Shown: positions 1-64,000 of the stretch, piece after piece
Numbering within the stretch: the stretch's first letter is position 1
Layout of the letters: each line of letters begins with the position of its first letter
Source: Candidatus Gastranaerophilales bacterium
Lineage (GTDB): Bacteria; Cyanobacteriota; Vampirovibrionia; Gastranaerophilales; Gastranaerophilaceae
Assembly: GCA_944324225.1 (NCBI GenBank)
Contig: CALUVL010000001.1
Span: 62,001 to 126,000 of the forward strand
Length of the DNA stretch: 64,000 nt
Reading direction: 5' to 3'
Notes under the pieces: generated by a model
What the model saw: only the letters and a program-made list of their open reading frames with translations
Told to the model about the DNA's origin: nothing
The model's database searches: none
Program-made: the position numbers and the translations under genes

Positions 1-526
1 CGTTGATAATTTCAAGTCCGATTTTGTTAAGCTCTGTATTTACGTTTGCGTTAATCTGTTCAAGAAACTTTTCTCTGTCCTGGTTAATTTCTTCAATAGA
101 AAGGGTTGCAATTGCAAGACGTAATTGACCTAATATGATGTCGCTTGCCTGAACGATTATATCGGGTTTTGTTAATCCCAGCAAACGTTCTGCCGCATTA
201 ATCATTATGTTTTCTTTTGTCGAAATTCCGAATGTGAAGGTTGAAGGAACTGCTACACGAATGTTGCCTTTTGAAAGAGCACCTTTCAAATCAATATCTG
301 TTGTCATAGGTTCCAGCGACAAAACCCCGTAATCCTGAATAAGCGGGATAATAAAGGTTCCTCCGCCGTGAACGCATTTTGCGGTAGATGTTCCGCCTGT
401 TTTACCGTAAACAACAATGACTTTGTTTGACGGGCATCTTTTGTATTGATTGGCTATAAATATGAGTGCCGCAATTAATATAAGTGCGGGAACCACCACA
501 AAAGCCATAAAACTTGCACTAAACAT
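1..526 (-). CDS. SPFH/flotillin-like membrane protein (3' part cut off by window edge)
   Basis: Reading leftwards from an ATG at 526, preceded by a strong Shine-Dalgarno (GAGGAGG at 531-537), the frame stays open to the window edge, giving at least 175 residues. The N-terminus starts with a single hydrophobic helix, followed by KVIVVYGKTGG, GGGTFIIPLIQDY and LSLEPMTTDIDLKG. These are typical of flotillin/YuaG-type SPFH proteins, which scaffold ordered membrane domains. The gene lies 17 nt downstream of an NfeD-like gene, the classic NfeD-flotillin pairing, so the two are probably one operon. The C-terminal coiled-coil half is outside the window. Confidence 0.85.
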   Translation of the reverse strand, partial: MFSASFMAFVVVPALILIAALIFIANQYKRCPSNKVIVVYGKTGGTSTAKCVHGGGTFIIPLIQDYGVLSLEPMTTDIDLKGALSKGNIRVAVPSTFTFGISTKENIMINAAERLLGLTKPDIIVQASDIILGQLRLAIATLSIEEINQDREKFLEQINANVNTELNKIGLEIIN

Positions 527-543
527 TTTTCCTCCTCTTAATT

Positions 544-1092
544 TTAAACTCGTACAATATAAATTTTGTTATCTTCGACTTTTTCTATTTTGACAGACAT
601 AAATGCATGAATTTCTTCATCTGTCATATTGATTGCATCAACCACTGAAAGCTGATCGTTGATGGTAATTTCTATCTGCCCCTGACCTTGCGGTTTGAAT
701 GCTGTGTATGCTCTGCCGACTGTTCCCACAAAATCTTCCAAATTAATTTTTGTTCTTTTGTCCAGTTTTTTGATTAAAAACATCAGATATGCAGATAAAA
801 ACATAAAAATAAGTCCGAATACAACTGCGGATATTATTGATATTGGAATGCTAAACTTAAACTGGCTTACTGCCGCAAGTCCGACCCATCCAAAGCCCAT
901 CATAAAGGCCAGTATTGATTGAATGGACAAAAAGTCAAATGAAACATCAGTTTCACAAATAGATGTGAAATCGGTGTGAACTTCCACATCTCCGCCGGTG
1001 AAAAGGAACAGACACATTTTTATAATGTAAAACACTGTTGCAAACACTCCGACGGCCAAAAAGATGTTTGTAATATTCATAAATTCAGGCAT
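544..1092 (-). CDS. NfeD-like membrane protein, partner of the flotillin
   Basis: 182 residues with three hydrophobic helices (about 10-25, 55-75, 85-110), then a soluble C-terminal domain starting around KINLEDFVGTVGRAYT and rich in short beta strands, matching the OB-fold of short NfeD proteins (YuaF type). NfeD proteins act at the membrane with flotillins. A TTG 15 nt upstream is also in frame, but the ATG at 1092 is preferred because AAAGGAG (1098-1104) sits at the right distance. That ribosome-binding site lies inside a perfect hairpin (1093-1136), so its exposure may be controlled. Confidence 0.8.
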   Translation of the reverse strand: MPEFMNITNIFLAVGVFATVFYIIKMCLFLFTGGDVEVHTDFTSICETDVSFDFLSIQSILAFMMGFGWVGLAAVSQFKFSIPISIISAVVFGLIFMFLSAYLMFLIKKLDKRTKINLEDFVGTVGRAYTAFKPQGQGQIEITINDQLSVVDAINMTDEEIHAFMSVKIEKVEDNKIYIVRV

Positions 1093-1136
1093 AAAAACTC
1101 CTTTCAAAGAAATATTGTACTTTGAAAGGAGTTTTT
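1093..1136 (-). terminator. Perfect 17-bp hairpin: ferritin terminator that also contains the nfeD ribosome-binding site
   Basis: Positions 1093-1109 pair exactly with 1120-1136 around a 10-nt loop. Read on the minus strand the stem ends in TTTTT immediately before the NfeD start codon. It follows the ferritin stop, so it works as an intrinsic terminator. The 3' arm carries the AAAGGAG of the next gene, so read-through RNA would hide that site. Confidence 0.75.
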
Positions 1137-1161
1137 TGATGTCATACGTTTATAGTAAATT

Positions 1162-1671
1162 TTAGCCGATTACCGGAGCAACAAAAGTTCTTGCTGCAAG
1201 TTCTTTGTCAAGCATCAAAAGAGCTTTTGCGTCATCTTTTATCAATTTCAATGTCGCAAGAACACCGCCGACGTTTGATTCTTCTTCAACCTGTTCTTTC
1301 AGATACCAGTCAAGGAACGAAAGTGCGGCACGGTCTTTAACTTCTTCAGCTGTATCCATCAATGCGTTGATGCGTGAAGTTACGTATTCTTCGTGTTTGA
1401 GAACTTCTTCAAATACATGCAGAGGAGATGTCCAATCCACTTGAGGTTTTGCAATAGCTTCAAGTTCAACTTTTCCGCCTCTTTCGTGAACGTAATTAAA
1501 CATTCCCATTGCATGAGCGTGTTCTTCCTGAACCTGTACCGTCATCCAGTTTACAAAGCCTTTGAGGTTAAGTCTTTCGAAATATGCCTGCATTGAAAGA
1601 TAAAGATATTCTGAATAAAGTTCTTTGTTAATTTGATCATTAAAAGCTTTTTCTAATTTTTCTGAAATCAT
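1162..1671 (-). CDS. ftnA: Bacterial non-haem ferritin
   Basis: 169 residues, the usual length of FtnA. The four-helix diiron ferroxidase residues are visible: ELYSEYLYLSM with Glu in helix A, QEEHAHAMG (ExxH) in helix B, and EQVEEESNV in helix D. It oxidises Fe(II) and stores iron as mineral in a 24-mer in the cytoplasm. The start MISEKLEKAF at 1671 is chosen because AAGGAGAG lies just upstream; longer in-frame starts have no ribosome site. It ends in the hairpin at 1093-1136. Together with the reverse rubrerythrin at 32 kb it suggests an anaerobe that meets oxygen. Confidence 0.95.
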   Translation of the reverse strand: MISEKLEKAFNDQINKELYSEYLYLSMQAYFERLNLKGFVNWMTVQVQEEHAHAMGMFNYVHERGGKVELEAIAKPQVDWTSPLHVFEEVLKHEEYVTSRINALMDTAEEVKDRAALSFLDWYLKEQVEEESNVGGVLATLKLIKDDAKALLMLDKELAARTFVAPVIG

Positions 1672-1815
1672 TTTTCTCTCCTTTTTGTTAAACAACTATT
1701 CTATCGATTTTATTCTAACACTGAAATGAATAAATAAATATTAATTTTTAATTAAATTATCTTAACCTTATAAGTGAATGTAAAAATTATTGGAATTTTT
1801 TATAAAAAGTTTGTT

Positions 1816-3165
1816 ATGACAGTAAATTTTAACAACGGCAATTTACGTCCTGTGGAAAAACTTCTTTTAGTTTTGAGCGGGAGCACAAAACTCCATTTTG
1901 ACACCTGGGCCGAGGGAAGATGTTTTAGAGGTGTCGGTCGTGCTTCGAACAAAAGATGGATTGCCGGAGTGCATCCGTCAACTTTGCTCGGACGCACATT
2001 TAAGAGAACTGTGGATTCTGTTGTGACTTTGAGCGAAGGCAGGGAATTTTTCAGAGAATTTCCTAATCACATAAAAACCCCTGATTACGGCGACAGGTGG
2101 GGAAGACTTGCAAATTATATTGAAATAAATAATCGTGCGATAGCCAAAATGACTTATGAACACTGCTGCTGTGGAATTATTAGTGCGATAAAACTTCTGC
2201 CTGCCATTCCGCCGTCTGCCTTCAGCTGGGCAAACTGCGTTATACTCTCGCAAATCTGGCCGAATATTTTTGGCGATGGCTATAACAAGGGGTTGGAAGA
2301 AAATTCGATTTATGGTGTAAGGCTTAATGCAGGTTACAGTAATAATATTATAGATTTTTCAATTGTTGATAAAGTCAGTCCTGAAGAACAATTTAGAGCA
2401 TTTAATGATATTGCGCATTTTAGAGGACTTAAGACCGGTTTCAGAGTCGTGATTTCTGCAGACCAGATGAAAATAGCTCATCCTGATGATGAGGATGAAG
2501 GTTTTGACTGGTGTAATGCCGAGCATCAGGAACTGTGGATTAATGAGTGTGTAAAACTTTGCAGGCTTGGTTTTGAAGCAATTTTTATTGATTCTGCAAA
2601 ACATATAGGCGGTTACGACTGTGAAAATTATACAGGTGTCGGTGATTTGCCTGAATATGCTCAGATGCAGTATATCTTGAACGAAATTAGAACCCGTTCA
2701 GGAATGACAACGCTTAGTTTTGTCGGGGAAAAAAGTTCCGGCGACTTTGACCGTTACAAAAATTTAGGGCTTACTGCCGGAACGGCTTTTATTAATCCGG
2801 ACAATTATGAATATGTAAAAGATTGGTCGGAAAAGCTTAAATACAACAGAGATTACGCCCCGGGGATTGAAGTTTCCAATGACAACGACACCGGCGGAAC
2901 ACCTTATGAAGTAAAAATTGAAAGGATAAAAAATTCTCTGTTCGGTTATGAATTTCCAAGCGACAAACTTCCGAGTTTTATGCAGATGGAAGATTTATTT
3001 CCGCTCAGATACGACGCAAACACGCACCTTTTGATGATGACAAATCCGTCATACTCAACAGACGGTACTCCGGAAAGCCACTGGTACAATCTGTTTACCC
3101 ATGAAGACGGGATTGAATACAACAAAAAGGTTGGCGAAATTTTTGCGTATGCATTAGAAAGGTAA
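1816..3165 (+). CDS. Amylase-like (GH13-type) TIM-barrel protein, divergent active site
   Basis: About 449 residues, no signal peptide. The order of motifs resembles GH13 alpha-amylases: GFRVVISADQMK (beta-3 region), GFEAIFIDSAKHIGG (like region II, G-x-R-x-D-x-x-K-H), LSFVGEKSSGD (region III, possible general acid Glu) and VSNDNDTGGTPYE (like region IV). The invariant Arg two residues before the region-II Asp is Phe here, so activity is uncertain. The start is unclear: ATG at 1816 or GTG at 1774, neither with a good Shine-Dalgarno. It lies 35 nt before a ferritin-like gene on the same strand. The family assignment is inference. Confidence 0.55.
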   Translation: MTVNFNNGNLRPVEKLLLVLSGSTKLHFDTWAEGRCFRGVGRASNKRWIAGVHPSTLLGRTFKRTVDSVVTLSEGREFFREFPNHIKTPDYGDRWGRLANYIEINNRAIAKMTYEHCCCGIISAIKLLPAIPPSAFSWANCVILSQIWPNIFGDGYNKGLEENSIYGVRLNAGYSNNIIDFSIVDKVSPEEQFRAFNDIAHFRGLKTGFRVVISADQMKIAHPDDEDEGFDWCNAEHQELWINECVKLCRLGFEAIFIDSAKHIGGYDCENYTGVGDLPEYAQMQYILNEIRTRSGMTTLSFVGEKSSGDFDRYKNLGLTAGTAFINPDNYEYVKDWSEKLKYNRDYAPGIEVSNDNDTGGTPYEVKIERIKNSLFGYEFPSDKLPSFMQMEDLFPLRYDANTHLLMMTNPSYSTDGTPESHWYNLFTHEDGIEYNKKVGEIFAYALER

Positions 3166-3199
3166 AAATTATCATTAAAAAACAGAAAGGAAAAAGAAA

Positions 3200-4504
3200 A
3201 TGACATTTAATCCTCTGAAAGAAAAAGGTATATCGCTTGATAAACAGATTAGAAGCTGGTACAAAATTGTAAAAAGGCCGTTCGACAAACATAAGGTTGA
3301 CTGCTACACCAGAACCCGCCAGATTCTGATGAACGGAATTGAAGTTGAAGCGTGGAATTTTAAACACGCATTTGCAAGGTTTTGCCCTGATGCAGATGTC
3401 TGCAAAACAATTGCCGAAATCCGCAGAATTGAAGACACCCAGCAAACGACTGTAAACTGGATGACACCGGCTGAACAATCCGTTCTTGAAACGACTCTGG
3501 GGTATGAACAGGTCGCTGTTGATTTGACTGCATGGCTTGCGCAGAACGAGCCTGATGAATATGTTAAAGAAACATTTGACTTCGGGCTTCTTGAAGATTT
3601 TGACCATCTTTACAGATACAGTCAATGGGCATATATGATTCACGGAATAGACCCTAATGACATTGTCCAGCATCAAACGGATATTCTTGTCAGCCGTCCG
3701 ACTCAGAATCATCATAATGACAATAAAATAAGACTCAGAAAACACTATGACAGAAAAATAGCCTCTCCGCAGACAAAAGTTAACATTCTTACCCTTGTTT
3801 CCGGAGAACAGCAAACCCATAATTTCTATGCCGAACACGGTATGATGTACGGTAACGATGATTTGAGAAGAACATACGGCGAAATCTGTGACGTTGAAGA
3901 AGAACATGTTTCAATGTATGAATCTCTTATTGACCCTGAAGAAACTATGTATGAAAAACTTCTTCTGCATGAGTTTACAGAAGTATGCACATACTATAAC
4001 TGCTACAAAGACGAACAGGACGAACAGTTGAAAATAATATGGGAAGAGTTTCTAGCTTTTGAACTTGAACATTTACGCATTGCTTCAGATTTAATTAAAA
4101 AGCATGAAAAACGTGATCCGGAAGAAATAATAGGAAATGAAATAATAGAGCCCTGTCATTTTGAAAGCCAGAAAGAATATGTTGCTAATATTCTAATTAA
4201 TGAAGTTGACAAGCGTCTGGACGGAACAGATGATAAAAGTTACACTACAATTGACAAACTTTCTGATAACTGGCCAAGTTATGAAGTTCAGGAAAAATTT
4301 GGCGAAGATGGTGCTCCGACTGAAAAAACAATACAGCTTATTACAACAGCCACAGGACGGGATATTGTTTTTGGAGCATCGAAGCTTATTAAAAAACAGT
4401 CTGAACTAATTGAAAGAGGGCTTGAAGAAATTGCTCAGGCTCCTGATACTGTTTCTGCGGACGATTACAAAGATATGGAAAGTTTAGATATAGTAGAACT
4501 TTAA
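3200..4504 (+). CDS. Large two-domain ferritin-like (putative diiron) protein
   Basis: 434 residues with a good ribosome site (AGAAAGG, 3183-3189). The protein is almost all helical and contains several carboxylate/His helices of ferritin-like type: GIEVEAWNFKHAFARF, QQTHNFYAEHGMMYG, DVEEEHVSMYESL (ExxH), HEFTEVCTYYNCYKDE and FELEHLRIASDLIKKHE (ExxH). This suggests two fused ferritin-like bundles, at about residues 45-130 and 205-310. The remaining C-terminal 120 residues end in an acidic tail. Substrate unknown. It is followed 20 nt later by a small membrane protein, likely one operon. Confidence 0.6.
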   Translation: MTFNPLKEKGISLDKQIRSWYKIVKRPFDKHKVDCYTRTRQILMNGIEVEAWNFKHAFARFCPDADVCKTIAEIRRIEDTQQTTVNWMTPAEQSVLETTLGYEQVAVDLTAWLAQNEPDEYVKETFDFGLLEDFDHLYRYSQWAYMIHGIDPNDIVQHQTDILVSRPTQNHHNDNKIRLRKHYDRKIASPQTKVNILTLVSGEQQTHNFYAEHGMMYGNDDLRRTYGEICDVEEEHVSMYESLIDPEETMYEKLLLHEFTEVCTYYNCYKDEQDEQLKIIWEEFLAFELEHLRIASDLIKKHEKRDPEEIIGNEIIEPCHFESQKEYVANILINEVDKRLDGTDDKSYTTIDKLSDNWPSYEVQEKFGEDGAPTEKTIQLITTATGRDIVFGASKLIKKQSELIERGLEEIAQAPDTVSADDYKDMESLDIVEL

Positions 4505-4524
4505 GCTTGAAAGGATAAATATTT

Positions 4525-4800
4525 ATGAACAAAATTATTAAATTTGCGGGCGGAACATTACTTTTAGGATTTGCTGCTGCTTCAATTGCAGGAATAATCA
4601 TGGCAAAAAACGGAACATTAGATTCGTTTATTGAAAAATTCAAAAAAGAACATCCTGCAAAAAAGAAAAATCCGGATGATATTTTTGATGAACGCATCTG
4701 CATGATTTCAGAAACTGATTGTGATGAAAACAAAGAAAGTAAGCATAAAACGCTTTACGGGGCAAATAATTTCAAACCTTCAACAAATGGTAAATATTAA
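4525..4800 (+). CDS. Small single-pass membrane protein, unknown function
   Basis: 91 residues: one N-terminal hydrophobic segment (about residues 5-27, FAGGTLLLGFAAASIAGIIM), then a Lys-rich stretch and a polar tail. A Shine-Dalgarno-like AAAGGAT precedes the ATG. It sits 20 nt after the ferritin-like gene and before a strong terminator, so it is the last gene of that transcript. No family recognised. Confidence 0.65.
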   Translation: MNKIIKFAGGTLLLGFAAASIAGIIMAKNGTLDSFIEKFKKEHPAKKKNPDDIFDERICMISETDCDENKESKHKTLYGANNFKPSTNGKY

Positions 4801-4818
4801 TAATTTAAAATAAATAGT

Positions 4819-4870
4819 AAACAGGACAAGTTATAGTTTTTCTTCGGCTTATTTGTCCTGTTTTTTTTTT
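4819..4870 (+). terminator. Intrinsic terminator
   Basis: AAACAGGACAA (4819-4829) pairs with TTGTCCTGTTT (4853-4863), followed by a long T run. It closes the 1816-4800 gene group. Confidence 0.9.
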
Positions 4871-5103
4871 ATGCTTCTAACATCAATCATTGTGACAGTT
4901 TTACTTAATTTTATTTAAAAATATATTAACTTTAGAATTTCCGGAAAACACTTGTGACAAATATTTGTAAGGTTCGGATGAAAACAAAGCAGAATTATTG
5001 AAGAAGCACTATTTATGAACTGCACACAAAAATCTGGAAAACTAAGTCTGATATATAAAAGCCCTTCTGCTATATCGCTGAAAAGGCTGCTTTTGAAAAA
5101 AAA

Positions 5104-5195
5104 TACCCTCTGGCACGCAAGATTAGAACATGGGCAATTCTAAAAAGCGCTGCATGATTTTTATTTTAGTCAACACAATGTATTGACAATTGCAA
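5104..5195. repeat. 92-bp repeat, copy A (tRNA-3'-end-like on the minus strand)
   Basis: This stretch matches 8504-8595 over exactly 92 bp with about ten mismatches and no gaps. Read on the minus strand it has a TTCTAAT T-loop-like heptamer and an acceptor-like GCCAGAGGGTA end, resembling a decayed 3' half of a tRNA. A weak hairpin (5056-5095) lies beside it. On the plus strand it carries the TTGACA box upstream of the toxin-antitoxin genes. The rest of 4871-5217 shows no gene. Confidence 0.7.
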
Positions 5196-5217
5196 CACAA
5201 TATGAAATAATATAATT

Positions 5218-5508
5218 ATGCAGCACAAGTACAAGATGTTCAAAATTAAAGGTCAAAAGTTCGTTGTCAAAATGGACTTGAACCCTCTCACCAACGAGTT
5301 TGAATATCACATGTACATCCGGCATTTAGTTACCCCGCAGCAAGCAATCGCCGCATACTTTTCCAAAACATCCGAAATCTACAATGAAGAACGCTGCCGC
5401 TATGAGTTGTACAGCAGCAGTCTAGACATAACAGTTTACTACATATATCTGAAAGAACAGGATATATTATTGATTACAGCATTTCATCAAGGAGGTCAAG
5501 ATGGATGA
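5218..5508 (+). CDS. Putative type II toxin, BrnT-like
   Basis: 96 residues. The pattern IRHLVTPQQAIAAYF, then a Tyr/Arg-rich strand and ILLITAFHQ at the end, recalls the RelE-like fold of BrnT (RKHGVS, A-x-x-x-F, IRIISAR). The gene order toxin then RHH antitoxin, with an 8-nt overlap, is that of brnTA. TTGACA lies at 5183-5188 and a TATAAT-like sequence directly before the ATG; there is no Shine-Dalgarno. Members act as ribonucleases, but the similarity here is weak, so function is inferred mainly from context. Confidence 0.5.
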   Translation: MQHKYKMFKIKGQKFVVKMDLNPLTNEFEYHMYIRHLVTPQQAIAAYFSKTSEIYNEERCRYELYSSSLDITVYYIYLKEQDILLITAFHQGGQDG

Positions 5509-5782
5509 AAATAAAATTGAACATATTCCCACTGTCGGAATGGCAGAGATAAGTGATTACATTCCGTCACCTGCCGAAGAAGAATTAATTCAAGCATTTG
5601 AAGCGCAGGCGGATTTCGACATCGCCGCCATGAAGCAGACTGCAAACGTAAATTTTCGCTGGTCTGAATTTGAGATTAAAAGAGCGAAAAAAATCGCTCA
5701 AAAACTCGGTATGCCTTATCAAACATATCTAAAATCCACCCTGAAACAGGCTATGGACAGAGATGAAAAGAAGTTGATGTAA
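5501..5782 (+). CDS. Ribbon-helix-helix antitoxin (CopG/BrnA-like)
   Basis: 93 residues. The C-terminal half, VNFRWSEFEIKRAKKIAQKL followed by GMPYQTYLKSTLKQAM, is the typical RHH DNA-binding segment of BrnA/CopG antitoxins. The N-terminal half is acidic and probably wraps the toxin. AAGGAGG lies just before the ATG, inside the end of the toxin gene, so the two are translationally coupled. It likely represses its own promoter. Confidence 0.7.
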   Translation: MDENKIEHIPTVGMAEISDYIPSPAEEELIQAFEAQADFDIAAMKQTANVNFRWSEFEIKRAKKIAQKLGMPYQTYLKSTLKQAMDRDEKKLM

Positions 5783-5842
5783 TTAAAATAGCTACAGTTT
5801 CGGTAGGGTCATTTCGGCTGTAAAAGCACAAAACATCACTGC

Positions 5843-5872
5843 TTTACAGAATCATGAAACAGATGTTATAAT
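5843..5872 (+). promoter_or_regulatory. Sigma-70-type promoter in leader repeat 1
   Basis: TTTACA at 5843-5848, 18-nt spacer, TATAAT at 5867-5872 with an extended TG two bases before. Expected start near 5879. The transcript would meet the hairpin at 5904-5964, giving an RNA of about 85 nt unless it reads through. Confidence 0.65.
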
Positions 5873-5903
5873 TGTAGTACAAAATTGAATAAAACAAAAA
5901 ATT

Positions 5904-5964
5904 AGAGTAAGGTAAGATATTTTAAATTAATTAAAATTTAAAATTCTGCCTTACTCTTTTTTTT
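5904..5964 (+). terminator. Terminator-like hairpin in leader repeat 1 (possible attenuator or small-RNA end)
   Basis: AGAGTAAGG (5904-5912) pairs with CCTTACTCT (5949-5957); the AT-rich interior pairs further, and eight T follow. It lies only about 25 nt after the predicted start site. Confidence 0.75.
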
Positions 5965-6118
5965 ATAACAATAATCCAGAAAGGCGGTGAGATTTATGGG
6001 AAAATAATAAAAATATAATATTTTTTGTTTCCGGAGATATTTTTAAATTTGAATATTGACGGAATAAAGAAACAAATGGTAAAATAAACAGGACGTTTAA
6101 ATAAGGAATATGTGGTTA

Positions 6119-6646
6119 ATGAAAAAATTTCTAATCATTGTAATGTCAATAATTTTATTCGGACAAACTGCGTTAGCCTCCGGCACATATTGCAAGCTGG
6201 ATTTTTCGGACGGAGAATCAGACAAACAGGCAGGCAAAATTCTTTATGAATATGTATTGAAAGAATTAAATAAAACGCCGGAAGAAGCAAAAGAGTTTGC
6301 ACGAATAGAACCGCAGTCAGTCAGGGCTTTTGAGATAGACCTGAATGATGACGGAGAAAAGGAAATTGTGGGTATGGTTTATTCAACGCTTTACCTTGGA
6401 ACTGCCGGATATTCCCTGTTTATTTTACAGTTACAGAATGGCGAGTATAAAAATATAGCTTATGTGCTAAGCATTGAACCGCAAAATGAATTAAAGATAT
6501 TGAATGCCAAAACAAACGGCTACAGGGATATAAAGTTGTCAGGTTCAGTAGCATATAACTTTAAACCGTTTATTGCGAAGTATAAAAACGGGTATTATCA
6601 AAACAATGACCAAACGAAAAGTTTAGAAAGAAAACTTCAGCAGTAA
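6119..6646 (+). CDS. Secreted small protein with EF-hand-like acidic loop, unknown function
   Basis: 175 residues from the second ATG (AAGGA at 6103-6107 fits this start better than the ATG at 6110). Residues 1-22 form a signal peptide ending ALASG. The mature part has DLNDDGEKEIVG, an Asp-rich loop as in secreted proteins annotated with calcium-loop or VCBS-like motifs, then TLYLGTAGYSLFILQLQNGE. It lies between leader repeat 1 and the first membrane-protein/toxin pair, so a role as a periplasmic protective partner is possible, but only the position suggests it. Confidence 0.6.
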   Translation: MKKFLIIVMSIILFGQTALASGTYCKLDFSDGESDKQAGKILYEYVLKELNKTPEEAKEFARIEPQSVRAFEIDLNDDGEKEIVGMVYSTLYLGTAGYSLFILQLQNGEYKNIAYVLSIEPQNELKILNAKTNGYRDIKLSGSVAYNFKPFIAKYKNGYYQNNDQTKSLERKLQQ

Positions 6647-6741
6647 ACACAGAAATACAGATATTACACTGGCAGACGGGTATCAAGAAAGGTACCTGAA
6701 CTTTGCAATGAAAACTTGAAAGGCGGTGAAAAAATAAAAAT

Positions 6742-7080
6742 TTAAGAAAAAACATACCGGCAAAATGTAACGAAGAACGTTAAAGTTAATAAAATTGATA
6801 TGAACATTCCAATTAGCCAGAACACGTTGTAAATTTTGTTTTCAAGAATGAATTTGTTTTGTATTTTGTGATTTAGAGCATACTCAATACAGTAAATGAC
6901 GATTGAAATGCAAATAATAATTTCAACAATTACAGCCAGAAGAAGCAGAAATAAGCCAAAAACACTATTTTCATCGGTATTTCCGGATAATACAACCCAA
7001 CAGTAGTATGCTCCAAAAACAAATCCGCTTATTCCAATTAAGTTCATACCGATTTTATTTTTAAGATTAAAAACTTTCAT
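6742..7080 (-). CDS. Small membrane protein, candidate immunity protein 1
   Basis: 112 residues with three strong hydrophobic helices (about 13-33, 41-68 and 87-108) and little else. It is encoded divergently, 40 nt from the lipase-like toxin gene. A TATAAT at 7087-7092 lies 6 nt before the ATG at 7080 and there is no Shine-Dalgarno, so the mRNA is probably leaderless; a GTG at 7095 is less likely. The second cassette has an unrelated membrane protein in the same place. That pattern fits an immunity protein specific for each toxin. Confidence 0.6.
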   Translation of the reverse strand: MKVFNLKNKIGMNLIGISGFVFGAYYCWVVLSGNTDENSVFGLFLLLLAVIVEIIICISIVIYCIEYALNHKIQNKFILENKIYNVFWLIGMFISILLTLTFFVTFCRYVFS

Positions 7081-7120
7081 ACAAAGATTATACACTAATT
7101 AAAAAGGAAAGGAATAAAAT

Positions 7121-8239
7121 ATGGAAGAAAGAACATACATAGACGATGACATCAAAAAAGATATGACTTATAATATTTATCATCCGGACAATCCAGTAAA
7201 CTTATCCGGTTGGAAGATTGTTGAATACAAAAACTCAAAAAGCGGATTTGAAGGTTTGATATATAAAAAAGATAATCATATAATTTTAGTTTATAAAGGA
7301 ACAGATATTACAAGCAGAAATGATTTAAATAATGATCTTCAAATGTTTTTAAAACAAAAACCGTCACAGGAGGCTGAAGCTATTGAACTTGCCTTTTATG
7401 CAATCAAAAAGTATAAAAATGCCGTTATTGAAACAACAGGACATTCTTTAGGAGCCAGTCTTGCACAACTTGTATCTGCAAAAACGGGCATAAGAGCAAC
7501 AACATTTAACGCTTATGGCACGGCAGATATCCTAAAACGTGAAGGATTTACTGACGAACAAATTAAAAATATGAATATTAAAAATTACGGAAATCCGAAA
7601 GATCCTGTATTTTTATATAATTTGTCAAGTCAACCTGGAAGAACCTATTTAACAAATACAAACCTAAATCCGATAGAAAGTTATGAATTTGAACATAAGA
7701 AAAAGTTCGGTTTTAATAACAATTTAAACAATCATAGTTTGGAAGCAATGGGAAGTCTTGCAGATGCTGTAGCGATAACACCTGTTACAAAAAAGTCAGA
7801 GTCTGCCGGAATGCTTTACGGGTATATATCCAACATCAATGATATCTACAAAGACAATAATTCAATCAGGCGTCTGTGGAGAGATATTCCTTTGGCAGAT
7901 CCTGTTAAAAATCAACAGGTTATGCCTGAAAAATTAGAACCGATAATTAATCAATTTCTGAAACAAAATTTGTATGATTTTGACTACTCCGGCTACCTGA
8001 ACCCAGCAACGGGCGACGGCAAAATCTTTTCACGTGAAGCAATTTCTCAAATGACAGGTGATGAATACACCGGAAACGAATCAGCCATTATGGCACAGTT
8101 GAAAAGTATCGGCATACCTTATGAATCAGACCTTGAACTTGCAAGTATGCACGGCGGCGGACTGGTGTATGTAAGACCTTACACCAGATCCGACGGCACA
8201 GAAGTTCGGGGCTACTGGCGCTCTGCACCTTCGGTATAA
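7121..8239 (+). CDS. Lipase_3-type putative toxin with shared C-terminal domain
   Basis: 372 residues, Shine-Dalgarno AAAGGAAAGG. Residues about 1-215 are an alpha/beta hydrolase of class-3 lipase type: HIILVYKGTD, nucleophile elbow TGHSLGAS (Ser109), GNPKDPV (Asp161) and NNHSLEAM (His205) form a complete triad. Residues 288-372 are nearly identical to the C-terminus of the next toxin gene. No signal peptide. Phospholipase effectors with membrane-bound immunity proteins are known in interbacterial competition; that this is one is inferred from the triad, the divergent membrane protein and the domain swap. The usual constant-N, variable-C order of polymorphic toxins is reversed. Confidence 0.7.
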   Translation: MEERTYIDDDIKKDMTYNIYHPDNPVNLSGWKIVEYKNSKSGFEGLIYKKDNHIILVYKGTDITSRNDLNNDLQMFLKQKPSQEAEAIELAFYAIKKYKNAVIETTGHSLGASLAQLVSAKTGIRATTFNAYGTADILKREGFTDEQIKNMNIKNYGNPKDPVFLYNLSSQPGRTYLTNTNLNPIESYEFEHKKKFGFNNNLNNHSLEAMGSLADAVAITPVTKKSESAGMLYGYISNINDIYKDNNSIRRLWRDIPLADPVKNQQVMPEKLEPIINQFLKQNLYDFDYSGYLNPATGDGKIFSREAISQMTGDEYTGNESAIMAQLKSIGIPYESDLELASMHGGGLVYVRPYTRSDGTEVRGYWRSAPSV

Positions 8240-8509
8240 AACTAAGCAGGCGGTCGAACAGGCTTGCAATCCTCGTATTAATTTCCTCCGCCTTCAGCTC
8301 GCTCGTGCTGTCTTGGATTTTCTCCACGCTCGAATAGTTTTCGCCATTAAGCCTGACGGCTAAGCCGGCTCAATATTCTCGCTTTCTGACTAACTCGCTT
8401 GCGCTAATATCGTTCGTCTGCAAATCCGTATGAACGCAAGGTGCGTTCTCATTGCTAACCATAACAAATAAGACAGGATAGGAATAACCTATCATGTCTT
8501 ATTTACCCT
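7980..8509 (+). repeat. 530-bp direct repeat, copy 1 (encodes shared toxin C-terminus and 3' region)
   Basis: Aligns without any gap to 9964-10493 at a constant offset of 1984 bp and with few mismatches. It starts abruptly at TTGACTACTCCGG, where the shared protein domain begins, runs past the stop codon, and ends at TTATTTACCCT, which in copy 2 is the 3' end of tRNA-Arg. The 8240-8466 part is GC-richer than its surroundings and shows no convincing gene. Confidence 0.95.
8467..8503. terminator. Long bidirectional hairpin after toxin 1
   Basis: AATAAGACAGGATAGG pairs with CCTATCATGTCTTATT, with one mismatch. The same hairpin without the mismatch follows toxin 2 at 10451-10487. Confidence 0.7.
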
Positions 8510-8595
8510 CTGGCACACAAGATTAGAACCTGGGCAATTCTGAAAGATGTAGCATGATTTTTAATTTAGTCAATACAATGTATTGACAATTGCAA
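8504..8595. repeat. 92-bp repeat, copy B
   Basis: Partner of 5104-5195 and of the same length. It occupies the spot where copy 2 of the 530-bp repeat has tRNA-Arg, and keeps the tRNA-like ACCCTCTGG, GATTAGAAC order when read on the plus strand. Confidence 0.7.
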
Positions 8596-8604
8596 ACATC
8601 AGGG

Positions 8605-8750
8605 ACTTATATAGCAAATTCCACTAATATTATAAAAAAGCACGTCATTCTGAGGGCTTAAGCCTGAAGAATCTCATTTATTTAGATCCTTCGCCTTCGG
8701 CTCAGGATGACGCTGTTTAGAAATTTTTTGTGGAATTTTTGCTATATAAA
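8605..8750. mobile_element. MITE-like element 1
   Basis: 146 bp with imperfect terminal inverted repeats: ACTTATATAGCAAATTCCAC at the left and GTGGAATTTTTGCTATATAA at the right. Inner arms CGTCATTCTGAG / CTCAGGATGACG form a second inverted repeat. No coding capacity. A second copy lies at 10673-10799. Confidence 0.75.
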
Positions 8751-8766
8751 TCCCAAACATCACTGC

Positions 8767-8796
8767 TTTACAGAATCATGAAACAGATGTTATAAT
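8767..8796 (+). promoter_or_regulatory. Sigma-70-type promoter in leader repeat 2
   Basis: TTTACA at 8767-8772, 18-nt spacer, TATAAT at 8791-8796. Same arrangement as in copy 1. Confidence 0.65.
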
Positions 8797-8827
8797 TGTA
8801 GTACAAAATTGAATAAAACAAAAAATT

Positions 8828-8888
8828 AGAGTAAGGTAAGATATTTTAAATTAATTAAAATTTAAAATACTTTCTTACTCTTCTTTTA
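8828..8888 (+). terminator. Hairpin in leader repeat 2, weaker than copy 1
   Basis: AGAGTAAG (8828-8835) pairs with CTTACTCT (8875-8882). The T run is interrupted by C, so read-through should be higher than in copy 1. Confidence 0.6.
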
Positions 8889-8916
8889 TAACAATAATCC
8901 AGAAAGACGGTGAGAT

Positions 8917-9366
8917 TTATGAAAACCTAAGGAGAAATTCTGAAATCGGGGCTAATATCAAGAATAAAACTGCACATGCAAATCTTGACAACGGGAACCA
9001 CATCCCAATCCAGAACACGATAGAATGAAGTATTTCTATAAATAATGGCGGTTTGCATTTTAAAAATCCATCAGGGAAAAACTTTTTTCTTAAAAAATAT
9101 TCTACAATACCTAACATTGCAAGAAAAAAAGAACTTATCATAAAATTTGCTAAAGCTATTGCGCAGTCAAAAGTATGCATAATTCCAGCATCTGTAGTGT
9201 CAGCACCAGGAGTAGAATAGACAATTGCATTTTCTATATTCAACTGATGCAGCGTTACAGCATAAAAATACCCGCGGATTGCCATTAAATTAGGAAATAC
9301 ATAGTTCTTTAGTTTTGCTAGATTTTTCAGAATATGAAAAAACTTTTTGAAAATCAGATTTTGCAT
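8917..9366 (-). CDS. Membrane protein, candidate immunity protein 2
   Basis: 149 residues, hydrophobic, with helices at about 68-88, 108-122 and 124-145 and a basic N-terminus. It is unrelated in sequence to the membrane protein at 6742-7080 but has the same orientation, 44 nt from and divergent to the second toxin gene. No Shine-Dalgarno; a TAAAAT box lies 7 nt before the ATG. Its last codons lie in leader repeat 2. Role as toxin-specific immunity is inferred from position. Confidence 0.6.
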   Translation of the reverse strand: MQNLIFKKFFHILKNLAKLKNYVFPNLMAIRGYFYAVTLHQLNIENAIVYSTPGADTTDAGIMHTFDCAIALANFMISSFFLAMLGIVEYFLRKKFFPDGFLKCKPPLFIEILHSIVFWIGMWFPLSRFACAVLFLILAPISEFLLRFS

Positions 9367-9410
9367 ACTATGAATTTTACATAAAAAATTTTAAATAGAA
9401 AGGAAAAATT

Positions 9411-10223
9411 ATGAAAAAATTATATGACGAAATTAAAAAAATCAATGAAATGGTTACCAAAAAGCAAAAACAAGAAGATTTTAAAGATGATATGGTAAGA
9501 AAAACTTGGGAATACCAGAAAAAATTCGGGTTTGAAACAAGCCCGAGACAAGGACATGAATTTTGGAATAACGAAGCTGATGCATTTAAACATGCATTCG
9601 GAAGTGCAGATATGGCATTAGATATGGGATATTTAGGAAGTCTTATAGGCGATATATACCATGAATTCAAAACCAAAAACAATCCTTATGGAGAGTGGAA
9701 TATGGACTCCTGGAACAACAATGAAGGCCGAAAAATAGCAGATGAAATAAAAAAAGAATACGGCAAAACTTTTGACAGATTATCTGACAGGGAAAAATCC
9801 GCAGTAATTGCAACAAAAGTTATGATGAAAATGCGAAATGGTGAATTGATTACGCATCCTTCTGATGAAAGAAAGTTTAAAGGACTGCTTGAAACTTTAT
9901 TTTACAGACTAACTGACAAACCTACCGGCGGAGCCGCACCAATGCCAGTATTACCTCATCAAGTTGACTACTCCGGCTACCTGAATCCAGCAACGGGCGA
10001 CGGTAAAATCTTTTCGCGGGAAGCAATTTCTCAAATGACAAGTGATGAATATACCGGCAACGAATCAGCCATTATGGCGCAGTTGAAAAGTATCGGAATA
10101 CCTTATGAATCAGACCTTGAACTTGCAAGTATGCACGGCGGCGGGTTAGTTTATGTAAGACCATATACCAGAAGCGACGGCACAGAAGTCAGAGGCTACT
10201 GGCGCTCTGCTCCTTCGGTATAA
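9411..10223 (+). CDS. DUF6973-like putative toxin with shared C-terminal domain
   Basis: 270 residues, Shine-Dalgarno AGAAAGGA. Residues about 40-165 hold NNEADAFKHAFGSA (Glu55, His61), IYHEF (His84, Glu85) and NMDSWNNNEGRKIA (Asn97-Arg107), the His/Glu/Asn-Gly-Arg pattern of DUF6973-type domains found at toxin ends of polymorphic toxins. Residues 186-270 are the domain shared with the lipase-type toxin, linked by a Gly/Pro-rich hinge (GGAAPMPVLPHQ). The reaction is unknown. The divergent membrane protein upstream and the cassette structure support a toxin role. Confidence 0.65.
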   Translation: MKKLYDEIKKINEMVTKKQKQEDFKDDMVRKTWEYQKKFGFETSPRQGHEFWNNEADAFKHAFGSADMALDMGYLGSLIGDIYHEFKTKNNPYGEWNMDSWNNNEGRKIADEIKKEYGKTFDRLSDREKSAVIATKVMMKMRNGELITHPSDERKFKGLLETLFYRLTDKPTGGAAPMPVLPHQVDYSGYLNPATGDGKIFSREAISQMTSDEYTGNESAIMAQLKSIGIPYESDLELASMHGGGLVYVRPYTRSDGTEVRGYWRSAPSV

Positions 10224-10487
10224 AATTAAGCAGGCGGTCGAACAGGCCTGCAGTCCTCGTCTTAATTTCCTCCGCCTTCAGCTCGCTCGCGCTGTCTTGG
10301 ATTTTCTCCACGCTCGAATAGTTTTCGCCATTAAGCCTGACGGCTAAGCCGGCTCAATATTCTCGCTTTCTGACTAACTCGCTTGCGCTAATATCGTTCG
10401 TCTGCAAATCCGTATGAACGCAAAGTGCGTTCTCATTGCTAACCATAACAAATAAGACAGGATAGGAATAACCTATCCTGTCTTATT

Positions 10488-10493
<6 letters not shown>
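9964..10493 (+). repeat. 530-bp direct repeat, copy 2
   Basis: Second copy of 7980-8509. It runs from the first codons of the shared domain, past the stop, to the first bases of the tRNA-Arg 3' end. The noncoding tail from 10224 holds no gene that I can support. Confidence 0.95.
10451..10487. terminator. Perfect 16-bp bidirectional hairpin between toxin 2 and tRNA-Arg
   Basis: AATAAGACAGGATAGG pairs fully with CCTATCCTGTCTTATT around AATAA. It directly abuts the tRNA 3' end, so it probably ends the tRNA transcript and the toxin transcript from opposite sides. Confidence 0.75.
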
Positions 10494-10561
<68 letters not shown>

Positions 10562-10563
10562 TT

Positions 10564-10656
10564 GGATCCAGAGGGTCTAGACAGACGTTTGGTTTTGTGG
10601 GGTATCTGTATATTCCCTCCGTAAATTATGCTATCATAAAAATTTCTTTTTGCAAG
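10564..10656 (-). repeat. tRNA leader repeat, copy 1 (promoter and leader of tRNA-Arg)
   Basis: 93 bp aligned without gaps to 12268-12360. On the minus strand it holds TTGCAA, a 19-nt spacer, CATAAT and then about 60 nt of leader up to the tRNA. Confidence 0.8.
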
Positions 10657-10672
10657 GTTAATAATTTTTTGA

Positions 10673-10799
10673 TTTATATAGCAAATCAAAACAATGTCAT
10701 ACTGAGCGTTAGCGAAGTATCTAAATAAAAAAGATTCTTCGGGCAAAACCCTCAGAATGACGAATTTTTAATAATATTTGTGGAATTTGCTATATAAGT
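10673..10799. mobile_element. MITE-like element 2
   Basis: 127 bp. The right terminal repeat GTGGAATTTGCTATATAAGT is the exact reverse complement of the left end of element 1; the left end keeps TTATATAGCAAAT. The inner TGTCATACTGAG and CTCAGAATGAC arms match the inner repeat of element 1. No ORF. Confidence 0.75.
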
Positions 10800-10915
10800 C
10801 CAAATGTTTTTTCAATGTTAACTAATGTAAAAAAGTGTTCTAAATAATTGAAGAATTTATTTGCTCTGTCCGAGATATTTAGGTGTTAGTGTACTTAATC
10901 CAAAGGAGAATTTAG

Positions 10916-12178
10916 ATGGCGAATGAAGTAAACAAAGTTGGTGGTGTGCAGCATCCTGTTGAAATCAGGAAACAAGCGCATGTTACAGTGCAGGAATCAG
11001 TAAAAGTTGAGATTTCTTTTCCTAAAGGCGCTCAGGAAAACAAACCTGTGGAGTTCAACTTATACGGAAAAGATCTTGAAAATTTTGAAAAATTTAAAGG
11101 TAATGATAAACATGATGCAATGCGAATGACGACTTCGGCTGCAAATGATGTTAAAGTTGCTTATATGCAGCTTCAGCATGAATTTCCTGACGTGTCGATT
11201 TCATTTGAGCCGATGCCCGATCCGAAAAGATGCGGCAAAAAACGTGAAGGGTTTATTACATATCAGCAGCAGTTGGAAGACTGGAAAGACGTTGCTTTAA
11301 TGCAGATTGCCAACGCAAGAGAAGCCAGCACAACTTCTAAAATCAATGATGCTGCGGGTGCCGTAATTGCTAACGACAATGCAAATGCGGCAATGAATGC
11401 AGAATTAACTGTAGCCGCTGCAGATGCAATTGTTGAAAATGATAATAAAAATGCTGAAAAAATTAACCGGAACATTGATCAAGAAGGTGCTTCAACCCGT
11501 GCAGCCGTAGGCGAGGAAGGTGTAAAAACCAGAAACGCAGTACACGCAGAAGGCGCAATTACAAGGGATACCGTAAGAGGTGAGCATGCACGCACACGCA
11601 ACCTTGTTAGAGATGAGGCTATGGATAACCGGAATGCTATTCGTGAAGAAGGTGCAGATACCCGCAACACAACAAAAGAAACAGCAAAGCAAACGCAGGA
11701 AATTCAATCCTTATCAGAAAAGATTTCAGATATTTTGAATAACGGTTCTCAGCTTCACACGACAGAAACCATGAAAAAAGTCGGAGAACTGCGGGACAAG
11801 ATTATAGCAGCGGATGTTTTTCACGAAACAAAAGTTGAACTGTTGAACAAACTTGCAGATTTTGCAAATCAAGGAATCATAACATCAAAAGAAGTTGCCC
11901 GGATGAATAAAATGATAGATGAGGAACTAAACAATTCAGGGCGAGAACTTCCGGAGGAACGCTATCCTGAAAAAGCAATGCATGAGCTTCCTCCAAGAAA
12001 AGAGCCTCCGATAACAGAATCAGCAAATGACGGTGTTGAACATCCCGCATCGGCAGAACCTCACCCATCAGGCAATTCTAAAAAGCAACCTTCGGAAGAT
12101 TTGCCTAAAGGGCCACCTATAATTGAGTCAGAAAAAGTCAAAATCAAAAAACCGGAAGAATTTGATAACTATAATTAA
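10916..12178 (+). CDS. Hypothetical protein with six tandem 11-residue repeats (coiled coil)
   Basis: 420 residues, Shine-Dalgarno AAAGGAGAA. Residues 1-125 form a mixed alpha/beta head. Residues about 130-185 are Ala/Asn-rich helix. Residues 190-255 are six consecutive 11-mers of the form E-G-x-x-T-R-x-x-V-x-x, a hendecad pattern expected to make a right-handed coiled-coil rod. Residues 265-345 form a further helical part, and the tail (350-420) is Pro/Glu/Lys-rich and disordered. No signal peptide. Its setting between duplicated tRNA leader sequences suggests an accessory gene. Function unknown. Confidence 0.7.
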   Translation: MANEVNKVGGVQHPVEIRKQAHVTVQESVKVEISFPKGAQENKPVEFNLYGKDLENFEKFKGNDKHDAMRMTTSAANDVKVAYMQLQHEFPDVSISFEPMPDPKRCGKKREGFITYQQQLEDWKDVALMQIANAREASTTSKINDAAGAVIANDNANAAMNAELTVAAADAIVENDNKNAEKINRNIDQEGASTRAAVGEEGVKTRNAVHAEGAITRDTVRGEHARTRNLVRDEAMDNRNAIREEGADTRNTTKETAKQTQEIQSLSEKISDILNNGSQLHTTETMKKVGELRDKIIAADVFHETKVELLNKLADFANQGIITSKEVARMNKMIDEELNNSGRELPEERYPEKAMHELPPRKEPPITESANDGVEHPASAEPHPSGNSKKQPSEDLPKGPPIIESEKVKIKKPEEFDNYN

Positions 12179-12199
12179 AATCTAATGGTCATAATACAT

Positions 12200-12232
12200 A
12201 AAAAACAGGGGATTAAAAAATCCCTGTTTTTT
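12200..12232. terminator. Intrinsic terminator (works in both directions)
   Basis: AAAAAACAGGG pairs with CCCTGTTTTTT. It follows the hendecad-repeat gene on the plus strand and would also end any RNA started from the orphan leader repeat at 12268-12360. Confidence 0.85.
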
Positions 12233-12267
12233 AAATATATAAGAAGCTAAAAGCTCTGAATTTTTTA

Positions 12268-12360
12268 GGATCCAGAGGGTCTAGACAGACGTTTGGTTTC
12301 GTGGGGTATCTGTATATTCCCTCCGCAGATTATGTTAGCATAAAAAAAATTGAATGCAAG
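12268..12360 (-). repeat. tRNA leader repeat, copy 2 (orphan, no tRNA attached)
   Basis: Gap-free match to 10564-10656. It keeps TTGCAT, the 19-nt spacer and CATAAT on the minus strand, but the sequence after GGATCC leads into a terminator instead of a tRNA. A short RNA of about 120 nt could be made from it. Confidence 0.75.
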
Positions 12361-12512
12361 AGTTTTTTGCTGTTACGAAACAAACTAACGAAAAAACAGG
12401 AGATGAGACACTTCTGGAAGGAAAAACAAGAGCGGATGTTCCGCCGGAAAAACAGAAATGGCTCAATTATCTGGAACAGCACGGCCTGCTGTTAGAACAG
12501 TTTAAAAAATAA
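12354..12512 (+). pseudogene. 52-codon frame, possibly the 3' remnant of a lost gene
   Basis: The frame ends KQKWLNYLEQHGLLLEQFKK and has protein-like composition (TGDETLLEGKTRADVPPEKQ), but it starts at the end of the tRNA leader repeat and has no ribosome site. This suggests the tail of a gene cut off by the same rearrangement that copied the leader. It could also be a true small protein. No homologue recognised. Confidence 0.35.
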
Positions 12513-12531
12513 AAACTTAATTTCGTTTCTG

Positions 12532-12562
12532 AAAAACTGCACCTTAAGGTTGCAGTTTTTTT
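12532..12562 (+). terminator. Intrinsic terminator upstream of alaS
   Basis: AAAACTGCACC and GGTTGCAGTTTT pair with one bulged base, followed by a T run. Confidence 0.75.
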
Positions 12563-12609
12563 GTTGTATAATTTTTCTATAATGTAAACAATTTTAGAGG
12601 AATTAAATT

Positions 12610-15213
12610 ATGCTAACCGGAAATGAAATTCGTAAATTATATTTGAATTATTTTAAAGATAAACACCAGCACACAATTGTTGAAAGTTCAAGTCTTGTTC
12701 CTGACAATCCGACAGTTCTTTTAACAACGGCCGGAATGCTTCAATTTTTACCAATATTTCTCGGTATTGTAAAATCCCCTTATGAGCCTGCACGTGCAAC
12801 TTCCTGCCAGAAATGCGCAAGAGCAGGTGGGAAGGATTCAGATATCGAAAATGTCGGACGTACTCCAAGACACCATACTTTTTTTGAAATGCTCGGTAAC
12901 TTTTCTTTCGGTGACTATTATAAAAAAGAAATTATTCCGTGGGCGTGGGAATTTGTAACAGAAGTTTTGAAACTTGACAAAGACCGCCTCTGGATTACAA
13001 TTTTTGAGACAGATGATGAGGCTTACGAAATCTGGCGTAGTGTAGGAGTTCCGGCAGAAAGAATTAAACGCAAAGGAAAAAAGGACAACTTCTGGGGGCC
13101 TCCTGGTGCTTCGGGTTCCTGTGGGCCGTGTTCCGAAATCCATTATGACTTAGGAGAACAGTATAAATGTGACGATCCGCGAGGATGCGGAATTGATACC
13201 TGCGAATGCGACAGATGGGTTGAAATCTGGAACCTTGTGTTTACAGAACTTTATCAGGATGAAGAAGGCAACCAGTCGCCTTTAGACAGCAAAAACGTTG
13301 ATACCGGCATGGGGCTGGAACGTATTACAATGGTTTGTCAGGGGGTTGCTTCAACTTTTGAAACAGACCTTTTAAGACCTATTTTGGATAAAGTTTGCGA
13401 GATGAGCGGAGTCCCCTACAAGAAATCTGAAAAAACAGACATTTCTCTCCGCATAATCACAGACCATGCAAGATGCGTAACTTTCCTTATTTCAGATGGT
13501 GTAATTCCGGGAAATGAAGGAAGAAGCTACGTTTTGAGAATGATTTTAAGACGAGCACTAAGACATGGCAAAATCTTGGGAATGGATTTGCCGTTCCTTT
13601 ACAAACTCGTCGATGTTGTTGTTGATAATTATGGAGAAGCTTATCCGGATCTAGTTAAAAATAAAGCTAAAATTATTGATACAATTAAAAAAGAAGAGGA
13701 ACGCTTCAACAAAACTCTCGACAGAGGCTATAAACTTCTTGATGAATTTATCGTAAACAAAAAAGATATTGACGGTGAAAATGCCTTTAAACTTTACGAC
13801 ACATACGGATTTCCGCTTGAACTTACAAAAGAAATAGCGGAGGAAAACGGTCTTAAAGTTGATGAACTAGGCTACAAAGCTGCAATGCAGGAACAGAAAG
13901 AACGGGCAAAGGCTGCGACCGCAAAACTTTCTGTAACAGGCGATATCAAGTATGCCAAAATTGAAGACGAAGTCGGTTCAACAGAATTCGTTGGATATAC
14001 CGAAAATGACACTGATGCAAAGATTCTTGCAACTGTTGAAGGTGACGGATACATTGATATTATTCTTGATAAAACCCCTTTCTATGCAGAATGCGGCGGT
14101 CAGGTAGGCGACAGCGGCGTCATTGAAAATGACAACATGAAAGCTGAAGTTTTGACAACTTTCAAAGTCAACAAACTTTTTGTACATCGTTCAAAATTGA
14201 TTAACGGAGATATCACAATCGGCGAAAAAGTTAAAGCACAGATTGATGTTTCACGTCGTGAAGAAATCAGACTTCATCACACATCCGCTCACTTGCTTCA
14301 GGCGGCATTAATAAAAGTTCTCGGTGATGAAGTTCATCAGGCCGGTTCGCTTGTTGAAGAAAACAGAATGCGTTTTGACTTTACATTCAACCGTGCAATG
14401 ACTCCAGAAGAAATTTTCAAGGTTGAAGAAACAATGAATAACTGGATTGCAAAAGGTTATGATGTAGTAACTGATGTTATGGATATTGAAAAAGCAAAAC
14501 TTACGGGTGCAACCGCGCTCTTCGGCGAAAAATATGATGATGTCGTAAGAGTTGTTTCAATTACGGATGGCAAAACCTGCATTTCAAAAGAATTTTGCGC
14601 AGGGACTCACGCACGAAATATCCGAGATTTAAGGCTGGTCAAAATCGTAACAGAAGGTGCAATTGCAGCAGGAACAAGACGTATAGAAGTTGTTGTCGGA
14701 CGCTCGGCGTTTGAATTTATGAATGCCAAAGTCAAAGAAATGGACAAACTTTCTTTGATGTTCAAAGCGCACTACAATGAAGTTTTTGAGCGTGTTGAAA
14801 AGCTTGCCGACGAAAACAAAGAGCTTTTAAAGAAGATAGAAAAACTAGAAGAAGAAAATGCAAGAGCAAAATTTGCGACATTTGCATCAAAAGCTCAGGA
14901 TTTTGAAGGCGGAAAATTGTTTATAACAAAAATTGAGGACGTAACACCTCTCGGTGCAAAGATAGGTATTGAATTTCTTGCAAACAAATTCGGCGAAAGC
15001 GTAATTGTTCTTGCAAACTCAAAAACAGTTATGGCAAAAGTTTCAGACAGTTTTGTTAAAAAAGGTGTTAATGCCGGCAAGATTGTCGGAGAAATCGCAA
15101 GATTTACAGGCGCCAACGGCGGCGGGCGTCCGAATTTTGCACAGGGCGGAATTAAAGACGCTTCAAAACTTGATGAAATTCTGGCAAAAGTCGAAAACGA
15201 ATTGAAAAACTAA
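12610..15213 (+). CDS. alaS: Alanyl-tRNA synthetase
   Basis: 867 residues, full length, ribosome site AGAGGAA. It charges tRNA-Ala. Domains in order: class II catalytic core (SSSLVPDNPTVLLTTAGMLQ, RTPRHHTFFEMLGNFSFGDY), tRNA-recognition domain, editing domain with the zinc-type residues HHTSAH (about 555-560) and CAGTH (about 663-667), a coiled-coil segment (about 720-755), and the C-Ala domain with GGGRPNFAQGG near the end. A Cys-rich insert (CGPCSEIHYDLG, CDDPRGCGIDTCECDRW) is present near residues 170-205. Flanked by terminators, so monocistronic. Confidence 0.98.
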   Translation: MLTGNEIRKLYLNYFKDKHQHTIVESSSLVPDNPTVLLTTAGMLQFLPIFLGIVKSPYEPARATSCQKCARAGGKDSDIENVGRTPRHHTFFEMLGNFSFGDYYKKEIIPWAWEFVTEVLKLDKDRLWITIFETDDEAYEIWRSVGVPAERIKRKGKKDNFWGPPGASGSCGPCSEIHYDLGEQYKCDDPRGCGIDTCECDRWVEIWNLVFTELYQDEEGNQSPLDSKNVDTGMGLERITMVCQGVASTFETDLLRPILDKVCEMSGVPYKKSEKTDISLRIITDHARCVTFLISDGVIPGNEGRSYVLRMILRRALRHGKILGMDLPFLYKLVDVVVDNYGEAYPDLVKNKAKIIDTIKKEEERFNKTLDRGYKLLDEFIVNKKDIDGENAFKLYDTYGFPLELTKEIAEENGLKVDELGYKAAMQEQKERAKAATAKLSVTGDIKYAKIEDEVGSTEFVGYTENDTDAKILATVEGDGYIDIILDKTPFYAECGGQVGDSGVIENDNMKAEVLTTFKVNKLFVHRSKLINGDITIGEKVKAQIDVSRREEIRLHHTSAHLLQAALIKVLGDEVHQAGSLVEENRMRFDFTFNRAMTPEEIFKVEETMNNWIAKGYDVVTDVMDIEKAKLTGATALFGEKYDDVVRVVSITDGKTCISKEFCAGTHARNIRDLRLVKIVTEGAIAAGTRRIEVVVGRSAFEFMNAKVKEMDKLSLMFKAHYNEVFERVEKLADENKELLKKIEKLEEENARAKFATFASKAQDFEGGKLFITKIEDVTPLGAKIGIEFLANKFGESVIVLANSKTVMAKVSDSFVKKGVNAGKIVGEIARFTGANGGGRPNFAQGGIKDASKLDEILAKVENELKN

Positions 15214-15244
15214 AAATTAAATCTTGTTCAATCAATAATAAAAA

Positions 15245-15274
15245 AAACAGAGGTTGTGCAACCTCTGTTTTTTC
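15245..15274 (+). terminator. alaS terminator
   Basis: AAACAGAGGTTG pairs with CAACCTCTGTTT, followed by TTTT. Confidence 0.85.
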
Positions 15275-15289
15275 TGGCGAAAGGAGATT

Positions 15290-15520
15290 CTATGCCGCCA
15301 GTTCTGTCAGTTTTACATCTTTAAAATCTAGTATAATATCCTGAAATTCAAGATTTACCTCTGGCATATCCATGTTTATATCTAAAAACTCAAAGTTAGA
15401 TAAATTATCGCAAATGACATTTCCTTTATTTTTTTCTTTAACACAGCCATGTGCAAAACATTTTTCCAAAAAAACAATGACATCTGCAATAGTGATTTTT
15501 TTGTTTAAAATTTCATACAT
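15290..15520 (-). CDS. Small hypothetical protein
   Basis: 76 residues, acidic, with the pattern NMDMPEVNLEFQDIILDFKDVKL towards the C-terminus (alternating hydrophobic and acidic residues, beta-rich). AGAGAGG lies 7 nt before the ATG. 32 nt upstream is the 19-nt element TATATATATAAAGTATTTT, which also lies upstream of the gene at 51159-51440. No family recognised. Confidence 0.55.
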   Translation of the reverse strand: MYEILNKKITIADVIVFLEKCFAHGCVKEKNKGNVICDNLSNFEFLDINMDMPEVNLEFQDIILDFKDVKLTELAA

Positions 15521-15669
15521 AAATATACCTCTCTTTTCTTATTCTGTACGGTATATATATAAAGTATTTTGGGAAAGTCTATTTTCAGAGAAAGTGTTAT
15601 TTGTTACATAAATTAATAATTTTATAAAAACATATAGTTGTATTAATATTAAATAAATGGAGGAATAAA

Positions 15670-16110
15670 ATGACGGTATTAAAAATAGAAAGACTTCCGC
15701 ATAACAAAAATTTGCCCGAATATAAAACGGAAGGAGCTGCTGGAATGGACTTGTGTGCAGCAATCGCGGAACCTCTTACCTTGAATCCTCTGGAAAGAGT
15801 CCTTATTCCGACAGGAATTAAAATAGAATTGGAACAAGGTTATGAAGCACAAATCCGCCCACGTTCAGGATTAGCAATAAAACACGGGATAACACTTATC
15901 AATTGCGTCGGAACAATTGATGAAGATTACAGGGGGGAAGTGTGCGTGCCGGTTGTTAATGTTTCAAAAGATGCCTATACAATACTTCCGGATGAAAGAA
16001 TTGCACAGATGGTAATTGCTAAAGTTGAAAGAGCTGAAATTGAAGTAACAGTTGAACTTTCTGAAACTGTAAGAGGTGAAGGCGGTTTTGGATCAACAGG
16101 CAGAAATTAG
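15670..16110 (+). CDS. dut: dUTP diphosphatase
   Basis: 146 residues with all five trimeric dUTPase motifs: AGMDLCA (1), [10 protein letters not shown] (2), [10 protein letters not shown] (3), RIAQMVIAK (4) and the C-terminal [12 protein letters not shown] (5). It hydrolyses dUTP to dUMP and pyrophosphate, keeping uracil out of DNA. Shine-Dalgarno GGAGG. The 3' end overlaps a convergent small gene by 4 bp. Confidence 0.98.
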
Positions 16111-16292
16111 TTGTTTTTTATCTTAAATACAGACAAATCTTCAAGTCCTTTGCCAAAGTTTGCCTTAACTACGCTGTCAAAAACGTTGTAATTTTCTTGC
16201 TTTTCTCCTCTGTTTGTCTGATTTTTCCAGTAATTGTCCGGTAGTTCCGGGATGCCCTGGTTGTTTGAATAATCCGAATACAAGTTTGTCAT
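16107..16292 (-). CDS. Small hypothetical protein
   Basis: 61 residues, Asn/Tyr-rich N-terminus ([20 protein letters not shown]) and a basic-hydrophobic C-terminus. A weak AAGGATT precedes the start. Convergent with dut, overlapping its stop by 4 bp. Probably real given its composition, but not recognised. Confidence 0.5.
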
Positions 16293-16381
16293 TTTTAATC
16301 CTTTTATTTATTTATCTTTTAACGGATGAAAAAAAATAAACTTTATAGTAATTGAAGTTATTTTTTACAAATTTTCATAAA

Positions 16382-18613
16382 CTATTCTCTTTTTATTGTC
16401 AAAAGCATATCATTTGGAATGAAAAAGTTTTTTATTCCGTAATTTCCGTCAACAAGGCAGAATTCCAAAGATTCATTCATCGAAATGTCAATCAAATCAA
16501 AAGGAATACTCATATCAATTACATTTTTATAACCGTATTTGATTTCTTTTACAGGCTGTAAAACCCATAGATTATTCGGAATTGATTTAATTAGACGGAT
16601 TAATTTTACTTTTTCTCTTGTTGTTGTAATCTGAAGTTCATTATGGAATTTTTCTTTTGAAATCGGCAGTATACTTTCTGTTTTGTTGATAAGACGAACA
16701 GGAGAAAGCGATTGTTTTCTGTCTGCATTTCGCATGTAGATATAAATCTGGAAAGTTTTGTCAGTTATCTCTGTATTGTTTTGTATGTAATCGTTAATAT
16801 GAAATCTTAAGTAAAAATTATTTTGGTCATATCCAAAGCAGATTTTGTCAAAGAATTTTGATTCACTAAGCAAAGGTCCGTCAGGAATATCGATGCATCC
16901 GGCGTTTAACCATGAATCGTCGGCAGAAGCGATACCGGAAATAGAGGGTGTGATTTCTCCTTTGGGGTAACGTGAAGGTTTTGCTATTGCTGAAGTCAGC
17001 GGGGTATTGAGGTATGCCGGAGCCTCAAGGTTAAGGAAATAATAGATATTTTTCAAATGTTCTCTGAACAGGTAATCGAAAATATTATCTCTTCCAGAAT
17101 TATTAGGTTCTCCATACCACCAGAACCAATCACTTCCTTCGCAGATGAAAAGTTCTTTCTTTGCTTTGTCTATGTTTTTATCCAGAGGATTTTCTTTTAC
17201 AAATTTTGAAAAATCATCTCTAACCTGTTTAAGGTATGTCCATGCAAGGTTTTTCAAAGGTTCATCTATCCAGAATTTAAAGTTTCTGTTTATCCATGAA
17301 CCTGAATGTATTTTCTTAAGCGGTTTTCTTCCTTTTTCTTTTGCAAGATAGTCGCTTATAAGAACAGTTTCAAGCGATTTGTCTTCTTCAATTAATTTAT
17401 ATAGAGTTTTGAGGAAAACAAAGCCGTTTTGCGGGTAATTTTCCCAGCAGTTTTCACCGTCCATTGCGATAGTCAGAAGGTGATCTTCATCCGGGGACGT
17501 CAGAAGTTTGCTCTGGATTACCTTGATTCTGTCGTACAGATCGTTTGCCGCAAGTTCTGCGTTGTGGTTCGGGTATTCAAAGCTTATGAGGTTTGGGATT
17601 ACGGCATCTCTGAATATGATTTTTAAACCGTTTTTGTACTCGTAAGATTTGAGAAGATGATACGGGTCTTCCAGATACCCTTTGAAATCACGTACAAACT
17701 CAAATCCGATACTGTTTGAGAGAATTCCCTCATCGGAAATTGTCCATTCTATCCCGATATCTTTCAACATATCAAGAGTTTTGGGGCTTACGCAGTGTTC
17801 GGACGGCCAGATACCTTTCGGACGTTTGCCAAAAAGGTTCTCTATCCTGTCAAGTGCCAGTTCTGTCTGAACTTTTGCGTCAAGTTCCATTTTTAATTCA
17901 ACCGGCAGATCATCCGTAAAGCTCTTTTTTATTCCGTTTATGTCCAGAAGTATCGGCAAAATCGGATGGTAATAGGGGCTTGTTGTTATTTCAATTCTGT
18001 TTTTCTTCAAGAATTTTTTGTATGCAGGGATAATTTTTCTTATTATATCCCGTTGTATTTCTATAATTGTACGACGGTCGTCAGTTGTGTAATTTTTGCC
18101 TTTTTTAAATAATTTTCTTAATGCCGGATATTTATTTTTGTAAGAAAAATCAAACCACGCAAGATTAAACAGTGCCAAAAGGTCTGAATATTCCTGATTG
18201 GTGAACATATCGAGCGTAAAGTCAGGTGTCGAAATCCTTTTCTGATAAAGCCTGTTATATTCTTCAAGCGGAAATATCATTGTTTGGTAATTTGCGTCAA
18301 AAAAGTTATTCAGTATAAACTCTTTGTCATCGTCGCTGAGATCTTCAATTTCTTTTACCGTAATTCTGGAGTGCAGGTCGTGAAATCCGTTTTCGCCATA
18401 ATTAATTAACGAATCAAGTAATACCGGCACAAGATTGAAATTCAATTTAATATTTTTAAATTTATCAAGAAGAGTGACCATTTCAAGGTAATCTTTTACG
18501 GCATGAAGCCTTACCCATGGCATCAAAAAATCACCATCAGGTGTTAATTGATATACCGGCTGGTGCATATGCCAGTAAAATGCTATGGACAACTTTTTAT
18601 TTTGGCTCATCAT
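16382..18613 (-). CDS. GH57 family alpha-amylase / glucanotransferase-like enzyme
   Basis: 743 residues. N-terminal IAFYWHMHQPVY is the conserved GH57 start with two His. GIWPSEHCVSP carries the nucleophile Glu (near residue 274) and LLTIAMDGENCWENY the general acid Asp (near residue 395); both are present. After the catalytic (beta/alpha)7 barrel and helical domain, residues about 560-740 form a beta-rich C-terminal domain. Expected to act on alpha-1,4-glucans such as glycogen in the cytoplasm (no signal peptide). The start has two ATGs (18613, 18610) and no clear ribosome site. Confidence 0.9.
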   Translation of the reverse strand: MMSQNKKLSIAFYWHMHQPVYQLTPDGDFLMPWVRLHAVKDYLEMVTLLDKFKNIKLNFNLVPVLLDSLINYGENGFHDLHSRITVKEIEDLSDDDKEFILNNFFDANYQTMIFPLEEYNRLYQKRISTPDFTLDMFTNQEYSDLLALFNLAWFDFSYKNKYPALRKLFKKGKNYTTDDRRTIIEIQRDIIRKIIPAYKKFLKKNRIEITTSPYYHPILPILLDINGIKKSFTDDLPVELKMELDAKVQTELALDRIENLFGKRPKGIWPSEHCVSPKTLDMLKDIGIEWTISDEGILSNSIGFEFVRDFKGYLEDPYHLLKSYEYKNGLKIIFRDAVIPNLISFEYPNHNAELAANDLYDRIKVIQSKLLTSPDEDHLLTIAMDGENCWENYPQNGFVFLKTLYKLIEEDKSLETVLISDYLAKEKGRKPLKKIHSGSWINRNFKFWIDEPLKNLAWTYLKQVRDDFSKFVKENPLDKNIDKAKKELFICEGSDWFWWYGEPNNSGRDNIFDYLFREHLKNIYYFLNLEAPAYLNTPLTSAIAKPSRYPKGEITPSISGIASADDSWLNAGCIDIPDGPLLSESKFFDKICFGYDQNNFYLRFHINDYIQNNTEITDKTFQIYIYMRNADRKQSLSPVRLINKTESILPISKEKFHNELQITTTREKVKLIRLIKSIPNNLWVLQPVKEIKYGYKNVIDMSIPFDLIDISMNESLEFCLVDGNYGIKNFFIPNDMLLTIKRE

Positions 18614-18731
18614 AGGGCTTGCTTAACTCCGACTGTAGTTATTATATCATTGAAATTATTTTTTGAAAACATCATTTATATAATAAAAAGTCGTCAGAAA
18701 GTCCTCCGGCAGAAAAGCCTTCTCTAATTAT

Positions 18732-18770
18732 AAAAAGCACTGCTGATTTTTACGTGAAACAGTGCTTTTT
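18732..18770 (-). terminator. Intrinsic terminator after the ACT/symporter operon
   Basis: AAAAAGCACTG pairs with CAGTGCTTTTT around a 17-nt loop. T-rich on both sides. Confidence 0.75.
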
Positions 18771-18795
18771 CAAAAGAAAGGTGTGGTATAAAGTT

Positions 18796-19074
18796 TTAAA
18801 TATTATGCATATTATCGAAAATTTCTTTTCTCTGAACCCAGACTTCCATTCCGAGTTCTTTGCCTGTATTAACGAGAGAGTCCTTAATTTCTTTGAATGA
18901 ATATTTTGATTTTTCTATATTGCCGAGCATAAACATTACAAAATGTCCCTGCATAAGTGTTTGTTTGATATCTTCAATATTTACTTCATATTGTGCCATA
19001 ACAGAAGTTACTTTGGCTACAATACCAACTTTGTCCACTCCGGAAACGGTTACAATTATCTGGCTGTCTGACAT
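18796..19074 (-). CDS. ACT-domain protein, UPF0237 type
   Basis: 92 residues, one ACT domain: IIVTVSGVDKVGIVAKVTSVMA, then NIEDIKQTLMQGHFVMFML. This matches the UPF0237 family of small stand-alone ACT proteins, which bind amino acids and are often regulatory. It overlaps the end of the symporter gene by 19 bp, with GAGGAGGG inside that gene as ribosome site, so it is translationally coupled to it. A link to amino-acid sensing for the transporter is inferred. Confidence 0.9.
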   Translation of the reverse strand: MSDSQIIVTVSGVDKVGIVAKVTSVMAQYEVNIEDIKQTLMQGHFVMFMLGNIEKSKYSFKEIKDSLVNTGKELGMEVWVQRKEIFDNMHNI

Positions 19075-20627
19075 TTGCCCTCCTCTTCTTCAGTTGTAAC
19101 GGCAGCAGGAGCCGGTGTCAGCCAGTCACGATTAACAAGTTTGCCAAGCTGATGTTTGATGCAGTATTCTTTCAAATCTTTCTTAACTTCCGGTGCCAGA
19201 ATGTACATTGCAATAATATTTGGTACTGACATTGCAATCATCATTGCATCTGTAATGTTGATAACGGATGTTACATTCAATACTGAACCTATTACAATGA
19301 ATGCGCAATAAATGAATTGGAATGTCAGAGTTCTTTTCTTACCTTCACCGAAAAGGAAGTTCCATGATTTCTGCCCGTAATATGCCCAGCTGATGATTGT
19401 TGATAGTGCATACAAAAGAACAATTCCGGCAAGCAAAGTCGGGAAGAATGGCATAACTGAAGAAATGGCTTCTGAAGTCATCTCAATTCCTGATGTTTCG
19501 CCGGCGTGAGTCTGGTAAACACCTGTAATTACGATTGCAAAAGCTGTAAGTGTGCACATGAAACCTGTTAAGAACGGATCCAGAAGTGCGACAAAACCTT
19601 GTGATAAAGGCTCATCAGTTTTAACTGTTGCATAAACAATCGGAGCAGAACCTGTTCCTGCTTCATTTGATTGTACAGATCTTCTCAATCCCATAATCAT
19701 TGCTACAAACATTGCGCCGTAAATAGGTTCAGGTTTGAATGCTTCTTTTACAATAACCCATGCCGCATGCGGAATCAGTTTGAAGTTACATACAATAACA
19801 ACCATTGCCGCAAACAAATAGATAAATATTTTCAGCGGAACGATTTTTTCTGTAACTTTAACAATATTTTTGATACCGCCTATTACAATTAACCCTACAA
19901 CAACAGCCATGCCTAGACCGATTACCCAGTGGAAGTGATTTAATGGCCCGTTAGCGCCTCCGCATACATTCACAAACTGGTTAGCGGCCTGATTTATCTG
20001 AATCATATTACCGCCCGTGATACCACCGCAGATACAAAGTATTGCAAAAAGTACCGAAAGCGGCTGTCCGAGCCATCTTAATTTTTTTCTTGTCAAACCG
20101 TGCGCCATATAGTGCATCGGGCCGCCTGATATTGACCCGTCAAGGTTGAATCTTCTGTATTTAACAGCCAGAGCGGCTTCAACAAATTTCAATGACATAC
20201 CGAGAATAGACCCGACAATAATCCAGAAAGCAGCACCCGGGCCTCCCATGGAAATTGCGATTGCAACACCTGCAATGCTTCCAAGCCCTATTGTTCCTGA
20301 CAGTGCTGTCATAAGAGCCTGAAATGATGAAACTTCTCCAGAGCCGTCACCTGATTTTTTAGGTTTGATAAGTAAATCTATTGCATGTTTAAATCCCCAG
20401 ACAGCTATGCCTCTTAAATAAAATGTGAAAAATACTCCCGCAAGTAATATCCAGAAAATAATTATCGGAACATCGGCTCCGAAAATATGAATCGGATGAA
20501 AAATAAAATCCGCAATTGCATCAGAAACAGGCGCAATATTTTTGTCCATAAAAGCATCAATACTAAAAGCTTTTGCCTGTTGAATGTTTAATAAAAGTGT
20601 CAAAAGTACAATTAAAAATTTGTTCAT
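19056..20627 (-). CDS. Sodium:alanine/glycine symporter family protein
   Basis: 523 residues from the ATG at 20627, which has AAAGGAATT upstream; a longer frame to 20696 is leader sequence. After a signal-like N-terminus there are about ten membrane helices and the AGCS family motifs GDGSGEVSSFQALMTALSGTIGLGSIAGVA and SNEAGTGSAPIVYA, each seen here in shorter form (SALSGTIGLGSIAGVAIAIS region, QSNEAGTGSAPIVY). It imports alanine or glycine with Na+. The 3' end couples to an ACT protein. The mRNA leader 20644-20699 may be structured. Confidence 0.92.
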   Translation of the reverse strand: MNKFLIVLLTLLLNIQQAKAFSIDAFMDKNIAPVSDAIADFIFHPIHIFGADVPIIIFWILLAGVFFTFYLRGIAVWGFKHAIDLLIKPKKSGDGSGEVSSFQALMTALSGTIGLGSIAGVAIAISMGGPGAAFWIIVGSILGMSLKFVEAALAVKYRRFNLDGSISGGPMHYMAHGLTRKKLRWLGQPLSVLFAILCICGGITGGNMIQINQAANQFVNVCGGANGPLNHFHWVIGLGMAVVVGLIVIGGIKNIVKVTEKIVPLKIFIYLFAAMVVIVCNFKLIPHAAWVIVKEAFKPEPIYGAMFVAMIMGLRRSVQSNEAGTGSAPIVYATVKTDEPLSQGFVALLDPFLTGFMCTLTAFAIVITGVYQTHAGETSGIEMTSEAISSVMPFFPTLLAGIVLLYALSTIISWAYYGQKSWNFLFGEGKKRTLTFQFIYCAFIVIGSVLNVTSVINITDAMMIAMSVPNIIAMYILAPEVKKDLKEYCIKHQLGKLVNRDWLTPAPAAVTTEEEEGKCQTAR

Positions 20628-20643
20628 TAAATTAATTCCTTTC

Positions 20644-20699
20644 GGGTTATTCCTCGCAGGTATTTCGGCTATGTGTCCACAAGGGCAAATCACCAACCC
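20644..20699 (-). promoter_or_regulatory. Possibly structured 5' leader of the symporter mRNA
   Basis: On the minus strand GGGTT (from 20699) can pair with AACCC (ending 20644), closing a junction that holds short stems such as TGTGGACACA and CCTGCGAGG, just before the AAAGGAATT ribosome site. I do not recognise a known riboswitch class; this is only a structural suspicion. Confidence 0.3.
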
Positions 20700-20839
20700 A
20701 GATTTATACTACCAAAAACATGCTTAAAACTTGTCAAATCTTTACAAAATCTTAAAAATTGTTGCAATAACTTTCTGGTAAAATGCTTTGTAAACTATTG
20801 CCAGGCAAAGGTTTAAACGATATTCATTTTTGTTTACAT

Positions 20840-21814
20840 TTAAAGAATTTCTTTATACTTTTGTTTAAGATTACAAATTAAATTGTAAGAATTTTCTATC
20901 CCGTTTCTGAGTTCAGAATCCGTTCGGGCAAGTTCAGCGATTTCTTCAATAACAGAGATAGTTTCGGGGGTTGAATTTCTGTAGATAAACATATTCAAAC
21001 CTGCTTTTATGCCCTTAATGCAGGCTTCGGTGCTTCCGTATGCCGAAACACCTTTCATAATCATATCATCCGAGATTATTATTCCTTTGTATTTGAGATT
21101 GTTCCTTAAATAAGAAAGAACGTTTCGGCTTAAAGATGCCGGAAGGGGTTCTTTGTCAAAGCAGGTGCAGTGAAGATGCGCTGCCATAATCATTTCAATC
21201 CCGTTTTCTATTGCGGATTTGAACGGTTTAATATGAATTTTTTCCATTGTTTCAAGCGGCAAATCTATGACAGGGAGGCTAAGATGGCTGTCTTTGTCAG
21301 CATCGCCATGTCCCGGAAAATGTTTTACGCACGGCAGGATTCCGTTTGCCTGATATTCTTTAATCACAATAGTTTGCGCTCTTATAACCTCGTCCGGATT
21401 GTCAGAAAAAGAGCGTTCTCCGATAATCGGATTGTTCGGATTGGTATTCACATCAATGCACGGTGCAAAGTTAAGGTTTATCCCGAAACTTTTGAGTTCA
21501 AGTGCGATTTCTCTTGTCTGATTGCGCAAAAATTCACTGCCATTTTCAAAGGCAAATCTTGCAGAAAGATATTTTTTGCCGTTATGGATGTTTTCAGTTC
21601 TCTCAACCCGTCCGCCTTCTTGATCTATGGAAAGAAACAGGGGGGCTGAAGCTCCGGTTTTTATTTTGCCAACAAGATTTTTGAATTGCTCTTTTGATTG
21701 AATATCGTGCGTAAAAAATATCAAACCGCCAAGAGGATGCGAAAGTGCTTTTTCGTATCCTCCTCCGTCGGTTCCTATGATAAACATTGAGTAAACTTTA
21801 TCTTTTATGTCCAT
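20840..21814 (-). CDS. nagZ: Beta-N-acetylhexosaminidase, GH3 (NagZ-like)
   Basis: 324 residues from ATG 21814 (4 nt after the previous stop); an upstream ATG at 21853 would add 13 residues. LFLSIDQEGGRVERT and the loop KHFPGHGDADKDSHLSLPV (catalytic His and Asp) are diagnostic of NagZ; IIISDDMIMKG holds the nucleophile Asp. It removes GlcNAc from 1,6-anhydro-muropeptides in peptidoglycan recycling. No signal peptide, so cytoplasmic. Last gene of an operon with two hypothetical genes. Confidence 0.93.
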   Translation of the reverse strand: MDIKDKVYSMFIIGTDGGGYEKALSHPLGGLIFFTHDIQSKEQFKNLVGKIKTGASAPLFLSIDQEGGRVERTENIHNGKKYLSARFAFENGSEFLRNQTREIALELKSFGINLNFAPCIDVNTNPNNPIIGERSFSDNPDEVIRAQTIVIKEYQANGILPCVKHFPGHGDADKDSHLSLPVIDLPLETMEKIHIKPFKSAIENGIEMIMAAHLHCTCFDKEPLPASLSRNVLSYLRNNLKYKGIIISDDMIMKGVSAYGSTEACIKGIKAGLNMFIYRNSTPETISVIEEIAELARTDSELRNGIENSYNLICNLKQKYKEIL

Positions 21815-21818
21815 AAAA

Positions 21819-22430
21819 TTATACGTTAGCTGTCTTTGCAAAAAGTTTGTCATTCAGCGGGTAAAGTTCTTTGAAGTTGCCCGTTTCAACAACGTCTGCG
21901 ATTGTGTTCAGAATAGAATCTTTTTCAGCTTGTGAAAGTTTTGCCATTTCTTTGTTAAGCTGAATATCAGATGTGTTTTGAACCGATGTGAAACCTTTAT
22001 TAAGTTTTAAAAATTCCATATATTCATCAAGGACTTTCATCATAAAGCCGTCGATTTTGTAATCCTGTCCGAGATAGTATTTTACATCTTTTTGGAATTG
22101 TTCAATATATTTTTTTACAAAATCCGCTTCTCCGATAGTTTCGTTTTCGTCGTATTCAATGCCGTAGCAAAGGTTGTTTAATACAGGTTTGTCAAGATCT
22201 TTGATGCAGGCAGCCCATAGCATACAGCCAAGATAAAAGCCAGTGTAAGTTTCTATAAGATGAACGATTTTATTATACTGCATCTTAAACTGCATTTTTT
22301 TCTGGCTGAAATTTTTAAACCTGTAAAGGTTTTGATAAATATATTCAATGCTCGGCACAAAAGCATTCAGATGTCCGATAAATCCCGGATCAAATTGTGC
22401 GCCGTCTGTAAAATCAAATTTTTCTGTCAT
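21819..22430 (-). CDS. Hypothetical cytoplasmic protein
   Basis: 203 residues, starting MTEKFDFTDG with GGAGAGGAG directly upstream (a longer start at 22445 is less likely). Predicted mostly helical, with no signal peptide or motif that I recognise. It lies between a secreted hydrolase-like gene (27 nt away) and nagZ (4 nt away), so it belongs to that operon, but this does not define its function. Confidence 0.7.
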   Translation of the reverse strand: MTEKFDFTDGAQFDPGFIGHLNAFVPSIEYIYQNLYRFKNFSQKKMQFKMQYNKIVHLIETYTGFYLGCMLWAACIKDLDKPVLNNLCYGIEYDENETIGEADFVKKYIEQFQKDVKYYLGQDYKIDGFMMKVLDEYMEFLKLNKGFTSVQNTSDIQLNKEMAKLSQAEKDSILNTIADVVETGNFKELYPLNDKLFAKTANV

Positions 22431-22457
22431 TTTTCTCCTCTCCATATCTTAAATTTG

Positions 22458-23627
22458 TTATAAATTTTGCTCTTTTTGTTGTAAATTTTTTCTGTATATC
22501 GGATCATACTGGTATCTGTATCCTTTTATTACACTTTCTACAACTGCTTTAGAAAATTGTTTTCTTGCTGACCAGTAAGAAGTATGAGCCATAAAAAACG
22601 GTCTCCAGCTCCATACACCGCTGTTGTCAAATACAAACCCTTTCGGATCCGCAAAATTTAAGCCTGTAATTTTTTCCATTTCTTCGTAAGTGAGGTTTTG
22701 CGAAGACGGAAACGCAAGCGGATCTTCTCTGAAATTTACGGAAAGGAGGAAAAGTCCATTTTCCATAATATATTTGAGTACATATTTGTTGAAGTAAGTT
22801 TGTTCATAATCCGAATCCGCCAGATCTGAATAAAAAAGTACGAGCGGGTTTGCAAAATTTACCGCTCCATGAACTGCTCCGGGCGGAGAACAAACGTTTT
22901 CAGTGGAAGAATCAATATTAAGATAGTGTTCTTTTAGAGAATTTTCATCGTGATTAAAGATAAATTTGCCGTCTGCTGTAATTGTTCCTATACCTGCATC
23001 CGACAGTGCTGTAATACAGGTATTTTTTCTTGGATTTTCTTTGATAAAATTTTTAAAATCTTCAGAAACATTCAAATAGTTAAAAAGGCCTTGCAGGTCT
23101 ATATAAGGAAGGGTATTAACAAGGTATTCATATGTAATGAAACTTCCTGCAGAATATCCGTAAAGGATTACTGTCCGGCCTTTTGCATATTCTTGTTTTA
23201 CCGTTTCGTTGAGGTCTTTAACTATCGGCAGCATATGGTGGGATTTTTGAACCCATATGGCGTCATGAAGGCATTCTGTCAGGAGCTTTCTGACCTGAAA
23301 TGCTACGGTCGGGCTGAAATCTTTTGATAAATCAAGTCGTTCTGTTACAAAATCCAAATCGTTTTTGCTCTTGTCGCCCCAGAAAAATATTACGGGCTCT
23401 TCAACGATATTCATTTCTCTTTGGAGCATAAGCTGTTTGACCTGTTCATCAGATTCAAACTGATTTTTTATCGCAGGATGAAGTTTCCTTACCCCTTTTT
23501 CAAACCAGTTTTTCATTTTTTCATTGTTGTTGTTTGAACCGTTAATATAAATGAAACTAATGTCAGATGCATAACTTATGCTCTGAAGTGTAGCAAATAT
23601 TAAAATCCCCGTCAAAATCTTTTTCAT
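22458..23627 (-). CDS. Secreted alpha/beta-hydrolase-like protein
   Basis: 389 residues. Signal peptide 1-20 (ending SISYAS). TVILYGYSAGSFITYEYL has the nucleophile elbow G-Y-S-A-G (Ser near 160), and FMAHTSYW near the C-terminus could supply the His. Substrate unknown; the enzyme would act in the periplasm or outside. No Shine-Dalgarno; a TAGTAT box lies 7 nt before the ATG, so the mRNA may be leaderless. First gene of the operon leading to nagZ. Confidence 0.65.
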   Translation of the reverse strand: MKKILTGILIFATLQSISYASDISFIYINGSNNNNEKMKNWFEKGVRKLHPAIKNQFESDEQVKQLMLQREMNIVEEPVIFFWGDKSKNDLDFVTERLDLSKDFSPTVAFQVRKLLTECLHDAIWVQKSHHMLPIVKDLNETVKQEYAKGRTVILYGYSAGSFITYEYLVNTLPYIDLQGLFNYLNVSEDFKNFIKENPRKNTCITALSDAGIGTITADGKFIFNHDENSLKEHYLNIDSSTENVCSPPGAVHGAVNFANPLVLFYSDLADSDYEQTYFNKYVLKYIMENGLFLLSVNFREDPLAFPSSQNLTYEEMEKITGLNFADPKGFVFDNSGVWSWRPFFMAHTSYWSARKQFSKAVVESVIKGYRYQYDPIYRKNLQQKEQNL

Positions 23628-23741
23628 AACATAAATACTAGCACAAATAACCTTTCAGACAAATTATGAACAGTTGTAAAGTTTTTGCGGAGTACTGTCA
23701 AAAATTAATATTTTGATGTTTAATGATTAAAAAAGAAAAAT

Positions 23742-25715
23742 ATGAAAATATTACCTGTAATAAACTATAATATTCATTTACTTCCCGTACAAAAACAACA
23801 ACAGTTTCGCCGAGAGAGTACTTTAAGTACTTCTTTTTTATCTGCCGGTACATTTTATACTTGTCCGGTGAATTTTGCAGGTGCCTCTAATAATCTGCAG
23901 GTACAGCTTTTGAATTTGGATGGAGTGCATTGTCCGTGCTGCGGGGAGGCAATGATCAGTACTTCAAAGACAGGTGAAATTTTGAAAAAGGCATCCCGTG
24001 CAAAATCTTTGACTGATTATGCCGGTATATTGGTTCAAAACAAAGAATATTTTCACAAAAAATATCATCCTTTGATAAATTCAATAAACGGATTGGCTAA
24101 AAAAGCTCCGGAAAAAACAATTCCTGAAGCTTTGCAAATTGTCAGGAACGGAAGCTTTAAGATTGTGATTGGAGCTATGCACAAGCAGGGGCACTATCTT
24201 AATGAACTGCTTGAAACCGAAAAATTATCCGCATCAGACCAAATAAAGATAAAATCTTTTGCAGATTATTTGAATAACATAACTTTAATCCCGAAGAAAA
24301 AAGAATATGATGAAAAATTTCATGAAACATTTGACAATTTGGACTCTGCCGACAAAAAAAAGTTCGCATATTTGGTAAATAACTCAATAATGTCAGCTTA
24401 CAATTGTCGCGGGGTTCTCTTTTACGATAAAGAACAACTGAACGGGCTTTCTCCGCAGACTTTTATTGTTAAACGAATGCTTGATTTTTCACAGAATACT
24501 TTGAAAAAAATATTTATAAACAGACCTGACAATAATGGAGGTAATAATATACTTATATGCGGTGAGTGTGCTCCAAGATATAAAACTTTTAATTTCATAA
24601 GAAACGCTCCATATGCTAAAGAAAGACTTGAACAATATGCACAGGATATTTCTAATGCAATAAACGAAAATAAACTTTCCGGAAATAACGGGTATATTTA
24701 TGATTTTATCAAAGCAGCTAATGTTCCGGGCAAAAATCTTTTGAAAATGAGCAATGTAAGCGGAATTACGCAGAGTAAAATTTTTTATGAAAGAAAACGC
24801 AATTATATATTCGAACAATACGAAGGAATTCCCTGTGCAAGCTGCGGAATCGAGACAATTACTCATGATCAGAAAGTGAAACTTTTTAATGAAATAAAAA
24901 AATGTGAAAATGTTTATGAACTTAAAAATTTAGTAAAAATAAATGAAAATCATATTCCGTCTGATTTTAGGAAACTGGTTAAAAGGTTTAATGCTATTAT
25001 TGACAAAAACCCTGATATTAGCGAGTCTGAGGTAATGGAATATTTACAAAAAGCAGGAAAAGAAGATCTTTCAAAGCATATGCTCAAAGTCTGTGAAAAG
25101 ATTAAAACGTTTGTTGATAATAATAATTTTAATTTTGTAGAAAAAGAAATAATAAACGATTTTATTTTCTGGGTTAAGCAGGAATGCGTTGATATGCCTT
25201 ATGGGCAGGAATTTCATTACTCCAACTATAATAAAATGATAGAAGATACTCTCGGTACTTTACACAATTCAAACAGAGCAAAGCTTATAGATATGGCAAA
25301 AACAAGGTTAAAAGAGGTTTATATGGAAGATTATATACTTCATCCGCCTGCTGAACTGGCAAAGCAGACCGGAGGAATACTAAAATCTATGATGCAAAAT
25401 GTTTTTAAATTGACAGTAATAACTGTTGATCATACGGAAGCTCTGGCTGCCGGCGGAGCAGATGAATATTTTAATAAAACCGGATATTGCAAATTTTGTA
25501 ATATACAGAAGGGCAAGAAACCGTTAGAAGTTTGGGCGGCTCAACATCCGGAGATAAACAAAAATCTTCCGAAGCATTTAAAATTTATAAGCGAGATTAT
25601 AAAACGGGAACATATGAAAGAAATGTATGATTATCCTGAAAAAGCGGCAAGACAGGCTATCCGTCTTGCCAGAGGAAAAATTCATATTCCGACTGATTAC
25701 GATACTAGAGATTAA
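23742..25715 (+). CDS. Large protein with duplicated Cys-pair module and an HNH-like C-terminal site
   Basis: 657 residues. Two halves each open with a Cys pair (HCPCCGEAM near 63-71; PCASCGIET near 367-375), carry a long helical insert, and close with a second pair (ICGECAPRYK near 270; YCKFCNIQKGKK near 585). In the second half VDHTEALAAGGADEYFNKTG precedes the closing pair, giving the D-H ... N ... C-x-x-C-N-x-x-K-G pattern of HNH nucleases. The first half lacks the DH. A secretion signal is not evident. Whether it cuts DNA is unknown. Its 3' end overlaps the aquaporin gene by 11 bp. Confidence 0.6.
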   Translation: MKILPVINYNIHLLPVQKQQQFRRESTLSTSFLSAGTFYTCPVNFAGASNNLQVQLLNLDGVHCPCCGEAMISTSKTGEILKKASRAKSLTDYAGILVQNKEYFHKKYHPLINSINGLAKKAPEKTIPEALQIVRNGSFKIVIGAMHKQGHYLNELLETEKLSASDQIKIKSFADYLNNITLIPKKKEYDEKFHETFDNLDSADKKKFAYLVNNSIMSAYNCRGVLFYDKEQLNGLSPQTFIVKRMLDFSQNTLKKIFINRPDNNGGNNILICGECAPRYKTFNFIRNAPYAKERLEQYAQDISNAINENKLSGNNGYIYDFIKAANVPGKNLLKMSNVSGITQSKIFYERKRNYIFEQYEGIPCASCGIETITHDQKVKLFNEIKKCENVYELKNLVKINENHIPSDFRKLVKRFNAIIDKNPDISESEVMEYLQKAGKEDLSKHMLKVCEKIKTFVDNNNFNFVEKEIINDFIFWVKQECVDMPYGQEFHYSNYNKMIEDTLGTLHNSNRAKLIDMAKTRLKEVYMEDYILHPPAELAKQTGGILKSMMQNVFKLTVITVDHTEALAAGGADEYFNKTGYCKFCNIQKGKKPLEVWAAQHPEINKNLPKHLKFISEIIKREHMKEMYDYPEKAARQAIRLARGKIHIPTDYDTRD

Positions 25716-26355
25716 TTTCAATTTTATCGGGATTTGTATAGTTGTAAATTAAAGCTGCAATTGCTCCTGCAATCAGGTTGGTGATAATAGTTACAAATAC
25801 ACTCGGCCAGCAGGCAGTGTGCATCATCCCTAAAGCCATAGCGACAGCCGGATTGAATGCACCGTAACAAAGAACGCTTCCGACTGCAAAAATTCCGACA
25901 GTTACTGTCGAACCTATTGCAAGTCCAAAATAAGAATTTCCTTTTGTATTTCTGCTTGCAGCCGTCATCAGTACTACATAACAAAGTGCAAATGTGAACA
26001 AAAATTCGCCGACAATCATAGGCAGAAAATTAAACGCACAGCCTTCGTAATTTGCAACGTGTCCAGAAAAATAATTTACAAGAATGACCGCACCTGCGGC
26101 TCCCAGAAGCTGTGAGATTACATATGGTATAAGTTCTGCGGCGGACAAGGCTTTTCCTATTACTGCCGCAAGCGAAACTGCAGGGTTGTAGTGCCCTCCG
26201 CTTATGTGTCCCCCTGCATAAACCATAATCATTAACGCAAAACCTATAGCCAGCGCATTAATTACACCATCTCCGCCTAAAAGTGATACACAACCTATTG
26301 TAAATACCAGAAAAAATGTTCCTATAAATTCTACAATACAATTTCTAAAGTTCAT
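25705..26355 (-). CDS. Aquaporin / MIP-family channel
   Basis: 216 residues from ATG 26355 (AAGGAGAAAA upstream). Six membrane helices plus two half-helices with both NPA boxes: GGHYNPAVSLAAV and YGAFNPAVAMALG. It conducts water or small neutral solutes. The presence of Ala/Cys-type small residues near the second box (NPAVA rather than NPAR) is atypical of the AqpZ and GlpF selectivity-filter Arg, so the solute specificity is uncertain. Confidence 0.9.
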   Translation of the reverse strand: MNFRNCIVEFIGTFFLVFTIGCVSLLGGDGVINALAIGFALMIMVYAGGHISGGHYNPAVSLAAVIGKALSAAELIPYVISQLLGAAGAVILVNYFSGHVANYEGCAFNFLPMIVGEFLFTFALCYVVLMTAASRNTKGNSYFGLAIGSTVTVGIFAVGSVLCYGAFNPAVAMALGMMHTACWPSVFVTIITNLIAGAIAALIYNYTNPDKIEINL

Positions 26356-26481
26356 TATTTTCTCCTTATTAAATTCAAACCCTGTCAAATTAACATCAAA
26401 TCAGGAAACTTTCTATTCTATGGCAGAATTAGGACTTTTGGGGTAAAATATAGAGAAGAAAGATTATCCGGAAGGAGAGAT

Positions 26482-27219
26482 ATGTTTTATTTTGAAAAAA
26501 TAAACGGGAAAACCGTTATGAAATCTGATTTGCTCAATAAAGTCGACCATTTTTTCACAACCCGGGAAAGTATTATAAAAACAAAAGAAAAAGATATGGA
26601 AAGTCAGGTTCAGGAAAATAAAAAAATGTTTTGTGAAATCCTGAATTTAAAGCCGGAAAATTTTATAAATCCATCCCAGACGCATTCTGTAAATATAGAA
26701 ATTGCAGAAGTTTCAAGGAATTCTTATCCTGACTGTGACGGTTTGATTCTGGCGAATAAAGAGCAGGGGATTTTTTTGAATTTTGCAGACTGTACTCCTT
26801 TAATAATTTATGATGAAAAATTGAATATTGGAGCAGTTTCACATGCAGGCTGGCGGGGAACTGCCGGTAAAATTGCGGGTTTGACCGTAAAAAAAATGAC
26901 GGAAATCTTTTCTTCCAATCCTGAAGATTTAAAGGCAGCAATCGGTCCTGCAATTTCTTTCTGCTGTTACAATGTAGGTGAGGATGTCCTTGAAAAGCTT
27001 ACCGTAACAGTTCAGGATAAAGACGGAATTTTTGAAGAGCGAAACGGGGAGTTTTTTGTTGACTTAAAGGAAATTAACAAACGGCAGTTACTGGAAGCGG
27101 GAGTAAAAGACATTGATGTATGCCCGTATTGTACAGTGTGTGATAACGACCTGTTTTTTTCTTACAGAAGAGAAAATGGCACAACAAACCGCCACAGTGC
27201 AATTTTGAGGTTGAGATAA
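26482..27219 (+). CDS. pgeF: Peptidoglycan editing factor PgeF (YfiH/laccase-domain)
   Basis: 245 residues, Shine-Dalgarno GGAAGGAGAG. Family motifs QTHSVNIEI, DCDGLILAN, NFADCTPLIIYD, SHAGWRGTAGKI and CPYCTVCDNDLFFSYRR are all present, with the metal-binding His/Cys residues. PgeF removes wrongly incorporated L-Ser from cell-wall precursors in the cytoplasm. Full length. Followed 51 nt later by an envelope protein. Confidence 0.93.
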   Translation: MFYFEKINGKTVMKSDLLNKVDHFFTTRESIIKTKEKDMESQVQENKKMFCEILNLKPENFINPSQTHSVNIEIAEVSRNSYPDCDGLILANKEQGIFLNFADCTPLIIYDEKLNIGAVSHAGWRGTAGKIAGLTVKKMTEIFSSNPEDLKAAIGPAISFCCYNVGEDVLEKLTVTVQDKDGIFEERNGEFFVDLKEINKRQLLEAGVKDIDVCPYCTVCDNDLFFSYRRENGTTNRHSAILRLR

Positions 27220-27270
27220 AATCTGCTATAATATTTGGTAAAGGAAAAAGAATAAACAGAAAGGTGTTTT

Positions 27271-28467
27271 ATGAAGCAGTCAATTTATATTTTAATGTCA
27301 TTGTTAATGATTTTTGCAGCAGCATATTCAGTTAAAAATCCTCTTCCTGCAGAAGCTGCTGTAATACCCGAATTTGTTCCTGATGAAGAAATTAGCCTTT
27401 CAATGCATTATCTGTCTGATAAAACACTCCCTTCAGGCCGATTTGTTTATAATGCAAATATAGACCCCGCTGTAAAATATAGCGATAAACAATATAATGC
27501 TTTGCGTCATGCCGGAACGTTATATGCGATGTATCTTTGTGAAAGATATCTAAATGATTATTCTTTGCATGAAAAACGTTATCTTGCATCAAAATATTTT
27601 ATTGAAAATTATGTAAAACCATTGCAAGATGGCATATATGCAGTAGTTTCAAAAACAGAAGAAGAAAAGCTAAAAGAGCCTACCGCCAAACTTGGAGGAA
27701 CAGGGCTTGCTCTTATCGGACTTTCAAACCTTTATCCTGAAGGAAAGATTGATTTGGAGGTTCTCAGAGGCCTCGGTAATTTCATTCTGTATATGCAAAA
27801 AGATGACGGTAGTTTTTATTCTAAGTATAATCTTGATAAAAAAGAAAAGGATAAAGAATTTGTTTCTTTGTATTATCCTGGCGAAGCAGCCCTCGGACTT
27901 TTGTATCTTAATGAGGTTGACCCGCAGGATAAATGGGTATTGTCGGCCAAAAAAGCTCTGCTGTATCTTGCAAATTCAAGAAAAAATCAAACTAAAAATG
28001 TTCCGTTTGACCACTGGGCAATGCTTGCGACAAGAAAGCTTTTTGAAACACCAAACAATGGACTTCTGCCGGAAGAGAAGAAGCTTTTGCAATCTCATGC
28101 AAAACAGATGGCAAACATTGTGATTTCAAAGCAGATAGTTGAAGAAGGAAATACTTACCGGGGGGCATTTATTGAGAACTTCCGCTTATGCAGTATTGGA
28201 ACCATTATGGAAGGCCTTGTAGGTATTTATTATGTAACAGATGATGAAATGTTGAAACAGCAGGTGCTTTTTGCGCTTAAACTCGGGACAGAATTTTTGA
28301 GCCGCTTTCAGGTAAAAGGAGGCGGTAGCAAAGGTGGAATTCCGACAGACGCTTACTGGCCACTCATAAATGCTTCAGAGAAATCAAGGGTTATTAGAAT
28401 AGATAATGTTCAGCATGTGCTTTCTGCATGGATTACATTTAAACAAATCGGAAACAAGTCTGAGTAA
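27271..28467 (+). CDS. Secreted (alpha/alpha) toroid-like protein, unknown substrate
   Basis: 398 residues, ribosome site AGAAAGGTG. A signal peptide or N-terminal anchor spans residues 5-31 (ending AEAAV). The rest is helical with repeated small-residue helix caps (LGGTGLALIGLSNL, YYPGEAALGLLYLNE, RLCSIGTIMEGLVGIYY), as in six-hairpin (alpha/alpha)6 enzymes and epimerases. Catalytic residues are not certain. Likely periplasmic and carbohydrate-related, but this is inference from fold only. Confidence 0.6.
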   Translation: MKQSIYILMSLLMIFAAAYSVKNPLPAEAAVIPEFVPDEEISLSMHYLSDKTLPSGRFVYNANIDPAVKYSDKQYNALRHAGTLYAMYLCERYLNDYSLHEKRYLASKYFIENYVKPLQDGIYAVVSKTEEEKLKEPTAKLGGTGLALIGLSNLYPEGKIDLEVLRGLGNFILYMQKDDGSFYSKYNLDKKEKDKEFVSLYYPGEAALGLLYLNEVDPQDKWVLSAKKALLYLANSRKNQTKNVPFDHWAMLATRKLFETPNNGLLPEEKKLLQSHAKQMANIVISKQIVEEGNTYRGAFIENFRLCSIGTIMEGLVGIYYVTDDEMLKQQVLFALKLGTEFLSRFQVKGGGSKGGIPTDAYWPLINASEKSRVIRIDNVQHVLSAWITFKQIGNKSE

Positions 28468-28482
28468 AAGTTTATGTTTAAA

Positions 28483-29142
28483 TTAGAGAACTGAGCTTGT
28501 AATTATTTTGTTACGTCCGTCTTCTTTTGCATGATATAAGGCTTTGTCGGCGTTTCCGAGCAGATCAGAAGATGTAAATATATCAGGATTTAATGTTTCT
28601 ACACCTATACTTACAGTAACTTTTATATTGTTGTTGTCATAAAAGAACGGATAATCCTCTATTGTTTTGCGAAATCTTTCAAGAGGTATTACAGCCTTGT
28701 CAATAGGGGTTTCAGTCAGAATGACAACAAATTCTTCCCCTCCGTAACGGAAAAGAATATCTGTTTTTCTAAAGGTTTCAAGGGCAATGTAGGCAATCTC
28801 TTTTAATACATAATCTCCGCAAAGATGTCCGTAAGTGTCGTTGATTTTTTTGAAATAATCAATATCAAAAACCGCTATACTTAAATCACTTGAATATCTT
28901 TTGGCTCGCATGAATTCTCTATCAATAGTGGATTCAAAATGTCGTCTGTTAAACAATCCTGTTAATGCATCTGTTACAGACATGTGTCTGGTTTGTGAAT
29001 ACATAAAGTTTATTTTCTTTATAACATCAGTCTTGTTACTCTCGGAAATAGGAAAGCTTTTAATTATTTCCTCAATGTTTGCCTGAATCTGATCAAGCAA
29101 TTCCGGAGATAAATCAAAACCCTGCCCCTGAATATTGTCCAT
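28483..29142 (-). CDS. Diguanylate cyclase (GGDEF domain)
   Basis: 219 residues. A short helical N-terminus (1-50) is followed by a full GGDEF domain: DALTGLFNRRHFE, VFDIDYFKKINDTYGH, RYGGEEFVV (GGEEF at 134-138). The inhibitory site RxxD is present (RKTD, 125-128). It makes c-di-GMP from two GTP and is probably product-inhibited. No sensor domain or membrane helix, so it is soluble. Ribosome site AGGAAC. Divergent from the HD-domain gene 71 bp away. Confidence 0.93.
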   Translation of the reverse strand: MDNIQGQGFDLSPELLDQIQANIEEIIKSFPISESNKTDVIKKINFMYSQTRHMSVTDALTGLFNRRHFESTIDREFMRAKRYSSDLSIAVFDIDYFKKINDTYGHLCGDYVLKEIAYIALETFRKTDILFRYGGEEFVVILTETPIDKAVIPLERFRKTIEDYPFFYDNNNIKVTVSIGVETLNPDIFTSSDLLGNADKALYHAKEDGRNKIITSSVL

Positions 29143-29178
29143 AATAGTTCCTCACGTACAAACATTATAGCATAAAAT

Positions 29179-29207
29179 TTGTCCCTGTGTCATTTTTTTG
29201 ATAAAAT
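29179..29207 (+). promoter_or_regulatory. Promoter placing the transcription start at the HD-gene ATG
   Basis: TTGTCC at 29179-29184, 17-nt spacer, TAAAAT at 29202-29207, then 6 nt to the ATG at 29214. Confidence 0.55.
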
Positions 29208-29213
29208 TCAGGT

Positions 29214-29807
29214 ATGGAATTATCTACGGAAGAAATTTTTGAAAAGTTTTCAGGCGGAGCATCTTCGCATCCTTTTGAAGTTAAACGGCTTTCAATTATG
29301 ATATTTGATGAGGCTAGCGATAAGCTTTTCGGGATGACAAAAGATGAAAAACGGCTTCTTGAAAGTGCGGCTCTGCTTCATGATATCGGGTATTATGTGG
29401 AATGCAAAAATCATAACAAGCACAGTCAAAAGTTAATTATTGAATATGGCCTGAAAGGTTTCACAGACCGAGAAACCGAGCTTGTAGCAAGTATTTGCAG
29501 ATACCACAGAGGAAGTCTTCCTGATAAAGAGAAACACGAAATATATTCTGATTTTGACAAAAGAGAACGCAAGATTGTAAAGCGTCTGGGCGGAATATTA
29601 AAACTTGCGGACGGGCTTGACAGAGCGCACCTTGCATTAATAAAAAAAGTCAGAATAGATTTTGATCCAAAATACAATGTTGCAGAATTCTGGCTTACTC
29701 CGAACACTCCGGATTATCTGCCGGATTTGTCTTCTGCAATAAGAAAACGTGACCTGTTTGAAATCGGATTTAAAACGCAGACAGTGTTGAAGTTTGATTT
29801 AAAATAA
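29214..29807 (+). CDS. HD-domain protein, Ppx/GppA C-terminal-domain type
   Basis: 197 residues. LLHDIGYYVECKNHNKHSQKLI carries the HD pair and further His ligands; ELVASICRYHRGSLPDKEK and LGGILKLADGLDRAH complete the pattern of the C-terminal domain of exopolyphosphatase/GppA proteins, here as a stand-alone protein without the ASKHA phosphatase half. Likely a metal-dependent phosphohydrolase of nucleotides such as (p)ppGpp-type or cyclic nucleotides; substrate not known. The mRNA appears leaderless. Confidence 0.85.
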   Translation: MELSTEEIFEKFSGGASSHPFEVKRLSIMIFDEASDKLFGMTKDEKRLLESAALLHDIGYYVECKNHNKHSQKLIIEYGLKGFTDRETELVASICRYHRGSLPDKEKHEIYSDFDKRERKIVKRLGGILKLADGLDRAHLALIKKVRIDFDPKYNVAEFWLTPNTPDYLPDLSSAIRKRDLFEIGFKTQTVLKFDLK

Positions 29808-29826
29808 CTTTTATAAAGTGATAATA

Positions 29827-29860
29827 GTATGGTGCCGGCTTTAATAAGCCGGCACCATAC
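29827..29860. terminator. Perfect 15-bp bidirectional hairpin between convergent genes
   Basis: GTATGGTGCCGGCTT pairs with AAGCCGGCACCATAC around TAAT. It separates the HD-domain gene from the convergent secreted protein gene. Confidence 0.8.
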
Positions 29861-29869
29861 CTTAAATGA

Positions 29870-30193
29870 CTATTCACCTACTTCACCTGAGACAGGATTT
29901 TTTCCCGGCAGGCAAACACCAAATTGGCAATTAGAGTTGTAATTATTTTGTCCGCCTTGTGTGCTTATAGCGGCCCCGGTTTCAGTGTTTATAAGTTCGT
30001 CATAGTATGGCGTAATGTATCGGGGGCGAAAAGCATCCGGTTCCTGTAGTTCCTGAACGTGATCAGGAAGATATTTTTCCTGTAGCGGAGGTTTTTCAAT
30101 TGAATAGGCGCAGGAATTTCCACTTATTGCGCATGCTGCAAATGAGGCAAGCGGCATTAGCATTAATGCAGAAATCAAAAATAACTTTTTCAT
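29870..30193 (-). CDS. Small secreted protein, unknown function
   Basis: 107 residues from ATG 30193 (GAAAGGTTGG upstream; a start nine nt earlier is less likely). Signal peptide about 1-20, ending ASFAA. The mature part has four Cys (CAISGNSCAY, CQFGVCLPG), probably two disulfides, and a Gln/Asn-rich stretch. No family recognised. Confidence 0.65.
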   Translation of the reverse strand: MKKLFLISALMLMPLASFAACAISGNSCAYSIEKPPLQEKYLPDHVQELQEPDAFRPRYITPYYDELINTETGAAISTQGGQNNYNSNCQFGVCLPGKNPVSGEVGE

Positions 30194-30280
30194 ATTTACC
30201 AACCTTTCGCATATCCAACCATCTATATCTTAAATGTCCGCCAATATTTTTTCATTCCCTGAAAGTATAAAATTTGTTTC

Positions 30281-30315
30281 AAAAAAAAGACCTCCTATTT
30301 TGGTTATCAGAGGTC
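30281..30315 (-). terminator. Minus-strand terminator in the 30194-30466 gap
   Basis: GACCTC (30289-30294) pairs with GAGGTC (30310-30315); on the minus strand the stem is followed by eight T. No minus-strand gene ends close to it. The nearest upstream one is the calpain-like gene, whose transcript would run antisense through the YkgJ gene before stopping here. Otherwise 30194-30466 holds only AT-rich sequence. Confidence 0.6.
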
Positions 30316-30466
30316 AAGGTTGGTTATTTTGGTTATGTTATAGTATGTTATTTATTCAGGGGTACGTTTTATTAATTCTCCTGAAAAAAATTATTTGCCA
30401 GTTATTTACTAAAAACTTTACAAAACTTTATAATTTTAAAAATTAAAACTCTGCTATCATGTAGTT

Positions 30467-30892
30467 ATGTTTCTGAAATTTAAAAAATGGTTTTTATCAA
30501 CGGTTTTGAGGCGGAAATATTACCGGACAGGCAAGTGCAACGCTTGTGGCAAATGCTGTACTCAGATTTATGTAAAACATTTCAGGCATGTAATTCAGGA
30601 TGAGAAAGAGTTTGAAAAATTACAACTTCTTCACAGATTTTATACATATCTTAAGGTTATCGGCAAAGACGATATAGGATTAATCTTTGAATGTACTAAC
30701 CTTGATCCTGTAACTCATAAGTGTAAAATTCACAAAACTCGCCCCGGAATATGCAGGCGTTATCCTCAAGAAGAGCTTTTTTCTATGGGCGGTGCGCTAT
30801 CGGATGATTGCGGGTACAAAATGGAGCCGATTATTCCATTTGCTGAAGTTTTAGAAAAGACAAGAAAGAAAAATCACAGGCTGCCTTTTTAA
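30467..30892 (+). CDS. YkgJ-family Cys-cluster protein (putative metal-binding)
   Basis: 141 residues. GKCNACGKCCTQIYV near residue 25 and KCKIHKTRPGICRRYP near 90 are the paired Cys clusters of the YkgJ/Fe-S-or-Zn chelating family. Biochemical role not established for the family. No Shine-Dalgarno; TATCAT lies 6 nt before the ATG, so it may be leaderless. Its 3' end overlaps the calpain-like gene by 4 bp, convergently. Confidence 0.85.
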   Translation: MFLKFKKWFLSTVLRRKYYRTGKCNACGKCCTQIYVKHFRHVIQDEKEFEKLQLLHRFYTYLKVIGKDDIGLIFECTNLDPVTHKCKIHKTRPGICRRYPQEELFSMGGALSDDCGYKMEPIIPFAEVLEKTRKKNHRLPF

Positions 30893-31862
30893 AAGATGTC
30901 ATTTTTGTTGTGGCTGACAAAATACATAATTCGGGATTTAAAGTCATTAAAAGGCATAATTATTTCCTTTGAACTGTCCCATGGATTTTTAAGGACGACA
31001 GCTTCAATCCCGCCGCTGCTGTTCTGTAAAACAGAAGATATTGAATATCCGTGATCGGCAACAATATTAGGATTTCCGAATATTTGGTCGAACAAACCTG
31101 GTTTTTTGAATGAACACATAGAGGCATATTGATCCGAGGAGGACGCAATATTTAAAAGTGCTTCAGTCAACGAGTCATTAGTCAGTTTGTCTCTGTCAGA
31201 GGCAAGTGCACTCTTCGGAATTCTTTTATCGATTTTAACAGACTTCAATTGCAAAACGTGCCCTTCGCTTCCAGTAAGCATGTAGGCAAGCGAAGTTTTT
31301 CCCTCCATTAAACCTTCAGTAAGCGGATTGTCTGCGTTTTTAAAGCTGTAAGCTTCTTCATCAGCATGTGCTGCATAAAACTTTTCAGCAGCAACTTCTA
31401 TAATTTTTATATCAACATCACAGCTTGAATATTTTTCCGGATTTGCCGAGAGTTCGTCTGATGATACAGTGATTTGTTCCAGTTCTCCATCCGCATTATA
31501 AAAGGTAACGTTATAACCGCCCTGTCCGTCAGATTTTATAGCGTTATCAATTGCTTCTTTGCCCCAGGAAGTTTCACTTAGAGCGTTCAGGCTGCTTAAC
31601 AAATAGCAGTCGCCGGTCTGTTCGCTTTGTTTTGTAGCTCCAATTGTTCCGTCGCTAATTATCCCGAGTTTTTGTCCAAGACTTGTAAGGCTGTCATTTG
31701 ACAGTAAATCAATGTCATCAGTAAGACTTCCGTTGCCGTTTACATCAAATTGTTTGTATTCATTCCAGATGCTGGACTCCGAAGAAGATGAAATTTCAGA
31801 TGCTTTTGTTTTATTGCCGATAGGGTTTCTGCGCTTACCGAGGAAACATTGTTTACTGACAT
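30889..31862 (-). pseudogene. Calpain-like cysteine protease with EF-hand, frameshifted near the N-terminus
   Basis: The main frame encodes FDVNGNGSLTDDIDLL (EF-hand-like loop), SEQTGDCYLLSSLNALS (catalytic Cys), DHGYSISSV (His) and VLKNPWD (Asn), the calpain-type triad. This frame has no ATG upstream of the domain. The ATG at 31862, with GAAAGAGAG before it, opens MSVNNVSSVSAETLSAIKQK in the neighbouring frame, which stops at 31740; a one-base shift around 31800-31825 would join both. Either a recent frameshift mutation or a sequencing/assembly error. A slippery heptamer typical of programmed shifting is not seen. Confidence 0.65.
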
Positions 31863-32048
31863 AAATACTCTCTTTCTTTTTATATAAAATTTTTTGTAAA
31901 AACAAATATTCAATAAAATCCAAAAAGTTAACATAATTTTACAAAAAATAGGAATTATTCTTACTTTACAAAAATAATTTTATGTTGTATAGTAAAATAT
32001 GTAAAAAGAGATAGATAATTTCACGAGAAATTAAGAAAGGTGGTAAAA

Positions 32049-32588
32049 ATGGCAAAATTTGTATGTACAGTATGCGGCTGGTCGACAGAAGCTGATAAAG
32101 CACCGGAAAGATGCCCGCTTTGCGGAGCTACAACTTTTAAAGAAATAGGCGGCGGCGAAAAAGTTTACGCATGCGAACACAACGTAGGCGACGGTGTTGT
32201 TGAAGATAAAGAAGTTATGGAAGGATTAAGAGCTCATTTCAACGGCGAATGCACAGAAGTCGGAATGTATCTTGCAATGTCAAGAGTCGCTGAAAGAGAA
32301 GGATATCCTGAAGTTGCTGAAGCTTATAAGAGATATGCTTTTGAAGAAGCAGAACACGCTGCAAAATTTGCTGAACTTCTCGGCGAAGTTGTTACAAATT
32401 CAACTAAGAAAAACCTTGAACTTCGTGCAGAAGCAGAACACGGTGCCTGCGAAGGCAAACTTGCTATTGCTAAAAGAGCTAAAGAACTTGGATATGATGC
32501 AATTCATGACACTGTTCACGAAATGGCTAAAGACGAAGCCCGTCACGGCAAAGGTTTTGACGGTTTGTTGAAAAGATATTTTTCATAG
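32049..32588 (+). CDS. Reverse rubrerythrin (N-terminal rubredoxin domain)
   Basis: 179 residues from ATG 32049 (AAAGGTGGT upstream). The rubredoxin-like [10 protein letters not shown] ... [10 protein letters not shown] lies at the N-terminus, the reverse of classical rubrerythrin. The ferritin-like diiron domain follows with [47 protein letters not shown] and [16 protein letters not shown]. Such proteins reduce H2O2 (and O2) with NADH-linked electron supply in anaerobes. Monocistronic. Confidence 0.95.
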
Positions 32589-32618
32589 TTTGCGGCAAAT
32601 TGTGTAGATTATAAATTA

Positions 32619-32650
32619 AAAACGCCGAAGGATTTCCTTCGGCGTTTAGT
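32619..32650 (+). terminator. Rubrerythrin terminator
   Basis: AACGCCGAAGG pairs with CCTTCGGCGTT around ATTT. Confidence 0.85.
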
Positions 32651-32678
32651 TTAGTTAGTATGTAAAATTGTGACCAAT

Positions 32679-33155
32679 TCAGTAGTTAGGTTTGTCAATG
32701 ACAATACCTCTGTTTTTGTAGTTAATTTGTTTTCGTTGTTGTTCATACATTTCATTGCGTTCAAGCTCTGCGTTTCTAACGCCTTCATAGCAGAAACTTT
32801 TTTCTTCATCAGTTAAAGTATTGCAATGATCAATTGCTTTTTCAAAATTAATACGTCGTTCAGCCCAGTAGTTGCTTTTTGTCTGTTCTGCATCAACAAA
32901 ATTTATTATGTTAAAAATATTTTTATTTGGTCTAAGTTTTGCGTCTTCATAGCCTGATTCGCAGAATTCTTCCCATTTGGGAACTGAAACTGTTTTCAAT
33001 GAAGGCTGCACCCTGCGCGATTCTTCCGGAGTTCCTGCCGGAAATTCAAGTGTATCAGTTTCGTCAAGCACAATGTCACCGTTGATTTCGTCTGCTGCAG
33101 CCGGAAGTATAAGCATGCTGCACAAAACAAAAAGTAATAATTTTTTTTTAATCAT
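32679..33155 (-). CDS. Secreted hypothetical protein
   Basis: 158 residues from ATG 33155 (CAGGAGAG upstream). Signal peptide about 1-20 (LILPAAADE). The mature part is helical and charged, with CESGYEDAKL, DHCNTLTDEEKSFCYEGVRNAELERNEMY and three Cys. No family recognised. Runs away from the rubrerythrin gene and follows the acyl-CoA ligase by 55 nt on the same strand. Confidence 0.65.
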   Translation of the reverse strand: MIKKKLLLFVLCSMLILPAAADEINGDIVLDETDTLEFPAGTPEESRRVQPSLKTVSVPKWEEFCESGYEDAKLRPNKNIFNIINFVDAEQTKSNYWAERRINFEKAIDHCNTLTDEEKSFCYEGVRNAELERNEMYEQQRKQINYKNRGIVIDKPNY

Positions 33156-33210
33156 AAACTCTCCTGTAAAAATAATTTTGGGCAGACACACAATGGCGGA
33201 ACCGAAGAAA

Positions 33211-34887
33211 TTATGCTTTTACAAGCTCTTTCACTTCTTTTCTTTTAACTTTTCTGGTAGCGGTTCTCGGAAGCGGAGTCTTGCTTACAACTATATTAAT
33301 AGGACGTTTGTACGGTGTCAAGCGTTGTGACAATCTTTTAACTTCCTCTCTGCATTTTTTTTCAACTGTTGCATCATCATATTTGGAGAGAAGTTCTGCT
33401 GAGGGAACGATTACTGCCGCAATATCTTCCGTGCCGTCTTTTGCGCCGAATGAGTGAGAGTATCCGATTACGCAGACTTCTGCGAAGTAAGAACTTTTTT
33501 CAAGAACGGATTCGACTTCTTCCGGAAAGACTTTTTTCCCTCCTGAAAGAACTATCATGTTTTTGATACGGCCTGTAATGTAGATATGTCCATCCGGTGT
33601 AATTTTTGCGATATCTCCTGTATGGAGCCAGCCGTCAGGGTCTATAGTCTGGGCGGTAAGTTCAGGCTGGTTGTGATAACCTTTCATGACGCACGGGCCT
33701 TTTAGCTGAAGTTCACCTGTTTCAGCATCAATTCTTGCCTGAAAACTTTTCAGCGGCCTGCCGACAGAGGCAAGGTCGTGGCGTTTATCAACGTTTACCG
33801 AGGCGACCGGGCTTGTTTCAGTTAAGCCGTATCCCTGATAAACTTTTATTCCTATTCTTTCAAAAAATTCTCCGACAGAAACGTCAAGCGGGGCCCCGCC
33901 CGGGATACAGCCCATGAAATGTCCGCCGAATTTGTCATGAATTTTCCTGAACATAAGTTTTTTTATTCTGTAAGAAGGAATGAATTTTGCAATAGCGTAC
34001 ATCATTTTAAACAACATTTTTGTACGTTTTGAACCTGAGTTGATTTCGGACTCAATTCCGGATTTCAGAAGTTTCAAAAATGCTGGTACAACTATCATAA
34101 AGTCGACTTTTTTTGCTCTCATAATGCCTAAAATATCTTTAGGTTTAAGGCTTGGAGTATAATAAACACTGAATCCGAAATTCATAAATGCACTAAAACC
34201 AACAGACATTTCAAACAAATGATTCATTGGCAGAATAGAAAGGACTGTTCCTGTATTGTGGTTGGGTAGAATACGATTTAGGGCATCTTCAAGGTCGTCA
34301 AGCTGTGCCATCATATTCTGGAAAGAGATTTCGACACCTTTGGGTGAACCTGTTGTGCCGGAGGTGTAAATTATAAATACGGTTGACTTTGAAGAACGGG
34401 GTTTCCATTTGGCTTCGTAGTTTTCTGGAATGTTATAAAGACTCATGAACTTGTCGGCATAAGCAGGTTCATCCATTATAATAAGGTTTTTCAGGAACGG
34501 AAGTTCTTTTTGGAGTTCTATTGCTTTTTCAAGATGCGCCCTTGATACGAGCATAATCGTCGGTTCGCAGTCTGAGAGAATGTTTGTCAACTCATATTTT
34601 GTAAGCTTTATGTCAAGCGGCACAATTGTCATACCTGACATGATAGATGCAAAAACACAGGCTCCGTATTCAGGTTTAGATTCTGAGAGGATTGCTATTC
34701 TGTCGCCTTTTTGAACTTGAAGATTTTCAATCAAATAGCAGGCAAGCTTGCGTGACAGAAGCCCGATGCCTTTGTAGGTAAATTCTTTCCAGCCTAAAGG
34801 TGTTTTGGTGCCAAGTGCAATTCTTTCACCGTATTTTTTTGTGCGTTCATCAAGCAAAGAAAGTACGTTTTTTCTTGTTAATCCCAT
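33211..34887 (-). CDS. Long-chain acyl-CoA / acyl-acid AMP-forming ligase
   Basis: 558 residues, full adenylate-forming enzyme. FIIYTSGTTGSPKGVEISFQN is the ATP loop (A3), GYGLTETSPVASVN is A5, and GWLHTGDIAKITPDG (A7), GRIKNMIVLSGGKKVFPEEVE (A8) and the C-terminal Lys region (RTATRKVKRKEV) follow. It activates carboxylic acids to acyl-AMP and then acyl-CoA or acyl carrier protein. No membrane segment. Chain-length choice cannot be read from sequence. Confidence 0.9.
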   Translation of the reverse strand: MGLTRKNVLSLLDERTKKYGERIALGTKTPLGWKEFTYKGIGLLSRKLACYLIENLQVQKGDRIAILSESKPEYGACVFASIMSGMTIVPLDIKLTKYELTNILSDCEPTIMLVSRAHLEKAIELQKELPFLKNLIIMDEPAYADKFMSLYNIPENYEAKWKPRSSKSTVFIIYTSGTTGSPKGVEISFQNMMAQLDDLEDALNRILPNHNTGTVLSILPMNHLFEMSVGFSAFMNFGFSVYYTPSLKPKDILGIMRAKKVDFMIVVPAFLKLLKSGIESEINSGSKRTKMLFKMMYAIAKFIPSYRIKKLMFRKIHDKFGGHFMGCIPGGAPLDVSVGEFFERIGIKVYQGYGLTETSPVASVNVDKRHDLASVGRPLKSFQARIDAETGELQLKGPCVMKGYHNQPELTAQTIDPDGWLHTGDIAKITPDGHIYITGRIKNMIVLSGGKKVFPEEVESVLEKSSYFAEVCVIGYSHSFGAKDGTEDIAAVIVPSAELLSKYDDATVEKKCREEVKRLSQRLTPYKRPINIVVSKTPLPRTATRKVKRKEVKELVKA

Positions 34888-35119
34888 TATTTATCTTAAC
34901 CCCTTAATCAAAAAATTAATAAAACATCTTTCTTTCAGAATATAATTTTTACCGCTAAAAGTCAAGTGTTTTAAGGGGAAAGGTGAGGGAGAGTGGAAAT
35001 ACTTTTTTATTATTTACTCTTCACTTCTTATTCTTTTCCTTTAATAATCCGCAAAATACTTATTATCTTTTTTATATTATAATTAACTTACAGACAGATA
35101 ATTTTTAAGGAAGTTTCAG

Positions 35120-36448
35120 ATGAAAAAAGTATATATAGAAACAATGGGCTGCCAGATGAACAAGTCTGACAGCGAAAGAATGTTCGGAATGCTTCAGCAT
35201 TCAGGCTATGAACAAACTGAAAACCCGAAGGAAGCCGATCTTGTGATGGTTAATACGTGTTCAATCAGGCAGTTGAGTGAAGACAAAGCCTTTAGTCTGA
35301 TAGGCGTATGGGGTCAGTGGAAAAAAACTTCCAAACCGGATTTGAAAATAGGTTTTTGCGGTTGTGTTGCACAGCAAAAGATGAAAGAAGTTTTCAGAAG
35401 AGCACCTTATGTAGATTTTGTTCTTGGAACTCACAAAATCTATGCTTTGCCGGAGATTCTTAAAAAAGTTCAAAACGGAGAGCGTGTTCTTGAATGCACA
35501 GAAACAAATGCAACTGAAGATGACAGGGCTGCCGAGTATGAGATTAATCGTGTAAAAAGCGTTAATGCTTGGATTCCGATAACAGAAGGCTGTAACAACT
35601 TCTGCACATATTGTATTGTTCCATATACAAGAGGGCGGGAGCGCTCCAGAACTCCGGAAATTATTATTAAGGAAGCAAAAGCCGCACTGAAAGACGGCTT
35701 TAAAGAGATTACGCTTCTCGGGCAGAATGTGGATAGCTACGGTAAGGATTTTAAGGACAAAAATTATCATCTTGCGGATTTGCTGAAGGAGTTGAATGCT
35801 CTTGAAGGTCAATTCAGAATTCGTTTTGTGACATCTTATCCGACTGATATTACGGATGAACTTATCGATACGGTTGTTGCACTCGACAAGGTTTGTGAAT
35901 ACTTCCACATCCCGATGCAGTCAGGCTCGAGCGAAGTTCTGAAACGGATGAACAGACGCTATGACAGAGAAACTTACAAAAAAATTGTTGAAAAAGTCAG
36001 AAACAGAGTTCCGGATGTGACGATTACAAGCGACTTTATCGCTGGTTTTCCCGGCGAAACAGAAGAACAGTTTGTAGAAACTTTATCTGCAATTGATGAG
36101 TTTGAGCTTGATTACTCAAACACTGCCGCGTATTCTCCCCGTGAAAAAACAGTTGCCGCAAGATGGGTTGATGAATTTATTGACGAGGACACAAAAACCG
36201 AACGTCTTGCAAGGCTTAATGAAAAGGTTCGCGAAAATTGTCTTAAGTCCAACAAGAAATATGTCGGGCGCACAATGGAAGTTCTGATTGAAAACTTTGA
36301 AAATCACAAGGGCAAATATGTGATTACCGGCAGAACCCGCAATAACAAAATAGTTCATATTCCTTGTAATACGGATAGAACAGGTGAGTTTTTGGATGCT
36401 AAAATTACCGGTACAAAAACATGGTATCTTCAAGGTGAACTCGTGTAG
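35120..36448 (+). CDS. miaB: tRNA-2-methylthio-N6-isopentenyladenosine synthase MiaB
   Basis: 442 residues, AAGGAAG upstream. N-terminal UPF0004 domain with the auxiliary cluster ligands Cys11, Cys47 and Cys82; radical-SAM motif C158-x-x-x-C162-x-x-C165 in EGCNNFCTYCIVPYTRGRE; C-terminal TRAM domain. It adds the methylthio group to i6A37 of tRNAs reading UNN codons, using two Fe-S clusters and SAM. Standard length for the family. Confidence 0.97.
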   Translation: MKKVYIETMGCQMNKSDSERMFGMLQHSGYEQTENPKEADLVMVNTCSIRQLSEDKAFSLIGVWGQWKKTSKPDLKIGFCGCVAQQKMKEVFRRAPYVDFVLGTHKIYALPEILKKVQNGERVLECTETNATEDDRAAEYEINRVKSVNAWIPITEGCNNFCTYCIVPYTRGRERSRTPEIIIKEAKAALKDGFKEITLLGQNVDSYGKDFKDKNYHLADLLKELNALEGQFRIRFVTSYPTDITDELIDTVVALDKVCEYFHIPMQSGSSEVLKRMNRRYDRETYKKIVEKVRNRVPDVTITSDFIAGFPGETEEQFVETLSAIDEFELDYSNTAAYSPREKTVAARWVDEFIDEDTKTERLARLNEKVRENCLKSNKKYVGRTMEVLIENFENHKGKYVITGRTRNNKIVHIPCNTDRTGEFLDAKITGTKTWYLQGELV

Positions 36449-36451
36449 GGT

Positions 36452-36625
36452 TTAGAATCTTTTGCATAGTTCATCCGAAAGTGTAAGCAAATATTCAGTT
36501 AAGACCGTCATAGAACAAATCCTTCTGCTTTCATTAAGATAATCCATGCAATAGTTATGCAGGATTTCAGCAGCAGCATAAATATCGTGCGCCAGAAGGT
36601 CGTTATTTTTATCTTTTAGATCCAT
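36452..36625 (-). CDS. Small helical hypothetical protein divergent to the AbrB-like regulator
   Basis: 57 residues, MDLKDKNNDLLAHDIYAAAE to the end SDELCKRF, predicted helical. GAGGAAT precedes the ATG. It ends 4 nt from the miaB stop (convergent) and starts 99 bp from the AbrB-like gene, with a perfect inverted repeat between the two. Probably co-regulated with, or a partner of, that regulator. No family recognised. Confidence 0.6.
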   Translation of the reverse strand: MDLKDKNNDLLAHDIYAAAEILHNYCMDYLNESRRICSMTVLTEYLLTLSDELCKRF

Positions 36626-36637
36626 ATATTCCTCTTT

Positions 36638-36680
36638 TATGCTTATTATATGCTTTTAAATTATTATCATAATAAGCATA
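36638..36680. promoter_or_regulatory. Perfect 12-bp inverted repeat, candidate operator
   Basis: TATGCTTATTAT (36638-36649) and ATAATAAGCATA (36669-36680) are exact reverse complements separated by 19 bp, so equivalent points are 31 bp apart (about three helical turns). The site lies between two divergent small genes, one of them an AbrB/MazE-type DNA-binding protein. Confidence 0.65.
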
Positions 36681-36723
36681 AAATGTCAATAAGATAAGAT
36701 ATAATATTGACATTGAGGTAAAT

Positions 36724-36879
36724 ATGCATAAAAGATTAAGACAGCAGGGCACAAGCTGGGGAATAATTATCCCGAAAGCTATTTTGGAACTTCTTAAAAT
36801 TAATCCGGTTCTCGATGAAGTTGAACTCATCGTAGAAAATGATGAACTTAAAATTCGTAAATACAAAGCTGAAAAGTAA
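36724..36879 (+). CDS. AbrB/MazE-type DNA-binding protein
   Basis: 51 residues: KRLRQQGTSWGIIIPKAILE, then a short acidic turn and DELKIRKYKAEK. This is the swapped-hairpin SpoVT/AbrB fold of small regulators and MazE-like antitoxins (rphGnSwgiviPk pattern). GAGGT lies before the ATG. No toxin gene of MazF type follows, so an autoregulated transcription factor is the simpler reading. Confidence 0.8.
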   Translation: MHKRLRQQGTSWGIIIPKAILELLKINPVLDEVELIVENDELKIRKYKAEK

Positions 36880-36945
36880 CTGCAGTCCGATTTCTGTGTC
36901 AAAAATTTCGTCTGCAAAAGAAGGCGTTAATTTTTTATCCGGTTC

Positions 36946-38004
36946 CTATTTTTTGAAGGCTTCTGCAATTGATTTTTTGTAATCAGGACGTAGAATTCCA
37001 ACTTCCGTAATAATTCCGGTAATAAGTTCATGCGGGGTTACGTCGAATCCGGGGTTGATTACATTAACCTCAGGAGCACAGATAATTTTGCCGTTAATAT
37101 GAGTCACTTCTTCTCTTGAGCGCTCTTCAATCGGGATTTCATCATCTGAATGAATGGATATATCAATAGTTGAAAGCGGTGCCGCCACGTAAAACGGGAT
37201 GTTGTGATATTTTGCAGCAATTGCAACTGTGTAAGTTCCGATTTTGTTTGCGGCATCTCCGTTTGCTGCAATTCTGTCGGCTCCTACGCAAACCATATCT
37301 ATCATGCCTTTTTTCATAAAATATGAACACATGCCGTCTGTAATTAATGTTGTCGGAATACCGTCCATTGTAAGCTCGAATGTCGTAATCCTTGCACCCT
37401 GCTGGCGCGGGCGGGTTTCATCAGCAAATACCTGAATTGTATTGTCTTTTGCAAATGCGCTTCTGACAACTCCGAGCGCTGTTCCGTATCCGACCGTCGC
37501 AAGTCCGCCTGCATTGCAATGTGTTAAAATAGTTGCGCCTTCGGGAACTACTTCTGCGCCGTAGTCACCGATTTTTTTGTTTATCGCAATGTCTTCATCC
37601 TCAAGCTTTATACCGTTTTGTTTAAGTTCTTCAACAATACCTTTTATGTCAGAGGTCGAATTTTTAATAACTTCTTTTTGCTTTTCGACAGCCCACATAA
37701 GATTTACCGCTGTCGGGCGGGATGTTGCCATATAATCGGCTTTTTCCAGCAGTTTTTTGACGAATTCATCCCTTGACAGGTTTTCTTTTTCAAGTTCCTG
37801 CGCGTACAGCACAACCCCGTGTGCGCCGGCTACTCCGATAGCTGGTGCACCCCTTACAATCATTGTTTTGATTGCATTATACATCTGCTGTCCGCCTGTT
37901 ATGTTTATATATTTGAACTCGTATGGCAAAACTGTCTGGTCTACCATTTTGGAATAATTGTCTATCCATTGAATTGTCTTTATTTTAGAATGAAATTCTG
38001 CCAT
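36946..38004 (-). CDS. mtnA: S-methyl-5-thioribose-1-phosphate isomerase
   Basis: 352 residues, full length. MIVRGAPAIGVAGAHG, THCNAGGLATVGYGTALG (catalytic Cys163) and VGADRIAANGDAANKIGT (catalytic Asp243) identify MtnA of the methionine salvage pathway. No other salvage gene is in the window. Co-transcribed with the membrane protein gene that ends 2 bp upstream of its start. Confidence 0.96.
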   Translation of the reverse strand: MAEFHSKIKTIQWIDNYSKMVDQTVLPYEFKYINITGGQQMYNAIKTMIVRGAPAIGVAGAHGVVLYAQELEKENLSRDEFVKKLLEKADYMATSRPTAVNLMWAVEKQKEVIKNSTSDIKGIVEELKQNGIKLEDEDIAINKKIGDYGAEVVPEGATILTHCNAGGLATVGYGTALGVVRSAFAKDNTIQVFADETRPRQQGARITTFELTMDGIPTTLITDGMCSYFMKKGMIDMVCVGADRIAANGDAANKIGTYTVAIAAKYHNIPFYVAAPLSTIDISIHSDDEIPIEERSREEVTHINGKIICAPEVNVINPGFDVTPHELITGIITEVGILRPDYKKSIAEAFKK

Positions 38005-38006
38005 TT

Positions 38007-38495
38007 TTATCTCTGCTTTCTTAAATCATACCGGTCAAAACTGTCTTTTTGCTGTGTTTTGAGTGATTTGTTGAACTCAATCAGATAGTAAGTTACAAAT
38101 CCGCTGAAGGCATTTATGGTCGCCGATAAAATTCCCATAAACACAGCAAGCATAATCATAAGCCCAAAGGTTGCATTTGTCAAAAATATTGATACTCCGG
38201 GGTTCACCGAATAGTTGAAAAATTTTGCAAGCACAATGACTGCGGGAATGAAAACCGCACAGAATGCTAGAAATGAAACAAATCCGATTAATCCTCCTAT
38301 AACAGCACTCTGCCTTACGGTTGTGATTTCAAGAACTTCCATTCTTGTTAAAAACAAAATTACCAGAGGTGCTGCAACCGTAATCAAAAGCCAGAAAATA
38401 ATTTCTCCCGCATACGGGACAATAGTCAGCACGCCGCTGACTATTCCCAAAAATATGCTTAGTAACATAATTATTTTAAAAACAGACTTGTTCAT
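38007..38495 (-). CDS. Four-helix membrane protein, unknown function
   Basis: 162 residues with hydrophobic helices at about 6-28, 30-50, 66-90 and 105-130, and a polar C-terminal tail. GGGAGAG precedes the ATG. Two bp from mtnA and 29 nt after the matrixin-like gene, on the same strand. No motif recognised. Confidence 0.7.
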   Translation of the reverse strand: MNKSVFKIIMLLSIFLGIVSGVLTIVPYAGEIIFWLLITVAAPLVILFLTRMEVLEITTVRQSAVIGGLIGFVSFLAFCAVFIPAVIVLAKFFNYSVNPGVSIFLTNATFGLMIMLAVFMGILSATINAFSGFVTYYLIEFNKSLKTQQKDSFDRYDLRKQR

Positions 38496-38524
38496 AAAGC
38501 TCTCCCGTATTTTAAATTACATAA

Positions 38525-39934
38525 TTATTCTTTGTAATAAATAGGGCTGCTATCCATAAAATGTTCTTTTGACTGCTGCACCAGAGCGTTAAGTTTATCT
38601 GTATTTTCCTGTTTTTTATAAATTTGTGCTAAAACACTGTATGCATTTATGAATTTCGGGTATCTTGCCAGGAGATTTTCAAGATTAGCCTGAGCTTCGG
38701 TTTCATTTCCTGATACAAAGTTAATGTAGGCTGAAAGGTATTTATTTTTAGGGATGGGAGATATTTCAGTGGCCATATTTGCATAGTTGAGAGCGTCAGG
38801 ATATTTTTGTAATTTTATACATATAATTGCAAGACAATTGTTTATGTAAGCTTTATCAAGGGCATTTTCTGCTTTGTTTAAAGCGGTAAGATAAGATTTT
38901 TGCGCCTTTATATAATTCCCGTTCTGATAATACTCATACGCTTCATTTAATGTAGTCTCAAGAGGATCTTCCGGTTTATTTGCGTTTATGTGGGTGCTAA
39001 GTATATTAAGAATTTCATTAGGCTTTTTGTTTTTTACATCTGCCAGTCTTATCATCTTGCGCATTTCTGTATTTGTATAATTTTTGTTTGTTACTGAAGG
39101 AACAAAGTTATATAAAAGTTTTAGTGTTGTAATATCAATATCTGATAAGATGGTATTTTCATAAGAAAGCGTAGAGTACATAACATCTGCAGGTCTTTGG
39201 CTGTGAGTATTTATTCCTAAAATATGGCCTATCGTATGTTGCAATAATGTATATAAAGAAGCTGTATCTACATCAGTTCCGGTGCAGCTAGTTTGTGGGA
39301 CTACAATACTAGCACCAAGCAGGCGATTATTTTTTTTATTAAATTCATATTCAATTCCGTTTTCACCAGGGCAGTCTTCCTTAGGTTTTTTCGGTGTAGA
39401 AACGACTATTTCGGCGATTGTGGGATCTGTAACATATTCAAATTTCACAAATTCTTCGGAGGCCTGCTGCCAGTTATTAAATGCTACTTTTATGCCGTCT
39501 GCAAATCCTGCAGGCAGTTTGTCTTCTCCTTCTATATATATATGAAGAGGAAAAGTCGATATATTCCATAAAGTTAATCCGTTAGAAAAATCGAACTGAT
39601 CGATGTAATTTCTACCGAGAGTATTACTTTGTTCTCTTTTGGTTATTGTTGGTACAATGTTAGATGTATCTATTACGAGATTGCTTAGCTGTGAATTTTC
39701 GGAATCATCAGCTGTATCCTCATCTTCTGACGGTTTTTCTTCCTCATCCGTGATTTCTGTAATTTTATCAGGTTCAGAATTTTGATCTTGCGCTTGTGGA
39801 AGTTCAACGCCTATAACATTGTCATCTTTTTGTTGTGAATTATGATCAGCTACAACATTGGCACTCCATATCATTACTCCAAGTAGTAAAGCAATTAAAA
39901 TGGTTGTAATTACTAAAATTTTGTTTCTATACAT
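38525..39934 (-). CDS. Matrixin-like secreted protein with TPR repeats, catalytic Glu missing
   Basis: 469 residues. N-terminal signal/anchor helix (5-28), an acidic low-complexity linker (about 35-90), a matrixin-type domain (about 110-285) and TPR-like repeats (about 320-469). The zinc-site line reads QHTIGHILGINTHSQRPADVMY where active metalloproteases have H-E-x-G-H-x-L-G-x-x-H. The His residues are kept but the catalytic Glu is Thr. Downstream, Met in DVMY fits the Met-turn. It may bind zinc without hydrolysing. AGGATAG upstream. Confidence 0.7.
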   Translation of the reverse strand: MYRNKILVITTILIALLLGVMIWSANVVADHNSQQKDDNVIGVELPQAQDQNSEPDKITEITDEEEKPSEDEDTADDSENSQLSNLVIDTSNIVPTITKREQSNTLGRNYIDQFDFSNGLTLWNISTFPLHIYIEGEDKLPAGFADGIKVAFNNWQQASEEFVKFEYVTDPTIAEIVVSTPKKPKEDCPGENGIEYEFNKKNNRLLGASIVVPQTSCTGTDVDTASLYTLLQHTIGHILGINTHSQRPADVMYSTLSYENTILSDIDITTLKLLYNFVPSVTNKNYTNTEMRKMIRLADVKNKKPNEILNILSTHINANKPEDPLETTLNEAYEYYQNGNYIKAQKSYLTALNKAENALDKAYINNCLAIICIKLQKYPDALNYANMATEISPIPKNKYLSAYINFVSGNETEAQANLENLLARYPKFINAYSVLAQIYKKQENTDKLNALVQQSKEHFMDSSPIYYKE

Positions 39935-39973
39935 TAATCTATCCTCATATTCCTAATAAATTATTCACAAAAA

Positions 39974-40462
39974 TTATACCATTACAGCATGCGATAGGCA
40001 AGAACGTGTATGACATATTGCTATTGCAATGCTATCTATAGTGTCGTCAAGTTTAGGAAGACTGATATTTCCAAGAGCTATTTTAACCATTTGTTCAACT
40101 TCTTTTTTGTCAGCTCTTCCATATCCTGTGAGCACTTGTTTAACTTCTATAGGCGTATACTCATAAATTGGAATTCCAAATTGTTCAAGGACTGTTAGTA
40201 TAACACCTCTGGCATGAGCGACCGGCATTACGGTTGTCCTATTTCGGAAAAAGAATAATTTTTCTATTGCACAAATATCCGGCTTATATGTATTTATGAT
40301 TGTTGTCATATCATTAAAAATTTCCAAAAGTCTTGCAGATTCCTTTAAATCTTTTGAAGTTTGAATAGAACCAGATGTTTCAAGACTGATTTTATCGTCA
40401 TTATAGTCAATTAAGCTATATCCGACAATTGCCATGCCGGGGTCAATCCCAAGAATTCTCAT
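39974..40462 (-). CDS. ruvC: Holliday junction resolvase RuvC
   Basis: 162 residues. The RNase-H-like catalytic acids are Asp7 (LGIDPG), Glu67 (CAIEKLFF), Asp140 and Asp143 (DDTIDSIAIAICH). It cuts four-way DNA junctions together with RuvAB. The mRNA appears leaderless: TTGCAA, 17 nt, TATAAT and 7 nt to the ATG, with no Shine-Dalgarno. Confidence 0.96.
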   Translation of the reverse strand: MRILGIDPGMAIVGYSLIDYNDDKISLETSGSIQTSKDLKESARLLEIFNDMTTIINTYKPDICAIEKLFFFRNRTTVMPVAHARGVILTVLEQFGIPIYEYTPIEVKQVLTGYGRADKKEVEQMVKIALGNISLPKLDDTIDSIAIAICHTRSCLSHAVMV

Positions 40463-40469
40463 ATATATA

Positions 40470-40498
40470 ATTATAACCTATGGCAATATCACTTGCAA
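40470..40498 (-). promoter_or_regulatory. ruvC promoter (leaderless arrangement)
   Basis: On the minus strand TTGCAA (40498-40493), 17-nt spacer, TATAAT (40475-40470), then 7 nt to the ATG at 40462. Confidence 0.65.
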
Positions 40499-40601
40499 CA
40501 TTTTGTCAAAAATATGAACAAACTTAACATTTAACTTGATTAAAAATAATACTCATGATACCATACCGGTAAGAACAATTTATTAGGGTTGTGAGGTAAT
40601 A

Positions 40602-41165
40602 ATGAAAAGCTCTACAATTAGAAGATCAAACTTATCTAAGGAGAAAATGGCTGTTTTGGAAGCACTTTCAAAGTATAGGCAGGACAGTTATGATAATACT
40701 CCAAACGTTTATGTAAGACCTAACAAAGAGAAAGAACTGGATGTATTGTGGCAGAATTTTAAAGTAAGCCAGAAGTCTGAAAAATCACCAAGCGTATATC
40801 TTGCAACAGGTTTTATAGCCGGTGCGGTCGCTATGTTGATACTTGTAGGTCTGGTTAATATTTCAACTGGACATATATCTTCAACAGATGAAAATCAGAT
40901 TTTTAATCCGGGAAGAGTTAAGGCTCAAAATGAAAAACTTAACCTTATACCGGCAACAACTGAAACAACTGCAACTACAGAGGACGAAAACGCAGCTTCA
41001 GAAGTTTATACTGTTCAGAATGGTGATACTTTAGAAAGTATTTTGATTAGATTTTACGGCGGATATAGTCCGGCTAAAGCTACAGCTGTTATGCAGGCAA
41101 ATCATATGGCTAATCCGAACAAACTTTCTATCGGCCAGAAATTGACTATTCCAATGGCACAATAG
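40602..41165 (+). CDS. LysM-domain membrane-anchored protein
   Basis: 187 residues, GAGGTAATA upstream. Cytoplasmic N-terminus (1-66), one membrane helix (about 68-88, GFIAGAVAMLILVGLV), a Thr/Glu-rich linker and a C-terminal LysM domain (about 138-186: VYTVQNGDTLESILIRFYGG ... LSIGQKLTIP). LysM binds peptidoglycan, so the protein links the inner membrane to the wall. Ends in a terminator. Confidence 0.88.
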   Translation: MKSSTIRRSNLSKEKMAVLEALSKYRQDSYDNTPNVYVRPNKEKELDVLWQNFKVSQKSEKSPSVYLATGFIAGAVAMLILVGLVNISTGHISSTDENQIFNPGRVKAQNEKLNLIPATTETTATTEDENAASEVYTVQNGDTLESILIRFYGGYSPAKATAVMQANHMANPNKLSIGQKLTIPMAQ

Positions 41166-41188
41166 TTTAATGAAATTAAAAGTTATAT

Positions 41189-41220
41189 AAAAAGCATCAT
41201 TTTTAAAATGGTGCTTTTTT
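41189..41220 (+). terminator. Terminator after the LysM gene
   Basis: AAAAAGCATCATTTT pairs with AAAATGGTGCTTTTT (one G-T type mismatch), followed by T. Confidence 0.75.
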
Positions 41221-41282
41221 GTGATTAATTCTTTCGGCAGACAAATAAAAAGGCTTTATGCTTTAAATTCAATTATTTAAAA

Positions 41283-42512
41283 TTATAAATACTTTTTGTT
41301 TTTCAATTCATCAGGCATGAATTGCTGGTAAACATCCGGAGCGTCATGGGTGTAGACGTAACCGATTCCGAAACCATATTTTTTAGCATCTTTGTAGTGT
41401 GCATCTCTCAGGTGCATGGGAGGTGGAAAGTCTTTACCGTTTTCAATGTCCGATAAAGCTTCATCAATTGCAATAATGGCCTTGTTGTTTTTGGGTGCTT
41501 TTGCAACGTATATTACTGCGAGCGCAAGCGGTATTCTGCCTTCCGGAAGCCCGAGAAGTTCAACTGCTTTGTAGGCATTTACCGCGATATTCAGGGCGTT
41601 CGGGTCTGCAAGCCCGACATCTTCTGAGGCACAGACTATCAGCCTTCTTGCGATAAACCTTGGGTCTTCACCTGCAGCAATCATTTTGGCAAGATAATAA
41701 ATTGCCGCATCAGGGTCAGACCCCCTCAAACTTTTTTGAAATGCAGACGCACAGTCGTAATGTTCCTGCTGTGAATATCTAGTGTTACGTTTCTGGCAGA
41801 TTTCTTCTATAATCCCAACCGTAAGATTTCTGCGGTTGTCTTTCAGATTGCTTGCAAAGTATGCATTTTCAACTACATTTAGTGCATATCTTGCATCCCC
41901 TCTTGATAAGTTAACAATAAAATCCAATACCCCACTTTCGCAATCCATTGCCGTGTAGTGTTTAGCAAGATATGCAAAGCCTTTTTTAATAATTGCCTTC
42001 ATGCTCTCGTCGTCAATTGAATTGAGTCTGATGACCTGAACTCTTGATAAAAGAGCCGGAACCACCTGAAAAGACGGATTTTCTGTTGTTGAACCTATCA
42101 AAAACAGAGTTCCGTTCTCAAGATGCGGAAGAAGTGCATCTTGCTGGGTTTTTGAGTATCTGTGAATTTCATCAATGAATAAAATTGTCTTAATACCGCT
42201 TCTGAGTGCATTTTTTGCGCTGTCAACAGCATCTTTAATATCTTTAACGCCGGAGGTTACGGCAGAAATCTCTATGAAATTCGCATTTGTTTTTGTTGCA
42301 ATCAGCCTTGCAAGCGTTGTTTTGCCGCATCCCGGGGTGCCCCAGAGGATTATTGAAAACAGCCTGTTTGTTTTTAAAAGGTTCAAAATCGGACTCTTTG
42401 GCGAAACAACATTGCTCTGCCCAAGAAATTCTTCCAGCGTTTTCGGCCGAAGAATTTCTGCCAGCGGAATTTGTTTGTTCTGATTTTCAAGTTCCGTAAA
42501 CAAATTATTCAT
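41283..42512 (-). CDS. rarA: Replication-associated recombination protein RarA (MgsA) AAA+ ATPase
   Basis: 409 residues. Walker A GTPGCGKT (58-65), Walker B ILFIDEIHR (Asp114, Glu115), sensor GSTTENPSF and arginine-finger region LLSRVQV; the C-terminal part (SLRGSDPDAAIYYLAKMI, RFIARRLIVCASEDVGLADP) is specific to RarA/WRNIP1. It acts at stalled replication forks. No Shine-Dalgarno; TACAAT lies 6 nt before the ATG. Divergent from the solute-binding protein gene with only 36 bp between. Confidence 0.95.
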   Translation of the reverse strand: MNNLFTELENQNKQIPLAEILRPKTLEEFLGQSNVVSPKSPILNLLKTNRLFSIILWGTPGCGKTTLARLIATKTNANFIEISAVTSGVKDIKDAVDSAKNALRSGIKTILFIDEIHRYSKTQQDALLPHLENGTLFLIGSTTENPSFQVVPALLSRVQVIRLNSIDDESMKAIIKKGFAYLAKHYTAMDCESGVLDFIVNLSRGDARYALNVVENAYFASNLKDNRRNLTVGIIEEICQKRNTRYSQQEHYDCASAFQKSLRGSDPDAAIYYLAKMIAAGEDPRFIARRLIVCASEDVGLADPNALNIAVNAYKAVELLGLPEGRIPLALAVIYVAKAPKNNKAIIAIDEALSDIENGKDFPPPMHLRDAHYKDAKKYGFGIGYVYTHDAPDVYQQFMPDELKNKKYL

Positions 42513-42548
42513 AGTATAATTGTAGCATTAAAACAGAAAGGTTTGGTA

Positions 42549-43778
42549 ATGAAAAAGTTTCTCTATATCTTAATCATAGTGTTTCTCGTAATACTGACAG
42601 TTCCGTCGGGACTTCACGGAAATAAAAATGACGACGGCAGAAAAGAAGTTACGTTGTGGACGCTTCAGATGAGCGATTTTTCAGGCTATATGAATTCTGT
42701 GATTAAGGATTTTGAAACTGAGAATCCGGATATTAAAATCCGTTGGATTGATGTTCCATTTTCGGAGGGTGAAAAAAGAACTCTTGCCTCGGTATTGAGT
42801 GACAACCCTCCGGATTTAATTAATTTAAACCCCGATTTTTCTGCAACTCTGGCACAGAAGGGTACTCTTTATGAAATTCCGCCGGAAAATATAACTCAGT
42901 TTAATGAAGGTGTTATTGAGTCTCTAAAGTACAAAGGCAAACTTTATTCTGTTCCGTGGTATGCAACTTCAGCCGTCACGATATATAACAAGTCTTTGAC
43001 CGAAAAAGCCGGCATTCAAGTTCCGAAAACTTATGAAGAACTAAGGCTTGCAGCTTTAATTGTCAAAGAAAAAACAAATGCTTATATTTTTCTTCCAAAT
43101 ATAACCGAAAACGATACGATGCTTAGAATTTTGAACAAATACGGAATAAATTCTTACGAAAATATTAATTCCGCCAAGTCAGCCGAAGTTTTTAATATGT
43201 TTAAAGATTTATATCAAAAAAATCTTATCCCGAAAGAAAGCATAACCCAAACTCACCGCGAAGCTTTAGAAAAATACATGTCAGGCAATATTGTATTGTT
43301 TCAGGCTGGTGCCAATTTCCTGAATATGATTAAGGAAAATGCTCCTCAAACATATTCCCAAACCGATGTTGCACCTCAATTGACAGGAGAACTCGGTCAG
43401 AACGATTTTTCACTGATGAATTTTGTAATTCCTTTGAGAGCAAAGAATAAAGAAGAAGCCCTAAAATTTGCACTGTTTTTGACAAACAAAGAAAACCAGC
43501 TTGAACTGGCAAAACTCACAAACGTAATCGTCGTCAATAAACAAGCGCTTGAAGACGATTTTTATACCGGATATTCCGGAAATGATTTGATGTCGAAAGC
43601 CCGCGTAATCAGTGCAAAACAGCTCAATAAAGTTGAACCTGTTATGAAGTCAGACAGAAATCAGAAAGATATAAACAATCTTATTAACGGCGCTGTTCAG
43701 GAAATTCTTCTGGATAAAGAAGAAACACAAACAATTTTGAACAGGATTTCAAAAGATTGGAAATCTCTCACAGATTAG
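42549..43778 (+). CDS. ABC-type extracellular solute-binding protein, family 1 (orphan)
   Basis: 409 residues from ATG 42549 (AGAAAGG upstream). Signal peptide or anchor 1-22. VTLWTLQMSDFSGYMNSVIKDFETENPDIKIRWIDVPF and LYSVPWYATSAVTIYNKSL in the first third match the sugar-binding family 1 fold. It would capture a sugar or glycerol-phosphate-like ligand for an ABC importer, but no permease or ATPase gene lies nearby. TATAAT at 42515-42520 probably drives it. Confidence 0.88.
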   Translation: MKKFLYILIIVFLVILTVPSGLHGNKNDDGRKEVTLWTLQMSDFSGYMNSVIKDFETENPDIKIRWIDVPFSEGEKRTLASVLSDNPPDLINLNPDFSATLAQKGTLYEIPPENITQFNEGVIESLKYKGKLYSVPWYATSAVTIYNKSLTEKAGIQVPKTYEELRLAALIVKEKTNAYIFLPNITENDTMLRILNKYGINSYENINSAKSAEVFNMFKDLYQKNLIPKESITQTHREALEKYMSGNIVLFQAGANFLNMIKENAPQTYSQTDVAPQLTGELGQNDFSLMNFVIPLRAKNKEEALKFALFLTNKENQLELAKLTNVIVVNKQALEDDFYTGYSGNDLMSKARVISAKQLNKVEPVMKSDRNQKDINNLINGAVQEILLDKEETQTILNRISKDWKSLTD

Positions 43779-44224
43779 CAAATAAAGTGTCTGTGTGAAC
43801 AAAATGTTGTAGTTACCTGCGTCGGTCCAAATGAAAAGAAACCGAATGTCGGCATAACAGGTGGTGCAAAATATCCGCTGAACATAGAAGGACCGAAGAC
43901 ACCTCCGCTGTACCATCCTGCATATGGGCCGGCAATTGAGCTTAGAACAGATGCATTCATCAAGCCAGATGTGCCGGCTGCATTTGCTTCAGGGGAGCCA
44001 TATCCCGCAAGATTGTTTACCATGAACCCAAGATTGATGCCTGTAACTTTACGCATATCATATGCAACGGAGTTTCTAAATATTCCGTTCATTACATTCA
44101 ATCCGAAATTCATGGAGGCCGTGCTAGAGTCAACACCCTTGTTTCTGGCTTGAATTGCGCCTGCTGTACTGCCCAGAATAGCGTTGATATTACTCAAAAT
44201 GTAGTTTGTTTCAGGTAAACCCAT
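43775..44224 (-). CDS. Small Gly/Ser-rich hypothetical protein
   Basis: 149 residues, GAGAGAT upstream. Rich in Gly, Ser, Asn and Phe; alanine-glycine helices early (AILGSTAGAIQARNKG) and an aromatic Gly/Pro stretch late (SGYFAPPVMPTFGFFSFGP). No signal peptide. Its last codons overlap the stop of the convergent solute-binding protein by 4 bp. Not recognised. Confidence 0.6.
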   Translation of the reverse strand: MGLPETNYILSNINAILGSTAGAIQARNKGVDSSTASMNFGLNVMNGIFRNSVAYDMRKVTGINLGFMVNNLAGYGSPEANAAGTSGLMNASVLSSIAGPYAGWYSGGVFGPSMFSGYFAPPVMPTFGFFSFGPTQVTTTFCSHRHFIC

Positions 44225-44400
44225 AATTTATCTCTCTATTATATATCTTGTATATATATTAAAAATATTATTCCCGAAAAATTGCCTGAAATTTTCCTTT
44301 TTGTAAAGTAATATTAAGAAAATATTTTAGTAAATTAAAGTTTAATGCTTGATATGCCGATTAAGAAGTTAAGGAAATGTTTAAAAAGGGATACGAAAAA

Positions 44401-44907
44401 ATGGCTCTGAATGTTTACAATCAAAACTACAAACTTGGCATCGACACTTCCGTTCTTAAGCAGGTATCACAGGAAATCTTAAAAAGGGCGGAAGCGAAGA
44501 ACAGCCAGTATCAGGTAAACAATTCATTCGGCAGTGTTTTGAAAGCTACCGATATGGGAGTCGATTTGTACAAAGGCAACATTGATACACAGGTTGCAAA
44601 ACAAATCGCATTGAACAACAGCGGATTGCAGATTCAATTAAGCGAAACCGCACAAAAAGCCATCCAGTTCTTGAATTCACAGGCAGCGCAGAATGTTGTG
44701 AAAAATGTTGAAGGCAAAATGACAATTTCGGTAAATGAGGTCAACAGCCAGCCTCAACCTGCTCAAACACACACCTTCAATAGTATTATAAGCAACAGTA
44801 CAAGCAAAGATAAAAACGGTTCAAATCCTTTTTATCACGGTGAATTGTTAATGCAGAATTCCAAGAAAGGCGAAAAAACTGACGAAATCAAAAGTGTATT
44901 TGATTAG
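44401..44907 (+). CDS. Hypothetical protein
   Basis: 168 residues from ATG 44401; a start at 44377 is possible but its AAGGA is too close. Gln/Asn/Ser-rich, mainly helical in the first 110 residues (QVSQEILKRAEAKNSQYQ, LSETAQKAIQFLNSQAAQ), with a disordered tail. No signal peptide. No family recognised. Confidence 0.6.
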   Translation: MALNVYNQNYKLGIDTSVLKQVSQEILKRAEAKNSQYQVNNSFGSVLKATDMGVDLYKGNIDTQVAKQIALNNSGLQIQLSETAQKAIQFLNSQAAQNVVKNVEGKMTISVNEVNSQPQPAQTHTFNSIISNSTSKDKNGSNPFYHGELLMQNSKKGEKTDEIKSVFD

Positions 44908-44948
44908 TCGTTCAAAACAAGTTCTAAATTATAGGTTTTGCCGTTAAA

Positions 44949-45332
44949 TTAAATGGAATCCTCGGGATTTTGGGCAGAACCTGACGATTTCTCAATATCG
45001 TCCTCGCGTTCATCTTTTTTTTGTTTATTTTGCCGGTTATTTTTATTTTTTTCGTCTAAGACAAGCTGTTTTTTCTTGGCATTGATAACATTTGCAACAT
45101 TCATCATGGCAAGAGAATTGAGAGTTGCACGAAGAACGGCGCTTCTGTCCATATATTTTTCGGATTCATTTTGTTCTTCTTCTTCATCCTCTCGTCTTTG
45201 CTGGGCAAAATACTCCCCGCCCTGTCCCATTTTATCATCCTGAGTTCTAGCCGCGGTACCAGAAATGTCGCCGCTCTTAAAATTGAAAGAACCGCCAATC
45301 CCGAAAAATCCTGCTGACCTGTTATCGACCAT
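44949..45332 (-). CDS. Small acidic/charged hypothetical protein, paralogue-like to 51159-51440
   Basis: 127 residues, GAGGGTGA upstream. Gly-rich start (FFGIGGSFNFKSGD), then GGEYFAQQRREDEEEEQNE, a short helix (AVLRATLNSLAMMNVANVI) and a Lys/Asn/Asp-rich tail. The GG-x-x-Y-x-Q-x-x-R-x-DEEE stretch is also seen in the protein at 51159-51440. Function unknown. Confidence 0.6.
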   Translation of the reverse strand: MVDNRSAGFFGIGGSFNFKSGDISGTAARTQDDKMGQGGEYFAQQRREDEEEEQNESEKYMDRSAVLRATLNSLAMMNVANVINAKKKQLVLDEKNKNNRQNKQKKDEREDDIEKSSGSAQNPEDSI

Positions 45333-45507
45333 AATTTTTCACCCTCGCCACACTTTTGTTATGTGTTTTAGTTTTCTACGTGTTTACTAGAGTATAGATG
45401 ATTCAATGGTATATTAACTCATCTAAATAAATTATTTTGCTACGATATTAATAAAAATTTACAAAAATTTTCATTATCCACACTGGTTATAGTATAATAC
45501 AAAATGA

Positions 45508-45915
45508 ATAAAGCAGCCGGATAATCGCGCATTGCGCCGGCAGCGGTTTGATTGAAAAATTAAACAGCAAGAGGCTGTAAACGTTTACAGCCGGCCGACA
45601 ATGTGAGGAAAGTCCGTGCATCCAAGGACAGATCGCCGGGGAAACCCCGGACGGCGTGAGCCGGTGGATAGGACCACAGAAAAAATACTGCTAACGGCTT
45701 AGTTTTAAGTACGAGCGATGGTGCAACGGCGAGGTAAGAGCTCACCGGCGGTGTCGAGAGGCATCGGCCAGGCAACCCCCGATAGGATGCAAGATTAACT
45801 CGAAGGCTACAAAGGCTGTCCGCCAACTTCGGAAATATCGCTTGAGATTGCGGGTAACCGTAATACCAGACAGATGATTATCTATAAACAGAACACGGCT
45901 TACGGGCTGCTTTAT
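45508..45915 (+). ncRNA. rnpB: RNase P RNA (bacterial type A)
   Basis: P1 ends ATAAAGCAGCC and GGGCTGCTTTAT bracket the gene. The conserved GAGGAAAGTCCG (45602-45613), GGTAAGAGCTCACCGGC, GTAACCGTAATACCAGACAG and ACAGAACACGGCTTACGG cores (P4, P10-P11, J-regions) are all visible. A TATAAT lies at 45493-45498. Catalytic RNA that matures tRNA 5' ends. The 3' P1 arm runs into TTTATTTTTA and abuts the stop of the convergent prepilin gene. Confidence 0.97.
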
Positions 45916-45917
45916 TT

Positions 45918-46817
45918 TTATCTTTGTAAAATATCCCAGTATTTTTTATCATTTAGTGCTCTGCTTGTACAGCCGACACCATTAAATTTGTTTGTTGATG
46001 TTTTTGAACAATATTCATCTTCGCTATAGGCTGTCCCTTCCATTCCCATAGGTGCAAGTCTACCGTCATCCATCAACTGAAAGGTAAATAAGTCATGTCC
46101 CCATATGTTTGGAGATTTTTTTATTCCGTTTACATCAACTGAAATATATATTCTGCCTGTATCCCAGTTTTCGATAAAAATTATGGAACCGTCAGTAAGG
46201 ACAAATTGACCATTATTTATAAGCGTATTGTCAATTTGACTTTTTTTGTTAAAGGTTTTGTAGTGATCTGTATAGCGTTGGTTGGAATCGTCAAGTTGTT
46301 CAGTTACACAAAATTCTGCGGCATTTTCTTTGTCTGTAACATCTGTAGAACCAAGTCCGCAGTCTATTAGAACATTAAATTGTTTTATATAAAGATCTTT
46401 AAACTCTTGTCTGCTATAAATTTTAGGGGAAGGCGGAACTCCGGCATTTTCAGCCTGCATCTTTAATAGCGCCTGCTGCATAACGGAATAATTTTTTTTC
46501 AATGCAGTTTCAAGTTCTGTTTTTTGGTGTTTGCTTATTAATGAAGGTAAGGTCATTGCGGCTACAACACCAATAATGCCAATAGTTATTAATACTTCGG
46601 CCATTGTAAAGGCTGTTTTCATTTTAACCTCAAGTTTGACTACTTTATTAATCATTTTCTCATTATTTGAGGTGCATTTCAATATATTATCATAGTTTTG
46701 TAACGATTTATTGTTTCTAAAAAGACCATATATTATACTTTTTAATCTGACAAATAGTCGGGTGCAATCAATATTAATCCCCCCTGTCTGAAATTCAGTG
46801 ATGGTGCGGGTTTTCAT
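45918..46817 (-). CDS. Prepilin-like protein (type IV pilin / pseudopilin N-terminus)
   Basis: MKTAFTMAEVLITIGIIGVV at residues 66-85 is a class-III prepilin signal with Phe+1 and Glu+5. If translation starts at ATG 46622 (GAGGT upstream), the protein is 234 residues with a five-residue leader, as expected for pilins. The upstream in-frame ATG at 46817 also has AGGAGGA and a canonical promoter, adding 65 residues that look unlike a leader. The mature part has a globular C-terminal domain with Cys pairs. Assembled at the membrane by the type IV pilus/T2S machinery. Confidence 0.8.
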   Translation of the reverse strand: MKTRTITEFQTGGINIDCTRLFVRLKSIIYGLFRNNKSLQNYDNILKCTSNNEKMINKVVKLEVKMKTAFTMAEVLITIGIIGVVAAMTLPSLISKHQKTELETALKKNYSVMQQALLKMQAENAGVPPSPKIYSRQEFKDLYIKQFNVLIDCGLGSTDVTDKENAAEFCVTEQLDDSNQRYTDHYKTFNKKSQIDNTLINNGQFVLTDGSIIFIENWDTGRIYISVDVNGIKKSPNIWGHDLFTFQLMDDGRLAPMGMEGTAYSEDEYCSKTSTNKFNGVGCTSRALNDKKYWDILQR

Positions 46818-46857
46818 GGCTTATCCTCCTATTGCTTTCACGTTTATATCAATTTAA

Positions 46858-46886
46858 ATTATAGCATATTTTTGCAGGTATTTCAA
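46858..46886 (-). promoter_or_regulatory. Promoter upstream of the prepilin gene
   Basis: On the minus strand TTGAAA (46886-46881), 17-nt spacer, TATAAT (46863-46858). It is followed by AGGAGGA (46830-46824) and the ATG at 46817. Confidence 0.7.
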
Positions 46887-46916
46887 TATTGAATGTTTAA
46901 AGTTGTTCGATAAAAG

Positions 46917-47969
46917 CTATACATTCATTGCTTTAAGAATATCGTTCATGTCAGAAGAAGTCTTTTTAACGTTTGCATTAGAGTATTTGATTGCGTTATC
47001 GGGATCTTTGAGTCCGTTGCCTGTCAAAATACAAACGATTTTTGAGTCTTCTTTTATTGTATCTTTGACTTTAATCAACCCTGCAACAGATGCTGCACTT
47101 GCGGGTTCTGCAAGAATGCCTTCGGTTGAGGCAATAAGTTTGTAAGCTTTTACTATTTCGTCATCGGTTACAAAGTTAATCATACCATTACTTTCGTCGC
47201 GAGCTGCTTCGGCTTGTTTCCAGCTTGCTGGATTGCCGATACGGATTGCTGTTGCAAGAGTTTCAGGTTTCAGAATTCTTTCGCCTTTAACTATTGCTGC
47301 AGCGCCTTCAGCTTCAAAGCCCATCATCTTTGGAAGTGCGGAGATTTTGCCTGCTGTGTACCATTCTTTGTAACCTTTCCAGTAAGCAGTGATGTTTCCT
47401 GCATTTCCCACAGGTATAAAGTGGTAATCAGGGGCCTGGCCAAGTGCATTAATTATTTCAAATGCTCCTGTTTTTTGTCCCTCAATTCTATACGGGTTTA
47501 CTGAATTAACTAAGGTAATCGGATATTTATCAGCAATTTTTCGGACAAGTTCCAGTGCCTCGTCAAAATTGCCCTGGATTGCAATAATTTCTGCACCATA
47601 CATCATCGCCTGAGAAAGTTTACCAAGCGCAATGTAGCCGTCGGGAATCAAGACAAACGTTTTCAATCCTGCTTTTGCGCCATAAGCGGCTGCAGAAGCC
47701 GAGGTATTTCCGGTTGAAGCGCAGATGATTGCACCCGAGCCTGCTTCTTTTGCTTTCGAAACAGCCATGGTCATCCCGCGGTCTTTAAAACTTCCGGTCG
47801 GGTTGCAGCCTTCAAATTTTAAATAAATTTCCGCATCAAGCCCGATTTTGCGTGCAAGGTTGTCTGCTTTGATAAGCGGAGTGTTGCCTTCATTAAGTGT
47901 TACAACCGGCGTTTTGTCAGTTACCGGAAGATATTCTCTGAACGTGTTGATTAATCCCTGATAGTACAT
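46917..47969 (-). CDS. thrC: Threonine synthase
   Basis: 350 residues, short bacterial form. PLP lysine Lys62 in [10 protein letters not shown]; phosphate-binding region [25 protein letters not shown]-like [16 protein letters not shown]. It converts O-phosphohomoserine to threonine. GAGGTATC upstream. The homoserine dehydrogenase gene lies 1 kb away on the same strand, with two small unrelated genes between, so the pathway genes are near each other but not one operon. Confidence 0.96.
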
Positions 47970-48026
47970 TTATTTGATACCTCTTTTGTTAATTTATGCA
48001 TTAATTCTAGCACAGAATATAAATTT

Positions 48027-48251
48027 TTAAAATGAAAAATCGAACAATATTTTTACTTCGACATCAAGAGCATTGGCTAATAATTTCATTGTTTTAATCG
48101 TAACATTTGCTTCCCCGCGTTCAATTTGTCCTATATAGTTAAAATTCATGTCAACTAATTCTGCAAGTTTCATTTGTGATAATTTCTTGGATTTTCTTAT
48201 ATAGGCAAGTTTTGCTCCAAAGCGTTTTTCCAGATCAAAATTCTTATCCAT
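48027..48251 (-). CDS. XRE-family HTH transcription regulator
   Basis: 74 residues from the ATG at 48251: GAKLAYIRKSKKLSQMKLAE, then LVDMNFNYIGQIERGEANVT is a classic Cro/C1-type helix-turn-helix. No further domain. There is no Shine-Dalgarno; TATAAT (48264-48259) lies 7 nt before the ATG, a leaderless arrangement (an in-frame ATG 9 nt upstream overlaps that box). Targets unknown. Confidence 0.88.
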   Translation of the reverse strand: MDKNFDLEKRFGAKLAYIRKSKKLSQMKLAELVDMNFNYIGQIERGEANVTIKTMKLLANALDVEVKILFDFSF

Positions 48252-48447
48252 AATGGCCATTATAAATTTTGTATTAACAGATTTCTAATGAGTAATAATG
48301 TGTTTTTAACATTTAATAACTATTAATTTTTGTAAATTCTTTTTTTAAGTATGGCAATTTCAAATATTAAATAACGTTTATTTAACTTGTATATAATATT
48401 TATTAACTATTAATTTGCAATACGAGATTAAGAAAGGAGATTGAATT

Positions 48448-48906
48448 ATGACAGTTGATGGTGTTAATTCAGCAAAAACTATTATGGAAGCAGCCGGCGT
48501 TAAAGTGGCAGAAACCCCAACAGAGCAGCAAGAAAGAATGAATGCTGTTAATGCCAAAATGAATTCGGTTTACGGTGATGAAATTAAACCAAAGAATGAA
48601 AAAGACGGCGAAATTTCTTATCTTCCAAAAGATCCGGCGGGCGGCGAAGTTGAAAAAGAGGAAAAAATGTCACGCAAAGAAGCAAAAAAATGGCTTAAGC
48701 AGTACAGAGAAGAAAATGACTGTTCGAAAAAAGAGGCGAAAGCTGCATTTGAAGCTGAATTTGGATATGAATTTCCAGACAGCAAATTTGTAAAATATTT
48801 AAGAAATGCAGTGCTTAATGGAAGTATGTTTGGGGTTATTGTCGGGGCATTCCATACTGGTGAGGAAAGAGATAATTTTGTTGAAACCGGCAGGTGGAAT
48901 TCATAA
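48448..48906 (+). CDS. Hypothetical protein with charged helices
   Basis: 152 residues, AGAAAGGAG upstream. Starts MTVDGVNSAKTIMEAAGVKV, has a very charged helical middle (SRKEAKKWLKQYREENDCSK) and ends with KYLRNAVLNGSMFGVIVGAF, a possible amphipathic or short membrane helix. Similar N-terminal style to other small proteins in the window. Followed by a terminator. Not recognised. Confidence 0.65.
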   Translation: MTVDGVNSAKTIMEAAGVKVAETPTEQQERMNAVNAKMNSVYGDEIKPKNEKDGEISYLPKDPAGGEVEKEEKMSRKEAKKWLKQYREENDCSKKEAKAAFEAEFGYEFPDSKFVKYLRNAVLNGSMFGVIVGAFHTGEERDNFVETGRWNS

Positions 48907-48934
48907 GATTAAAATTTAAAGGCCTATAAAAAAT

Positions 48935-48962
48935 AAAAGACCGGTTCTGACCGGTCTTTTTA
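48935..48962. terminator. Bidirectional terminator
   Basis: AAAAGACCGGT pairs with ACCGGTCTTTT. It serves the plus-strand gene at 48448 and the minus-strand hom gene. Confidence 0.85.
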
Positions 48963-48965
48963 TTA

Positions 48966-50243
48966 TCATACCTGAACCCGAATAAGGCTGTTGACTTTGT
49001 TTATGAATTTGTCTTTTTCAAAAGCCTCAACCGCACAGCGCATGTTCTTTTCAAGCGCAAGTTCCGTAATTACCGTAATGTTTGCGGTGTTGTCATCATC
49101 AACACCTCTTTGCACTATGCTTTGAAGGCTTATGTCATTGTCAGCGCAAATTTTTCCGATAGTGCCGATTACACCCTTGTTGTTTTTTGCGTTAATAGAA
49201 AGATAGTATTTGTTCATTGTGTCTTTTATATTGACGCACTCGGCAGTTTCTTCGTGGCGGCAGCGCATCATCGGCAGAAGATAGTCTGTTTTTCCGAGTT
49301 CTGCGGCTATTGCAAGAATATCGCCGACAACTGAGCTTGCTGTCGGAAATTCGCCGGCTCCGGGGCCTGAGAGGGTTATGTCGCCTATCGGGTGCCCTGA
49401 AAGACTTACTGCATTTGTTACATAATCTATGTGAGCCAGAGTTGATTTTTTAGAAATCAGCATCGGGTGAACTCTCACGTCTGCTTTATTATCTGCGTTT
49501 ATTGAAGCAGAGGCAATGAGTTTAATCTTGTAGCCTAAGTCATTTGCGGCATGCATATCCTGCGCACGGATTTTCGTAATGCCTTCGCGGTAGACGTTGT
49601 CGAGTTTAATACGTTTTCTGAAGGCGATAGTTGCAAGAGTTGTAATTTTGTAAGCTGCATCAAAACCTTCAACATCTCCTGTCGGGTCTGTTTCGGCGTA
49701 TCCTAATTCCTGCGCTTCCTTTAAAACATCCTCATAAGACGCGCCTTGGACATCCATCTTTGTCAGAATATAGTTTGTTGTACCATTCAAAATGGCTTCG
49801 ATTTTATTGATTTTGTTGCCTGCCATAATCGTTTTGATTGGCATAATCAGCGGAATTCCGCCTGCAATTGCAGCTTCATAGAGAACAACTTTGTTATATT
49901 TTTCAGCAAAGTTGAAGAGTTCTTCGCCGTGTTTTGCAAGAAGTTCTTTGTTTGCTGTTACTATATGTTTGCCGTTTTTGATCGCAGTTTTGATAATGTC
50001 AAATGCCGGCTGTACTCCGCCTATAAGTTCACATAAAACGTCAATTTCTGGATCTGTGGCAACTTCGTAACAGTCTTCTGTCAGAATTGATGTGTCAAAA
50101 TTTTCAATATTGCGCGGTTTGTTGAGATTTTTGACCGCAATTTTGGTAACTTCAATGTCTTCAAATGGTTTTAATGTTTTATAAACCCCTGTGCCTACGG
50201 TTCCAAGACCGATTAATCCAATTTTAATTTTCTTCTTTTCCAT
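48966..50243 (-). CDS. hom: Homoserine dehydrogenase with ACT domain
   Basis: 425 residues. Rossmann start IGLIGLGTVGTGVYK, ILNGTTNYILTKM and GYAETDPTGDVEGFDAAYK (homoserine site) and a C-terminal ACT domain (about 350-425, KGVIGTIGKICADNDISLQS), through which threonine usually inhibits. It reduces aspartate semialdehyde to homoserine. TAAAAT (50255-50250) lies 6 nt before the ATG with no Shine-Dalgarno, so the mRNA appears leaderless. Confidence 0.96.
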   Translation of the reverse strand: MEKKKIKIGLIGLGTVGTGVYKTLKPFEDIEVTKIAVKNLNKPRNIENFDTSILTEDCYEVATDPEIDVLCELIGGVQPAFDIIKTAIKNGKHIVTANKELLAKHGEELFNFAEKYNKVVLYEAAIAGGIPLIMPIKTIMAGNKINKIEAILNGTTNYILTKMDVQGASYEDVLKEAQELGYAETDPTGDVEGFDAAYKITTLATIAFRKRIKLDNVYREGITKIRAQDMHAANDLGYKIKLIASASINADNKADVRVHPMLISKKSTLAHIDYVTNAVSLSGHPIGDITLSGPGAGEFPTASSVVGDILAIAAELGKTDYLLPMMRCRHEETAECVNIKDTMNKYYLSINAKNNKGVIGTIGKICADNDISLQSIVQRGVDDDNTANITVITELALEKNMRCAVEAFEKDKFINKVNSLIRVQV

Positions 50244-50384
50244 AGGTTAATTTTATCATAAAAATGTAAATGATTAAGTGCAATTTTGTTATCTGGAATT
50301 TGTATTACAAAGATTCTTAAACATTTCAGAATAACAGTGGCTGAAAAATTCTACACAAAACGGATGTCTTTCAATATTTTTATT

Positions 50385-51098
50385 CTATCCGAGCCAGTCA
50401 AAGCACAATTTTAAAAATCTTTCCGGCTCTGCCAGAAACAGGTCTTCTGCATGAATTCCGTCTTCAAAAATTTCAAGTTTTTTTTCGCAGACTGCCTTTT
50501 TAAAAAGCTTTTCCGTATGCCACGGACAGACTGTTACGTCATTTTTGCCTGCGACAAACAGCGTTGGTGATTGAATTTTGTCTGCAATATCAATCGGTTT
50601 GACTTTTTTTCTTATTATTGGTGAAGGCCTTACGGAAATCCATCTCTTCGGCTCAAACTTTTTAAATGTCGGAATCCATGCATTCGGATGCCACATTCTG
50701 TTTTCAATTTTGTAAAAATCGCACGGCGGAGATACGGCAATAATGCGGTTTATCTCTTTGAATTCAGCACCGTAAATCAAAACAACAGCACCGCCTAATG
50801 AAAAACCGGCCAGATTTACTTCTTCATAATTTTTATGCGCAAATTCCACAACAGCCTTTAAATCAAGGATTTCTTTTGAAGTAAAAGTGTAGAATCCGCC
50901 ACTTTTGCCATGGCCACGAAAGTCCATTGCAATCACATCATATTTTTCAGACAAGCCTTCTGCCAATATTGAAAAAGCTTTACTGTCTTTTGTCATAAAC
51001 CATCCGGGACAAATTATTACAACGCTTTTATGCCCTGTCCGGTAAAGATTAAACGCAATTTTGACATTATCTTCGGTTTTTACAAATAAACTCTCCAT
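50385..51098 (-). CDS. Alpha/beta hydrolase (serine aminopeptidase / acylglycerol-lipase-like)
   Basis: 237 residues. Oxyanion segment VVIICPGWFM, AMDFRGHGKSGG, nucleophile elbow LAGFSLGGAV (Ser near 99), Asp in LFVAGKNDVTV and His in EDGIHAEDLF complete the triad. No signal peptide. Substrate not predictable. No clear ribosome site before the ATG. Confidence 0.88.
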   Translation of the reverse strand: MESLFVKTEDNVKIAFNLYRTGHKSVVIICPGWFMTKDSKAFSILAEGLSEKYDVIAMDFRGHGKSGGFYTFTSKEILDLKAVVEFAHKNYEEVNLAGFSLGGAVVLIYGAEFKEINRIIAVSPPCDFYKIENRMWHPNAWIPTFKKFEPKRWISVRPSPIIRKKVKPIDIADKIQSPTLFVAGKNDVTVCPWHTEKLFKKAVCEKKLEIFEDGIHAEDLFLAEPERFLKLCFDWLG

Positions 51099-51158
51099 CA
51101 GTGAAATTATTCCACTAAAACAAAGCTCTGTAAAGGTTTCAATTCTTTTTTCTTTTGA

Positions 51159-51440
51159 TTAGAACATTTTTTTCAGTTTCAGAAGAAATTTTAAGATGTA
51201 TTTTTTGAGGCTGAATTTATATTCTTCGGGAATTTCAATTTCTTTTCTGCTTACAAATACATCAGATTCCGTTTTTTTGTCGAAAATACTTTCTTCAGAT
51301 AAAAATCTTTTTTCTTTTTCTTCTTCGTCCTGTCTTTCTCTTTGCATGTAACCGAGATTGCCGCCTCCGCCGTCATTGTTCATATTGGCGGTTTCTCTGA
51401 TTACAGGCTTGACGCTCAGTACGTTTGCATCGAAACTCAT
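51159..51440 (-). CDS. Small acidic/basic hypothetical protein, paralogue-like to 44949-45332
   Basis: 93 residues from ATG 51440 (GGGTGA upstream). GGGGNLGYMQRERQDEEEKE resembles the matching stretch in 44949-45332. The C-terminus is a basic amphipathic helix (SLKKYILKFLLKLKKMF) that could sit on the membrane. The 19-nt AT element found upstream of 15520 lies 72 nt upstream here. Function unknown. Confidence 0.55.
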   Translation of the reverse strand: MSFDANVLSVKPVIRETANMNNDGGGGNLGYMQRERQDEEEKEKRFLSEESIFDKKTESDVFVSRKEIEIPEEYKFSLKKYILKFLLKLKKMF

Positions 51441-51741
51441 TTTTTTCACCCAAACTTACGATTTCCCAAATTCCATTGCTGGATTAATTCGGATTTTCGT
51501 AACCCTTTCATTTTTTCCCTTATATATATAAAGTATTTTTCATGAAGAAATGTTACAATTTTTCGAATTTTTGTTACAAAAGTTAATAATCTGTTATACA
51601 GGCATTATGTCAAATTTTTTGGCCGGAGAAATTAGCAGGCGGAAATATTAATTTTTTGTTTATTTTTTTAAGTTCTTTAAAAAATGGTGTTATAACAAAA
51701 TTATAGAGAATCAAGTAATTAATTTGTAAAGGAGATTATAG

Positions 51742-53586
<1,845 letters not shown>

Positions 53587-53620
53587 AATTAATTTAATTT
53601 CATACTTATTTGCTCAAAAT

Positions 53621-53649
53621 AAGGCGAAGCCGCAAGGCTTCGCCTTTTG
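53621..53649 (+). terminator. dnaK terminator
   Basis: AAGGCGAAGCC pairs with GGCTTCGCCTT around GCAA, then TTTG. Confidence 0.9.
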
Positions 53650-53759
53650 TTACGCAATGTAACAAAATAACGGCATGCCGAAATTCCGGCTCTTTGAAAT
53701 TTTTATATTAAATATAAGTAAAATGGTTGCACAAAAAGGTTCAAAGAGAGGAGTCGGTC

Positions 53760-53948
53760 ATGTCATCAAATATCAGCGCATTAAGGGCACTTGCAGAGCT
53801 TAACAAAATTGCTGAAGCAAGAAATTCAAATTCAGAGCCTGCGCCTGTAGAGCAAAAACCTAAATTTTCACTGTTCGGGTTTGGTTTTACTTCATCAAGG
53901 GCAGAAGATGTTCCGCCTGAAGAAAAAGGATTTAATCACAGAATTTAA
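53760..53948 (+). CDS. Very small hypothetical protein
   Basis: 62 residues from ATG 53760 (GAGAGGAG upstream). Begins with a helix (SALRALAELNKIAEARN) followed by KPKFSLFGFGFTSSR. No motif recognised. Probably transcribed with the LysM-like gene 77 nt downstream. Confidence 0.6.
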   Translation: MSSNISALRALAELNKIAEARNSNSEPAPVEQKPKFSLFGFGFTSSRAEDVPPEEKGFNHRI

Positions 53949-54025
53949 AATTACACATGTTATATTTTATTCAGACTGTGGCATATTATAAATTAATTTG
54001 ACCCCAAATAGTTAAGGAGTATGTT

Positions 54026-54325
54026 ATGGCAGATTTAAAGAAAGATGACGCAAAAGTAATTTTGTCCGACAGGTATGAAGAATATGAACCCAAAAGCGGT
54101 GAATACTGGTACAGTATAGTTTCTGCAAAATACGGTGCTGACAGCGAAGAAGCAAAGGCAATTGTTAAAGACCTGAAAGAATTCAACGGCATAAATACAT
54201 TCTCTTTAATTGTTCAGCCTGATATTATGAAACTTCCGCAGACAATTAAACTCGGCAACAAAGAATTTAAGCTGGATTTCGAAAAGAAAGTTGATATTCG
54301 AAATTATAAATTAAATGCAATATAA
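54026..54325 (+). CDS. Small LysM-like protein
   Basis: 99 residues, AAGGAG upstream. EYWYSIVSAKYGADSEEAKA and DIMKLPQTIKL match the start and end of a LysM motif (GDTWYSIAxKYG ... LPxxIKI), but with a longer loop. No signal peptide, so its location and ligand are uncertain. Confidence 0.6.
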   Translation: MADLKKDDAKVILSDRYEEYEPKSGEYWYSIVSAKYGADSEEAKAIVKDLKEFNGINTFSLIVQPDIMKLPQTIKLGNKEFKLDFEKKVDIRNYKLNAI

Positions 54326-54387
54326 ATTTACAAATCCTTCTCCTAACGTGTGTAAAACAAGCTTTTGGTGTTACAATCAAAAGCTTG

Positions 54388-54416
54388 TTGACATTTAGAG
54401 CTAAAATCGCTATGCT
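54388..54416 (+). promoter_or_regulatory. Canonical promoter with +1 at the start codon of the PH-like membrane protein
   Basis: TTGACA (54388-54393), 17-nt spacer, TATGCT (54411-54416), 7 nt to the ATG at 54424. Best example of the leaderless pattern in this window. Confidence 0.7.
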
Positions 54417-54423
54417 ATTATTT

Positions 54424-55041
54424 ATGGCACGACATGTATTTTACACGCAAATAAAGTCATCATTGTTGTATAGCGAAAGATTAATGGATTGGATTATTGC
54501 TGCATCTTTTATTTGGGCGGCAACAGTTTTGTTTGTTTATCACACGGATACATTTGTATTTATTCCGTTTTTTGCTCTGGTTTTATACAACATTTTTTTG
54601 TACAAGCCGACCATTAGAGAATGGGATATGGGCGGTTTTCAGAAGATGGTTATTGATACAAACAGTGGTTATATAATTTTTGATGATCGTGTAAAGTTAA
54701 AAATAGATAATATTGAGCGTGTCAGGATTGAGGTTGATGAAAGACCGAGGCTGTTCTGGCTTCTCGGGCTCGGGGCGCAGTATACAAGCATTGTAAACTG
54801 TGAAGTTATTTTCAGGCTTGACACTAAAACAAATACTGTTGTACCCATGCAATTTAGAAAAGATATTTTCAGATTAATTGAAGTAATCAGAGGACTTGGA
54901 AAACCTTGCAGAATTCAAAATGAAGAGTTATTAAATGAAGGAGTGCCTGATTATATCTGGTACTTGTTAGTTTTTGTAATTGTTTTAATAGCTATTGGAA
55001 CGGTTATTGTGAATTTCTTCAGAAATCTTGTTACAATGTAG
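54424..55041 (+). CDS. Membrane protein with PH-like soluble domain
   Basis: 205 residues from ATG 54424; a TTG start 39 nt upstream falls in the promoter. Two N-terminal membrane helices (about 20-60), a soluble domain of antiparallel strands (about 70-165: MVIDTNSGYIIFDDRVKLKI, NIERVRIEVDERPRL) as in bacterial PH-type domains, and a C-terminal membrane helix (about 178-200). Function unknown. Its terminator is shared with the convergent gatA. Confidence 0.7.
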   Translation: MARHVFYTQIKSSLLYSERLMDWIIAASFIWAATVLFVYHTDTFVFIPFFALVLYNIFLYKPTIREWDMGGFQKMVIDTNSGYIIFDDRVKLKIDNIERVRIEVDERPRLFWLLGLGAQYTSIVNCEVIFRLDTKTNTVVPMQFRKDIFRLIEVIRGLGKPCRIQNEELLNEGVPDYIWYLLVFVIVLIAIGTVIVNFFRNLVTM

Positions 55042-55065
55042 CTATGAAATGTTTTAGTTAAAAAA

Positions 55066-55090
55066 TAAGGCGGGATTTAACCCGCCTTAA
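55066..55090. terminator. Bidirectional terminator between the PH-like gene and gatA
   Basis: TAAGGCGGG pairs with CCCGCCTTA around ATTTAA. Confidence 0.85.
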
Positions 55091-55095
55091 AATAT

Positions 55096-56559
55096 TTATA
55101 TTTTTGCAAGCTGCAAATAATAATCATTATTCCGTTCAAATTTATGTGCTGCATTGAACAGTTTCTTTTCCTGCAATTGAGGAGCAAGAATTTGAAGTCC
55201 GATTGGCATGCCGTCTTTGTCAAATCCTGCAGGAATACTCATACCTGGAATACCGGCAAGGTTTGCTGAAATGGTTGCAATATCGGTTAAATACATTGCA
55301 AGCGGGTCGCTTGATTTGGCACCGAGTTCAAAAGCTGTATTCGGGCAGGTTGGAGAGATGAGGATGTCAGCTTTCTTGAATGCTTCGATAAAATCCTGAG
55401 TAACCAGTGCTCTCATCTGCTGGGCTTTTTTATAGTATGCATCATAATATCCGGAAGACAACGCATAAGTTCCAAGCATTATACGCCGTTTTACTTCAGG
55501 CCCGAAACCTTCCGCTCTTGTTTTGGTGTACATTTCCAGAAGGTTTTTGGCATCGGGTGTTCTGTAGCCGTATTTTACACCGTCAAATCTTGCAAGGTTT
55601 GATGAACATTCGGCTGTTGCCAGAATGTAATAAATTCCGATTGAATATTTCAATTTTGGCAGTGAAATTTCAACGATTTCAGCTCCGAGTTTTTTGTAAT
55701 CTTCAATAGCATTTTGCATTGCTTTTTGAACATCATCGGAAAGTCCTTCTGTCATCAACTCTTTAATAACTCCGACTTTCATGCCTTTGATGTCTTTATT
55801 CAGGTCTTCAGCATAGTGTTCTACCGGAAGGTTAAGCGACGTACTGTCTTTTGTGTCATGACCTGAAATTACTTCAAGAAGGTTAGCTGCATCTTCAACC
55901 GTTCTTGCAAACGGGCCTATCTGGTCGAGTGATGATGCAAATGCGATTAAACCATATCTTGAAACTCTTCCGTAAGTTGGTTTCATGCCAACGATTCCGC
56001 AGAAAGACGCCGGAAGTCTGATTGAACCGCCTGTGTCAGAACCGAGTGCAAGGGTTGCTTCACATGCTGATACGCTTGCTGCTGAGCCGCCTGATGAACC
56101 GCCAGGAACTTTATTCAAGTCCCAAGGGTTGTGAACTTTTTTAAATGCTGAGTTTTCGTTTGAAGAACCCATTGCAAACTCATCCAAATTAGCTTTTCCG
56201 ACAATCGGAACAAGGTTGTTTAAAAGTTTTTCTGTAACTGTTGCGTTGAAAGGTGATACAAAGTTTTCCAGAATTTTGCTGGAGGCGGTTGTTTTTGAAC
56301 CTTTCATATTCATATTATCTTTCAGGGCAAGAGGAATTCCGGCAAGAAGCGGAAGGTCTTCTCCTTTTGCAATTTTTTCGTCAACTTTTTTTGCCGTTTC
56401 AAGTGCGGCTTCTTTTGTCAAAGAATTGAATGCACCGAGTTTTGCGTCAAGTGCTTCTATTCTTGCAAATGCAGCGTTGGTCAGTTCAACGGCTGAAATT
56501 TCTTTATTTTTTAAAGCTTTACTCTGTTCGGCTGCTGATTTTTTTAAAACCTCGTTCAT
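55096..56559 (-). CDS. gatA: Glutamyl-tRNA(Gln)/Asp-tRNA(Asn) amidotransferase subunit A
   Basis: 487 residues, AAGGAG upstream. Amidase-signature triad Lys80 (PLALKDNMN), cis-Ser155 (VPGGSSGGSAAS) and nucleophile Ser179 (GSDTGGSIRLP). With GatB and GatC it converts mischarged Glu-tRNA(Gln) to Gln-tRNA(Gln). gatB and gatC are not adjacent. Full length. Confidence 0.97.
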   Translation of the reverse strand: MNEVLKKSAAEQSKALKNKEISAVELTNAAFARIEALDAKLGAFNSLTKEAALETAKKVDEKIAKGEDLPLLAGIPLALKDNMNMKGSKTTASSKILENFVSPFNATVTEKLLNNLVPIVGKANLDEFAMGSSNENSAFKKVHNPWDLNKVPGGSSGGSAASVSACEATLALGSDTGGSIRLPASFCGIVGMKPTYGRVSRYGLIAFASSLDQIGPFARTVEDAANLLEVISGHDTKDSTSLNLPVEHYAEDLNKDIKGMKVGVIKELMTEGLSDDVQKAMQNAIEDYKKLGAEIVEISLPKLKYSIGIYYILATAECSSNLARFDGVKYGYRTPDAKNLLEMYTKTRAEGFGPEVKRRIMLGTYALSSGYYDAYYKKAQQMRALVTQDFIEAFKKADILISPTCPNTAFELGAKSSDPLAMYLTDIATISANLAGIPGMSIPAGFDKDGMPIGLQILAPQLQEKKLFNAAHKFERNNDYYLQLAKI

Positions 56560-56718
56560 ATTTTCTCCTTAAAGCTATTGTTTTTCTAAGCCTGTTATTA
56601 AAAGATTCTTTTGTTTTTGTTTCTTGCCGCTGTTCGGGCTTCAAAAGCCAAAGAACCTCTTTAAAAATAATATGACAAAAACATTGCTTTATCAAGTAAA
56701 GGTTTTAAAAAATTATAG

Positions 56719-59700
56719 TTATTTCTTAATTTCAACAGGAATTTTGTTCAGGTGGCAGAATGTTTTCAAAACAGCTTTTGCTTTTTGTATTTCTTGGTGA
56801 ATGCTGTTATTTTTAGTTGTTTTTACTATGCTTGAAGCTTTTTCATAAACTTTTGCTGCAGCGGCAAGATAATCTTTCTGGCGGCTAGATTTGATAAGCC
56901 CGAGTTCCTGAAAGTATCTTCCGTACTGAAGATACAGTCTTGAGAGTAAATCGTTCAAACCGTACTGGCGGGCTGTAATAATTGCATTTTCAAGGTGGAT
57001 TTTTGTGCTTTCAAAATCCGAAAGTGCCAGTGTCGCTTTTGCCATCACAGACAACAGAAGGATTGCAAAGAAATGATTGTTGATTTTCGGGTTCTGTGCA
57101 ACGTCAAGTGCCTGAGATGCAATATCAAGCGCCTGCTGGGGACCTTCAGTAATTATTGTTGCATCTGCTATCAAATACCACGTCAAAAGTGCTCCGAGTG
57201 CCATTTTTTCTTTTGAGAAATAAGAAATTTGATCATTATAAATATCCATAGCTTGATTTGTCTGATCATTATTTCTAAAAATAATACCAAGCATGGTCTT
57301 AAGCATGTTTTTGGTGAAGTTGTCGCCGTTGTTGTTTGCAAATGTTACTACCTGGAATAAGTCTTCCTGAAGTCCGGTGTATCTTTTTCTTAAGAAATTG
57401 TTGATTATATTGACAAAATTCCAGCGGATAACACTTTCAGCATCCATGGATTTTGACTGATATGCTTTTTGAATTTCTTCAAGAACTTTTTCTGATTCAG
57501 GAATATCTCCTTTCATTGTATTTGCAAAAGCAAGCGCAAGATGTGCTTTGCAAACCAGATTTGTGTCTTCAACATGATTCCTTTCTAAGATATCAAACAG
57601 AATTGTCAAAATTTCGAAGCATCTGTTGTTGCCTTGAATTACGAGTGCATTTGCAAGAACCAGATAGGTCTTAATCCAGGTTTCAACTATTATATCCATC
57701 GGAATTGTCGGGTGCGGTTCGTTTTTGCTTAAAAATTCATCAAATGCAGGCATAATATCATTATCAATAAGGTTTATTATTTGTCCGCAGTTGCCAATAT
57801 TAAGAAGAGCATTTAATTTTGTTGATCTGACAAGTGCTATTTCAAGCTTATGTTCGGGATTCATCTTTTCTAATACCGCGTCGGTGCATTCAACTTCTCC
57901 GAAATAAGTGCCTGTTTTTCTGCAGCAGCTTGCCATATAGCCGAGAAGTTCAATTTCTCTGGGGGTATCGCCTAAATTTCTGGCATTTGAAATTGCATCC
58001 GGAAGATAATCCATTGCTTCTTTAGGATTGAAATCAGCAAGAAGTTTGCCGAGGCGTTCACAAATATTATATCTGATTTTGAGTGTTGCTGTGTCGTCAA
58101 GCTCGTTAATAAGCGCAAGACACTGTTTTTGAGAAATTGCATACAGATTTGTATCACCTGTGTAGGATGCAAGTCTTGTATTTTTTGTCCAGATATCAAG
58201 TGCAAGTTGCGGGTGTCTCAGGTTTTGTGCAATAATCCCGAGAATTGCCGTTGAATTCATTGTGAATCCTGTTATTGACGTGAAGATTTGTTTGTTTATA
58301 TCTTCATACTTGTCGTCGGTTTTAACTGCTTTTACAATTGTTTCCCAAAGGTACAGACTCTTGAAACGATAATAAATATCGTTCATAGGTTCAATATAGT
58401 TTCTCTGATGGAGATATGCTATTACATCGCTAAAATCTTCATCTCTGTACTGGAATATTTGTTTGATAAGATTGAGATTGATTTTGTCACCTATCATTGC
58501 GCAGCCGATGAGGGTTACATAAGCCCTCAGGTTGTGTGTTTTTAAAACTGAAAGGCGTCTTTCTACAACATTTGTGTATGTTTGCGGAATTACAAATCCT
58601 TGAGTTTTTACTTTTGGGAGTTCTTCTTTGTAAAGTTCAAGTGTTTGTTCTAAGTATGCCGGATTTCCGTTGCTTTGAAGGAAGATTTTACGCTTGGTGG
58701 TATCATCAATTTTGGGAAATCCTTCTTCAGCTTCTTTTGTGTCTGCAAATATAAACATTTGTTTTGCATCAAGCGGCGCAAGATAAACATCTGTAAAAAT
58801 TCCGTCAGCTTTGTTGTCAGGAAAATAGAAAAATCCTTTTGCCGGTTTGTGCTCGTTATACACTATCAAAAGTTTCAAATCACCAAATACATCGTCTTTT
58901 TTGATGTAATTGTTTAAAAATTCATATGAAAATCCGTCAATGTATTCAAAATTATTAATAACAATTACAAAACGACTGTATTGGATGATTTTGTCGAAAA
59001 TTTTTGTTAAAAGTTCAAAATGTCTTGCTTTGCCTGCAAACATTGTTTCAAAAGTACCGTTCTTTGTCGGATATAAGAAGTTTAGCAAATCTCCTACTTC
59101 AGATGTATCAAGATATGGAAATTCATTTTGAAAATATTTTGTGGCATCTTTTCTAAACTTATTATTGTTTATACAAAAATTCGGCAGGTTGAATATATTC
59201 ATAATTATATCCTGCAGAAGACCACCGGGTGTCAACTGGGTAATGGGGGTGCAATTTCCGTAAAACCATACATAGTTATTTTCTCTAAGTTCCTGAATAA
59301 CGTGGGAAATGACCAGTGTTTTTCCTGTACCTTTGGAACCGCTTAGAGAAAATATTTTTTTGTCTTCTGATTGTATGCTTTTAACAAGAATATTTTTTGC
59401 ACTCTGTTGTGCAACAAGATTTTGTGTTGCAAATTCAAAAAGATTTGGTTTGTGAGCTTGCGGTTCTTCTTTTTGCGGAAAAGGATATTTACATTTTCTG
59501 CAATTCAAGGCGTTTGGAAAATTTACACTTTTACACTGCGGGCAAATTTTCAAAATTTCTTGACCGCAATTTTTACAAACTAAATCAAAAATGGTATTAA
59601 CAGTGTTGCAATTTTTACAAACTAAACCGGTTCTTGTTTTGCAATATGGACACTTTAGCGCATCGTCCGGAATTGTTTTTTTGCAAATGGGACATTTCAT
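56719..59700 (-). CDS. Zinc-ribbon and STAND/AAA-type ATPase with helical repeats
   Basis: 993 residues from ATG 59700 (AGGATTG upstream). Three to four Cys pairs in the first 70 residues (CPICKK, CPYCK, CKNC, CKNCG, CPQCK, CRKCK) form zinc ribbons. Then a P-loop ATPase: Walker A GSKGTGKT (near 120), Walker B-like RFVIVINNFEYID (near 255) and NGNPAYLE sensor. The C-terminal 550 residues are TPR-like helical repeats. The layout is that of signalling ATPases that sense a partner. It starts 15 nt after a sigma factor gene, so probably one operon. Confidence 0.8.
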   Translation of the reverse strand: MKCPICKKTIPDDALKCPYCKTRTGLVCKNCNTVNTIFDLVCKNCGQEILKICPQCKSVNFPNALNCRKCKYPFPQKEEPQAHKPNLFEFATQNLVAQQSAKNILVKSIQSEDKKIFSLSGSKGTGKTLVISHVIQELRENNYVWFYGNCTPITQLTPGGLLQDIIMNIFNLPNFCINNNKFRKDATKYFQNEFPYLDTSEVGDLLNFLYPTKNGTFETMFAGKARHFELLTKIFDKIIQYSRFVIVINNFEYIDGFSYEFLNNYIKKDDVFGDLKLLIVYNEHKPAKGFFYFPDNKADGIFTDVYLAPLDAKQMFIFADTKEAEEGFPKIDDTTKRKIFLQSNGNPAYLEQTLELYKEELPKVKTQGFVIPQTYTNVVERRLSVLKTHNLRAYVTLIGCAMIGDKINLNLIKQIFQYRDEDFSDVIAYLHQRNYIEPMNDIYYRFKSLYLWETIVKAVKTDDKYEDINKQIFTSITGFTMNSTAILGIIAQNLRHPQLALDIWTKNTRLASYTGDTNLYAISQKQCLALINELDDTATLKIRYNICERLGKLLADFNPKEAMDYLPDAISNARNLGDTPREIELLGYMASCCRKTGTYFGEVECTDAVLEKMNPEHKLEIALVRSTKLNALLNIGNCGQIINLIDNDIMPAFDEFLSKNEPHPTIPMDIIVETWIKTYLVLANALVIQGNNRCFEILTILFDILERNHVEDTNLVCKAHLALAFANTMKGDIPESEKVLEEIQKAYQSKSMDAESVIRWNFVNIINNFLRKRYTGLQEDLFQVVTFANNNGDNFTKNMLKTMLGIIFRNNDQTNQAMDIYNDQISYFSKEKMALGALLTWYLIADATIITEGPQQALDIASQALDVAQNPKINNHFFAILLLSVMAKATLALSDFESTKIHLENAIITARQYGLNDLLSRLYLQYGRYFQELGLIKSSRQKDYLAAAAKVYEKASSIVKTTKNNSIHQEIQKAKAVLKTFCHLNKIPVEIKK

Positions 59701-59715
59701 TCTATTCAATCCTGA

Positions 59716-60279
59716 TTAATTGAACGCTTGTTTAATCTTTTCCATCAGCTTGAACAAACGTTTAGAAATTTCCGACTGAGAGAGATTTAATTCTTCGGCA
59801 ATCTCTTTTTGTGTCATACCATTATCATATCGCAATTTAAAGATTTGTAAATAGTTTTTCTCAGGAGTTTCTTTATCAATTTTTTCCAGCGAATTCATAA
59901 CGTGCTGTAAAATTTCTTTTCTGATAAATTCGTCCTCTGGAGTGTTATCTGTATCTACAGGTTCATATACAATTTTCGCATTAGCATAATTATTTGGAGA
60001 AGTGTGCTCTTCAAAAGAAACTTCTCTTGTTGGGGTATATCCTTCTCTGGTTCGACGCAACCTGCCTGAATCCTTCAAAACATTAAGGATTGATGTTGTT
60101 GCAATTTTCTTTAGATATGCCTCCAATGTTACATCTGAAGTTATTGTCTTAACAATATTAACTGATCGTTTGCAAGTTTCGTTGAAGAAATCATCATATA
60201 AATCTTCATTATTTGCAAATTTCCGATCGTTTTTTATTATTCTCTCTATTAAATTGATTTTATCTTGTGTAAATTCCAC
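59716..60279 (-). CDS. Sigma-70-family RNA polymerase sigma factor
   Basis: 187 residues from the GTG at 60279 (AAGGA 9 nt upstream); a TTG at 60285 is closer than ideal. Region 2 is weak (DLYDDFFNETCKRSVNIVK, TTSILNVLKDSGRLRRTREG). Region 4 is clear: YLQIFKLRYDNGMTQKEIAE, then ELNLSQSEISKRLFKLMEKI, a helix-turn-helix that reads the -35 box. Diverged from housekeeping sigma; ECF/FliA-like size. No anti-sigma gene is seen, unless the ATPase or the TonB-C protein beside it plays that role. Confidence 0.82.
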   Translation of the reverse strand: MEFTQDKINLIERIIKNDRKFANNEDLYDDFFNETCKRSVNIVKTITSDVTLEAYLKKIATTSILNVLKDSGRLRRTREGYTPTREVSFEEHTSPNNYANAKIVYEPVDTDNTPEDEFIRKEILQHVMNSLEKIDKETPEKNYLQIFKLRYDNGMTQKEIAEELNLSQSEISKRLFKLMEKIKQAFN

Positions 60280-60318
60280 TAACAATAATCCTTTATAACT
60301 GACAGTATTATAACATAA

Positions 60319-63300
60319 TTACAAATTAATGATAAGCCCTAATTTAAAATCAGGCGTAGGAATCTCTCCCGGAGCGGGTTTCACTACTTTTAAGGTATCT
60401 TTAACAGTTCGTAACACAATATCATTTATCTGATTTGAACCGCTGGATTTTGTAATTTGTGCATCCTGAACTGTTCCGTCATTTTTGAGTTTCAGTTCAA
60501 CTTTTACCTGATTTGAGTATGCATACTCATTTGTCAATAAAAGATCACTTGAGAGTGTCAACCTGATACTTTTGCCGGCGGTTTGAAGATATTTTTTTAC
60601 TTTATCGCTGTATGACAGATAGTCTGGAACTTCCCAGGCAACACTTCTAACTGTTATATACGGAAGCGGTGTGCCTGAAGGTTTTTGTTGGCCTGTTTGA
60701 GATGGTGTTTTTGGCGCAGCTTTTGTCTGTTGTGCCGGTTTTGCAGGCTTCTGTTGTTGTGCAGGGGCATGGGTAGTTGTACTTTCCGATGGCTGTGGTG
60801 CTTCAGAAACAGGTCCATTGGTCATTAAATTCGTATTATCTTCTGTTGCCGGTGCCGGAATATTTGTGGTATCAGATTCAATAGGATTCTGTGCCAGAAG
60901 ATCAGAGGAGTTCTTGCTCTTTAAGAATAAACCTGCTCCACCAGCAATTGCAAGTACTGCTACAATTGCAGCTGCTGCCAGGATTGCTTTTTTGCCTTTT
61001 TCTGGCGCAAAATCAGGTTGTTGTAAATTCTTACCAGGATATTGGCTGTTTTCATCTTCATCTATAAAGTCAGCATGGTCTGTATAATCCGAATTCGCAT
61101 CAGCATTTGCATTTGTATTAAAAAGCATCCCAAGTTTATCTTCAGTTTCGGTGATATTGGGTTGTGCTGTTTTCCCGGTAGTTTCTTCAGTTCCAAGAAG
61201 GTCATCTATTTGAGAAATTAAATCATTGGTTGAAATGTCTGTATTATTGTGTAATTCTGACATTTCACCTATTCCGGCAATGTCATCAGTTGAAATGGAT
61301 TTTTCTATCTCATTAGCTTCAAGATTCAGGTCGGTTATGGTATCTTCAGCGCTACCTAAATCTGGTACTGTTTGTTCAACTATTTGCTCCGGTGTTTCTG
61401 TAAATGCATTGCTATTTTGTGTAGCTTCATTTTCATTAATAAGATTTTTCTGGTCGCCTAAATTTTGATTTTGTTCAGGTAGAATATTTTCCGAAGCCAG
61501 CATTTTGTCAAGTTCCATATCTTCTTGTGAAATTTCAGGAAGTTCCTGCTGAGCAGAAACGGGCTTTTCAGCAGCAATATTGGCATTATTATTAGCCTGT
61601 TGTTCATCTTCCATCAGTAAATTTTCGAGGTCATTTAGCTCTGGTAGATTATTTGATGCGGAAACAGTTTTGACAGGTTCTGTTGCAGCAGGTTCATCCG
61701 AAATATCAAGAAGCGGTTCTTCTAATGATAATGTTTCATCATCGAAGGAAAGATCTTGTAATGGTTCGGTAAAATTTATCTCAGGGTCAACGTTAAATTC
61801 ATTGTTTATATCAACAACTTCTGTTCCGAGTGTAAGTTCGTCGTTATTTGACTCAAAGGAGGTGGCATTGTCTGTTGAAAGATTGTCAAAGTCTGCCAAT
61901 TCTTGAGAAGGAGCAGAGGAAAGTTCTGTGGTGTTTGTTGCTGTACTTTGTTTGATTTCTCTGTTATCGGCAGGGATTTCATCAAAACTTACAGTTTCAG
62001 GTTGTGACTCTTGTTTAGAGTCAATCGTGCCCTGGGTAAACTCTTCTGCCGGAGTTATGTCGTTAAAGTCTATGGTTTCATTCGCAGTTTTTTCGATTTC
62101 AGTTTTTGGGTTGTTTGTATTTGCCTCCACAGGCATTATTTCGTCAAAATTAACTATATCATGCGAATTTTGTTGTTCGATTATTCCTGACTGTGAAACA
62201 GTTGTTTCGTTTGAGTTGTTGTCTATGATTTTGTCTGCTTCCAGGTTATTGAAATCAAGAGTCAAATCATCAAGATCGCCGAATTCAAGTAAATCATCCG
62301 AATTTGTGGCAATTTCATTAGAAACTTTTGCGGAATCTGTGGTTGATGATATGGAGGAATTTTGTTCTGAATTTTCAAGATCCATTAATTCAGAAAGGTT
62401 TTCTAAATTGTCAGGTTCTTCTGCCTGATTTTTTTCAGATTTGGTATTTGCTGGTGTAAGATCTGGAATGTTTCTTGCCAAATCATTAAAGCCGTTAATT
62501 ATGTCATTCTCATTTGCGATTTTTTGTTCGTTTGTTATGCTGCCGCCAAAATCCATCTGCTCAAGGGCTTCTGCTGTTGCAGCAGCTGCCACATCCAGTG
62601 ATGGAATGGCTGACACTTCTGGTTTTTTGATATCCGTGGAGCTTTCTGCTCTGTATGAAATGTTTTCAAAATTTTCAAATTCAATAAATCTGTCTCTTAA
62701 TTTGGCGGATTTGACAAGATTATTGAGAAGTTGCTTTTTCTCTTGTTCGGTTATATCCTGATCAATCATGGATATAATCAGCATGTCAGAAGAGTTAATT
62801 TCGGATTCGGACAGCTCCTGATCTGTATTTCCTGCAAATTTGCTTATGTATTCTTTAAGATTTGTTGGAGGAGTAAGTTTTTCTTTTTCTATAAAATAAT
62901 ATTCTTCATTTTCGTTGTTTTTATTTAAAAGTTTTGGCTCGAAAAATCCAAGGAACTTTACATATTTTTTATCATTTGACATAAGAAGGACAAGGTAAAT
63001 ATCAGGAAGGATTTCATATTTGAAGTGGCTTTTTGGGATGAAAATAAAGTTTTCATTGAAGATTACTCTGACATCTATATGAATGTTTCCGAGCATAATA
63101 TCTGCAATATCAAATTCTTCAAGAATTTTTTTGATGCTGTGAATGTTATAAGTATTTGCGGCATCAACATTTTCGCTTGCAAGAAATTTTTTGATGAGCT
63201 GGGCGCCTAAAGTATTGTAATATGCGCGGTTTTTTACATCATCTTTTGCAAAGTGTTTTGCGTTAATTCCTGCCTCTTTTTTGTCATTTTCATCAATATA

Positions 63301-63324
63301 AATTAAAGTTTCCTGTCCTGTCAT
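60319..63324 (-). CDS. Large single-pass protein with acidic linker and TonB-C-like domain
   Basis: 1001 residues; GAGGAGG lies 15 nt before the ATG. Residues 1-165 are a folded N-terminal domain. Residues about 230-760 are a very acidic, Glu/Asp/Asn/Thr-rich low-complexity stretch with recurring LxxLxxLDFNDL and VSFDEI(M)PxE-type pieces. One membrane helix follows (about 777-800, ILAAAAIVAVLAIAGGAGLF), then a Pro/Gln/Thr linker and a C-terminal domain (905-1001) with VKVELKLKNDGTVQDAQITK and SSGSNQINDIVLRTVKDTLK, the TonB/TolA-type energy-transducing fold. Likely spans the cell wall. Confidence 0.75.
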   Translation of the reverse strand: MTGQETLIYIDENDKKEAGINAKHFAKDDVKNRAYYNTLGAQLIKKFLASENVDAANTYNIHSIKKILEEFDIADIMLGNIHIDVRVIFNENFIFIPKSHFKYEILPDIYLVLLMSNDKKYVKFLGFFEPKLLNKNNENEEYYFIEKEKLTPPTNLKEYISKFAGNTDQELSESEINSSDMLIISMIDQDITEQEKKQLLNNLVKSAKLRDRFIEFENFENISYRAESSTDIKKPEVSAIPSLDVAAAATAEALEQMDFGGSITNEQKIANENDIINGFNDLARNIPDLTPANTKSEKNQAEEPDNLENLSELMDLENSEQNSSISSTTDSAKVSNEIATNSDDLLEFGDLDDLTLDFNNLEADKIIDNNSNETTVSQSGIIEQQNSHDIVNFDEIMPVEANTNNPKTEIEKTANETIDFNDITPAEEFTQGTIDSKQESQPETVSFDEIPADNREIKQSTATNTTELSSAPSQELADFDNLSTDNATSFESNNDELTLGTEVVDINNEFNVDPEINFTEPLQDLSFDDETLSLEEPLLDISDEPAATEPVKTVSASNNLPELNDLENLLMEDEQQANNNANIAAEKPVSAQQELPEISQEDMELDKMLASENILPEQNQNLGDQKNLINENEATQNSNAFTETPEQIVEQTVPDLGSAEDTITDLNLEANEIEKSISTDDIAGIGEMSELHNNTDISTNDLISQIDDLLGTEETTGKTAQPNITETEDKLGMLFNTNANADANSDYTDHADFIDEDENSQYPGKNLQQPDFAPEKGKKAILAAAAIVAVLAIAGGAGLFLKSKNSSDLLAQNPIESDTTNIPAPATEDNTNLMTNGPVSEAPQPSESTTTHAPAQQQKPAKPAQQTKAAPKTPSQTGQQKPSGTPLPYITVRSVAWEVPDYLSYSDKVKKYLQTAGKSIRLTLSSDLLLTNEYAYSNQVKVELKLKNDGTVQDAQITKSSGSNQINDIVLRTVKDTLKVVKPAPGEIPTPDFKLGLIINL

Positions 63325-63519
63325 GTTCTTTATATTTCCTCCTCTTTACAATAAGATGACACGGGAATTGAAAATATTCCAAAAATAATGTAAACTTTTG
63401 TAACAAATATTGAAAAAATACACTTTTTAAGACAAAATATTTATGTTTCAGGTTTTATTTTAGTGTTAGAAGTAAATATAATTAAGTAGATGTGTAATTT
63501 TATATAAGGAGGTTTTCTC

Positions 63520-63951
63520 ATGATAAGTGCTGTTTCAGGTGTTAATTTTCGCGGTGAAAAGACGGATTTTAACAGTTTAATCAATCAGCCGGGCAAATAT
63601 GCAGCTGGTGCTCCTGCTTCTCAGCCGGCACAGCCGGAAGGTGATAAAGCAGAGTTGTCTACATCAGTTCCGAAAGAAGAAAAAAGCAATACAGGTAAAG
63701 TTATCGGCGGTATAATCGGTGCTCTTGCTCTTGTATGGATAGGGCTTGGTATTGCTGTTGGACATAAAGGATCAAAATGGACAAAATTAGATGCTCCGGA
63801 AGGTTTAGCTCAGAACGCTAAAAACTTCTTCTATAAAATTGGAAAATCAGCATCTGATGCTTATGACAGCACCCTTGGCAAATGGTTCGGCAAAAAAGCT
63901 GATGATGCCGCAAATGCAGCTGAAGAAGCTTCCACTGAGGCTTCAAAATAA
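63520..63951 (+). CDS. Small membrane protein of lineage-specific type
   Basis: 143 residues, TAAGGAGG upstream. Starts MISAVSGVNFRGEK, a short signature common among small proteins of this lineage in my reading. Residues about 58-80 form a Gly-rich membrane helix (VIGGIIGALALVWIGLGIAV), followed by a Lys/Ala-rich helical tail with A-A-E-E-A-type repeats. Function unknown. Nothing else is seen from 63952 to the end. Confidence 0.65.
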   Translation: MISAVSGVNFRGEKTDFNSLINQPGKYAAGAPASQPAQPEGDKAELSTSVPKEEKSNTGKVIGGIIGALALVWIGLGIAVGHKGSKWTKLDAPEGLAQNAKNFFYKIGKSASDAYDSTLGKWFGKKADDAANAAEEASTEASK

Positions 63952-64000
63952 TATCTTTTTAAGATGAACATAAAATTTAAAAGCCGTTTCACATTGAGAC

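Follow-up and report, generated by a model that had tools for sequence, protein, structure and literature searches.

In B. subtilis, AbbA is an antirepressor of AbrB. As far as excerpts of PMC4022651 go, Bacillus AbrB has hundreds of sites, and the choice of DNA by proteins of this fold is called elusive because their recognition sites differ highly. Antitoxins of the MazE/PemI type are negatively autoregulated at a palindromic operator, according to excerpts of PMC4803016. Open-licence PMC papers gave no joint mention of AbrB and Gastranaerophilales, and for AbrB as an orphan antitoxin, for its specificity, for coevolution and for divergent transcription they yielded nothing, or papers that concern other systems judging by their titles and the opening lines of their abstracts. 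Here, we describe a pair of divergent, very small genes from the 1.93-Mb draft genome of a gut bacterium (Candidatus Gastranaerophilales), in which the predicted operator changes in step with a few residues of an AbrB-like protein. This speaks for a miniature switch under its own control and not for a toxin-antitoxin pair.

The open reading frames of the window (the whole stretch of 64,000 nucleotides that was analysed) include both of the tiny genes of less than 60 codons that the original prediction had claimed, one of 57 and one of 51 amino acids. They diverge from an intergenic stretch of 98 bp with 19% GC, and the module has a miaB-like gene on one side and, on the other, an mtnA-like gene in convergent orientation. 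The features are as follows, with the half-sites and the −10 hexamer of the mini-AbrB gene read from the sequence:

35120-36448, plus strand: upstream neighbour, miaB-like gene (Radical SAM / UPF0004 / TRAM), outside the module and marking its slot
36452-36625, minus strand: partner gene divergent from the mini-AbrB gene, 57 aa, of no known family and predicted to fold as a two-helix hairpin (helices 3-28 and 33-55); dN/dS of 0.09 against its closest homologue; homologue of the 69-aa partners in sister species
36635-36683, no strand: predicted operator, an inverted repeat with two perfect 15-bp arms (36635-36649, 36669-36683) around a spacer of 19
36638-36648, plus strand: half-site 1, TATGCTTATTA
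36649-36659, plus strand: half-site 2, TATGCTTTTAA
36660-36670, minus strand: half-site 3, ATGATAATAAT, degenerate, with clean counterparts here in loci L009 and L019
36671-36680, minus strand: half-site 4, TATGCTTATT
36660-36689, minus strand: predicted 57-mer promoter, TTGACA (36689-36684), spacer 18, AATAAT (36665-36660), 11 of 12 consensus bases
36700-36705, plus strand: predicted −10 of the mini-AbrB gene, TATAAT, with no good −35, the position of which overlaps the right arm
36724-36879, plus strand: mini-AbrB gene, 51 aa, MHKRLRQQGTSWGIIIP..., predicted DNA-contact loop at residues 6-13; profile, PHROG and fold matches; seven other orthologues in the genus, 82-92% identical
36946-38004, minus strand: downstream neighbour, mtnA-like gene (IF-2B family), outside the module

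Elsewhere in the window, a calpain-family cysteine protease is encoded at 30892-31923 on the minus strand (PF00648, 24.9 bits against a cut-off of 23.8), preceded by a stretch which we read as EF-hand-like.

The AbrB/MazE type proposed for the 51-mer was borne out, and its membership of the SpoVT/AbrB/MazE DNA-binding domain family is supported by sequence comparison. The protein matches Pfam PF04014 at E 2.9e-5 with 24.4 bits, which is 0.3 below the curated cut-off of 24.7, as well as PHROG 4324 (E 5e-7), and a profile built from 13 relatives picks up chains of MazE and Abh (E 9e-5 to 1.2e-4 for MazE). Its AF2 model (pLDDT 76.7, pTM 0.49, the first ten N-terminal residues at 51) has AbrB, MazE and SpoVT as top Foldseek matches, all of them weak (E 0.07 or worse); the best, the N-domain of AbrB, has a probability of 0.98 but an E value of 0.069. 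When the profile is aligned to MazE chains, residues 7-8 fall on Arg-Trp of the MazE KRWGNS, and they sit in the part of the domain that holds the DNA contacts proposed for AbrB (R8, R15, R23 and R24 in excerpts of PMC4022651). The last predicted strand ends at residue 46, so that the protein stops about five residues further on and has no toxin-wrapping tail. Neither small protein had a match in 50,697 phage records, a scan of viral contigs with the AbrB met no relative, and the AbrB query gave only three matches in plasmid records, all with E near 0.01, the first of which adjoins a PemK/MazF toxin. A phage or plasmid origin of the module was dropped on these grounds.

For the 57-mer, no family was matched in Pfam, NCBIfam, PHROGs or PADLOC. 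Its model is a two-helix hairpin with a pLDDT of 79. A comparison with the PDB gave nothing significant by sequence or fold, and the fold matches were weak and unspecific, as two-helix hairpins weakly match everything.

An AbrB orthologue was found in 8 of the 14 genomes of the genus. It had been suggested that co-occurrence of the two genes be checked, and that the module would be in doubt if the partner were absent or broken in all relatives. This is not so: an intact divergent homologue of 57, 66 or 69 codons lies 86-99 bp from the AbrB start in 8 out of 8 genomes that carry AbrB. A search with the 57-mer alone recovered four of the eight partners at E 1e-4 or better, the four 69-aa partners being located by position, and a profile comparison showed that the 57-mers and 69-mers are homologous (E 1.3e-6, with 0 of 60 column shuffles as good). 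Identity to the 57-mer ranges across the genus from 95% down to 21%. Between close pairs, dN/dS lies at 0.04-0.22 in the partner and at 0.04-0.09 in AbrB. The 57-mer and the 51-mer are both encoded by genuine genes.

Among the six genomes without an orthologue, the miaB-like gene was examined in five; the sixth, G013, has no orthologous miaB match. The mtnA-like gene directly follows the miaB-like gene in G004, and in the other four the latter is followed by a gene that is acetyltransferase-like by reading alone. At 29870-30202 on the minus strand, the window encodes a small protein that looks secreted and has no match in Pfam. In G002 and G010 its homologue comes immediately after the module on the downstream side, so the locus has been rearranged on its far side.

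A sequence scan located the perfect 12-bp repeat of the original prediction, TATGCTTATTAT-N19-ATAATAAGCATA, at 36638-36680 with zero mismatches, and 100 shuffles of the window gave 0 matches, even with 3 mismatches tolerated. The true arms are longer, with 15 bp on each side of the spacer of 19 (TTTTATGCTTATTAT from 36635); among 1000 dinucleotide shuffles of the intergenic stretch (98 bp), 3 gave arms of at least 12 bp. Read at 11-bp steps, positions 36638-36680 resolve into TATGCTTATTA / TATGCTTTTAA / ATTATTATCAT / AATAAGCATA, that is, two forward and two reverse half-sites with the third one degenerate. Thus the repeat itself stands, but four half-sites are a better reading than the single 12-bp pair that was thought to be contacted by a dimer or tetramer. 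In the whole genome, ATGCTTATT-N23-AATAAGCAT has one exact occurrence, and the next-best sites are 4 at 3 mismatches, compared with 1 for a reversed control pattern. A global AbrB regulon was discarded on the basis of these counts.

The right operator arm occupies the 18-bp spacer between the −35 and −10 of the predicted 57-mer promoter, and its left counterpart directly adjoins the ribosome site of the 57-mer. The promoter scan of the region found 3 promoter-like sites against 2.2 in shuffles, so that overall it does not exceed the shuffled level. A divergent promoter in the same arrangement is present in 65 of 110 loci of the wider family and in 16 of 428 displaced windows. Within −45 to −12, 82 of the 110 loci have a −10-like hexamer, a count for which no control was run.

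The module of the window is a member of a large family in Candidatus Gastranaerophilales: the genus AbrB profile matches 215 of 383 family genomes at E 1e-4. From the loci that were fetched, we took 112 distinct stand-alone, single-domain mini-AbrB loci. Two of them were left out throughout, L059 because it belongs to another family and L026 because it lacks upstream sequence, and the count of divergent genes also omits L115, whose upstream sequence is short; frames with two AbrB domains were skipped in both locus collections. Many of these genomes encode such two-domain proteins, with 104-130 aa in a single frame (e.g. G007:C1:68099-68404 and G058:C1:211203-211520). A divergent ORF of at least 45 codons, preceded by a ribosome site and 70-135 bp away, was found in 78 of 109 loci, compared with 0.9 in shuffles and 11 of 318 displaced windows. 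By rules of our own, with XRE checked in Pfam on two examples, the divergent genes of 110 loci were sorted into 48 small unclassified, 17 XRE-HTH, 16 that we take to be prepilin-like from a motif, 1 large and 28 unclear. AbrB body and partner class are inherited together within sub-families. The genus partner showed no homology to the remaining small helical partners, among which groups B, C, C2 and F form one separate family. Only 62 of 110 upstream stretches have a recurring 7-mer or an inverted repeat that exceeds the shuffles.

The genome of the window carries two further mini-AbrB paralogues on contig C4 (L003 and L002), each divergent from a prepilin-like gene. In the RSGSGW class (L002, L200, L204, L206, L207, L218, L219 and L235), an inverted repeat of the ATGATTTT...AAAATCAT type lies across the abrB promoter and touches the ribosome site; it may work at the DNA level or as a hairpin in the RNA.

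Residues 7-8 of the genus AbrB are QQ or QH in five orthologues and SL in three. The QQ/QH orthologues go with ATGCTTATT-type units (TGCTTAT) and the three SL orthologues with a different unit. On the 57-mer background, the window (genome G000, QQ) has a partner 95% identical to that of G006 (SL); on the 69-mer background, G002 (QH) and G010/G001 (SL) have partners that are 91-94% identical. Loop and operator thus change beside a constant partner, and they do so on two backgrounds. A breakpoint scan of G006 is no more than suggestive of recombination: on the upstream side of the operator and within abrB, L007 is nearest to the window, and between these two parts it is mixed.

The same tendency was observed in the wider family. 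An unbiased column scan of 63 representatives below 85% identity, which considered upstream 8-mers shared beyond overall identity, revealed AbrB position 8 as the best predictor (z 6.8, 0 of 500 permutations as good). The next columns are 23, 11, 13, 7 and 10, with position 23 in the helix, outside the loop. In a four-way comparison, loci with the same partner and a different triple of residues 7, 8 and 10 share 8.2 7-mers (15 pairs), and those with the same partner and the same triple share 41.2 (9 pairs); for unrelated partners the values are 12.0 with the same triple (313 pairs) and 5.8 with a different one, which is the background (5607 pairs).

With Ile/Val at position 8, Asn10 accompanies TTATAAC, and Thr/Ser10 accompanies TTATAAT. 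Loci with Ile/Val8 and Asn10 have on average 2.81 TTATAAC and 1.42 TTATAAT (48 loci), those with Thr/Ser10 have 1.27 and 7.47 (15 loci), and those with Gly10, a rule noticed post hoc, have 0.11 and 2.33 along with 2.56 TAGTAA (9 loci). Where position 8 is not Ile/Val, the values are 0.05 TTATAAC, 0.64 TTATAAT and 0.29 TAGTAA (77 loci). In one body family, three loops (TIGT, A/PIGG and QIGN) come with three signals, none of which is present in its AIGN copy, L198. The prediction for Q[IV]G-N and Q[IV]G-T/S was fixed before the second collection, in which 3 of 41 new loci were eligible; two agree, and L170 disagrees, with TAATAAC instead of TTATAAC. Among all new Ile/Val8 loci, at least two TTATAAT accompany Thr/Ser10 in 5 out of 5, and with Asn10 at least two TTATAAC are present in 6 out of 10 and at least two TTATAAT in 4 out of 10. 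On a tree of loop-less bodies, 3.7 of 5 independent pairs are concordant for Asn versus Thr/Ser10 (none opposite) and 4.4 of 5 for Gly10 (0.1 opposite), too few in both cases for 0.05; for Ile/Val8 versus other residues, the tree has just 2 supported pairs, which is uninformative. Within genomes, 1 of 25 pairs shares its loop triple (1.4 expected), a count that is uninformative as to whether the loops of one genome are orthogonal. In sequence comparison, then, the predicted operator follows the AbrB recognition loop (residues 7, 8 and 10), not the partner.

In L105 (G325:C21, around 290177 and 290657), two modules with identical 62-aa partners are 480 bp apart. Their AbrB loops are KLRNIGNSW and RMIQVGNSW, and the upstream signals differ as well.

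Computation gives two genes in a shared divergent layout, a single operator and a loop that switches together with it. We consider it quite probable that the module is a self-contained, single-site repressor of its own gene and of the divergent small gene, a reading in which DNA binding is inferred. The 51-mer, putatively as a dimer or tetramer, would bind the array of four half-sites between the two start codons via its N-terminal loop. Once bound, it would block the divergent promoter of the 57-mer, the −35/−10 spacer of which is the right operator arm, and also its own promoter, so that the bidirectional promoter would be closed. The 51-mer would act as a local autorepressor and not as a global AbrB, and the 57-mer, a small acidic two-helix protein, would be the regulated cargo of this copy. 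In other parts of the family, a like repressor would stand before other small helical genes, small XRE-type HTH genes or prepilin-like genes. The self-regulated module suggested originally is thus well supported, if indirectly, in that operator and loop switch together with the partner constant and the right arm fills the spacer of the predicted promoter.

A finer version of the repressor reading, which we somewhat favour, takes the divergent gene for ordinary cargo whose role lies in another part of the cell, with no contact at any time between the two proteins. It is consistent with the exchange of the divergent gene over the family (the classes of the 110 loci given above), but strict pairing and the co-inheritance of AbrB body and partner class would equally fit physical contact. 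Such contact would be expected if the 57-mer were an antirepressor ligand that lifts its own repression by the 51-mer, as AbbA does on AbrB, in a two-protein switch. The pairing in all eight genomes of the genus, the predicted hairpin and the charges (−4 for the 57-mer and −2.9 on average for the 48 loci of the small-partner class, against +2 for the basic repressor) fit this analogy. Nevertheless, we regard it as rather improbable. Mini-AbrBs also precede HTH and prepilin-like genes, which indicates that a helical partner is not needed for a mini-AbrB to work; the small helical partners belong to several families with no detectable relation to that of the genus; AbbA is absent among the matches listed for the 57-mer; and within the genus partner identity falls to 21-32%, while AbrB stays at 82% or above. 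A type II toxin-antitoxin pair, with the 51-mer as antitoxin and the 57-mer as toxin, would be in keeping with the frequency of the AbrB/MazE fold in antitoxins (excerpts of PMC4803016), the autoregulation at palindromes typical of such systems and the several copies per genome. However, the genome has no PemK/MazF (PF02452) match, although the same search was positive in 3 of 14 control genomes, the 51-mer lacks a tail for toxin wrapping, the genes are divergent rather than operonic, the class of the partner is not constant, with HTH and prepilin-like genes among those seen, and none of the models of PADLOC, Pfam, NCBIfam and PHROGs fits the 57-mer. The toxin-antitoxin-like character proposed at the outset is therefore not supported, and with no MazF family member, tail or known toxin partner we consider it very unlikely and abandoned it as the main reading. 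Because other copies carry HTH or prepilin-like genes, plain cargo is likeliest, the antirepressor comes second and a toxin is unlikely.

It might also be supposed that the likeness of operators reflects only the shared ancestry of recently copied loci and no binding code. Close pairs do share far more 7-mers (41.2), and the tree test is underpowered. Shared ancestry predicts operators that track the partner or the AbrB body, but the column scan and the four-way comparison point to the loop: near-identical partners with different loops are barely above background (8.2 versus 5.8), unrelated partners with equal loops share more (12.0), and a single body family has three loops with three signals. 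We give this explanation hardly any weight. At the other extreme, the joint change of loop residues and operators could mean that copied modules escape cross-talk. The family would then consist of mutually insulated AbrB-fold switches of about 50 residues, loop and four-half-site operator changing together, each with a dedicated small partner that binds the repressor, and the loop-operator pairs would be a readable protein-DNA code for the AbrB/MazE fold; as a whole, this is a speculative proposal that we think doubtful.

Under the preferred repressor reading, each repressor has its likely site next to it. Modules that are nearly identical differ at this site together with two or three residues of the loop, which makes a direct and cheap test of a recognition code possible. 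For stand-alone AbrB/MazE-like small proteins, annotation as antitoxins should not be the default, and the module is a lead to two sets of small proteins that annotation often misses.

The MazE/PemI antitoxins (swapped-hairpin fold; PDB 2mrn, 2mru, 1mvf and 1ub4) have the same domain by profile and are among the top structural matches, but the module has neither a toxin nor a toxin-binding tail, and a divergent small gene takes the place of a downstream toxin. With Bacillus AbrB, Abh and SpoVT, the modelled 51-mer appears to share the N-terminal fold, whereas it stands alone and has one operator in the genome. AbbA, if the antirepressor explanation is right, would likewise be a small protein genetically tied to an AbrB-type repressor, yet no sequence or fold match to it is among the matches listed, and the 57-mer is encoded beside its repressor. 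The 'local regulation' code of the LacI family (excerpts of PMC2978694) was likewise read from regulators paired with operators in their neighbourhood; in contrast, the beta loop of the AbrB type belongs to another fold, and here the switches occur between near-identical modules.
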